Shown here: piece by piece, positions 1-43,674 of the stretch
Layout of the letters: every line of letters begins with the position of its first letter
Position numbering within the stretch: the first letter of the stretch is position 1
Assembly (NCBI GenBank): GCA_023379435.1
Contig: JAMCUH010000048.1
Location: 1-43,674, forward strand
Origin: Thermoplasmatota archaeon
GTDB lineage: Archaea > Thermoplasmatota > Thermoplasmata > Thermoplasmatales > Thermoplasmataceae
DNA length: 43,674 bases
Direction of reading: 5' to 3'
Program-made: the position numbers and the translations under genes
The notes under the pieces: model-generated
What the model was told of the DNA's origin: nothing
Databases searched by the model: none
The model's input: the letters and a program-made list of their open reading frames with translations, nothing else

Positions 1-8
1 TCTTTTCA

Positions 9-592
9 GTTTCAAAAGTACTAGTTAGTATGGCAGGTCTTGGCTGTCCTTGTGGCTGTCTTTCCCTCTGTCTCAGGTTTAAAAAGTACTAGTTAGTATG
101 GCAGTCATACTTGGCATAGCATTTCTCGCTCACTGTACCACCTCTGTTTCAAAAGTACTAGTTAGTATGGCAGTCAGATGAAATGTTAACGGGATTTTCA
201 TACATTTTATTATGAGTTTCAAAAGTACTAGTTAGTATGGCAGTTTCTTTTTCACCTCTCGCCGGCTCAGCGTTACCCGCCATGTTTCAAAAGTACTAGT
301 TAGTATGGCAGTCTTCATGTTTACTACTTAAACATAAGTGGAACTTTAGTAATGTTTCAAAAGTACTAGTTAGTATGGCAGCTTTTGAAACGACCTTCGC
401 TAAAATATCACTAAAATTTGATCAGGTTTCAAAAGTACTAGTTAGTATGGCAGTCGTTAGCAGGTTCGATCTGAAATTCTACATCGAGTCTTTTGTTTCA
501 AAAGTACTAGTTAGTATGGCAGAACTTGCTTTCTGTCTCTTCTATCCAACCCATTTTCTTTTCAGTTTCAAAAGTACTAGTTAGTATGGCAG
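9..592. CRISPR. CRISPR array (right-hand part; continues off the left window edge), 9 repeats of GTTTCAAAAGTACTAGTTAGTATGGCAG with 8 complete spacers of 40-44 nt
   Basis: 28-nt repeat starts at 9, 77 (one-base variant GTTTAAAAAG...), 146, 216, 284, 354, 426, 495 and 565. Spacers are non-identical, with period 68-72 nt. Confidence 0.98.
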
Positions 593-631
593 ATCCACAG
601 GCTCTCCCAGTAAGCTTACCTTCTGCTCCAT

Positions 632-655
632 TTTTCAAAAATATCCAGTATGGAG
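632..655. repeat. Degenerate CRISPR repeat 1 (about 3-nt internal deletion)
   Basis: TTTTCAAAAATATCCAGTATGGAG keeps TTTCAAAA...AGTATGG of the repeat and starts 67 nt after the last intact repeat start. Confidence 0.6.
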
Positions 656-692
656 GTATTATTTATTTCTTACTTGGTTTATGGCATGATCA

Positions 693-720
693 GTTCCAAA
701 AGCACTATTTAGTTTGATAG
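693..720. repeat. Degenerate CRISPR repeat 2
   Basis: GTTCCAAAAGCACTATTTAGTTTGATAG matches the 28-nt repeat ungapped at 22/28 positions and starts 61 nt after the previous degenerate copy. Confidence 0.75.
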
Positions 721-757
721 CACAATTTTTTCAAGAACTTTGTTAGAATAGTTCAAA

Positions 758-785
758 GTTTCAAAAGTATTAAGAAATTTCACAA
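758..785. repeat. Degenerate CRISPR repeat 3 (only the first half preserved)
   Basis: GTTTCAAAAGTATTA... matches the first 12 repeat bases and starts 65 nt after degenerate copy 2. Confidence 0.5.
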
Positions 786-839
786 AAACCAATTTTTCTG
801 ATCAGATCAGGGAACAATAACATTTATTCATGGTATAGC

Positions 840-1964
840 ATGTTGAGAACAGGAATATTTTCAGAAATCACCTTATATTTCATTACAAATACAGGAATGA
901 TGGAATTACCTCCAGTAATCGAATATATCAGGAGCAGAAGAGATAATGAGACCAAATCTACCCAGTATTTCAGAATATTGAAGCGCCATTCAGCATTTAA
1001 TTTACTATTTATGTTTCTCTCTCCTTTATACTTCCTGTTCTCTTCCACACTCCTTGCTAAAAGTTTCACATTCGCATTTGCATCTGTGGCAGTTTACTGG
1101 TTAATCCTTTTGCTCCTCTATTATGCAAGATTTACTGTTGAAAGGAAATACAGGAAATTAAGCATCGGATATCTGGAATCATTTGGAAAGCTACCAGTAT
1201 TTTACTCCTACCTCAAGTTCGGTGTATTTTCCATGATTCTTTTTATTTCACTACTGATCACAATAGATTTTACCCTGAACTTGTTTGAAGAAGTCATACT
1301 TCTGCAAGTATTTCTTGTGATACTATGGTTCCTGATGTTCTATAATTTGTGGTTGAGAAATTCCACAAGGCACGCTCAGCCGATGGAGACCAATGAACTT
1401 CTAGCAAAATTGAATTCCATAACATCCTCGGAGAAAATGCCAGGTGTGGTGCCGCTGCTGGTTCCCACAGGAGAATCCAAGATCGCGAATGCCTACTGTA
1501 CAGGTGTTCTAAAAAACACGATATATATAACAGATTATCTGTATAACAATCTGAACACTGAAGAGTCTGCCTGCATCCTTGCCCATGAGATTGGACATAT
1601 GAAGCATAAGGATAATCGGCTTTCATTCTTTTTATCCCTGATACCATTCGTATTTGCCGAGTATCTGATCATTATGGTGATGCTGAATGCCAGCGGGTTT
1701 ATAAAAGCACATTTCTACAAGTTTTATTTTCCACTTCTCTTCGCCCTTTCTGTCTTGGTTTTCTTTCTTGTACCAGTCATCATTGCAAAGATCAGAAAAA
1801 TGCGGGAGTTCAGGGCCGACAGGTTTGCCTCAAAACACTGTGATCCTGATCATCTTGCCATAGCACTGATCAAGGCCAGTGACTTAAACATGACGCCGAT
1901 CACTCTGGAGGTTGGCTCCCACCCTTCAGTCAAACAGAGGATAGACAAAATATTAGCTATCTAG
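840..1964 (+). CDS. htpX: HtpX-like M48 family membrane zinc metalloprotease (start may be 897 or 900)
   Basis: HEIGHMKHKDNR (HEXXH) motif, downstream FRADRFAS motif and multiple hydrophobic segments. Confidence 0.8.
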   Translation: MLRTGIFSEITLYFITNTGMMELPPVIEYIRSRRDNETKSTQYFRILKRHSAFNLLFMFLSPLYFLFSSTLLAKSFTFAFASVAVYWLILLLLYYARFTVERKYRKLSIGYLESFGKLPVFYSYLKFGVFSMILFISLLITIDFTLNLFEEVILLQVFLVILWFLMFYNLWLRNSTRHAQPMETNELLAKLNSITSSEKMPGVVPLLVPTGESKIANAYCTGVLKNTIYITDYLYNNLNTEESACILAHEIGHMKHKDNRLSFFLSLIPFVFAEYLIIMVMLNASGFIKAHFYKFYFPLLFALSVLVFFLVPVIIAKIRKMREFRADRFASKHCDPDHLAIALIKASDLNMTPITLEVGSHPSVKQRIDKILAI

Positions 1965-2042
1965 ATAAAGCATGAGATTTCAAATGGACAGTGAATCTTT
2001 TGGTTTCACACCTATGGGTATGCAAGAACATTTACTGTCGTC

Positions 2043-2276
2043 ATGAGTACTTTCATATCCCGTCCTGAACATTTCTTGCAAGCCACACCTGCAATCACAG
2101 TATCTTTCCATCACTTTGTGAAGCCACTAATGACGGATGGATATCAAAGAAATCCTTCACAAGATCAGAATAAAGATAAGGAATTGAAAATACTGAATCC
2201 AGTGGTTAAGGCTGTTGAAATTCTTCTAAAAACGCTTGAAATTTCATGTTCAATAAATGGAAAAATTAAAGCTTAA
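2043..2276 (+). CDS. Small ORF of unknown function, possibly a gene remnant
   Basis: 77-aa ORF in an otherwise unexplained gap; no recognised motif. Confidence 0.2.
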   Translation: MSTFISRPEHFLQATPAITVSFHHFVKPLMTDGYQRNPSQDQNKDKELKILNPVVKAVEILLKTLEISCSINGKIKA

Positions 2277-2473
2277 ATCGGTAAACATTTCCTTAGGATT
2301 CGTAAACATCGTGTTTCACACACTTTTACAGTTGATTTAACTGGTCATATCTTCTGAATCTTAACCCAAATCTCAATGAATAATATATTCAAATTGGTAT
2401 GATTATTGCTAAAATGTCAACTTTTTTCTCCTTATCTCTATTCCCCATAATGACAGGGCGTTTTAAATTTGAG

Positions 2474-5400
2474 CTAGGCCTTCAGTAGCTCCATCAGACT
2501 GAGACATTTTTTCACGTAGCTGCCGCAATCAAGCTTTGTAAATATATCCAGTGCCTGAGTCACGTTTTTGGACCCGTTTTTCCAGTCTCCAACCTTATGG
2601 TACATCTTTGCCAGCTCCAGCGATGATTCAGCATATTTTAACAGTAAACCGGATGATTTAAAGTAGGAGACAACCTTCTTCATTTTTTCTATTGCATTTT
2701 TTATTTCCCCAAAGTAAAGTTCGTAACTGGCTTCTGCCTTGTCCATGAAACACTTGATCCATTTTTCATCAAATTTTGACGAGTAATCTCTGAGATATGA
2801 AAGATATTCTTCTGCCTTCTTTCTGTTACCTTGAATAGAATATATATCTACAGCTGTGCTTGGAAGCATAACTGCAGCTTGGATCAGATCAATGGTTATT
2901 GCTGTTTTCCTTATATAATCCATCGTTTCTTCTATGTAATCTTCAGCCTTTTCAGGTTTGTTCAATTCCAGATAAACCCTTGGAATTATATCTTTGGCGT
3001 ATCCTGTAATTTGCCTGGAGATTGTTTTTAGCCTTTGTCGGAGATCATCAGTGTCATTCTCATTTGCACCCCGGTAAAGTGACTTTGTTACTTCGAAAAT
3101 TAGAACCATGGTCCTCGCCTGAAATACCAGATCATTGTCCTTTTCCTCAGAAACCAGTAGCTCATTCTTATCAATAAGTGCCTGAGCTTCATCCCACCGC
3201 CCTGATTCCAACATAACTGAACAAACATATTCCGATATGTAAAAAGACCCATAGAGAGCCCCCATATTTTTCCCGTACAATTCCAGGCCTTTGGTGAATA
3301 TTTTGTCCCCTGCAAGCAGATCCATTTTCAATGTAGTTACAAAGTCACCATAAAAGTCGTAGAATATAGGTCCGGTCGCCCTATTAAGGTTAAAGGATTC
3401 CTCCGTCTCTTCACTGAAATCGCTTACGTACTTTTCAAAGTCGCTTGCTTCGAAAATGCACCAATCTATATCCTCCTGAGACCTTATTTCCCTCAGGAGA
3501 GTTCCTCCAAACAGATCGTAATATAAGATATACTTCCGTTCAACATTATGCGTCTTGGTAAATTCCCTTATCCACAGATCAAATTTCTTTGCCTCATCCA
3601 GTTTGTTCTCATCCCAAAACCTGTAAACAATCGAGCCCGCAATGGAAAGTATGATGTTTTCAAGTGATTCATTGTTCTTATTTGCTTCAATGAATTTTAT
3701 GGCCCTCTCAAGAACATTTCCAGATCTTATCTGCAGTACACCTACTCTCAGCATCCTTGACTGTCCGTAAAGGTCTTCAATCTTTTCAAATTCCCTGATA
3801 CCTCGGTTCCAGTAGTCTTCGAATCCATTGACTAATATAAAGGCCCCCATCAGACATATTTTATAACAGATTTCAGCTATATCCTTGGAGTATTTTTTCT
3901 CATTCCCCTGCTTCTGCATCTTACCAAGAATTTCATAAGCTTCAGAATATTCCTGAAGCGCCTTTTCATATTCATATGACTGAAACCATGAATCGCCTAT
4001 TTTGATCAGGTAAGGTACTGCTCTCTCAGGCAGACCCCCGTGTATAAAATGACCTGCAATATCACTGATGGACGAGGAATCAGAATGGTCTGTGTTTTTC
4101 TCCAGCAGTTCCGCTATTTTCTGATGCAGTCTCCTCTTTTTCAGGAGACTGAACTGGTCAAAGAAGTAGTAATAAACCTGGGGATTTGGAAAGAATAGCT
4201 TTATCCTTCCCATCTCGGTTTCTCTTTCACCGAGCAGATCCTTCTGTATCAGCTTCTCAAGAGAATCGTAAAATTTTTCTGAAGTGTCCCCCATGAGCTC
4301 TGAAAGAATATCAACATCAAACTCCATTCCTATTACGGATGCGTTGGCCATGATATTCGTGCTGTAATCATCTATACCTGACAGTCTTTCCCTTATTATT
4401 CCCACAAGGGAGCCGGGTATGCCGGCGTTGTCTATCGGTTTTCTGTCCCAGCTCCCGCTGCTGCTTTTGAAAATGATCTTTTTCTCTATGAGGTATTTCA
4501 GAACCTCCTCTATATATAAGGGGTTTCCGGCAGTTCTGTTGAAAATAAAGTCAAGGAACTCATCCGAAATATTTTTCAGGGGCTCCGTCAGATACAGTGA
4601 GATGAACTTTCTCGTGTTCTCCCTGTCAAGAGGGTGGAGATTTATCTGTCTGAATCTCCTTCCAGCAAGAAGGCCTTCCACTGCACCTGAAGACTGGGAG
4701 TCAGGCACATTCCCTATTGTAACAATGAGGAGGATCCGTGAGTTATCTATTGTATCTGATACGACCTTAAGTATGGAAACGGAGGTTGAATCTGCATAGT
4801 GGGCATCCTCCACTATTATGCACATGGGATTCTCTGCTGCCATGTTGTTGATTATTGATGCTGTGCCATCCTGGAATCTTGCCTTCAGAACTTCAGGGTC
4901 CTGACTGGCTGGCTGTATTATCTTGCCAAGTTTACCCTCAAGGTCAGGAAGCAGTTTCACAGCAACATCAGCGTAATCACCGCATATCTTGTATATCAAC
5001 TGCTGCGGCGCCATGTAGAGGTATTCCCTCATAACCTCAGTGAATACGAAATGCGGAGTGTTTCTCCTGTTATCCCTGCATTTCACCGTTATGGTTCTCA
5101 TTCCTCTCAGAACAGTGTAATCTCTTATTTCCGAGGCTATCCTTGTCTTTCCCACACCAGTGTCTCCGGATATTATTACAGATTTTCCAATGCCCATAAC
5201 TGCATTATCCGCGAGATTTTTCAGCTCTTCTATCTGCTCATCCAGACCAACCGGAGAATTCCTGTAATCGCTGATCAATAGAGTTCCTGATGTTTTTGCA
5301 GCTTTTCTTTCCTCTGTCACGGATTCTCTTGATTTTTCAGCAGAGGAAATTGTTGCCCTGACTGCTTTAAGTGCCTGTGAGAGTTCCTCTGCGCTGTTAT

Positions 5401-6184
5401 ACCTTTCATCAGGGTTCTTGTTAAGGAGTTTCATAACAATGCTGTCTATCTGTTGCGGCACCAGGTGATTCAACTTGCTAGGCGGAAGAGGGTGATCATG
5501 AATGTGGCTGTATATTAATTTCAGGGAATCCTCTGATCTGAATGGTGGCGACCCTGTGAGCATCTGGTATAGAACGCATCCGATGGAATACAGATCCGAT
5601 CTTGCATCCGCCTTTTTACCAAGTGCACTCTCAGGAGCCAGATAAGCCGGTGTTCCAACAATGGTTCCCGCATGTGTCAGGCCCGGGCTGTCAAACGACT
5701 TTGCAAGGCCAAAATCCATAAGCTTTGGATTTCCGTTGCCCGAAATCATGATGTTTTCCGGTTTTATGTCACGGTGAAGGATGCCGTTATCATGGGCATA
5801 CTGAAGCGCATCGCATATCTTCAGCGTTATTTCTATTGCCTCCTGAACAGATAATTTTCCGCCATGATTGTTCACGTAACTGTCGAGGCTCTGCCCGTCA
5901 ACGTATTCTATGACCATGATAAATCTGTCCCCTTCCTTGATCAGATCATAGATGGAGACAATATTTGTGTGTGATAATTTGGCTGTTGTCTGCGCTTCCC
6001 TCATCAATCTGGAAAACGTTTCATTATCCAGGGAATCTCCCTTGATCAGCTTAACTGCAACTATCCTCCCAAGACTGTTATCCTTGCATTTAAACACTAT
6101 TCCCTTCCCGCCCTCACCGAGCTTCTTTATCACAGAGTATCTGCCATTCTGGAGGGAGGTGATATTATCGTAGCTTTCCGACAC
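2474..6184 (-). CDS. Hanks-type Ser/Thr protein kinase fused to AAA/STAND-like ATPase and TPR-like helical C-terminus (PknK-like architecture)
   Basis: GEGGKGIVF glycine loop, VAVKLIK, HRDIKPENIMI, DFGLAKS, GTPAYLAPE; P-loop ISGDTGVGKTRIA, Walker B-like CIIVEDAHYAD; long helical C-terminal region. Confidence 0.92.
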   Translation of the reverse strand: MSESYDNITSLQNGRYSVIKKLGEGGKGIVFKCKDNSLGRIVAVKLIKGDSLDNETFSRLMREAQTTAKLSHTNIVSIYDLIKEGDRFIMVIEYVDGQSLDSYVNNHGGKLSVQEAIEITLKICDALQYAHDNGILHRDIKPENIMISGNGNPKLMDFGLAKSFDSPGLTHAGTIVGTPAYLAPESALGKKADARSDLYSIGCVLYQMLTGSPPFRSEDSLKLIYSHIHDHPLPPSKLNHLVPQQIDSIVMKLLNKNPDERYNSAEELSQALKAVRATISSAEKSRESVTEERKAAKTSGTLLISDYRNSPVGLDEQIEELKNLADNAVMGIGKSVIISGDTGVGKTRIASEIRDYTVLRGMRTITVKCRDNRRNTPHFVFTEVMREYLYMAPQQLIYKICGDYADVAVKLLPDLEGKLGKIIQPASQDPEVLKARFQDGTASIINNMAAENPMCIIVEDAHYADSTSVSILKVVSDTIDNSRILLIVTIGNVPDSQSSGAVEGLLAGRRFRQINLHPLDRENTRKFISLYLTEPLKNISDEFLDFIFNRTAGNPLYIEEVLKYLIEKKIIFKSSSGSWDRKPIDNAGIPGSLVGIIRERLSGIDDYSTNIMANASVIGMEFDVDILSELMGDTSEKFYDSLEKLIQKDLLGERETEMGRIKLFFPNPQVYYYFFDQFSLLKKRRLHQKIAELLEKNTDHSDSSSISDIAGHFIHGGLPERAVPYLIKIGDSWFQSYEYEKALQEYSEAYEILGKMQKQGNEKKYSKDIAEICYKICLMGAFILVNGFEDYWNRGIREFEKIEDLYGQSRMLRVGVLQIRSGNVLERAIKFIEANKNNESLENIILSIAGSIVYRFWDENKLDEAKKFDLWIREFTKTHNVERKYILYYDLFGGTLLREIRSQEDIDWCIFEASDFEKYVSDFSEETEESFNLNRATGPIFYDFYGDFVTTLKMDLLAGDKIFTKGLELYGKNMGALYGSFYISEYVCSVMLESGRWDEAQALIDKNELLVSEEKDNDLVFQARTMVLIFEVTKSLYRGANENDTDDLRQRLKTISRQITGYAKDIIPRVYLELNKPEKAEDYIEETMDYIRKTAITIDLIQAAVMLPSTAVDIYSIQGNRKKAEEYLSYLRDYSSKFDEKWIKCFMDKAEASYELYFGEIKNAIEKMKKVVSYFKSSGLLLKYAESSLELAKMYHKVGDWKNGSKNVTQALDIFTKLDCGSYVKKCLSLMELLKA

Positions 6185-6336
6185 TTTAAATCTACCTTTT
6201 AATAATGATAGAATAATAGCATTTAATTTTTTTAGACAACCATTATCTGTATTGAAGCATTTTAAAAGAGATCAGGAAAATACCAATAACAGGAGCTTTC
6301 ATGTGAGATATAAATACGATCCGGTGATTTTGAAGC

Positions 6337-6876
6337 ATGAATAATGGCAGTCTCTGGCATTCTGTTCCCATAGGCCCGTCCCCGCCTGAGCGTTTCTATG
6401 TTATTGTTGAAACCCCCAGGGGAAGCAAGTGCAAATATGAGATTTCAAAATCGTTTCCCGGTATCATTCTGGATCGTGTCCTGCACCATTCTGTTATGTT
6501 TCCTGCGGAATATGGCCTGATACCCAGGACATACTACCTTGACGATGATCCCATGGATGTCATTCTCCTGATGTCGCAGCAGACCTATCCCGGTATAATT
6601 GTTGAGGCAAAACCCATCGGTATGCTGGAAATGATAGACCAGGAGAAGCATGACAACAAGATTCTTGCTGCCGCAGTTAATGATCCCATTTACAGAAATT
6701 ATGAAAAGATTGAAGACCTACCAGAACATCTTCCAAAGGAGATAGCCAATTTTTTTGAAATTTACAAAATCCTGGAGCACAAGGAAACAAGAGTTCTTGG
6801 ATGGAAAGATAAGGAAACCGCAAAAGTGGAGATCAACAGATCCATAGCAATGTACAATGAAAAATTTGGTCACTGA
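6337..6876 (+). CDS. ppa: Inorganic pyrophosphatase, family I
   Basis: EYGLIPRTYYLDDDPMDVILL and KHDNKILAAAVNDP motifs. Confidence 0.95.
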   Translation: MNNGSLWHSVPIGPSPPERFYVIVETPRGSKCKYEISKSFPGIILDRVLHHSVMFPAEYGLIPRTYYLDDDPMDVILLMSQQTYPGIIVEAKPIGMLEMIDQEKHDNKILAAAVNDPIYRNYEKIEDLPEHLPKEIANFFEIYKILEHKETRVLGWKDKETAKVEINRSIAMYNEKFGH

Positions 6877-6909
6877 ATCCCCGAAAATTCAGAGTGTTGG
6901 AAAAGAAAG

Positions 6910-6935
6910 AGGCCTGCAAATATACTGGCAGGCCT
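6910..6935. terminator. Stem-loop in convergent intergenic gap (8-bp perfect stem AGGCCTGC/GCAGGCCT, 10-nt loop)
   Basis: AGGCCTGC-AAATATACTG-GCAGGCCT between the end of ppa (6876) and the end of the minus-strand ORF (6950). Confidence 0.45.
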
Positions 6936-6949
6936 TATGAACCAGGGCA

Positions 6950-7327
6950 TCAGTTGCTTATTCTGTCTCTGGACGGGAATTTTGTCTCAGAAAATTTCCT
7001 GAAGTTTCTGAGTCCCCTGGAAAACTCAATGCTCGCTGGTTTCAGGTAAGTTTCCACATATTCTATGATGTCAATCTCCGTATCCTTTGCTTCCTCAGCG
7101 ATCTTGGAAACAAGATACGGCAGGAGGGTCTTCGCTTCCCATATGGTCAGGTCATACTTTCTGAAGATCTCGAAGATGTCCTCGCTTATCTCCTCCAGAT
7201 GCATCATGTTCTCCCTGGTTACATCAACCCTGGAAAACGAATACTTGCTTTCCTGTCCAGGAGCAGTCTGAACCACCTCTTCCTTCTTTGGCATTTCCTT
7301 AACCTCGGTCATTACGTTCACCTCCAT
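6950..7327 (-). CDS. Hypothetical protein, acidic and helical (start may be 7312)
   Basis: 125-aa ORF with AT-rich upstream region; no recognised domain. Confidence 0.7.
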   Translation of the reverse strand: MEVNVMTEVKEMPKKEEVVQTAPGQESKYSFSRVDVTRENMMHLEEISEDIFEIFRKYDLTIWEAKTLLPYLVSKIAEEAKDTEIDIIEYVETYLKPASIEFSRGLRNFRKFSETKFPSRDRISN

Positions 7328-7489
7328 TTCCCGTATTTTTCACTTTTATAAAAATTTTACTCTTATTTTTTCTGTAAATTTTTATAGTAAGAGTTCTAAT
7401 ATTTAATCTTTCCCCCAACAATTATTAAAGATAATGCCACATCAGGTTAAAAAACATTTAAAAACACACAGACATAAAGGGGCTGTAAG

Positions 7490-8365
7490 ATGTATATACT
7501 ATCTTCTTCTGGGAATGAGGATTTCTCAACGGCCCTCTCCAATGTTCTGGGATGTTCTGTTGTGTCACAGGAAAAAAGAAGGTTTCCAGACGGGGAACAG
7601 TACATCAGGGTTACAGGTGACCTTGAGGAAGAGGATGTTATTGTTGTGGTAAACGGCAGGAATGAGATATCGTTTTTTGAATCGCTTCTGTCACTGGAAG
7701 CCGTAAGAGGATTGAAGCCAAGGAGTATCATCGCATTTATGCCTTACTTCAGCTACGCAAGGCAGCATATGAGATACATGGACGGGGAAGCAGTTTCTGC
7801 GAAAGTTGTTCTTGATTCCCTTTCTTTGTATGCCGACTGTATCGTAAGTGTTGATGTTCATGATTCATCCGTTTCCAAGCTTTCCAGACTGCCTTTCAGG
7901 AACATCCTTGTTTATGACTCCATATCAAGATATTACTCTGCCCGTGGTATAGACATTGTCATATCACCAGATGACGGCGGGGTGGAAAGGGCGGCTGAAA
8001 TAGGTAAATCTCTGGGTGTAAAGAGCGCCAACTTTGAAAAGGTGAGGATAGACTCCAGAAGGGTTGAGATGAAGATCCCCGATGACCTTTCCCTGGAAAA
8101 AAAGAATATCCTCATACTGGACGACATCATATCCACCGGAGGAACCATAATGAAATCAGTCGATATTGCAAGGGACCATGAACCAGGGAAAATATTTGTC
8201 TGCGGGATTCATGGTATTTTCGTGAATGGTGTTGATGAGAAGATATCCTCAAGAGTGGACGATCTTGCTGTAACGAATACGGTTAAGGGGAGGTACAGCA
8301 AAATTGATGTCACCAGGGAAGTTGCTTCAAGCTTGAAAGGTGTTTTGAATGGGATACGAGCTTAG
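7490..8365 (+). CDS. prs: Ribose-phosphate pyrophosphokinase
   Basis: ILILDDIISTGGTIMKSVD PRPP-binding motif, VSVDVHDSS, RRFPDGEQYIR. Confidence 0.95.
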   Translation: MYILSSSGNEDFSTALSNVLGCSVVSQEKRRFPDGEQYIRVTGDLEEEDVIVVVNGRNEISFFESLLSLEAVRGLKPRSIIAFMPYFSYARQHMRYMDGEAVSAKVVLDSLSLYADCIVSVDVHDSSVSKLSRLPFRNILVYDSISRYYSARGIDIVISPDDGGVERAAEIGKSLGVKSANFEKVRIDSRRVEMKIPDDLSLEKKNILILDDIISTGGTIMKSVDIARDHEPGKIFVCGIHGIFVNGVDEKISSRVDDLAVTNTVKGRYSKIDVTREVASSLKGVLNGIRA

Positions 8366-9086
8366 AGACTGCAGGGAACATGGTGCGTTTCGCGGAGATT
8401 CCTGTCCTGTGTGCGGATCGCAGGGTAAAATACTCATGACTGAGAGGGAGGTAGATTCCGTAAGCAGGATGCTGGCTGCTATACTGAGGCATTCTCCCGA
8501 AAGATATGGCATAAGGCTGGATGAGCATGGGTGGGCCAGAATTTATTCCATAATACCGGCCATAAGGGCCGAGAGGAGGGGATATGGGTGGCTCACACCG
8601 CGACATATTGAGGCTCTCATAGCGACAGACGAGAAGAAGAGATATTCTCTTGACGGAAAGGGATACATACGTGCAAATTACGGTCATACCATACCGGTGG
8701 AGCTGGATGATCTGCCATCGGATAATATACCGGACATTCTTTACTACCAGACATCAGCTGAGGAGTATGAGATCATAAAGGAAGCTGGGATAAGTCCATC
8801 AGATAAGACATGGGTTCACCTTTCCAAAACATACAGGCAGGCTTACGTTTCCGGTCTTTTTCATATTGATGATCCAAAGATTGTGAGTGTTGATGCCAAG
8901 GGATTGCTTGAAGTAACACCTGTTTACAGGGCAACAGAAGATATTTTTGTCGTTATGGAAGTTCCAGCACAATTTGTAAGCGAATCTCCGGAGGAAGATG
9001 TCACTCTAACAGATGAAGAGAAGAGTGAAATACAGAAGGTCAAGGAGAGGCGCGAGAGACGGGCAAACAGATCCATGGGTGAATGA
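8349..9086 (+). CDS. kptA: RNA 2'-phosphotransferase (Tpt1/KptA) with N-terminal Cys-rich segment
   Basis: LRHSPERYGIRLDEHGWARI, HIEALIATDEKKRYSL, VHLSKTYRQAYVSG; overlaps prs by 17 nt. Confidence 0.92.
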   Translation: MGYELRDCREHGAFRGDSCPVCGSQGKILMTEREVDSVSRMLAAILRHSPERYGIRLDEHGWARIYSIIPAIRAERRGYGWLTPRHIEALIATDEKKRYSLDGKGYIRANYGHTIPVELDDLPSDNIPDILYYQTSAEEYEIIKEAGISPSDKTWVHLSKTYRQAYVSGLFHIDDPKIVSVDAKGLLEVTPVYRATEDIFVVMEVPAQFVSESPEEDVTLTDEEKSEIQKVKERRERRANRSMGE

Positions 9087-9125
9087 GGATAGCAATTAGT
9101 ATATGAACAGCGCAATTACCCATGC

Positions 9126-10430
9126 ATGGATTCCAATAGAGATTTAGCTCTTAACATCAGAAAACTGGCTCAAGAACATAACGATTTCTTCAGGCAAAGC
9201 CTTACACTCATAGCATCGGAAAATATAATGAGTCCACTCGCAATGGAGATGCTTCTCACAGACTTTGGCTCCAGGTATGCCGAGGGGCTTCCAGGACACA
9301 GATATTATCAGGGAAACGCATTTGTTGACCGCCTTGAGACAATGATCATGGAGATGTCCAACAGGCTCTTTGGGTCACAGTATACTGACCCAAGGCCAAT
9401 TTCCGGAACGGTTGCAAACATTGGTATCATATATGGCCTCACGTCCCCCGGTGATATGATAACCGTACCTCCTCTTTCCGGTGGAGGACACATAAGCGCA
9501 GCCAAATTTGGGGCAGTTGGTCTTCGGGGTCTAACGTCATTCGATTATCCATTCGACGTTGAAAGCATGAATATAGACGTGGATGGGACAATAAAGCTCA
9601 TTAAGGAAAAGAAGCCAAAGGTGTCACTTTTCGGGCAGTCTGTCTTCCTTTTCCCCACTCCACTCAGGGATCTGCAGGATGCTTTTGCTGAAACCGGTAC
9701 CAAAGTATGGTACGATGCGGCACATGTTCTGGGTCTCATAGCGGGAAAGCAGTTTCAGGATCCATTGAGTGAGGGTGCAATGGTGATATCTGCCAGCACA
9801 CACAAGACATTCCCGGGGCCACAGCATGGCATCATACTTGGAAAATGCCAGGAAGACGTGTGGAAGAGGGTCCAGAGGGGGGTTTTCCCGGGAAGCGTGA
9901 GTAACCACCACCTTAACTCCATGGCCGCGCTTGGAGTTACCCTGGCGGAGGAACTTGAGTTCGGCCAAAAATATGCAGAGGATACGGTCGAGAATGCCCG
10001 CACTCTCGCACAGACTCTCGCGGAGGAGGGAATCAAGATGCTTGGGGAGAACAATGGCTACACGAAGTCACACACAATCGTTGCCGATGTAAGAGATCTT
10101 GGAGGAGGGAAAAGGTGCGCCGAAGACCTGGAGGATTCCGGAATCATTCTTAACAAGAACCTCCTCCCATGGGACACCAGCAGAGAATCTCAGAACCCGA
10201 GCGGCCTCAGGATTGGATCACAGGAACTCACAAGGATAGGCTTTGGTCCTTCTGAAATGAAGGAGGTCGGTCACCTAATCGCAGATGTCATCGTGAGGAA
10301 GAAGGATCATGGCAAGGTCAGGGAAATGGCAAGGGAGTTAAAATCAGGTTTCAGAGAAGTGAAATACTGCTTTGGCAGACATGAAGCATACAGCTACATT
10401 AAATTGTTAGATGAAGGCGCATGGGAGTAA
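9126..10430 (+). CDS. glyA: Serine hydroxymethyltransferase
   Basis: SLTLIASENIMSPL, SRYAEGLPGHRYYQGN, STHKTFPGPQHGII. Confidence 0.97.
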   Translation: MDSNRDLALNIRKLAQEHNDFFRQSLTLIASENIMSPLAMEMLLTDFGSRYAEGLPGHRYYQGNAFVDRLETMIMEMSNRLFGSQYTDPRPISGTVANIGIIYGLTSPGDMITVPPLSGGGHISAAKFGAVGLRGLTSFDYPFDVESMNIDVDGTIKLIKEKKPKVSLFGQSVFLFPTPLRDLQDAFAETGTKVWYDAAHVLGLIAGKQFQDPLSEGAMVISASTHKTFPGPQHGIILGKCQEDVWKRVQRGVFPGSVSNHHLNSMAALGVTLAEELEFGQKYAEDTVENARTLAQTLAEEGIKMLGENNGYTKSHTIVADVRDLGGGKRCAEDLEDSGIILNKNLLPWDTSRESQNPSGLRIGSQELTRIGFGPSEMKEVGHLIADVIVRKKDHGKVREMARELKSGFREVKYCFGRHEAYSYIKLLDEGAWE

Positions 10431-10855
10431 TGGAAAAGGTACAGTGCATAGTGTATCGTATAAACGGGGGCAATGTGGAAATTCTCCTCCTTAAGACAAT
10501 ACCAGGAAGGGGAGGATTCTGGCAGTCAGTGACGGGAAAGGTTGAACCTGGTGAATCACTATGTGACGCTGCAAGGCGTGAACTTCATGAAGAGACCGGT
10601 ATAGACACCCATGGGAATGGATGCAGAGAAATCTTCTCCTTCAGTTTTTCTAAAAATAGAAACGAATACCATGAGCATGTGTTCGTCTTCAAAGTTGATA
10701 CTGAACAGGCAATAGATCTCAGCGGGAACGTTTATCCGGAACATGTGGGATATAAATGGTTCGAAGCGGAAGATGCGCTGAGGCTACTGAGATTCAAGGA
10801 AGAAAAGGAAGCACTTGAACAGGCACTGCTGGAAATATCGAAGCAACAGTGTTAA
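10421..10855 (+). CDS. NUDIX hydrolase (start may be 10430)
   Basis: Nudix box: GKVEPGESLCDAARRELHEETGI. Confidence 0.9.
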   Translation: MGVMEKVQCIVYRINGGNVEILLLKTIPGRGGFWQSVTGKVEPGESLCDAARRELHEETGIDTHGNGCREIFSFSFSKNRNEYHEHVFVFKVDTEQAIDLSGNVYPEHVGYKWFEAEDALRLLRFKEEKEALEQALLEISKQQC

Positions 10856-10859
10856 TGGA

Positions 10860-11975
10860 TCAGTTCTCACGCTTGATGAGGTAATCGGCCATGTCCCCAA
10901 GGAAACTCTTTATCTCCACATTACCGTCAACGTTATCCAGGTACTTCTTCCCCCTCTCCACCAGATCCCTTGATATCTTGATGGAAAAATCAAGTGATCC
11001 TGTATCGGAAACAATCTTCTTTACCCTTTCAAAATCCTCATCGGAAATGCTACCCTTTCCGAGCCTCGATGCAATGAATTTTCTATCGGCATCTGATGAT
11101 CTTTCCATTGCCTTGAGGATCAGGAGGGTTTTCTTTCCCTCGTTCATGTCGGTCTTCGGTGACTTGCCGATGGTTTTCTCTGACCCATAAAGGCCAAGAA
11201 TATCGTCCTGTATCTGGAAAGCAACGCCTATGAGGGAACCAAAATAGTTCAGGTCATTGATATGGCTGATATTGCCGCTCAGTATGGTTCCAATCTTCAA
11301 CGGCCCGGATACCGTGTAGTTTGCAGTTTTGAGAAGATGCGTCCTCATGAGATCAGATTCGGCAAACTCTGAATTTATGGATGAGTACAGATCAAGAAGC
11401 TGTCCCTCACCGGTCATTTCAAAAACCTTTGAAAGCTCGTAGTTGGCTGCCCTGAGTCTGTCCGGGGGAAAACCAGAGCTGAGAAGTGTTTCATGACAGT
11501 AACTTTCCGCCAGGTCAGATGCGACTATGGCAATATTCTCAGCAAGCCTTTTGTCATGGGACAGGCCACTGAGTAACCTTTCCGTTACTGCCACATGAAA
11601 GCTCGGTTTCCCCCTTCTCAGGTCACTCTGATCCATGACGTCATCCTGAATGAGAAAATAACTCTGTGATATCTCCATTGAAATGGATGCCTTTACAATC
11701 TTCTCATCATGAGGTGAGAATAGATCGTGACCGGCTATTACCAGAACCGGCCTGACCCTCTTCCCCCCTCCAAGTGTGAATTCTCCAAGGAGCTCCACAA
11801 CCTTTCTGATGAAATCGTCTGTCTTCTCACCTATCTTCTTTGTGAAGAATGAGGAAAGCTCGCTGTCAATCTCATTTCTCCAGTTTGCCATCCTCTCTGT
11901 GAATGTATACATGCACTGACATGAGAGCATTTTTGTTTTTAATATTTCCAGATCGTGATTGCATGTTAATTCCAT
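10860..11975 (-). CDS. Polyprenyl (geranylgeranyl-type) diphosphate synthase (start may be internal, near 11891)
   Basis: GGGKRVRPVLV, QDDVMDQSDLRRGKPSFH (first Asp-rich motif), QIQDDILGLYG. Confidence 0.92.
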   Translation of the reverse strand: MELTCNHDLEILKTKMLSCQCMYTFTERMANWRNEIDSELSSFFTKKIGEKTDDFIRKVVELLGEFTLGGGKRVRPVLVIAGHDLFSPHDEKIVKASISMEISQSYFLIQDDVMDQSDLRRGKPSFHVAVTERLLSGLSHDKRLAENIAIVASDLAESYCHETLLSSGFPPDRLRAANYELSKVFEMTGEGQLLDLYSSINSEFAESDLMRTHLLKTANYTVSGPLKIGTILSGNISHINDLNYFGSLIGVAFQIQDDILGLYGSEKTIGKSPKTDMNEGKKTLLILKAMERSSDADRKFIASRLGKGSISDEDFERVKKIVSDTGSLDFSIKISRDLVERGKKYLDNVDGNVEIKSFLGDMADYLIKREN

Positions 11976-12961
11976 TAAAGGGTGATGTGGAACACAACAT
12001 GGATCACGTCACCAAGTCCGAAGGTAGCCAGTGCTACCATCACCGAAAGGACTGCCGATCTCAGCGCGGCCCTTCTGATGTTTGTATTTGTGGAAAGGGC
12101 AACAATGGAGTTAACAAAAGCCTGGAAAAGGCCAACCAGTATTATTGAGGTCACAAACGCTTCGAACTTGCCCACAATGAGGTAAGGAATGATGGGGATA
12201 CTTGAGCCGAGGAGATAAGCTCCTGCAGTTGTGGATGCAGTTTTCCTTGATTCACCCCTTATCTGCTCCATGGCATCTTTCTGTTTCTCATCAGGATTAA
12301 ACAGAGATCTTCTTTCGATTTCGGCAATCTGATATTCCGTCTTGCTCTTGTTTGACAGATATGCACCAAGAGCCATACTCATTGCACCGCTCACGGCTAT
12401 TACAAGGCCACCAAGTGCAACGTATAAGCCGCTGAGAAATATTGCTGCAAGACCGGAAATGGATCCAAGCACTTCCACCAGACCATCGCTTATTCCGTAT
12501 ATTATGTCCTGGTTTCTCCGGATCATATCCTCATTTTTTGATATGTGTGTTGCGAAAACCTCCTCATGCTCAATCTCGTCCTTGAGGATCGACCTGACAT
12601 TCTCCTTTACTTCATCATCCTCATTATGATCATCGAGAAATTTTCTGTAAGACTTTATGGCCCTTATCTCCCCATGTTCAAGGAGTCTGACAGTAAGGAA
12701 TACTCCAAGAAATCTCAGGACGAAAAGGAGGGAAAAAATCTTAAGGGAACTATGCCTGACCCTTGCCGGGTTGTATCCGCTATCAGAAAGGAGCTGTTTC
12801 CAGAAGTTTGAATGCCTTTCCTCAATCTTCGAAAGTCTGATGAGATTGTTTCTGAAATCACCGGGTTCAATGCGGGAAGCAAGTTTTGCGTAAAAGTCCC
12901 TGTCCGTTATCTCATCACGGTAGAATTCCAGCATCTCCTGTCTGCTCGGCTTTGCTGTCAA
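11975..12961 (-). CDS. Ferritin-like/rubrerythrin domain fused to VIT1/CCC1 membrane domain (Er-VIT/MbfA-like)
   Basis: N-terminal E...EERH and DEIEHEEVFA helices followed by YGISDGLVEVLGSISGLAAIF and AMSMALGAYLSNKSKTEY, typical of VIT family. Confidence 0.85.
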   Translation of the reverse strand: MTAKPSRQEMLEFYRDEITDRDFYAKLASRIEPGDFRNNLIRLSKIEERHSNFWKQLLSDSGYNPARVRHSSLKIFSLLFVLRFLGVFLTVRLLEHGEIRAIKSYRKFLDDHNEDDEVKENVRSILKDEIEHEEVFATHISKNEDMIRRNQDIIYGISDGLVEVLGSISGLAAIFLSGLYVALGGLVIAVSGAMSMALGAYLSNKSKTEYQIAEIERRSLFNPDEKQKDAMEQIRGESRKTASTTAGAYLLGSSIPIIPYLIVGKFEAFVTSIILVGLFQAFVNSIVALSTNTNIRRAALRSAVLSVMVALATFGLGDVIHVVFHITL

Positions 12962-13042
12962 CCAGCCTTCATATTAAATGTGTTTAAAATCTTTACACTT
13001 TTTATGACGAATTTCGTAATAATGTTACGGTTTACATATGGA

Positions 13043-13060
13043 TAAATATATATTAATATT
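13043..13060 (+). promoter_or_regulatory. TATA-like box A upstream of the class III aminotransferase
   Basis: AAATATATATTAATATT, centred about 30 nt upstream of the 13083 ATG. Confidence 0.4.
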
Positions 13061-13082
13061 GCACATTATTAGATTGATACTT

Positions 13083-14444
13083 ATGATAGAGAACAGAGGA
13101 AAGGGATCCTATAAGGCAATTAACATTAAGGTGGAGCCTCCGGGCCCAAGGGCAAAAGAGATCATTGAAAGGGATGAGAAATACCTTGTGAGGACAACGA
13201 AATCCCTTCCTGTGGTTGGCTACAGGGGAAAGGGCGTATTCGTGGAGGATGTGGACGGTAACGTTTTCCTTGATTTCTCATCTGGCATAAGTGTTACGAA
13301 TGTCGGTCATGTTAATGAAAGAATAAGGGATGCTGTTGAGAAACAGCTGGACAGGCTGTGGCATTTCGCAGGGACTGATTATTATTACAGGGAGCAGGTG
13401 GATGCAGCCCAGGCTCTTACCGAAATAACGCCGGGAAAATTCGCAAAGAAGGTGTTCTTTTCCAACAGCGGCACTGAGGCAAACGAAGCTGCAATAAAGA
13501 TAGCAAAGGCCCATGCCGGGAAGCAGCAATTCATCGGTTTCATCGGCGGTTTTCATGGAAGGAGCCAGGGCTCCCTTTCGTTCACAGCTTCCAAATCGCT
13601 TTACAAGAAGGGGTTTTTCCCGACCATGCCGGGAGTGGAACATGCACCGTTTCCTGATCCATACAGGAATCCCTTCGGGATCGACGGTTACGAAAATCCG
13701 GACGAACTGGTTGAGGCAGTCATGGGATACATTGAGGATTACATGTTCAAAATGTATGTACCACCTGAGAATGTTGCTGCCTTCATGGTGGAGCCCATAC
13801 AGGGAGAGGGAGGATATATAGTTCCGCCAAAGTCATTTCACAAGAAACTCATGAAGCTGGCTGCTGACAATGATATTCTGGTCATAATGGACGAGGTTCA
13901 GAGCGGCTTTGGAAGAACCGGGAAATTCTTTGCTTCCGAGCATTTCGGAGTGGAACCAGAGATCATTTCACTGGCCAAGGCCATAGCTTCCGGTATTCCC
14001 ATGGGCGCAACTGTTATAAGGGACAGACTGAATTTCGCTGCGTCTGGAATGCATTCAAACACCTTTGGGGGCAATCTTGTGGCATCGGCTGCCTGTGTGG
14101 AAACCATCAGGGTTATGAAGGAGGATAAGCTTGTTGAGAATTCAGCCAGGGTGGGATCTTACTTCAGGAAGAGGCTTGAGGAACTAAAGGAGAAGCATGA
14201 TGCCATAGGTGACGTGAGGGGACTCGGTCTGATGCTTGCCATTGATTTTGTGACAGACAGAAGAAAGAAAACTCCTGCAGTTAAACTCAGGGACCAGATT
14301 GAGATGTCTCTTTTCAAGAAAGGCCTTTTAACGCTTTCCACAGGAGTTAGTTCCATAAGGCTGATCCCACCGCTCATTGTTACCGAAGAACAGATAGACA
14401 TGGGAATAGAGGTCATAGATGCGGCCATAGGGGAATCACTCTGA
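13083..14444 (+). CDS. Class III aminotransferase (4-aminobutyrate/acetylornithine aminotransferase family); ORF track start is 13038
   Basis: FSNSGTEANEAAIKIAKA, VEPIQGEGGY, IMDEVQSGFGRTGKFFASEH, SLAKAIASGIPMGA. AT-rich TATA-like stretch at 13043-13060 favours the 13083 ATG. Confidence 0.9.
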   Translation: MIENRGKGSYKAINIKVEPPGPRAKEIIERDEKYLVRTTKSLPVVGYRGKGVFVEDVDGNVFLDFSSGISVTNVGHVNERIRDAVEKQLDRLWHFAGTDYYYREQVDAAQALTEITPGKFAKKVFFSNSGTEANEAAIKIAKAHAGKQQFIGFIGGFHGRSQGSLSFTASKSLYKKGFFPTMPGVEHAPFPDPYRNPFGIDGYENPDELVEAVMGYIEDYMFKMYVPPENVAAFMVEPIQGEGGYIVPPKSFHKKLMKLAADNDILVIMDEVQSGFGRTGKFFASEHFGVEPEIISLAKAIASGIPMGATVIRDRLNFAASGMHSNTFGGNLVASAACVETIRVMKEDKLVENSARVGSYFRKRLEELKEKHDAIGDVRGLGLMLAIDFVTDRRKKTPAVKLRDQIEMSLFKKGLLTLSTGVSSIRLIPPLIVTEEQIDMGIEVIDAAIGESL

Positions 14445-14954
14445 GTTCCCGTTAACGTATTTAAAAAACTTTATGAGGGGAAGACCCTCCTCCCATTTTA
14501 TCATGTAATTTTTGCTTTTTGTCACAGAAACCTTGGGTAGGATATCATAGAGAAGAAGATGCTTTCCCTTTGGCTTTCCAGGCATTGAAAAGAGTCTCCA
14601 CGCATCCTGCTTTGCACCCTTCAGCCTAAATGCATATGTGAGAAAAAGACCGGCTTCCTTGCACATGCTGCTCAGGCGGTCTGCCTGCTCCTGCCTCTTT
14701 CCTGAGGCTTCAGAGAATGTCAGCGGGCTTTTCACCGAAGATTTTACCTCTATTATCAGCGAGTAGTCATGACGCAGTGCTATGATGTCTGCTCCCTGGG
14801 AACCAGCAGATCTTGTGACAAAAAATGGCCTAGAGATGATGCCCATTCCAATGTACCTGTCATCCGGTGAAAGTCTCTTCACGTACTTCATGACGCTCTC
14901 CTTTTTTCCGGAGAGGATGGAGGCGATCTCCCTCTCATATACGCTGCCGTTCAC
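14436..14954 (-). CDS. hjc: Archaeal Holliday junction resolvase Hjc-like
   Basis: YEREIASIL, FVTRSAGSQGADIIALRHDYSLIIEVKSS (E...D...ExK nuclease core). Confidence 0.8.
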   Translation of the reverse strand: MNGSVYEREIASILSGKKESVMKYVKRLSPDDRYIGMGIISRPFFVTRSAGSQGADIIALRHDYSLIIEVKSSVKSPLTFSEASGKRQEQADRLSSMCKEAGLFLTYAFRLKGAKQDAWRLFSMPGKPKGKHLLLYDILPKVSVTKSKNYMIKWEEGLPLIKFFKYVNGNSE

Positions 14955-15263
14955 TGATATCCATAACCATAAGCGGCAGTGAGATATTTATTCTTGTGTT
15001 GATAACACCGTAAACAAACCTATTCTGAAGAATTTGAGGAATCACTTCTATTGAATGTTGAACCTTTTCTTTCAATCAATTCTCAAAACAGGCAGGAGAC
15101 ACTGCTTTCACGAACTGTCCCATAAAGGGAAAAAATATGCAAGAATTCGTTTCTGAACATTTTGACTCAAAACTGAAAATCTTTCTTTCGTAATTTCAAT
15201 TATATTCGGCCGGAAGAGAACGATGGTGATTAGGTTCCTGTGCATCAAGAAACAGTCAGGTAT

Positions 15264-16526
15264 TCAACGTAAAGTCTCTGCAGCGCTCTTCCCACGCGTA
15301 ATGCCCGAACGATCCAGCGGAACGGCGATCATATATATCAGGATTACGGCAATGCAAAGGGCAGTTGCGACAGAAAGGTAGAAAAAGGCCCTGTTAAACT
15401 GGAGCAAACTTGCAGATATCGGAAAACGAGGTATGGAGGTTATATCTGTCAGTGCTGAAAAGGCGGTCCATGCAGCAATGAATATGGACAGAAAGGTGTA
15501 GACCCTTTCGGAGCAAAAACTATAGGATAGCAGCAGAAGCGATGCCGCCATGAGATAAAACTGAAGGATGGTTATCACATACACAGGTGTTCCTGCACTC
15601 AACAAGATAGCTGGAGGATTCACTGAACTCCCGGGGCCAAAGAAAACAGAAGCATGAGACATGAAGCCAGCAGCCAGAACGTAAATGGGCCATATAATGA
15701 CACTTAAAAGGAAGGTGAAAGATCCGATCAGTAATCTCTTGTTCAATTTTGAAGGTCCAGCTATGGAGAAATAGATAAGCACCATGGAAACAGCCATGAC
15801 AGCTATGAAAATTGAGCTGAAGTAAGAGATCCACTGGGTTCTGAGAAAATTTAGAGGTTCAAGCACAACTGTGAGATAGTAGGGCAATCCTCTCTGGAAT
15901 AATAATCCAGAATAAAGAATGTAAAGTGTTTCCTGAAAAATAAAGAGTGCCGCAAGGAGGCCGAAGGTTATGCCTGATAGCAGGGAGTTACGCTGAACCT
16001 GTGATGGTTCAGGTCTGGCTTCCTCATTACTCCTCACGTTCCACTCACTCTTTACGATTCCAACAACGGCAAAACCAAAGGTTTCCCCCTTTGACTCCCT
16101 TATCCACAAATCGTTGAAAAGTTTCTGCATGGTGAGCGGATTACATCTGGCTCCCGGATTCCATGCGGCATTGATGACCAATACACAACCGGCAGGTATT
16201 TCGCTCATTTTTAAATACACGAAAGAACCGGAACCGATCTTCTCGCAGGACGGGATTGCAACCTTATAGCCCCTAATGATGATGTCTGTTGAAATGGATT
16301 TTAACACATCATAAGCGCTGCTTTCATCATCAATCTTTGTGGAGAATATCCTGCTCTCTCCACCGTTGTTTCTACCTGATATCTGCTGGTAAAATGTATC
16401 GGGAAGTGATGCTCTGGCGTTCTCTATTTTATTCGGCTGTCTTTCGCCAAGGAATTCGAAAAGACCGGAAACACTGTCAATAAGGGCAAACAACTGATCC
16501 TCATTGGCAGAAATATCCGGCGGCAA
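15264..16526 (-). CDS. Uncharacterised protein: soluble N-terminal region plus about six C-terminal hydrophobic segments
   Basis: Long ORF; repeated hydrophobic stretches in the C-terminal 250 aa; no recognised motif. Confidence 0.75.
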   Translation of the reverse strand: MPPDISANEDQLFALIDSVSGLFEFLGERQPNKIENARASLPDTFYQQISGRNNGGESRIFSTKIDDESSAYDVLKSISTDIIIRGYKVAIPSCEKIGSGSFVYLKMSEIPAGCVLVINAAWNPGARCNPLTMQKLFNDLWIRESKGETFGFAVVGIVKSEWNVRSNEEARPEPSQVQRNSLLSGITFGLLAALFIFQETLYILYSGLLFQRGLPYYLTVVLEPLNFLRTQWISYFSSIFIAVMAVSMVLIYFSIAGPSKLNKRLLIGSFTFLLSVIIWPIYVLAAGFMSHASVFFGPGSSVNPPAILLSAGTPVYVITILQFYLMAASLLLLSYSFCSERVYTFLSIFIAAWTAFSALTDITSIPRFPISASLLQFNRAFFYLSVATALCIAVILIYMIAVPLDRSGITRGKSAAETLR

Positions 16527-16632
16527 TCCTTAACACCAACCCGCCAACTTATTGGAAAATGGTATTTAACTGTTGGTCAGATCACACCGCAATTTTCGCC
16601 AAATCCCCCATCAAATCTCTCTTTCAAAAGAC

Positions 16633-17568
16633 CTACAGGGAAAACTCCCCAGGTATTTTCGGGAAGGGATGTGTATCTTCAATCCTGGTGAAGCCGCAGA
16701 TGTATCTTACAAGTCTCTCGATACCAATACCGAATCCGGCACTGGGCGGAAGGCCCTCATCAGCAGCCGAAAGATAGTGCGAAAACTGTTCTTCAGTCTG
16801 TCCCTTAAGTTTGATTCTCTCTCTTATTCTTTCCGGTTTGTATTCTCTTTCTCCACCAGAAAGAGCCTCCTGAAAACCTTCCGGGTATATCAGGTCCATG
16901 TCCGCAAGTGTTGAAGAGCCGTCATCATTCATCCTGTCATAGAATTCTCTCTTCATAACCGGTATGTCCACAATCCAGAACGGCGTCTTCGCCTCCTTTG
17001 AAAGTATTCGCTCGAAATCTTCTCCTCTGGAAGATTCCGCATCCAGATATTTTATAACAGGAAAAGGCGTTTCAGGCACTGGAAGGTCTCTCCCAAGAGC
17101 ACGGAGTTCCTGGGCGTTCTTTGATTTCACCTCTCTGAAAAGGTGAGGAAGTAGCTTTTCCACAAGCCTCATCATGTCCTCACGGGTGGCGTCCCTCTTT
17201 TCCACATCTATCTGCGTAAACTCCCAAAGATGCCTCCCAGATGACTTCTTGTCCTCAGTCTCCATACGAACATTTGGGGAGAAGGTGAATATTGATCCAA
17301 GATACTTCACAAGGAGATGTTTGTGGAATATCATGCTCTTTGTGAGGGAATATTTTTTACCGTAGTAGGTTACCACAGGATCAAAAACGGGGTGGTTGAG
17401 AGGATCTGTGAGCGGGGAAAGAATGACCGGAGGAACCTCCAGAAAACCTTCCTCCCTGAAGAAATCACCCAGAACCTTCCTCACGGTGGTGTGAATTCTC
17501 ATGGCATGAACCATGCTTTCCCTGGATAGCCTTTCAAGAGTGTTTTGAACAATTTCAGATTGCTGCAT
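16633..17568 (-). CDS. asnA: Archaeal-type asparagine synthetase A (AsnRS/AspRS-related, no anticodon-binding domain)
   Basis: Class II aaRS-like motifs TFSPNVRMET, HLWEFTQIDVE and GFGIGIERLVRYICG; lacks an N-terminal OB domain. Confidence 0.85.
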   Translation of the reverse strand: MQQSEIVQNTLERLSRESMVHAMRIHTTVRKVLGDFFREEGFLEVPPVILSPLTDPLNHPVFDPVVTYYGKKYSLTKSMIFHKHLLVKYLGSIFTFSPNVRMETEDKKSSGRHLWEFTQIDVEKRDATREDMMRLVEKLLPHLFREVKSKNAQELRALGRDLPVPETPFPVIKYLDAESSRGEDFERILSKEAKTPFWIVDIPVMKREFYDRMNDDGSSTLADMDLIYPEGFQEALSGGEREYKPERIRERIKLKGQTEEQFSHYLSAADEGLPPSAGFGIGIERLVRYICGFTRIEDTHPFPKIPGEFSL

Positions 17569-17701
17569 ACCTCTTTATCCGAAGATGAGAAATAAACATT
17601 TATTCAGGAATTTAGACAAAATGGCATCCAGGGTATGTGATTTATCATATGTTACTGTCATAATGTCGTAAAATTTAAGTTCATGTCTGCCATTCTTTGA
17701 T

Positions 17702-18142
17702 ATGGACCAGAAGGACAGAAAGATTATAGACTACCTGATGGAGAACGGAAGGGACAAAATATCCGATATATCAAGAGTCCTTGATATTCCCAGAGTGACT
17801 GTTTATGAGAGAATTCAAAACATGATCAGGCAGGGAGTGATAAAGAAATTCTCTGCGATCCCGGATTTTTCCGCTCTTGGGTATCCGGTGACATCATTCG
17901 TCCTCGTTCTGTTCGATGCATCAAGAGGAATTTCTGAAAAGAAGCTGGCTGAAAAGATAGCAAGGATGAAAAACGTTGAGGAGGTTCACATAATAACCGG
18001 TGAGTGGGACCTTCTCCTGAAAGTGAGAGCACAATCCATGGATGATCTTGGTAACATGGTCCTGGAGAAGCTCAGGGAAACTGAGGGTGTTGGAAAGACC
18101 CAGACAATTGCCATCTTCCAGACCGTAAAGGATGGATTCTGA
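17702..18142 (+). CDS. Lrp/AsnC family transcriptional regulator
   Basis: MDQKDRKIIDYLMENGRDKISDISRVLDIPRVTVYERIQNMIRQGVIKKFSAIPD followed by a RAM-like domain. Confidence 0.93.
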   Translation: MDQKDRKIIDYLMENGRDKISDISRVLDIPRVTVYERIQNMIRQGVIKKFSAIPDFSALGYPVTSFVLVLFDASRGISEKKLAEKIARMKNVEEVHIITGEWDLLLKVRAQSMDDLGNMVLEKLRETEGVGKTQTIAIFQTVKDGF

Positions 18143-18145
18143 ATG

Positions 18146-19147
18146 TCAGTGGAGGAAAAGCGATACCTCTTTGTCTTCCTTCCCGGTTGATATCTTCTTC
18201 CAGTCGTTCTTCACAACGGGCCTTCCCTTTATCCTCTGGACATAGTTGTATGCGGAGAGGGCAGCAGTGGCACCCATTCCCGCAGATATGACTGCCTGCT
18301 TGTACGGTATATCCGTGACATCACCTGCAGCAAAAATCCCGGGCATGGAGGTTGAGCAGTCCTTGCTGACTATGATCTCACCCAGCCCGTTCATCTCAAC
18401 CATTCCTCTGAGGAATTCCGTCTTAGTTACGTAACCCATTTCAACGAATACGCCTTCAACATTTATTTCCCTGTGCTCGTTTGAACCTATTCTTACAGTG
18501 TCCAGAGCTCCGACCTTCCCTTCTCCCTTTATGCCAACCACCTTTGTGCTGTTGACGAATTCAACCTTTCCTGTCTTTATAAGGTTATTAACAGTCTCTG
18601 AATCACCTATGGGGGTTTCCGTTCTCTGTATCATGTATATCTTCCTTGCTATGTTCACCAGAAGGTTACCGGCATCAAGAGCTGGTATGCCGGATCCAAC
18701 AACGGCAACATCCTTATTCCTGAACAGTGGACCATCGCACACGGCACAGTATGAGACACCCTTTCCCTTGAGTTCACGCTCTCCCGGAACACCAAGGTCC
18801 CTTGGCGTCTTTCCAAACGCAAGGATGAGTGCACATGTTTCATAGGAATCCTTGTTTGTTTTTATTTCGAAACAGCTCTGCTCAGCGTAGTGAAGCTCCT
18901 GAAGCTCCTCGTATAGAAATTCCGTTCCGTATTTTTCAGCCTGTTTCTTCATGGATTCCATCAGGGCGCTTCCTCCCACACTCATGATACCGGGGTAATT
19001 CTCAATATAGTCGGCAAGCAGTGCCTGTCCGCCGATATCTTTTGTTATAACGAGGGTGGAAAGACCCTGCCTCGATGTGTACAGAGCAGCTGAAAGACCT
19101 GCGGAAGCACCTCCAACAATTATGACATCGAACTGTCTATGCTCCAT
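18146..19147 (-). CDS. trxB: Thioredoxin reductase-like FAD-dependent disulfide oxidoreductase
   Basis: IIVGGASAGLSAALYTSRQG, YCAVCDGPLF (CxxC), GIFAAGDVTDIPYKQAVISAGMGATAA. Confidence 0.93.
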   Translation of the reverse strand: MEHRQFDVIIVGGASAGLSAALYTSRQGLSTLVITKDIGGQALLADYIENYPGIMSVGGSALMESMKKQAEKYGTEFLYEELQELHYAEQSCFEIKTNKDSYETCALILAFGKTPRDLGVPGERELKGKGVSYCAVCDGPLFRNKDVAVVGSGIPALDAGNLLVNIARKIYMIQRTETPIGDSETVNNLIKTGKVEFVNSTKVVGIKGEGKVGALDTVRIGSNEHREINVEGVFVEMGYVTKTEFLRGMVEMNGLGEIIVSKDCSTSMPGIFAAGDVTDIPYKQAVISAGMGATAALSAYNYVQRIKGRPVVKNDWKKISTGKEDKEVSLFLH

Positions 19148-19247
19148 GCTGTTCTGTAGTAATGCCGGCTTAAATATTCATTCCTTTTTCAGAATACCGA
19201 ACATTAATTATTGTGGAAGAGGATCATAGAGTCACTGGGGATCACAA

Positions 19248-19922
19248 TTGGACATAGAGGAGAAGATAGCCGGGGAGATTGCCATGTCAGAGAACCCTGG
19301 TGAGACCATAAGGAAGTGGAGGGAGGAATTCATGATAACAAAGCAGGAGCTGTCCAGAAAGATTGGTATTTCATCCTCTGTGATAAGTGACTATGAGTCA
19401 GGGAGGAGAAAATCACCAGGTTCCACGTCCATAAGGAAGATTGTCAAGGCATTCATAAGTATTGACAGGGAGAAGGGGGGTAACATACTGAGAAGATACA
19501 ATGCTGGTCTTGATCTGGACGCATTCATAGACATACGAGACTATGATCATGAAATACCGCTTGAAAAGCTTGTCAGGACCATAGGGGGTGTGAATGTCTC
19601 AGGTGTTTCCATGCAGAGGCACATTATGGGATACACCATAGTTGATGGCATAAAAGCCATCATATCACTTAATTCCTCCGAGTTCAGTAAACTTTATGGC
19701 TGGTCGAGCCAGAGGGCAGTTCTCTTCACACAGGTTAAGTTCGGAAGAAGTCCCATGATAGCCATAAGGGTGCATCCTCTCAAGCCCGCTGCTGTTGTTT
19801 ATGTTCAACCCGGCACCATAGATGAGCTTGCGGTGAAATTATCGCAGATAGAGAACATCCCGCTCATAGTTACGAAGATGGATGTGCAGACCATAGCACA
19901 GATACTTTCAAAGCTCAAGTAG
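19248..19922 (+). CDS. XRE-type HTH transcriptional regulator with archaeal C-terminal domain
   Basis: IRKWREEFMITKQELSRKIGISSSVISDYESGRRKSPG; TTG start in the supplied ORF. Confidence 0.88.
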   Translation: MDIEEKIAGEIAMSENPGETIRKWREEFMITKQELSRKIGISSSVISDYESGRRKSPGSTSIRKIVKAFISIDREKGGNILRRYNAGLDLDAFIDIRDYDHEIPLEKLVRTIGGVNVSGVSMQRHIMGYTIVDGIKAIISLNSSEFSKLYGWSSQRAVLFTQVKFGRSPMIAIRVHPLKPAAVVYVQPGTIDELAVKLSQIENIPLIVTKMDVQTIAQILSKLK

Positions 19923-20808
19923 AATTTCTTGCCTTTTCAGTGCCGAAAATCTTTTCCATGTACCAGGAAACGGAAAACGGCATCAGGTCATCCATTTTCT
20001 GTCCCGTTCCAATGAAAATTATCGGTTTCTTTATTCTGCTGGCAATTGAAATTATGGCTCCTCCCCTTGCATCTGTATCTAGCTTTGTTACAATGACCGA
20101 ATCATATGAGACCTCGCTGAAGAAGGTGGTCGCCTGATTGATGGCATCCTGGCCGGTGAGTGAATCCAGAACCAGGATTGTGAGATCAGGTTTCGTTATT
20201 CTCTTAATCTTCTTCATTTCCTCAAGAAGGTTCCTGTTTGTCTGCATTCTCCCAGCAGAATCTATCAGGACGTAATCATATCCCCTTGCAGTGGCCCTGT
20301 TAATTGCATCGAAAGCAACAGCTGCCGGGTCCGCACCCTGGGGCTGTTTCATGACTTCCACTCTCACCTGACCTGCCAGGTTCTCTATTTGCTCTATGGC
20401 ACCCGCCCTGAACGTATCAGATGCTGATATTATACACTTTTTTCCACGCTCAGAAAGGTAGTGTGCTATCTTTGCAACGGTCGTCGTCTTTCCGCCTCCG
20501 TTGACACCAAGAAAGAGTATGATGTATGGCTTCTTCCCGGGATTAAGGATATCACTCTTTTCCTGAAGTGGCGCAAGAATATCCTGCATTGCCTCCCTGA
20601 GGTGATCCCTGAGCTCATCCGTTGATATTTTTCCTCTACTTCCGAGCTTCTGTGAAAGCATTCCGTATATGTCTTCCGCTGTATCCAGATCAACATCGCT
20701 CTCAATGAGCATTGTTATGAGGGATTCCTCAAGTTCCGAAAGCTTGATTGAATCTGCTCCACCTTTGCTGAAAATCTTCTTCAGGCCGCTCTTGAAACTC
20801 TCAAACAT
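19915..20808 (-). CDS. ftsY: Signal recognition particle receptor FtsY
   Basis: LFLGVNGGGKTTTVAKIAHYL, SASDTFRAGAIEQIE, DSAGRMQTN, VTKLDTDARGGAI. Confidence 0.96.
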   Translation of the reverse strand: MFESFKSGLKKIFSKGGADSIKLSELEESLITMLIESDVDLDTAEDIYGMLSQKLGSRGKISTDELRDHLREAMQDILAPLQEKSDILNPGKKPYIILFLGVNGGGKTTTVAKIAHYLSERGKKCIISASDTFRAGAIEQIENLAGQVRVEVMKQPQGADPAAVAFDAINRATARGYDYVLIDSAGRMQTNRNLLEEMKKIKRITKPDLTILVLDSLTGQDAINQATTFFSEVSYDSVIVTKLDTDARGGAIISIASRIKKPIIFIGTGQKMDDLMPFSVSWYMEKIFGTEKARNST

Positions 20809-21223
20809 CTTTACCTTTTTCCGGTTGCTGGGAAGCCCTCTGAAGAAGCATGATCAGTGAATCGTACCTGCTGCTCAGCTCCTTTCTTCTGAGGTAGAGC
20901 GTATCAAGCGTATCCGTGATCTGCTTCATGTTATCCTTCAGTCTTTTTTCCACGTCCTCGCCGCCAAATTCAGCATAGACATCTGATCCAATGGGGACAA
21001 GAAAACGATCAGGCTTCTTGATGACGGCATCTATGTATATGCCGGAGCCTATGTTGATCTTTTTTTCCTCTGATTCAAAAAGGTCCCTGCTGGATACAAC
21101 CGAAAGCGTAGTTCCCATGTCGGATAGCAATCTTTCAAGGGAGGATATCTGGTTTTCCGTGGATTCAATCAGTGAACGCATATAATTAATCTCGTCAGTT
21201 ATGTTAATCGTCTCTTCTGCCAT
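20801..21223 (-). CDS. pfdA: Prefoldin alpha subunit
   Basis: Coiled coil - beta hairpin (INIGSGIYIDAVIKKPDRFLVPIGSDVYAEF) - coiled coil; neighbours ftsY. Confidence 0.88.
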   Translation of the reverse strand: MAEETINITDEINYMRSLIESTENQISSLERLLSDMGTTLSVVSSRDLFESEEKKINIGSGIYIDAVIKKPDRFLVPIGSDVYAEFGGEDVEKRLKDNMKQITDTLDTLYLRRKELSSRYDSLIMLLQRASQQPEKGKDV

Positions 21224-22472
21224 CCTTTTTCACTCCGAATATTTCCATGCTTTCCTTGAGCGCCTCTATGACTGGCATTTTCTCACCGGATAAATAGCTT
21301 ATGAGTGCTCCTCCGCCTGTAGACGCATGAGTGATCCTCGGCAAAAGATCAAGGTTCTCCAGGGCACTCAGTGTATGGCCCCCACCTGCTATTGTAACTG
21401 CACCGGAACCCGCAACTGCATTGAAAACTTCCCTCGTCCCTGCGGAATACTCCTCTATCTCATACATGCCCATTGGCCCATTTAAAAATATTGCCTTTGA
21501 CCTCCTTATCTCATCTGAAAATAAAACAATGGAATCTATGCCAATATCTGCTATTATCTCGTTATCAGGTATTTTTTCTGTGAGTTCTACTCTCCTTCCG
21601 GAAGGGTTCAGTATGAGATCCGTTGGCATTACTATTCTGTTTCCATACTTCTCAAGGATTGCTCTGCTTTTATCAATGAGATCGGTATGATGATCATTGT
21701 TCTTGCGTATGAAATCCATATTTTTCTTTCCTATATTGTATCCAGAACTCCACAGAAAGGCATTTGCAACAACTCCACCCACAAGTATTCGATCCACCAT
21801 TCCCCTTTCAAGGAATGATGATGCAACGGCAATACTCTCGCTGATCTTTGCTCCGGCAAGTATGGCAATCTTCGGTCTTTCATTACCCTTTCGGAATCTT
21901 TCAATGCCAGAAATCTCTTTTTCTATGAGCCGCCCGGCAATATTAGGCACAATCCTCCTGAATCCGGTCAGTGTGACCTGTGCACGGTGAATTGCCGGGA
22001 ATGCATCATTGACAAAGTAATCCATATACTTTGAGAGTGATTTCACGATGTTTGTCTGTTCGGCCGCCACTGCATCATTTGCGTTCACATTCACCTCCTC
22101 AGAATAGAATCTTGTATTTTCAAGCATGATGATATCCCCATCCTTCAGTTTTTCAATCTCTCTTCCAACGGTGTCCCCAAAAAGGTTGTCCACAAAAGAT
22201 ACCGGTCTTCCAAGGATGCCACCCAGGGCCCTGGCATGCTCTTTGAGAGACAAAAAATCCTCCTTTCCGGGCCTGCTCTGATGCGCCATTATGACAACCT
22301 TGGATGATCTCAGGGAATTGAGTGTTTCCACATGAGACTGGAACCTCTGGTAGCTCAGTATTTTACCTGTGGATGGATCGATGGGCGAGTTGATGTCAAC
22401 CCTTACGAAAACGGTCTTGCCATCAAGGTTGAAATCATTAAGTGTGAAGAATCCCATTTTTGATAATGGCAT
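21204..22472 (-). CDS. pgk: Phosphoglycerate kinase
   Basis: KTVFVRVDINSPID, MAHQSRPG, AIHRAQVTLTG, FLNGPMGMYEI, TIAGGGHT. Confidence 0.96.
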   Translation of the reverse strand: MPLSKMGFFTLNDFNLDGKTVFVRVDINSPIDPSTGKILSYQRFQSHVETLNSLRSSKVVIMAHQSRPGKEDFLSLKEHARALGGILGRPVSFVDNLFGDTVGREIEKLKDGDIIMLENTRFYSEEVNVNANDAVAAEQTNIVKSLSKYMDYFVNDAFPAIHRAQVTLTGFRRIVPNIAGRLIEKEISGIERFRKGNERPKIAILAGAKISESIAVASSFLERGMVDRILVGGVVANAFLWSSGYNIGKKNMDFIRKNNDHHTDLIDKSRAILEKYGNRIVMPTDLILNPSGRRVELTEKIPDNEIIADIGIDSIVLFSDEIRRSKAIFLNGPMGMYEIEEYSAGTREVFNAVAGSGAVTIAGGGHTLSALENLDLLPRITHASTGGGALISYLSGEKMPVIEALKESMEIFGVKKDGRRDD

Positions 22473-22564
22473 GAACCTATATCTCTCTCCACCGTTATTT
22501 TATTTTCTTCTATGTTGTGATTGACAAGAAACACAGCTTATATTACATCTAGAAATTCACGGGC

Positions 22565-23311
22565 ATGCAAGTGGTGGTTACCGCTGCCGGTCTTGGAAAA
22601 AGGAGTGGCCTTGATGGCAGGATGAGAAAGGAAATGCTCCCGATCTATGACTGCAAGGATGGGAATATCGTGCTTAGGCCATTGCTGGAAGTCATAATTT
22701 CAAGGTACAGGAATCTGGGGCTGAAAGATTTTGTTCTCGTTCTTAGCCCATCTGATGTCATGACACAATCATATGTAAGGGATTATCTTGATTTTGTCAC
22801 CGTGACTTTTCAGGAATCGGCAAGGGGATTCGGAGATGCAGTTTACTGTGCCAGGGACTATATCAGCGGTGATTTTATTCTAAATTGCGGTGATGGCATT
22901 TATTGTGAAGAGGCATTTCAGAAAAAACTCATAGGGCACCGGACAGCAGGATCAGGCCATGCGGTGCTTGCACTTATGGGTGTTTCCAACCCAAAGAGGT
23001 ACGGTGTTGCAAGTATAAGGGAAAAAGATGGACGTGTGTTCGTTGAGGACGTTGAGGAAAAACCCGAGAAACCCAAAAGCAATCTGGCAATAATGGCCAT
23101 GTATAGACTACCTGAGGAGATATTCTCTGTCCTGGAAAGATCCCGTGAGAGAAAGGAGCTCACACCTGCAATACAATCCCTCATCATGAAAGGCATGGAC
23201 GTGGAGGCTATCATCGGAGAAAGTGAAAAGTGGCTCAGTGTTGGAATCGCTTCCGAGTACGTATCCGTTCTTCAGCGGTCACTTCTTTTTCTCAGTCCCT
23301 GCGACAGCTGA
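22565..23311 (+). CDS. Sugar-phosphate nucleotidyltransferase
   Basis: VVTAAGLGKRSGLDGRMRKEMLPI...RPLLEVII, DFILNCGDGIY, VEDVEEKPEKPKSNLA. Confidence 0.88.
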   Translation: MQVVVTAAGLGKRSGLDGRMRKEMLPIYDCKDGNIVLRPLLEVIISRYRNLGLKDFVLVLSPSDVMTQSYVRDYLDFVTVTFQESARGFGDAVYCARDYISGDFILNCGDGIYCEEAFQKKLIGHRTAGSGHAVLALMGVSNPKRYGVASIREKDGRVFVEDVEEKPEKPKSNLAIMAMYRLPEEIFSVLERSRERKELTPAIQSLIMKGMDVEAIIGESEKWLSVGIASEYVSVLQRSLLFLSPCDS

Positions 23312-24517
23312 CTTGCCGCTGCTCTCTTTCCAGGATGTTCTTGGCATTATGACATCCTTCAGCCTTCGAATCCTGCCGGAATATTTCATCACATCCTGCA
23401 GTATGATTGATATCTCCGTTTCGAGAGACCTCGCCGTTCTGTAGCCAAGTTCCCTTAGCTTCACATTTTCAGGATTGTAGTAATGCTCCTCTTTTTCTAT
23501 CCTAGGGTTAGCAGTGTGCAGTATGCCTGGCTTTTTTCTGTCAGGATACAGGGATGAGAATACCTCAACCACCTTACTGGCCAGTTCATTGACGGAATAG
23601 TGTTCATCGTACTGATTGAATACCCTGTATTCTCCATTTTTTGGAGGATTTTCAATGGCAATGGTAAGGCACTGCACCGAATCCTCGAGAGATAGAAAAC
23701 CCCTTGTCTGTCCCCCCTTACCGTAGGGCGTTATGGGCAGTCCTGCAATTGCCTGGGCGCAGAATCTGTTCAGCGCGGTACCCCACACCTCATCTATGTC
23801 AAATCTTGTGTGTGAGGAAGAACTCTCTATCTCTGATGTTCTGGTGCCATAAACAACACCCTGCATCACGTCCGTAATGGCAGTTCCCCAAAGGCGGTTT
23901 GCGAACATGAGATTGTTGGAGTCATGAACCTTCGTCCAGTGATACCAGGAACCCGCGAATTTTGGAAATGGAAGTGTATCGCTTCTCCCGTGATAGTTCA
24001 CTTCAAAAAAACCCTCCGGGATATCGATATTAGGTGTTCCATACTCACCCATTGTTCCGAGTTTGAGTATGTGCGATTCCGGGACAATATCCTTGGTGGC
24101 ATAAATGAGATTCATTGTGCTTACAATATTCTTCATCATGGTTTCTGTTGCCTGCTTTAGCCCTATCATGGAATACGGGGCAGAACGCTGTTCAGCAAGA
24201 TGCACAATTGCATCCGGTTTCTCCTTTTCAAGGATACTGTAAAGTCTACGTGGATCCGTTACATCAAATCTCACAAACCCGGGTTCGCCGAATGTCCTAG
24301 AAGCCTTTCTGATTCTTTCTGCCATGCTGTCGATGGGTATGAGTGAATCGGAATGCACCTCCCTGACCCTTCTCCTTGTTATAAAACTATCAACACCAGT
24401 GACCTGATGGCCTCTTGCAAGCAGCCTTAAAGCCAGTGGCCAGCCTATGTATCCATCCATGCCCAATATGAGAACTTTCTTTCCTTCCAAACATGGGAAA
24501 ATGCCAAAGAAACTCAT
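23279..24517 (-). CDS. NAD-dependent epimerase/dehydratase, UDP-sulfoquinovose synthase (SQD1/Agl3)-like
   Basis: VLILGMDGYIGWPLALRLLARGHQVTGVDSF, HLAEQRSAPYSMI, LGTMGEYGTPNIDIPEGFF, SWYHWTKVHDSNNL. Confidence 0.85.
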   Translation of the reverse strand: MSFFGIFPCLEGKKVLILGMDGYIGWPLALRLLARGHQVTGVDSFITRRRVREVHSDSLIPIDSMAERIRKASRTFGEPGFVRFDVTDPRRLYSILEKEKPDAIVHLAEQRSAPYSMIGLKQATETMMKNIVSTMNLIYATKDIVPESHILKLGTMGEYGTPNIDIPEGFFEVNYHGRSDTLPFPKFAGSWYHWTKVHDSNNLMFANRLWGTAITDVMQGVVYGTRTSEIESSSSHTRFDIDEVWGTALNRFCAQAIAGLPITPYGKGGQTRGFLSLEDSVQCLTIAIENPPKNGEYRVFNQYDEHYSVNELASKVVEVFSSLYPDRKKPGILHTANPRIEKEEHYYNPENVKLRELGYRTARSLETEISIILQDVMKYSGRIRRLKDVIMPRTSWKESSGKSAVAGTEKKK

Positions 24518-24715
24518 TAACCTTTTCCATAAGAGTCTCTGACGTCATAACAGCTTGAAGAAATTGCCTCAATATGTTGCATATTTGTCTGTCAATTGTC
24601 TGCCCGCGACGATCTTTAGTTCAGTTGACCAGTTTTGGCTCTCCTGTAATCGGGAAGTGAAAACTTTTATACCATTGGCTTAATTGGTCTCATGGTGCCA
24701 GAGGATTGATTATTC

Positions 24716-25336
24716 ATGTTTTGGAAAAAGAAAAATGGAGATGATCCGAATATTGACGATGAGGAATACCGTACTGAGCAGGCATATCCAGCAAAGATTT
24801 GTCCGCTCTGCTCCAGGTCATACAGTGACGACTCTGTATTCTGTAAATATGACGGGCAAAGGCTCACCATATTGAATATTAAGATACCGGAAATTCTTGA
24901 GCCCGGTGAGATGAAATGCCCGAAATGCGGCAACACTGTCAAGGCAAGGGAGGATGGCTCCTGTCCGGTCTGCGGTGAGCAGTTGGTAGACGTTTCCAAG
25001 TTGGGAAAGAAGAAATCCGTAACACTCTTTATCGATCACCTCTATCCCATAACCATAGACCAGTTTCCCTATGTTTTTGGAAGAAAGGATGTGGCCAGGC
25101 TCCTCTCTTCAGAATATATCAATCCATCTCACATTGAATTTAATTTCAACGGTTCAAAGCTCATGGTCAAGGATGTTAAATCCCTTAACGGCTCCAAGGT
25201 CAATGAGCTGATAATAGGAATGAAGGGAAAGAGCTTCGGGGAATTTGAGGTCAAGAATGGTGATACCATAGAACTTGGTCTTAACGGATCCAACAAGGGC
25301 GAGATACGAATGAGAGTGAAGATCAATGATACGTGA
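24716..25336 (+). CDS. Zinc-ribbon and FHA-domain protein
   Basis: CPLCSRSYSDDSVFCKYDG, CPKCGNTVKAREDGSCPVCG, then FGRKD...SHIEFNFNGSKLMVKDVKSLNGSKVN (FHA-like). Confidence 0.82.
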   Translation: MFWKKKNGDDPNIDDEEYRTEQAYPAKICPLCSRSYSDDSVFCKYDGQRLTILNIKIPEILEPGEMKCPKCGNTVKAREDGSCPVCGEQLVDVSKLGKKKSVTLFIDHLYPITIDQFPYVFGRKDVARLLSSEYINPSHIEFNFNGSKLMVKDVKSLNGSKVNELIIGMKGKSFGEFEVKNGDTIELGLNGSNKGEIRMRVKINDT

Positions 25337-25379
25337 AAATCCCTTTGAAGGGGAAATCAACACCAAAAGGAAGTGAGGA

Positions 25380-28004
25380 ATGGACAGGGGGTCCATCAGA
25401 AAGACGCTGTTCTATGCGGCATTCATTTTTGTTGTTGCAGTTATATTGCTGTACATCTCAGGCTATTATACGGGTTTCAATCCGCTGTCATACTTTGTCC
25501 CGTACTCTCTCGTAATAACTGCCAGCATCATACTTGTTTTTTCAGTATGGTTCGTCCTCATACTTGTCGGGAACAGGAGATATCCCGATGAGAATAAGGC
25601 AAAACCATCCACAGGATCCCTTCTGATGCTTGTTTTTTTCATGTTTGTGACTTCGTTTGTCTCCATTTACTATGTGATTTCAAAAATAGGCAGGCCCTGG
25701 GATCTAACAGTGCTCATACCGCTGGTGCCTCTTTATACATACAGCGATTTCCGGAGAAGAAAGACTAAACTCAGGAAGAATGCAAGGAAGAAAGACCCGA
25801 GAAATCCTGTTCAGGACATAGTTTCAATCCTAATGGCCGGTTCCCTGGGTTTCTTCATTTACATGGGAAAGCCATTTATACTTTACATAGCACTGCTTCT
25901 CGCAGCTCTTTCCTTCATGTCAATGGCAGGAAAGAGCCGGACATACTCTTCGTTCAGGTACATGTCATCAAGGATTGTAATACCATTCTCGGCAGCATTT
26001 ATGTTGACAGATTTCTCACTCTATTATGGAGCAATAAAAAGCAGCGGCATACTTCTTGTACCCATAGTTATAATTGCATTTCTGATCAGCTCTGCCATCA
26101 TCGTGACATTCAGGAGGAGGCCTCTCTTCTACTATCTTGGCATGCTTTTGATGTTTGCTACCTCTGTTCTCGGTATACTTGATTTGATGAGATACTACAG
26201 CAGCTATCCCATGTCCTTCCTTACCCTCACAGGGGTTGTGGCATATATTCTGGCACTTTCCGGTGATGATGCTATGGATGACAACCATAATATAGCCAAC
26301 TCATTCAGGCTGTTCAAAAATAGCTCTGTGTATTTTTCAGCCGTGCTGGTTGTTGTGCTATTTGGTCTTCTCTACTTCTTCAGATTTTTTGATATCAGTG
26401 TACACGGCTCTGACGGTCTGGCATATGTATCGGCCTATCTGTCTAATTCCTTCAGGTATACCATTCTGGACACCCTTGGAACAACTGCACTTCTCATTAT
26501 GGCACTTCTTGCCGTATCGGTACTCATAGGGTCGAGAAAGATAAACGTCATACTTTTTGCCCTGATGATCCTGCTGTTCGGATATGGACTGTATTCCGCT
26601 GTATCACTGAAGGATCCAGGTGTATGGGATATCAACTCCATATATGCAATCTCCATAACGGTCATTGTTGGTGCTGCAGTTTTCTATGAACCCTCATTCA
26701 GGTTCATGAGATCATACAGCTCCAGAATTTCAAGGAAGTACAGCATAAGCTACCAGATGGGCACCGCAAGGTACCTCAGGGGCAGATTCGACGTGGACAC
26801 AACTGTGGATAAAAGCAAGAATAAGGATTTCCTTGGAGCAGGCGGTTTTGCATATGTTTTCAAGGGGAAGGATACATTGACCAACCGTGATGTGGTAATA
26901 AAGGTGCCCAGGGTATTCGACGAGGAATCCAAGACAGAGAGGGAGAGAAAGCTGCACATGCAGGAGTCCGTGAGGCAGCTTTACGAGGAGAGCAAGATCC
27001 TGAGCCAGATCAGTTATCCCGGTATCGTCGGTCTTGTTGATTACTTCAAGGAAGGGGACCAGTATTACCTTGTTGAGGAATATGCAGATGGAAAGAACAT
27101 GTCTTCCTATCTGGGCGATAACATCAAAAACGGTACACCTCTTGATGAGGCAAACTCCATAAGACTTGCTCTTAGCCTTCTCTTTTCCGTCAATTACATG
27201 CACATGCATGAGATATACCACAGGGACCTCAACCCGGGAAACATAGTACTTACAAAATCGGGACCGAAGATTATAGATTTCGGCACATCGAAGAATCTTT
27301 CCATGAGAGTATCAACAGCATTTTTCACTCACAGCCAAAGAATCGGCGTTCCATGCTATCATCCCCCGGAGCTTGATATAGAGGACAAGATCAATATTTC
27401 AGCGGCTTATGACACATATTCTGTCGGGGCCCTCATATGCTCCATGCTAACCGGGCAGTTCCTGGACAGCAGTGAAATGAAAAAGAATTATGGATATGAA
27501 TACATAACGGAAGATTATTTGCAGAGGGAGATAAGGCCCAGGGCATCAGACTGGTTCTACAGAATAATAAGCAAGACGCTATCTTTCAAGGCTGATGACA
27601 GGTACCAGAGCGCATTCGAGATGATAGCCGATATCATGGGTCTCAAGGGCAATTACATAGTAACAGACATGGGATTCATATACCCCATGGAGCATGGGTC
27701 ATCCTATGATGTCATCCTCTCCTCGGAGTACAAGGTTCCACATGTTGGGTCAAACGTTGTCAGAACCAAGACGGTTGAACTTTATGAAAACGGGAAGTTT
27801 AACAATGTATCTGTGGGAAAAATAGGGGTGATAGGCATGGAAAACAACTTTAAGCTTGAAACCACCGGGAAGAGGGCATTTTATATAAAAGCAATAGGAT
27901 CATACCCGGAGAAAAGAAATGAGGTAACGCTGGTGCCAAGGGTGATTTACTCATTCAGGCAGGATTTAAGATACGCTAATTTTTCGTTCTACACAGTGAG
28001 GTAA
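25380..28004 (+). CDS. Polytopic membrane protein with C-terminal Hanks-type Ser/Thr protein kinase domain
   Basis: About 440 aa of hydrophobic segments, then LGAGGFAYVFKGKD, VVIKVPR, YHRDLNPGNIVL, KIIDFGTSK, GVPCYHPPE. Confidence 0.9.
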   Translation: MDRGSIRKTLFYAAFIFVVAVILLYISGYYTGFNPLSYFVPYSLVITASIILVFSVWFVLILVGNRRYPDENKAKPSTGSLLMLVFFMFVTSFVSIYYVISKIGRPWDLTVLIPLVPLYTYSDFRRRKTKLRKNARKKDPRNPVQDIVSILMAGSLGFFIYMGKPFILYIALLLAALSFMSMAGKSRTYSSFRYMSSRIVIPFSAAFMLTDFSLYYGAIKSSGILLVPIVIIAFLISSAIIVTFRRRPLFYYLGMLLMFATSVLGILDLMRYYSSYPMSFLTLTGVVAYILALSGDDAMDDNHNIANSFRLFKNSSVYFSAVLVVVLFGLLYFFRFFDISVHGSDGLAYVSAYLSNSFRYTILDTLGTTALLIMALLAVSVLIGSRKINVILFALMILLFGYGLYSAVSLKDPGVWDINSIYAISITVIVGAAVFYEPSFRFMRSYSSRISRKYSISYQMGTARYLRGRFDVDTTVDKSKNKDFLGAGGFAYVFKGKDTLTNRDVVIKVPRVFDEESKTERERKLHMQESVRQLYEESKILSQISYPGIVGLVDYFKEGDQYYLVEEYADGKNMSSYLGDNIKNGTPLDEANSIRLALSLLFSVNYMHMHEIYHRDLNPGNIVLTKSGPKIIDFGTSKNLSMRVSTAFFTHSQRIGVPCYHPPELDIEDKINISAAYDTYSVGALICSMLTGQFLDSSEMKKNYGYEYITEDYLQREIRPRASDWFYRIISKTLSFKADDRYQSAFEMIADIMGLKGNYIVTDMGFIYPMEHGSSYDVILSSEYKVPHVGSNVVRTKTVELYENGKFNNVSVGKIGVIGMENNFKLETTGKRAFYIKAIGSYPEKRNEVTLVPRVIYSFRQDLRYANFSFYTVR

Positions 28005-28009
28005 TAAAA

Positions 28010-28816
28010 ATGGATATTGGATCAAAAAGTATACGGGGAAAGGTCAGGGAGAGAGACGAGGACGCCATTCTTGTAATGGGGAGGCAGATAAGCTCGGAGC
28101 ATTCCAACGACGAGGCATATTTCTGCGCTCTCGCAGACGGTATGGGAGGTGGCGATGCAGGCGATATTGCCAGCAGGATTGCTCTGCAGACAATGGAGAG
28201 TATTGGATTCAAGCTCCTCTCAAGGGTTACCACTGATCCGGGAAAGATCGTTGAGGAGATCAACGATGGATACAGAAGGGCCGACAGGAAAATAGTGGAA
28301 TACAGCATGGAAAACTCCCTGAGGGAGATGGGGACAACCCTCGTGACAGCATATTACGTAAATGGCATGCTCTATGTGGGGAACATAGGGGACAGCAGGC
28401 TGCTCATATTCAACGACGGAAAGGTATCCGCCAGGACAACTGATCACTCATACGTGCAGACACTTGTTTTCTCCGGTTCCATAAAGGATTCGGAGGTTAA
28501 CACGCATCCGAGGCGAAACGAGATGACAAAGGCGCTGGGCTTCCAGGGGTTTGCACCAGACATCTATATATGGAAGATATTCAATGGCGATTCTGTTCTC
28601 CTATGCTGTGATGGGCTATGGGAGCCACTGGACTATGCCACACTTGGTGCTGCAGCAAATTCAACAATGACATCAATGGAGGCTGTTGAACAGCTGGTGA
28701 ACCTTGCCAACGAGATTGACGGAACAGATAACATCTCAGCCATAATGTTCAGGCCACGTGTAAAGACCTCTTTGGAGAAATATTCAAGGAAGCCTACAAA
28801 GGCAGCCCCTAAATGA
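28010..28816 (+). CDS. PP2C/SpoIIE-fold Ser/Thr protein phosphatase
   Basis: REDEDAILVM-like N-terminus, LADGMGGGDAGDIAS, VGNIGDSRLLIF, LCCDGLWEPL, GTDNISAIM. Confidence 0.93.
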   Translation: MDIGSKSIRGKVRERDEDAILVMGRQISSEHSNDEAYFCALADGMGGGDAGDIASRIALQTMESIGFKLLSRVTTDPGKIVEEINDGYRRADRKIVEYSMENSLREMGTTLVTAYYVNGMLYVGNIGDSRLLIFNDGKVSARTTDHSYVQTLVFSGSIKDSEVNTHPRRNEMTKALGFQGFAPDIYIWKIFNGDSVLLCCDGLWEPLDYATLGAAANSTMTSMEAVEQLVNLANEIDGTDNISAIMFRPRVKTSLEKYSRKPTKAAPK

Positions 28817-28901
28817 TGGATTCAAAATTTCCAGTTCATGTCACAGGTTTCGGATACGAGATCAGGGGAAAATTTAATACCTTGTCTGACTTTTTGTTTT
28901 A

Positions 28902-29222
28902 ATGGACTGTCCAACATTGATTTCCCAGATAAAGAACAAATACATCAAGATAGTGAAGGTTGTAGAGAACAAGGGGAGCGAAGATCTGCCCTCTCAGGAT
29001 TATCTATCAGCACAGTCGGAGTTCCTGAGGTGGTTCGAAGAAATAATAAAGAATGCCTCCGTGGAAAACGGGGAGCTTTCCATGTCTGCCAAACAGTGCA
29101 TCCTTTCCACAATAAACGAGGATGGGGAAGGAAACGGGAACCAGGAACTCATAGAAGCGCTCTCACTTTTCTCTGATAAGAGGATTCTTGAACTTTTTGG
29201 AGTGAAGATATTTTCAGACTGA
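28902..29222 (+). CDS. Small uncharacterised helical protein in kinase/phosphatase cluster
   Basis: 106-aa ORF; TATA-like TTTAATAC at 28873-28880, about 26 nt upstream of the ATG. Confidence 0.65.
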   Translation: MDCPTLISQIKNKYIKIVKVVENKGSEDLPSQDYLSAQSEFLRWFEEIIKNASVENGELSMSAKQCILSTINEDGEGNGNQELIEALSLFSDKRILELFGVKIFSD

Positions 29223-29244
29223 TTCCATATATGGAAGCGATATA

Positions 29245-29586
29245 ATGGTTACGAATCTGAACAAAAAGATATCGGATATTTTCAATCTGCTCCCGTCGGA
29301 GGAGATTTACACCGAGGCAATACGCGAGATAATGAAGGACCTCATAAAGGAGTTCATAAAGCAGGAGATCAACAGGAACCCTTCCCTTAAAAAGGCGCTT
29401 GTTGAAGCCATGAAGCAATTCATGGAGGCAAAGCTGAAGGAATACGACTCCATGGCAAAGATGGCAAAGGTATCAGCCAGCATAGGTCTGGCAATAGCGC
29501 CCAAGGATCTCAAGGACGAAGCGGTCAGGGACTTTGTTGAAACGTTCCAGAAAGAGATAGAAGATATAATAAGGAAAACTTTCTGA
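29245..29586 (+). CDS. Small uncharacterised amphipathic helical protein in kinase/phosphatase cluster
   Basis: 113-aa ORF, charged heptad-like sequence (EIMKDLIKEFIKQEINRNPSLKKALVEAMKQFMEAKLKEYD). Confidence 0.7.
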   Translation: MVTNLNKKISDIFNLLPSEEIYTEAIREIMKDLIKEFIKQEINRNPSLKKALVEAMKQFMEAKLKEYDSMAKMAKVSASIGLAIAPKDLKDEAVRDFVETFQKEIEDIIRKTF

Positions 29587-29587
29587 G

Positions 29588-30991
29588 TCAGCCCTTGAAA
29601 TCCCTTATCAGAATGCTTCTGGAGTTAAGGTCGAAGAGTGTCAGCATGGATGGATTGGGGCTGAAATTCATCATCTTCTGATAGTCCGTCTGTGACTGCC
29701 ACGTGGAGGAGTTAACATACCGAACACCACGGTAGTTACCAACTGCATGTGAATGCACATGTCCCGTGATGAATATGTCCGGGACATTTTCAATAACATG
29801 CCTGTCCTCTCTTGACGGCACGATCGGGGTCTTTCCACCGTACCTTGGAGCAAGGTGTCTCCTCCTTAATATTTCCTCTATGGCCTTTCCTATGGTTTCA
29901 AAATTTGCCCCTGGGATAAGTTCTATCATATCGTTCAATGACATACCGTGGTAAAGGAGGACCTGCTTCCCTTCAATTTCAAGGGTAAACGGATTTGGCA
30001 GTAACGTTACGTTACTGTTGAACATCTTCCTTATCTTTTCTGAAAAGACTGGCTGTGGTTCAGGGAGCCTTACCACGTCGTGGTTTCCAGGCATTATGTA
30101 CACCTTCACATCACCAGGAATTTCTGATATAAGATCAGACAGCATCTCATACTGCTCAAGCGGATTCAGAATCTCGAGATCATTCTCCTGTCCTGGATAC
30201 ACACCGATGCCATCAACCACATCGCCGCTGAGAACCATATATTTGATCTGTTTTGAATCCTCAGATGAAGACTTAATCCACTTAATCATCCTGGAGAATT
30301 CATCCTTCCTGAACGTTTTGCTTCCGACATGGATATCTGAAACGGATGCAATGTAGACCGGTTCCTTATGGGTTTCGTCAATTACCCTGAATGGAATATC
30401 AGGTCTAACGATCTCATTGGCGAATATCACCTTCTCCTTGTCACCGGATGAAACTGAACCAACAATGCCTATGACCTCATCCTCCAGTATAACCTCATCA
30501 AATCCTTTTTTTCCTTTCATCAGTATAACTGTTATGCTGTCATCGAGATCCTCTATCACTATCCTCTTGTGACCATTCTTCGTGACGGATGTTGAGGAGA
30601 CCATTCCAACAACCTTGACCTCTCCGGTGGATTTCTTTGCGGAAGATATGCTGCTTGTCCCTCTCATTGCGATGGAGGTTGTTATTATCTTGCGAAGTTT
30701 TTCATACCTGCTCACAAAATAACCTCTGAATTCTTCCACTGAACTGTCCCTCACAAGATCAGGTACGTAGATCTCAAAATCTCTCCCGCTGCTCGGTGCA
30801 GGTTTTTCCAGTATCCTGAACAGGTCTTTCTCAGATATATAACCACTATTCATGACGTCGTCCGTAAGAAGGCCGTTTATGAAGCTGCCCATATTTTTCT
30901 CCAGAATAATGTCAAGAGCTCCCGGAGACAGAAGAATGCCCTTCTGTGTGAAGAATTCAAGAATCTCAGCCTTGTCTCTATAGAGGGGCAT
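29588..30991 (-). CDS. polB: DNA polymerase D small subunit DP1 (ORF track start is 31051)
   Basis: Calcineurin-like phosphoesterase motifs SDIHVGSKTF, SGDVVDGIG, MPGNHDVVRLPEPQP, TGHVHSHAVG; upstream OB-fold-like region. Confidence 0.93.
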   Translation of the reverse strand: MPLYRDKAEILEFFTQKGILLSPGALDIILEKNMGSFINGLLTDDVMNSGYISEKDLFRILEKPAPSSGRDFEIYVPDLVRDSSVEEFRGYFVSRYEKLRKIITTSIAMRGTSSISSAKKSTGEVKVVGMVSSTSVTKNGHKRIVIEDLDDSITVILMKGKKGFDEVILEDEVIGIVGSVSSGDKEKVIFANEIVRPDIPFRVIDETHKEPVYIASVSDIHVGSKTFRKDEFSRMIKWIKSSSEDSKQIKYMVLSGDVVDGIGVYPGQENDLEILNPLEQYEMLSDLISEIPGDVKVYIMPGNHDVVRLPEPQPVFSEKIRKMFNSNVTLLPNPFTLEIEGKQVLLYHGMSLNDMIELIPGANFETIGKAIEEILRRRHLAPRYGGKTPIVPSREDRHVIENVPDIFITGHVHSHAVGNYRGVRYVNSSTWQSQTDYQKMMNFSPNPSMLTLFDLNSRSILIRDFKG

Positions 30992-31196
30992 GAACCTATC
31001 ATATCCGGATCGATTAAATCTTTTGTTGTGTTTTCTTTTTGCAATAAGCAATGTTCACATAGATAAATCAGTATGTATCACTAGTAAGAACCATTCCTGA
31101 GCATGATTGTAAACTGCATTCATGGAAGCCCTAATAATAGGATTCTGCTTTAAATTATGCCCGGTCGTCACATGAGAAATATAGTATAATAAATAA

Positions 31197-31204
31197 TTTA
31201 TACT
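31197..31204 (+). promoter_or_regulatory. TATA-like box A upstream of uracil-DNA glycosylase
   Basis: TTTATACT, about 26 nt upstream of the ATG at 31227. Confidence 0.45.
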
Positions 31205-31226
31205 CGTTAGAATTGGTAGTGCACTT

Positions 31227-31832
31227 ATGGTAAACTTTGATAATCTATGCCAGACAATATCGGTATGCAAGGACTGTGATCTCTATTACTCGAGAAAAAA
31301 TGCGGTCTGCGGAGAGGGAACAGCCTCATCCGGCATCATGATCGTCGGGGAAGCCCCCGGTCAGAAGGAAGATTTGGAGGGAAAACCGTTCATAGGCAGG
31401 AGCGGCAAGCTACTTGACAGCATACTCAGCCGTGAAGGTCTTTCAAGATCAGAGGTATACATATCCAACGCAGTTAGATGCCGTCCCAAGCTTGGTGTTG
31501 CTCCGAAGGTTGCAGAGATAAAGAAATGCTCCAAATACCTGAAGTACGAAATAGAGAGTATAAAACCGAGAATCATTGTTCCCATGGGAAATTCAGCTCT
31601 TAAGGCAGTGGGTATTGTTCTGGGATTCTCCTTCCCAAAGGTTACCGAAATTTCCGGAAAGATCTACAAGGTTAAGGATTATTACGTCATACCGCAGTTC
31701 CATCCGGCAGCTATTCTCCGGAACCCGAAGAAGCTTGAGATATTCAAGGACAACTTTGTCAGCACAATTTCTTTCCTCATGGGAGTGACCGGAAAAGAGG
31801 GCCTTTCAGAAAGAGAAGTTCTCAAGGCCTAG
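31227..31832 (+). CDS. Family 4 uracil-DNA glycosylase
   Basis: MIVGEAPGQKEDLEGKPFIGRSGKLLDSIL, FHPAAILRNP; four-Cys FeS pattern (CKDC, C). TATA-like TTTATACT at 31197-31204. Confidence 0.93.
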   Translation: MVNFDNLCQTISVCKDCDLYYSRKNAVCGEGTASSGIMIVGEAPGQKEDLEGKPFIGRSGKLLDSILSREGLSRSEVYISNAVRCRPKLGVAPKVAEIKKCSKYLKYEIESIKPRIIVPMGNSALKAVGIVLGFSFPKVTEISGKIYKVKDYYVIPQFHPAAILRNPKKLEIFKDNFVSTISFLMGVTGKEGLSEREVLKA

Positions 31833-32674
31833 GACTTTGTTCTTCTCCTTATGAACATGCCTGCTATGATGGCCACAATTATCACCGCCCCTGCGGCTGC
31901 ATATATGTAGGAGGTTGGCAGTGTTTGCTTTGCCTCGTAAACAATATCGTTGCCGTATGGTACTGCATACCCTGGCGTAACGATGCTGTATGATGGATCT
32001 GCATATACTGTTATGGTGTTATTGTAAGCAGAATACCTTGAATAGAGGAAAGATGATGATGAGCAGGAGAAGGTTGTCCTATCCAGGGATGAGCTGAAAC
32101 TTTTTGTCCAGGAGCTAAGAGGCACAGACATACCGCTCATGTTAACATATACGAGCCCAAGCGGTGAAAGGACTGAAAGTATAATAAGCAGCTGTGCTCT
32201 TGTAAGAATCTCCTTAGCGTCACCGATTTCAAAATAATCACGAACAAAGGCATGGAATGATGCGGATCTCCAGGTTAGGTTCCAGGCCCCTGAAGAATAG
32301 GCCCCTGACAGACTGTAAAGGAAACCCATGGACATGTTGTAAAGGATCGTGTCACCGTAAACTGACATGTGTCCCATATAGCTAAGGGACAGATTGGAAA
32401 CCGCAGCGGCGGAATCCATGGATGCAATGGAGTTTGATAAGTTTCCATAAACGGATGTGCTGGAATTCAGCGTCTCCTTTCCAGAAACGTTAAAAAGACC
32501 CATGGATACAAGAGCAATGCCTGGGCCGGTTATGTTAACACTGAGTGTGTAATTCTCATTCACAGCGGCAATATTTGTGGTCCTGTTGAGATCTATGGTT
32601 CCCGAGCTGGCGAATGAAATGGGGGATACCAACATCACAAATGCCAAGAATGTTAATGCTGCTATCCTTTTCAT
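31829..32674 (-). CDS. Secreted/cell-surface protein with signal peptide, Ser/Asn-rich ectodomain and C-terminal TM anchor
   Basis: N-terminal hydrophobic leader, many NxS/T sequons, C-terminal YAAAGAVIIVAIIAGMFIRRRTKS. Confidence 0.8.
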   Translation of the reverse strand: MKRIAALTFLAFVMLVSPISFASSGTIDLNRTTNIAAVNENYTLSVNITGPGIALVSMGLFNVSGKETLNSSTSVYGNLSNSIASMDSAAAVSNLSLSYMGHMSVYGDTILYNMSMGFLYSLSGAYSSGAWNLTWRSASFHAFVRDYFEIGDAKEILTRAQLLIILSVLSPLGLVYVNMSGMSVPLSSWTKSFSSSLDRTTFSCSSSSFLYSRYSAYNNTITVYADPSYSIVTPGYAVPYGNDIVYEAKQTLPTSYIYAAAGAVIIVAIIAGMFIRRRTKS

Positions 32675-32770
32675 ATGAACATTTAGAATGACTATGGATT
32701 TAAACGTTTCCTAAAAAATTATGTCATGAAATCGTTAAAATGTTTCATGGGATCCGATGATCTCACTGCA

Positions 32771-34228
32771 TTATAGCTGAAAGAGCTGGTAATTTGGTGG
32801 TTCACTTATGATCCTGATGTCGTGAGGATGGCTCTCCTTAAGCCCGTTAGCAGTGATCTTGGTGAATACTGTCTTCTCCTTCAACTCCTTGATGCTGCCT
32901 GCACCAACATACCCCATGCCTGATTTCAACCCTCCAACAAGCTGGAAGAGAACGTCTTCAACCTTTCCTCTGTACGGAACTGCCCCCTCAACACCCTCTG
33001 CCACATACTTTGATGTTCCCATTCTAGGATACCTGTCAGAGAGACCAACCTGTATTGCACCCAGGGAACCCATTCCTCTGTAAGATTTGTACTTCCTTCC
33101 GTTTATGATCATTTCCATTCCTGGACTTTCCTCCGTTCCGGCCAAAAGTGAGCCAAGCATTACAGCATCAGCTCCAGCCGCAATAGCTTTCACAAGATCA
33201 CCAGAATATCTGATACCCCCATCGGCGATAACGGGAATGCCATGCTCAGAGGCAACGTCAGCCACTTCAGATATTGCTGTGAGCTGTGGAACACCTACAC
33301 CTGCCACGATTCTTGTTGTGCATATGGATCCTGGGCCTATTCCAACCCTGAGGCCATCCACATCCATGGATATAAGATCTTCAGCGGCTTTTGAAGTGGC
33401 TATGTTACCGACAACAAGATCACAGGAAATTGCGGACCTCATCTTCTTGACAGATTTGAGAACATTCTCATTGTGGGCATGGGCTGTATCCACAACTATG
33501 ATGTCTGCGCCCTCATTCTCCAAATTAACTGCACGATCAACGTCAAAAGGTCCAACAGCAGCTCCAACGATTAGCTGCCCCTCTTCATCTCTGGTTGCAT
33601 CAGGGAATTTCTGCCTTGTGACAATGTCCTTGGCTGTAATGAGACCAACAACCCTTCCGTTTGAGTCAACAAGAGGAAGCTTTTCAATCCGGTGCTCGTA
33701 AAGTATCCTGATGGCATCTTCTATACTAATATCGTCCTTTGCATAGACAACATCCTTTACCATTATGTCCTTGACCTTCTTCTTACCAGGGTCGGCAAAA
33801 AGCAGGTCCCTTTTGGTAAGGATACCTACAAGTTTTTCCCCCCTAACAACGGGAAGACCTGCAATGTTCTTGCTTTTGATTATGGACCTTACTTCTTCCA
33901 GATTGGTATCAGGGTCTATGGTTATTACATTCCTGATTTTGAGAGACTCCTCCCTCTTTACCTTGCTCACAAGTGTTAGCTGCTGATTCATGGACATATT
34001 TCTGTGAATTATTCCAACTCCACCAGCCCTGGCCATTGAAATAGCCATTTCAGCCTCAGTGACAGTATCCATGGGAGAACTGACAATAGGCATGCTCAGC
34101 TTGACGTGCCTGGTGATTTTGCTGTCCGTCTTCACCTCCTTGGGCTCAACAGATGTTTTTGCGGGCAAAAGCAGAACGTCATCGAAGGTATAACTTTCCT
34201 TCAGATTTGCGAACTTACCGGCAAACAT
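32771..34228 (-). CDS. guaB: Inosine-5'-monophosphate dehydrogenase with CBS domain pair
   Basis: YTFDDVLLLPAKT, VRVGIGPGSICTTRIVAGVGVPQ-like motif, ADGGIRYSGDLVKAIAAGADAVMLGSLLAG. Confidence 0.97.
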   Translation of the reverse strand: MFAGKFANLKESYTFDDVLLLPAKTSVEPKEVKTDSKITRHVKLSMPIVSSPMDTVTEAEMAISMARAGGVGIIHRNMSMNQQLTLVSKVKREESLKIRNVITIDPDTNLEEVRSIIKSKNIAGLPVVRGEKLVGILTKRDLLFADPGKKKVKDIMVKDVVYAKDDISIEDAIRILYEHRIEKLPLVDSNGRVVGLITAKDIVTRQKFPDATRDEEGQLIVGAAVGPFDVDRAVNLENEGADIIVVDTAHAHNENVLKSVKKMRSAISCDLVVGNIATSKAAEDLISMDVDGLRVGIGPGSICTTRIVAGVGVPQLTAISEVADVASEHGIPVIADGGIRYSGDLVKAIAAGADAVMLGSLLAGTEESPGMEMIINGRKYKSYRGMGSLGAIQVGLSDRYPRMGTSKYVAEGVEGAVPYRGKVEDVLFQLVGGLKSGMGYVGAGSIKELKEKTVFTKITANGLKESHPHDIRIISEPPNYQLFQL

Positions 34229-34388
34229 GTAGTGGTAAGGATTAATTCATATATCTAATTTTGTAGAATATTGCAAAAGTACGTGACATACAATGATCCA
34301 GGTTTTTCTTCGGTGATTGGGAAAATTGTCACTTTAAGCATAACCATCGGGATCTTTTCCAATGTTATTTTCAAAGGGAAACGTGTAG

Positions 34389-35135
34389 CTATCTTTTCTC
34401 TTTGGTAAAAAATGATTCCATGAGTGATATGGCCGATTCCACCCATTTATTCTCATCATACTTCATCAGGCCATAGTACCAGCCCAAGATATCCTCTGGA
34501 AGGGAAAGCCTCCTTGCAGCTGCACCCGTGCACTCATCAATTATTTTCATGTCCGGTATGACGAAATCACTGATGTCTGGAAGCCTTAAACCTGAATCCT
34601 TCCTCTTTACGGTAACGGCATATACCGGGCCCATGTGAAAAAACCTTGAAAACTCATAACCAACATCCATGATTATTCTGAAACTTGTTTTGTATACCTT
34701 TAATGCCTCGTCACCAATAACAAGCGCATATTCATTTTCGTTTAGCAGATCTTCCGCACCTGTATTCTGGGATTCAATCATTTTACCGTCAATCTTCAGG
34801 GAAGTGAGCACCAGTCTGAGGTATTCCTTTGTCGTTTCCGTTTCATTTGAAATTGATATCCTCATACTTTTTTTTATCGTATGACCGTCTGAAACAAGTA
34901 ACGTAGAACCGGTCGTTGAAAGGGTGTGGATGTTTGTGGCATTTATCCTTTCAAGATCGCCCGTGTTCCTGAAGTACGAATAAAGAGATACAACAGAGGC
35001 AAGTACACTCCCGTCCAGCACATTCTCAAGATTTTCTCGCGGAGTGCCGCGCGCCACATTGATTCTATCGCTCAGCGAATTATAAAGAGGATCGCTGTGC
35101 GTGTAGCTCAGAATTGAATATACTGGATCATTCAT
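34389..35135 (-). CDS. MqnA/MqnD-like menaquinone (futalosine-pathway) family protein, divergent (ORF track start is 35165)
   Basis: LASVVSLYSYF, TGSTLLVSD, ALVIGDEALKVYKTSFRIIMDVGYEFSRFFHMGPVYAV resembles the C-terminal signature of the MqnA family. Confidence 0.55.
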   Translation of the reverse strand: MNDPVYSILSYTHSDPLYNSLSDRINVARGTPRENLENVLDGSVLASVVSLYSYFRNTGDLERINATNIHTLSTTGSTLLVSDGHTIKKSMRISISNETETTKEYLRLVLTSLKIDGKMIESQNTGAEDLLNENEYALVIGDEALKVYKTSFRIIMDVGYEFSRFFHMGPVYAVTVKRKDSGLRLPDISDFVIPDMKIIDECTGAAARRLSLPEDILGWYYGLMKYDENKWVESAISLMESFFTKEKR

Positions 35136-36078
35136 TACCCATATCCCCCATGGAAAGATGCTCATACATGTCTCTCACCATGCCGCTGAAGTCATAAGAA
35201 GGGTTAAAATTCCAGTCCACTATGGATTCAGAAATGTCCAGTGATCTTGGCCACGTTTCTGCGATTTCCTGTCGATAGTCTGGAACGTATGAAACCCGGA
35301 AGTCAGGCAGGTATTTCTGAAGCTCATTCTCAAGGTCCTTTGGCGAAAAACTGAATGCCTGTACATTGTATTCCAGATTATACCTCAGTCTTTCCCTATC
35401 AGCGCTCATGATGTCCAGTATGGCTTTAATTGCGTCGGGCATGTACATCATTGGAAGTGTTGCATTCTCTTTTAGATAACATGTGTATTGCTTATGTTTT
35501 GCAGCATGAATTATCATGTCAACTGCATAATCCGTTGTTCCGTTGCTGGGAGGCATGGAATAACTTATGAGGCCGGGTAAACGTAAGCCTCTCACATCAA
35601 TTCCGTATTTCTTTGAGAAATAAGACGATATCTGCTCAGCGAACACCTTTGATATCCCATATATGCTTGCCGGTCTTGTAAGTGTAATGGCAGGCACATT
35701 TTCTCTCGGGGTATCTGCTCCAAAGACGCCTATGGTGCTTGGAATGATGACCATTTTCATGGAAAGTTCCCTCGCGACCTTCAATACGTTATATGTTCCA
35801 GTGAAGTTGACAGAAAAGGCAAGATCATTGTTCTTTTCGCCCAATGCCGAAAGGATGGATGCGAGATGGATTATGCAATCCACACCCCTCTCCCTTGATA
35901 TTTCAAGTATGGATTTGTAATCCGTAACATCAACAACCTGCATCTCACAGGGCATGTCAGCATGGGGAAGGTACTTGTCGGTAGCTATTACAGATGATTT
36001 ACCATATTTCTTGCAAAGCTGAGGTATAAGATCGCTTCCAACCTGTCCAAACGAACCTGTAACAAGAAAAGTAGCCAT
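35128..36078 (-). CDS. tdh: L-threonine 3-dehydrogenase, SDR (UDP-galactose epimerase-like) type
   Basis: LVTGSFGQVGSDLIPQL, IHLASILSALGE, IPSTIGVFG, YGISKVFAE, RLPGLIS; divergent from kbl. Confidence 0.85.
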   Translation of the reverse strand: MATFLVTGSFGQVGSDLIPQLCKKYGKSSVIATDKYLPHADMPCEMQVVDVTDYKSILEISRERGVDCIIHLASILSALGEKNNDLAFSVNFTGTYNVLKVARELSMKMVIIPSTIGVFGADTPRENVPAITLTRPASIYGISKVFAEQISSYFSKKYGIDVRGLRLPGLISYSMPPSNGTTDYAVDMIIHAAKHKQYTCYLKENATLPMMYMPDAIKAILDIMSADRERLRYNLEYNVQAFSFSPKDLENELQKYLPDFRVSYVPDYRQEIAETWPRSLDISESIVDWNFNPSYDFSGMVRDMYEHLSMGDMGNE

Positions 36079-36146
36079 TGTTAGGTTATGCTAAAGTCAT
36101 ATTATATCTAAGCGATCATCTATTAATAATTCAAGGCATTTAACTC

Positions 36147-37337
36147 TTGATATTTATGAACAGAACAGGGTGGGTTGCAGAAGAAATTGAAAATCTTAAG
36201 AACCAGGGAAGATACATACCAATTCGACAGATAGACGGCCCACAGGGCTCTACCGTTACAATATCAGGAAGATCCCTGCTTAACATGTGTTCAAATAATT
36301 ACCTCGGCTTCGCAAATAACAGTGAGATAAAAGAAGCTGCAATAAACGCCATACGCACATATGGCGTAGGAGCAGGAGCCGTCAGATCCATAGCTGGTAC
36401 GATTAAAATACACACGGAACTTGAAAAGGAGGTTGCCGAATTCAAGCACATGGAAGGTTCCGTTGTTTACCAGGGAGGACTTCTGGCAAACATTGCTGCA
36501 GTTCCGGTTCTTGTGGGAAAGGAAGATGTGGTCTTCAGCGAGGAGCTTAACCACGCGAGCATTATAGATGCTGTAAGATTGAGCTCGGCAAAGAGGATCG
36601 TTTTCAAGCATATGGACATGTCAGACCTCGAAAGGGCGCTCAAGGAGAACAGGAATGCTGGGAAAAAAGCTCTTATAATAACCGATGGTGTTTTCAGCAT
36701 GGACGGAGACATAGCTCCCCTGCCCGAGATCACGGAGCTTGGTGAGAAGTATGATGCCATGGTATATGTGGACGATGCCCATGGTGAGGGCGTTCTTGGC
36801 GATCATGGCAGGGGTATCGTTGATCATTTTCATCTTTCCCAGAGAGTGGACGTGGAGATGGGAACGTTCTCCAAGGCGATTGGTTCCATGGGTGGCTTCA
36901 TTTCAGGCTCAAGAGACCTTGTGGACATCATGAAGCAGAGGTCCAGGCCATTCCTTTTCAGCAGCGCACTCAATGCTGGCGATGCTGCCGCGGTTCTCAA
37001 GGCAATACAGATTCTAAAGAAGGACGACACGCCACTGAAGAAACTGTGGCATAATGCGGACAGACTGAAGCAGGGGCTTCAGAAGGCTGGCTTCGACACC
37101 GGTAGAAGCAAGACACCCATAACACCGGTCATGGTTGGAAACGAGAAAAAAACACTTGATCTGAGCGGACTGCTGTATGAAAAATACAGTGTCTTTGCAT
37201 CTCCAATAGTATATCCAACAGTTGCACAGGGCACAGCAAGAATAAGGCTCATGCCATCCGCAGTTCATTCTGATGATGATATTGATCGGGCCGTTGATGC
37301 CTTTGAGAAGGCGGGGAAAGAATTAGGGATCATATAG
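36147..37337 (+). CDS. kbl: Glycine C-acetyltransferase (2-amino-3-ketobutyrate CoA ligase)
   Basis: NMCSNNYLGFANNSEIKEAA, ITDGVFSMDGDIAPLPEI, VDDAHGEGVLGDHGRGI, GTFSKAIGSMGGFI. Confidence 0.93.
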   Translation: MIFMNRTGWVAEEIENLKNQGRYIPIRQIDGPQGSTVTISGRSLLNMCSNNYLGFANNSEIKEAAINAIRTYGVGAGAVRSIAGTIKIHTELEKEVAEFKHMEGSVVYQGGLLANIAAVPVLVGKEDVVFSEELNHASIIDAVRLSSAKRIVFKHMDMSDLERALKENRNAGKKALIITDGVFSMDGDIAPLPEITELGEKYDAMVYVDDAHGEGVLGDHGRGIVDHFHLSQRVDVEMGTFSKAIGSMGGFISGSRDLVDIMKQRSRPFLFSSALNAGDAAAVLKAIQILKKDDTPLKKLWHNADRLKQGLQKAGFDTGRSKTPITPVMVGNEKKTLDLSGLLYEKYSVFASPIVYPTVAQGTARIRLMPSAVHSDDDIDRAVDAFEKAGKELGII

Positions 37338-37426
37338 ACACACCATCAGGGATAAATCTTGATCTGGAAGATATCATAGATTTTCATAAAAAACATGGGA
37401 GCATCATCATTCCCTTTTCCGGTTCA

Positions 37427-38053
37427 GTGTACCATGGAAATGTTATTGAGAGGAGGAACAGGTTTCTTGTTTCCGTGAAATACAATGGTAGAAAAATAGA
37501 TACCCACCTGCATGACCCGGGCCGGCTGAGTGAACTGATATATCCCGGTAACGATGTGATCTTCAGGGAGGCAAGCGGCAAGAAAACTGCCTTTTCCATC
37601 ACTGCTGCAAAAAAGGATGGTAACTGGATCCTGACAGATTCAAGGTTCCATAATGCTCTGATATCATCATTTTTCAGGAACAGCTGGAAATCTGAAGTCC
37701 TTCTGGGAAAAAGCAGGATTGATTTCTTTTCCTCCGGCTACTATGTTGAGATAAAGGGATGTTCGCTGGAAAAGGACGGAATAGCAATGTTTCCCGACGC
37801 ACCCAGCATAAGGGCTTCACGACAGCTCGCTGATCTTACGAACTGGGTGCTTTCCGGAGGAAAGGCGGCATTAATTGTACTGGTGTTTTCACCAGTTTCA
37901 AAATGCTTCATGCCCAATGCAACCACCGATCCTCTTTTCTCCGGGCGATTCAAGGATGCAATTGATGCCGGGGTAAAATGCGCAGCCTTAAGGTTCAGGA
38001 CTGATGAGCATGGCATATCCTTTACCGGTACCATACCGATTAAGGCCTGGTAG
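37427..38053 (+). CDS. sfsA: SfsA family protein (N-terminus may extend upstream)
   Basis: VIERRNRFLVSVKYNGRKIDTHLHDPGRLSELIYPG and EIKGCSLEKDGIAMFPDAPSIRASRQLADL. Confidence 0.88.
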   Translation: MYHGNVIERRNRFLVSVKYNGRKIDTHLHDPGRLSELIYPGNDVIFREASGKKTAFSITAAKKDGNWILTDSRFHNALISSFFRNSWKSEVLLGKSRIDFFSSGYYVEIKGCSLEKDGIAMFPDAPSIRASRQLADLTNWVLSGGKAALIVLVFSPVSKCFMPNATTDPLFSGRFKDAIDAGVKCAALRFRTDEHGISFTGTIPIKAW

Positions 38054-38092
38054 ACAGAAAACATTAAACTTTTATCCGTTTGACTGAATGGT

Positions 38093-38746
38093 ATGGACAG
38101 GAGGATCAAGGGTAACATAGTAACCATTATAGAAAGCATGGCAAAGCAGTCACCGCCGCATCATTTCGAATTCTCCGACCCTTTCTGGGTCCTGATCACA
38201 ACGATCCTCTCTCACCGGACAAAGGATTCAGTAACAGATAAGGCGGCCAGAAAGCTCTATGAAAGATATCATGACTGTAAAGGTCTTTCGAAGGCGAAAT
38301 ATGATGACGTTCTTGGTATAATAGATAAGGTTGGTTTCAAAAGGGAGAAGGCGAAAAGGGTAATAGATGCTGCTGAAATCATATGCACTAAATATTCAGG
38401 TAAGGTTCCTGAAAGTATTGATGAGCTCATGTCCATAAGGGGAATCGGCCGCAAGACTGCCAATGTGATTCTTTCAGACGCACTTGGTATACCGGCCATA
38501 GCAGTTGACACGCATGTGCAGAGGATATGCAGGAGGATTGGAATCGCAAAAAATGACAATCCATTCGATACTGAAAAAGCACTGATGGGTATTGTGCCGA
38601 AAAACATGTGGATCGGTCTGAATCCCATGATGGTTGAATTCGGGAAGAATATATGCAGACCCGTAGGGCCAAAGTGCCATATTTGTTCTGTAAGGGAATT
38701 TTGCAGATACGGCCAGAAGAGATTGAACGAGACAGCGAAAAAATGA
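38093..38746 (+). CDS. nth: Endonuclease III
   Basis: HhH motif IRGIGRKTANVILSDALGIPAIAVDTHVQRICRR, FeS motif CRPVGPKCHICSVREFC. Confidence 0.95.
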   Translation: MDRRIKGNIVTIIESMAKQSPPHHFEFSDPFWVLITTILSHRTKDSVTDKAARKLYERYHDCKGLSKAKYDDVLGIIDKVGFKREKAKRVIDAAEIICTKYSGKVPESIDELMSIRGIGRKTANVILSDALGIPAIAVDTHVQRICRRIGIAKNDNPFDTEKALMGIVPKNMWIGLNPMMVEFGKNICRPVGPKCHICSVREFCRYGQKRLNETAKK

Positions 38747-38846
38747 TCATGCCATCAATTTGCGTGTATAAAGACAAAAATAAGAAATACTAACAATGAT
38801 TACGAAATTGCTCTGATACAGAGGAAACTGTGTCAATGTTTAAATA

Positions 38847-39083
38847 TTGATAAATATACGTGTGGTTTGCATGGTTGAAGTTAAGATCAAGAGTGAAATG
38901 GATGTGGACAGGGCCCTTTGCAATTATTGCGGGGCATGTGTTGGTATGTGTCCTACGGATGCTATCTTTATGGACGATACTGTCATAGAGATACACGAGG
39001 ATAAGTGCATAAAATGCACGTTCTGCGTAATTGGCTGCCCGACAGGTGCCATATCTGCGGAGTGGTTCCATGCAAAACTATGA
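38847..39083 (+). CDS. 2[4Fe-4S] ferredoxin (start may be 38871)
   Basis: CNYCGACVGMCP and CIKCTFCVIGCP. Confidence 0.92.
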   Translation: MINIRVVCMVEVKIKSEMDVDRALCNYCGACVGMCPTDAIFMDDTVIEIHEDKCIKCTFCVIGCPTGAISAEWFHAKL

Positions 39084-40260
39084 CGTTCTTGTGGTGGGTG
39101 GAGGCCCGGGTGGCAGTTCTGCCGCAAGGTTCTGTGCAAGGAGCGGTCTGAAGACCCTGATGATAGAGAAGAGACCTGACATTGGTTCTCCGGTAAGATG
39201 CGGCGAAGGTCTTTCCAAGGAATGGATGAAGGAGGGTGAGCTTAAACCGGATGATCATTGGATCTCCGATGAAGTGAAGGGTGCCAGAATTTACGGTCCA
39301 AGTGAGAAGGTCCCCATAATGCTCACGGCAGAAAAGGCAGGGAACGAGGTAGGCTACGTCGTGGAAAGGGATAAGTTCGACAAGGATCTCGCTGCCATAG
39401 CAGCATCTGAGGGTGCCGATATATGGGTTAAGTCACCAGCACTTTCCGTCGTCAAGGAAAAAGATCGTATTGTTGGTGCAAAGGTAAGGCACAACGGAAA
39501 CATGGAAGAGGTCAGGGCCAAGATGGTCATTGCCGCAGACGGTTTCGAGAGCGAGTTTGGTCGCTGGGCCGGTCTTAAATCCATCATACTTGCAAAGAAT
39601 GACATCATCTCATGCGTGGAATACAGAATGATGGGTGTTGACAGTGATGCAGATTACACAGACTTCTATCTTGGATCAGTTGCACCTGCAGGTTATATAT
39701 GGGTTTTTCCCAAGGGTGAGCACCAGGCCAATGTCGGGATTGGCGTCACCATATCAGCAATGAAGGATAGATTCGACGTAAAGAACTATCTGGATACGTG
39801 GATAAAGAAACATCCCGGTTATTCAAAGGGGAAGACAATACAGTATATTACTGGCGGAGTATCCGTGTCAAAGGTGAAGGACAAATTCACCCTTCCTGGC
39901 CTGCTGCTTGTTGGTGATGCTGCTAGGCTCATAGATCCCATAACAGGCGGCGGAATAGCCAACTCCTACATATCGGGTAAATATGCTGCAACAGTTGCCA
40001 GGGAAGCCATCGACTCAGAAGATTATTCCCAGACGATGATGCAGAAGTACGAGAAGATGGTAAAGGACAAATTCCAGAGAAAGCATCTCAGGAACTGGAT
40101 AGCAAAGGAAAAGCTTGCCAAACTGTCCGATGAAACACTGGATAAGCTGGTCGATGTTGTCTCTGATGTGAAGATGAGGGATATTTCAGTTCAGGCCATA
40201 CTGGAGGCAATTCTTGCCAAGTATCCTGAAATGGTAAAAGAGCTCGAGGATCTCATTTAG
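39070..40260 (+). CDS. Geranylgeranyl reductase family FAD-dependent oxidoreductase (ORF track start is 39031)
   Basis: YDVLVVGGGPGGSSAARFCARSGLKTLMIEKRPDIGSPVRCGEG, VVGDAARLIDPITGGGIANSYISG-type motif. Confidence 0.93.
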   Translation: MQNYDVLVVGGGPGGSSAARFCARSGLKTLMIEKRPDIGSPVRCGEGLSKEWMKEGELKPDDHWISDEVKGARIYGPSEKVPIMLTAEKAGNEVGYVVERDKFDKDLAAIAASEGADIWVKSPALSVVKEKDRIVGAKVRHNGNMEEVRAKMVIAADGFESEFGRWAGLKSIILAKNDIISCVEYRMMGVDSDADYTDFYLGSVAPAGYIWVFPKGEHQANVGIGVTISAMKDRFDVKNYLDTWIKKHPGYSKGKTIQYITGGVSVSKVKDKFTLPGLLLVGDAARLIDPITGGGIANSYISGKYAATVAREAIDSEDYSQTMMQKYEKMVKDKFQRKHLRNWIAKEKLAKLSDETLDKLVDVVSDVKMRDISVQAILEAILAKYPEMVKELEDLI

Positions 40261-41617
40261 CGATATTTTCCAGGCTGAAGTCACCTGATCTTAGTTGTGA
40301 CCTCAGCATCTTCTTGAAGTTCCTGTCACCCTGGAGATTCTTGAAGTTCTTCTTCATGGCCCGGTATTCCTTCAGGAGGGATCTGACCTGTTCCTCCGTT
40401 GTGCCGGAACCCCTGGCAATCCTCTCTATCCTTTTGGTATTTATTATGTCAGGATCTGTCATTTCCTGTCTCGTCATGGAATCAAGAATGGTACTGTAGA
40501 GTTTGAGCTTCTGTTCAGCCGTTTCCACAACGTTTCCATCCATCTTCGCCATTCCACCCATCCTGGCCACAGGTAGAGAATCAAATATCTTTCTCATTAT
40601 ACCGGGACGGGAGAATTTTTCCCAGACCTCATACATGTCCATGAGGTTGAATTTACCCGACATCAACTTTGCCATGGATTCTTCGGCATCCTCTTCCTTG
40701 ATCTCGGCTTCCCTCGCTATTTCAAGCAGGGATTCAAGGTCTCCCAGGCCAAGGAGTCGTGAAAGAAACTTCTTTGGATCGAATATCTCCATGTCATCCA
40801 GATGCTCTCCGGTTCCTATGAAATAGATTGGTACCTTTGCCTCTGAAACTGCACTCAAAGCGCCACCACCCTTCCCTGTTCCGTCCATTTTTGTTATGAT
40901 GACACCTGTTATCCTCACATTCTCATTAATTCTGGAAGCCTGCGGTCCAGCCTGCTGGCCTACCCCGGCATCGAGAACATACAGCACCTCATCCGGGTTG
41001 ACAGCATCCCTGACATGGGAAATTTCCTTAAGAAGTTCCTCGTCCAGAGAATCCCTTCCACTGGTGTCAACGATCTTTACCTGTATATCTTTGAGTTCCT
41101 TCAGACCGCTCCTGCATATCTTTACTGGATCCTTTGAATTTTTTTCACCATAGAATGCACAGTTGACAGCCTTGGAAATCTGGTAAAGCTGGTCATAAGC
41201 AGCCGGTCTGTGTACGTCTGCAGCAATAAGTCCAACGCTCATCCCCTTTCTCATGAAAAATTTCGCAAGCTTGCCTGCTGATGTTGTCTTCCCTTGACCG
41301 TAAAGACCAACCAGCATAATGGTCTGCGGCTTGAGGGTCAGGGTTGATCCTTTTCCAAGAAGTGAGAGAAGTTCCTCATAGATGAGCTTTACGATAAAAT
41401 CCTGAGGAGCCATTCCTGCAGGCGGTTTCTCACCGGTTGCCCTTGCCTCCAGATCCTTGGAAAGTTTAAGGGCAAGCTTGACATTCACGTCTGCTTTTAA
41501 AAGGATCCTCTGAATATCCTTTACAACCTCCTTTATTGTTTCTCTGTCAATGATGGAGGAACCTGATATTTTCCTTATGGTGTCCCTCAATGAGGATGCA
41601 AAATTTTCCAGTACCAT
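40253..41617 (-). CDS. srp54: Signal recognition particle 54 kDa protein
   Basis: VGLYGQGKTTSAGKLAKFF, DTSGRDSLDEEL, TKMDGTGKGGGALSAV; C-terminal M domain. Confidence 0.96.
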   Translation of the reverse strand: MVLENFASSLRDTIRKISGSSIIDRETIKEVVKDIQRILLKADVNVKLALKLSKDLEARATGEKPPAGMAPQDFIVKLIYEELLSLLGKGSTLTLKPQTIMLVGLYGQGKTTSAGKLAKFFMRKGMSVGLIAADVHRPAAYDQLYQISKAVNCAFYGEKNSKDPVKICRSGLKELKDIQVKIVDTSGRDSLDEELLKEISHVRDAVNPDEVLYVLDAGVGQQAGPQASRINENVRITGVIITKMDGTGKGGGALSAVSEAKVPIYFIGTGEHLDDMEIFDPKKFLSRLLGLGDLESLLEIAREAEIKEEDAEESMAKLMSGKFNLMDMYEVWEKFSRPGIMRKIFDSLPVARMGGMAKMDGNVVETAEQKLKLYSTILDSMTRQEMTDPDIINTKRIERIARGSGTTEEQVRSLLKEYRAMKKNFKNLQGDRNFKKMLRSQLRSGDFSLENIAK

Positions 41618-41658
41618 GATATTAAATCCAAAATTGGCCTAATAATCTTTCCCTGCAC

Positions 41659-41964
41659 TCAATATTCTCTCCACCTGTGTCCGCAATTCTGGCAGGTGTA
41701 GAATTTTGTCTCCGGTTCGTCAGCAGATCTTGTCTGCTTGAGAAGGAAGTATGCGCCCCTGTGATGGCATTTCGGGCAAACAGCATCTGAATCAAGAGGT
41801 TCTGTGATTCTATCCTCGTTAATCACTATGAGGGATTTTCCCTCGCTCTTGGATACAATTTTCTGTGAACCCCCATTCTCCTTAGGCTGCTCATATCCGC
41901 ATGAAGGGCACACGTATGAGTCTTTTCTTGGTAACATAAGTGTGCCGCATTTTTTGCAGAACAT
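41659..41964 (-). CDS. tfs: Transcription factor S (TFIIS-like/RpoM-like)
   Basis: MFCKKCGTLMLPRKDSYVCPSCGY, CPKCHHRGAYFLLKQTRSADEPETKFYTCQNCGHRWREY. Confidence 0.95.
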   Translation of the reverse strand: MFCKKCGTLMLPRKDSYVCPSCGYEQPKENGGSQKIVSKSEGKSLIVINEDRITEPLDSDAVCPKCHHRGAYFLLKQTRSADEPETKFYTCQNCGHRWREY

Positions 41965-42147
41965 TGAAGCATGTTATCACTTGATTCTATATAAACATGG
42001 TAAATATGACGCTGCAGCCAGGGATAATCAATTTGTAACATCCTGTTTCAGGCAATCACCTTTGGCAGAGGCAAATGATGTAACCCCTCATGATCAGGAT
42101 TAAGATGATTTCTTTATCTTATCATGTGATGCAAGGTCTGGAGTAAC

Positions 42148-42513
42148 ATGGAACCAAATATCAGTGCATACCTTCAGGGAAAGATAAAGCAGGCTCAGCA
42201 GCTGGAACTCCAGCTGGAGCAGGTTGCATCTCAGAAGTACCAGATGGAGCTCAGGGTGAAGGAGATAGAGAAGACACTCAAGGAGCTTGAGAGTGTAGGT
42301 GAAACATCACCCATATACAGGAGCGTCGGAGGCATTCTGTACAAGGTGGAAAACAAGTCAAAGCTTGTCAGTGATCTGCAGGAACAGAAGGAGCTTGCTG
42401 AGATAAGGATAAAGAGCATGGAGAAGCAGCAGAAGAACATTGAGGACAAATACAAGGAGATAGAGGAGTCCATAAGGAAGAGCTATGGTGAACAGGGGAA
42501 TAAGGTAGGATAG
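42148..42513 (+). CDS. pfdB: Prefoldin beta subunit
   Basis: Coiled coil with SPIYRSVGGILYKVENKSKLVSDLQEQKELAEIRIKSMEKQ. Confidence 0.93.
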   Translation: MEPNISAYLQGKIKQAQQLELQLEQVASQKYQMELRVKEIEKTLKELESVGETSPIYRSVGGILYKVENKSKLVSDLQEQKELAEIRIKSMEKQQKNIEDKYKEIEESIRKSYGEQGNKVG

Positions 42514-42514
42514 A

Positions 42515-43318
42515 ATGTCGGTCATTTCCGGAACAGATCGGCAAATGGCCGGTCTTTCGGGTTTTCCTGTCGTTATAAAGTTCAACGATGAAGGATATAA
42601 CGTAACATTTTCCGGATCTGTCAGCGTTCTTACATCCATACCCAATACTGGAATGGTTGATTTTTCCCTCATTCAAAGTGCATGTCTGAGTCACTCGATT
42701 GAAAAAACGAAGGATCCTGTATCATTCTGCGAGAATATGGTCAGTGAGATTTACCATGGCAGGGGAGAAACCGTGAGCAGTGTTGCAGGAAAGGCAGTAA
42801 TAAGATCTCAGGAAGGGATGATAATCTCAGCAGAGCTGGCAGCATCATGGAAAAACTATTTCCATCCAAGGGGCAACTTCTCTGCCACCTTTAAGGGCTT
42901 CACGGCATGTCCCTGCAGCATGAAATCAGTTAGAGATCTACTTCAGTCAGAATTTCCCGAATATGGGTCTAAAATATCCAGTCTTCCTGGTATAACACAT
43001 AATCAGCGGGTTGATTTCACTGTTGAAATGCGCTATGACGAACCTCTCGATCATATCATTGTGCAGGCTTTAAAGACAGCGGAATTTTCCATGGGCAATG
43101 TGCTCTCATTCAGCGATTCCCAGAATGAAACAGACCTCATGATCATGAAGGCACATTCCAATCCCAGGCTTATTGAGGACGTTCTCAAAAAGGGTGTGGT
43201 TTACTCGCGGAATCTCTTGAAAAACATTCCGGAATTAACGGAAATGGAGATACGTGTGAAGAGTATGGAGAGCATTCATCCATACGATGCGGTTGCATCC
43301 GCAACAATATCACGGTAG
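42515..43318 (+). CDS. mptA: GTP cyclohydrolase MptA (COG1469 family)
   Basis: GFTACPCSMKSVRDLL, ITHNQRVDFTVEM. Confidence 0.85.
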   Translation: MSVISGTDRQMAGLSGFPVVIKFNDEGYNVTFSGSVSVLTSIPNTGMVDFSLIQSACLSHSIEKTKDPVSFCENMVSEIYHGRGETVSSVAGKAVIRSQEGMIISAELAASWKNYFHPRGNFSATFKGFTACPCSMKSVRDLLQSEFPEYGSKISSLPGITHNQRVDFTVEMRYDEPLDHIIVQALKTAEFSMGNVLSFSDSQNETDLMIMKAHSNPRLIEDVLKKGVVYSRNLLKNIPELTEMEIRVKSMESIHPYDAVASATISR

Positions 43319-43674
43319 GAATTCCCAAAAGAAAACCGATAGGCAAATAAGATCGATATGGTCTGATAAAATCTCTAAGCTGGACAAACGGAATACCGAA
43401 ATCTCTTCCCTATTACAGTTAAATACAGAATGGTTAACTTTAGGCCAAACATGCAGTATATCCTGTAAAGTACCATGGATTTCATAAAAGGATAATTCTT
43501 TCATCTGGATCATAACTGTCATCTTCAGCACATGAAGAACATAACTGGCTGGGATCATTGCTTCTGCTCCATGTAAAAAACGCAGCCATTACAGTTATGA
43601 ACCATTCCCTATAGGTGTAGAATGGAACATTCCATCAAATTATGTGCGTTTGTTCAAGCGAAATGTTTATTATA

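Follow-up and report, generated by a model that had tools for sequence, protein, structure and literature searches.

The locus described here raises the question of whether an archaeon can encode, in a single operon, proteins that write, erase and read Ser/Thr phosphorylation. The DNA analyzed (the window, 43,674 nucleotides in full) derives from an uncultured acid-loving archaeon, and the unit of FHA protein, kinase and PP2C phosphatase genes that it carries is also found in relatives of this organism. The initial annotation reported five co-directional genes, and ORFs were found for all five where it had placed them. These features, together with the gene that follows them on the opposite strand, are:

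24716..25336, + strand: double zinc ribbon and FHA protein, 206 aa, candidate reader (Pfam, alignments, PDB profile matches).
25380..28004, + strand: kinase, 874 aa, with ~12 hydrophobic segments (residues 1-436), a Hanks kinase domain (482-743) and a predicted C-terminal FHA-fold domain (about 752-874) (Pfam, alignment, hydropathy, model).
27633..28001, + strand: kinase C-terminal domain, predicted FHA fold, a pseudo-FHA without recognisable pThr-binding residues (model and PDB fold search).
28010..28816, + strand: PP2C (PPM) phosphatase, 268 aa, candidate eraser with metal-binding residues intact (Pfam, NCBIfam, alignment).
28902..29222, + strand: s106, 106 aa, mostly helical, lineage-specific, probable partner (same distribution as the kinase).
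29245..29586, + strand: s113, 113 aa, outside the module, an order-wide core gene (distribution; convergent with the PolD small subunit).
29588..31051, - strand: PolD small subunit (DP1) homologue, outside the module, conserved convergent neighbour of s113 (Pfam DNA_pol_E_B and Metallophos).

The FHA, kinase and PP2C genes probably make up one operon for reversible Ser/Thr phosphorylation, a reading to which we assign a probability of about 0.7, and the operon is best read as a new, archaeal version of a kind of locus known in bacteria, in which a membrane kinase, a PP2C and an FHA protein occur together. The write/erase/read set that was proposed initially is borne out by HMM matches, invariant catalytic residues and a gene order, often with overlapping genes, that is kept in five genera, whilst the reading of pThr is less certain than was first assumed, as the canonical Ser of the SxxH motif is replaced by Asn. 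We infer that the three proteins work in a single pathway. The FHA, Pkinase and PP2C domains all score above their Pfam cut-offs, so that no failure of HMM support was seen.

The candidate writer scores 125.8 bits with Pkinase (PF00069; cut-off 31.7), and its catalytic residues K508, E537, HRD (614-616), N621 and DFG (633-635) are invariant in the alignment of relatives. By its sequence this protein is a Hanks kinase, but not one of the PknB type, as the NCBIfam equivalog for PASTA kinases (NF033483) gives 117 bits against a cut-off of 450, with the match confined to the kinase domain, and no PASTA domain was found in the protein with Pfam, which together rule out that identity. The candidate eraser matches two Pfam profiles (PF00481, 59.0 bits against 20.3; PF13672, 45.1 against 24), as well as the Stp1/IreP family of NCBIfam at 188 bits, which is under the equivalog cut-off of 230, and its residues R13, D18, D43, D201 and D240 are invariant among relatives.

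The separate zinc-ribbon FHA protein passes the Pfam cut-offs for both FHA (PF00498, 29.9 bits against 20.7) and DZR (28.0 against 27.3), and in the double zinc ribbon neither Asp46 nor seven Cys vary across 15 members. FHA domains bind pThr through the motifs GR, SxxH and NG (PMC1262709), and R123 (GR), H139 (SxxH) and N158-G159 (NG) are likewise invariant in these members, but all 15 have Asn136 where SxxH would have its canonical Ser. Of the phosphothreonine-reading FHA of the initial annotation, the FHA domain is upheld; its pocket, in which R123 and N158-G159 are retained, is atypical. A PDB profile search with this protein returned FHA structures, the best of which include the FHA domain of ArnA (5a8i) and the zinc ribbon and FHA protein 8s05. 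The pocket of ArnA is also off consensus, with Arg147 replacing Asn, and its authors judged pThr recognition to be possible (PMC6509490). For the protein at this locus, phospho-reading is plausible without being certain.

N-terminal to the kinase domain, a simple hydropathy count gave 12 hydrophobic peaks here and 11-14 in relatives, with short loops, meaning that the hydrophobic N-terminal part described previously is upheld but that its roughly ten segments should be closer to 12. The positive charge of the loops would place the N-terminus and the kinase domain inside, and there is no sizeable ectodomain. The membrane part is the faster-evolving of the two, with 83% identity in the G002/G020 pair against 97% for the kinase domain.

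The kinase also carries a C-terminal FHA-like domain, which was missed in the initial annotation. These 123 residues gave a confident all-beta AlphaFold model (pLDDT 87, pTM 0.80; 16-sequence alignment), for which ranks 1-25 of a PDB fold search were all FHA-domain proteins (E 1.4e-3 at best, probability as high as 1.00, TM 0.55/0.67). There was no Pfam match for this region, the FHA identity was supported neither by hhalign against the FHA profile of the cluster's own FHA protein nor by a PDB sequence-profile search, and the alignment holds no conserved Arg or Asn-Gly signature. The prediction, taken from the fold search only, is of an FHA-fold domain that has diverged and in which no phosphate pocket can be recognised, which is a natural reading given that the kinases of relatives G395 and G003 have a clear C-terminal FHA.

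The three genes are adjacent in every examined relative whose contig allows it, and they are probably co-transcribed. The FHA and kinase genes are separated by -16 to 55 bp and the kinase and PP2C genes by -32 to 9 bp, 4-bp stop/start overlaps included (the first ATG, GTG or TTG was mechanically assigned as the start). Synteny across Thermoplasmatales, which had been put forward as a check, is present in that the order is kept in five genera, but it is limited to one clade, the full-length kinase occurring in 18 of the 117 genomes of the order, all from uncultured Thermoplasmatales. In a tree of the PolD small subunit, a branch with support of 97/92 sets the five kinase-bearing genera apart, and sister genera represented by complete genomes do not have the orthologous kinase. 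Among 84,980 GTDB species scanned, full-length relatives of the kinase came up only in Thermoplasmata MAGs, the remaining matches being bacterial proteins that aligned in the kinase region. Also in favour of the operon, in five sampled genomes (G010, G014, G015, G031 and G348; 91-96% complete) the sole FHA and PP2C matches sit at this locus, PF13672 being the only profile used for the PP2C count. Flanking genes are rearranged between genera while the linkage of FHA, kinase and PP2C persists, and beyond PP2C, kinase, FHA, s106 and s113/DP1 no gene is common to all cluster neighbourhoods of relatives. No clean 'empty site' for the module was found upstream of s113, as the flanks vary among the kinase-less genera. 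Vertical inheritance appears to be the best reading for the module.

If the operon works as proposed, the polytopic kinase would sit in the membrane and probably sense its signal through the membrane domain itself, phosphorylating targets on the cytoplasmic side, and the PP2C would take the phosphates off. The zinc-ribbon FHA protein, as reader and effector, would bind a phosphorylated target or the kinase and relay the signal, possibly as an ArnA-like regulator, and the C-terminal FHA-fold domain of the kinase, with phosphate binding probably lost, may have a docking or autoregulatory role. The phospho-reading, substrates and output of the module are presumed here, and no gene near the cluster reveals the output. 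A bolder proposal, speculative and rather unlikely, is that of a class of archaeal membrane-embedded receptor kinases, in which the 12-segment domain senses within the bilayer, the C-terminal pseudo-FHA docks the altered-pocket zinc-ribbon FHA effector, the cell's only PP2C balances the kinase and the s106 family modulates.

It is somewhat doubtful that the FHA protein is instead a phosphate-independent scaffold, which would pair with the C-terminal FHA-fold domain of the kinase and so turn the phosphorylation operon into a kinase/phosphatase pair with a structural adaptor. The invariant Asn in place of the SxxH Ser would suit such a role, as would the presence of a second FHA fold without pThr residues on the kinase itself; yet the invariance of R123 and N158-G159 suggests a conserved ligand, and ArnA, which deviates too, is still judged capable of pThr recognition (PMC6509490). 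Improbable as well is the idea that the kinase and PP2C serve signalling in the cell generally, as household enzymes whose gene order goes back to a common ancestor without a dedicated pathway, the PP2C mainly serving two AAA/TPR kinases. The start/stop overlaps suggest translational coupling, the linkage outlasts the rearrangement of flanks between genera and such clusters, built from different proteins, are found again in other families, all of which argue against it, although the monophyly of the clade means that the linkage could be a single frozen event. The household reading also draws on there being one PP2C match per genome and on there being more large kinases in the same genome. Given these two further large Ser/Thr kinases (Pkinase+AAA+TPR), one of which lies in the window (2474-6184), and a single PP2C, the phosphatase may also serve both and need not be specific to the membrane kinase.

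The same three kinds of component, Hanks kinase, FHA and PP2C, are also clustered in a prophage module, KKP (PMC11341870), but it is highly improbable that the locus is an anti-phage or conflict system of this kind, since the PADLOC matches of the kinase fall only in the generic kinase domain, the PP2C matches weakly and the FHA protein and s106 have none. The vertical inheritance of the module and its retention in five genera are also unlike a patchy mobile distribution, and the single kinase has a 12-segment membrane domain. In KKP, which is prophage-borne, a PP2C is followed by two kinases with CSD/FHA fusions, whereas here there is one kinase and the FHA is on its own zinc-ribbon gene, so that identity with the KKP module was rejected.

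The phosphorylation operon can be compared with systems that are better known. In M. tuberculosis, FHA genes cluster with kinases and phosphatases (PMC1262709), and the PknB/PstP/Fha loci of Mycobacterium tuberculosis encode a membrane Hanks kinase, a PP2C and an FHA protein together, as is seen here; the present kinase differs in its ~12 membrane segments, absence of a PASTA ectodomain, FHA-fold C-terminus and archaeal host. FHA proteins have been described as conserved in Crenarchaeota alone, with sporadic cases elsewhere (PMC10470591), and most archaeal genomes have been reported without FHA domains, with experiments only on ArnA-type proteins of Sulfolobales (PMC6509490, PMC10470591). The archaeal FHA system that has been studied consists of ArnA/ArnB, with the kinases ArnC/ArnD and the phosphatase PP2A (PMC6509490, PMC7472852). 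Sulfolobales ArnA resembles the FHA protein described here in its zinc-binding N-terminus, C-terminal FHA and place in an archaeal Ser/Thr phosphorylation network, but it works with a vWA partner and a phosphatase of the PP2A type (PMC6509490, PMC7472852), whereas here the FHA gene shares its probable operon with those for a kinase and PP2C, and Asn replaces the SxxH Ser. With regard to a pairing of the ArnA-ArnB type, no vWA was found in the cluster neighbourhoods of relatives, the only one being in the distinct cluster of G395. No description of an archaeal FHA-kinase-PP2C operon was found in the open-access literature that was covered.

Differently built FHA-kinase-PP2C clusters are present in three other Thermoplasmatota lineages, one being another family of the order (G050, G053, G055 and G057) and two being other families of the phylum (G246 and G395); in G053, G246 and G395 every component is backed by HMMs. 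As at the present locus, the FHA protein, kinase and PP2C are adjacent on one strand; the genes overlap in G053 and are near-contiguous in G395, where the FHA protein again has a double zinc ribbon and the kinase ends in an FHA. The kinases of these clusters, however, are only about 24-28% identical to this kinase and are without its large N-terminal membrane domain, the FHA proteins differ in architecture, the order in G246 is FHA-PP2C-kinase and G395 has the additional vWA protein. At such low identity, these clusters appear to have been put together repeatedly along similar lines and not to be orthologous. Among 390 Thermoplasmatota genomes, PP2C occurs in 19 of the 28 with FHA and in 26 of the 362 others (Fisher p=1e-13; 3e-7 at genus level), in tests that ignore phylogeny. 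With a writer, an eraser and a candidate reader in a compact operon, and these apparently being the only FHA and PP2C of small genomes, the system would be a tractable one in which to study the ways that eukaryote-like Ser/Thr signalling serves archaea, whether triads of this kind have formed more than once, and which signals a kinase that has no ectodomain could detect in extreme acid. Three features are of particular interest: a receptor-like membrane domain lacking an ectodomain, a kinase C-terminus predicted to fold as FHA, and the change in the pocket of the separate FHA protein.

There remains the question of how far the module extends downstream. Of the five-gene cluster first proposed, FHA, kinase and PP2C hold (Pfam cut-offs passed, tight spacing), and of its two novel small proteins s106 follows the distribution of the kinase, but s113 is found in 103/117 genomes of the order, including 50/51 of the most complete. 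In most genera examined, whether or not the kinase is present, only a few bases separate s113 from the convergent PolD small subunit gene, and as a core gene tied to PolD it was ruled out as a module member. In comparison, s106 is present in exactly the 18 kinase genomes, plus a weak 66-residue match in G007; it is retained though unlinked from the kinase in G001, G010 and G456, and stays with the kinase where s113 is elsewhere or off the contig (G451 and the second copy in G446). This match to the kinase, even where unlinked, makes s106 a plausible, and probable, partner of the module, perhaps as an accessory or substrate. The kinase-bearing genera being one clade, the co-occurrence represents one gain plus retention and was dropped as independent evidence. 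The model of s106 is confident (pLDDT 86), but PDB searches gave nothing better than E=1 by fold and nothing below E=0.09 by sequence, and no Pfam or NCBIfam match was reproducible. In every gene tested dN/dS was low, pointing to purifying selection; a second pair, with saturated dS, gave ratios that are qualitative only, and the one pair with usable dS (about 0.25-0.4) gave 0.05-0.09 for the kinase, PP2C and s106, and 0.015 for s113.

The surroundings of the FHA-kinase-PP2C module were compared across genera of the order. Three of these, g10 (genome G026), g14 and g15, carry a family B DNA polymerase gene and a 2-hydroxyacid dehydrogenase gene near the module on its upstream side, and the gene for the PolD small subunit downstream, so that the module lies between two DNA polymerase genes (L046:2989-6910, L038, L044 and L045). 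The upstream flank in g1 and g2 is unlike that in these three genera.

The gene order across genera was also followed for a convergent pair in the window:

29245-29586, +, s113, a small protein of unknown function
29588-31051, -, PolD small subunit

Purifying selection was strongest on s113 among the genes tested. It is kept throughout the order, and in most examined genera the PolD small subunit gene converges with it, only a few bases apart.

Two irregularities were observed in metagenome-assembled genomes (MAGs). The PP2C of G456 is split over two frames (L126:2707-3514, minus strand), and therefore reflects either a frameshift or an assembly error. In G446 the kinase, PP2C and s106 genes are present a second time, in diverged form, on another contig (C32, locus L149); the set could have been duplicated, or this contig could be a stray one in the assembly.

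Related genes also occur in other arrangements. Genus g3 (G003) encodes a kinase-FHA fusion protein (L130:5896-6999), with no adjoining PP2C in the list of PP2C matches. A Thermoplasmatota family other than that of the window has a cluster distinct from the module in the window, comprising a vWA protein, a double zinc ribbon FHA protein, a kinase-FHA fusion and a PP2C (L113:2289-6360).

The window holds a second large kinase:

2474-6184, -, 1236 aa, Pkinase (213 bits), AAA_16 ATPase and TPR-like C-terminus

The same genome encodes a paralogue of about this length at another site (kinase part at C1:2910-3665), and homologues of 1223-1280 aa were found repeatedly in the order's other genomes.
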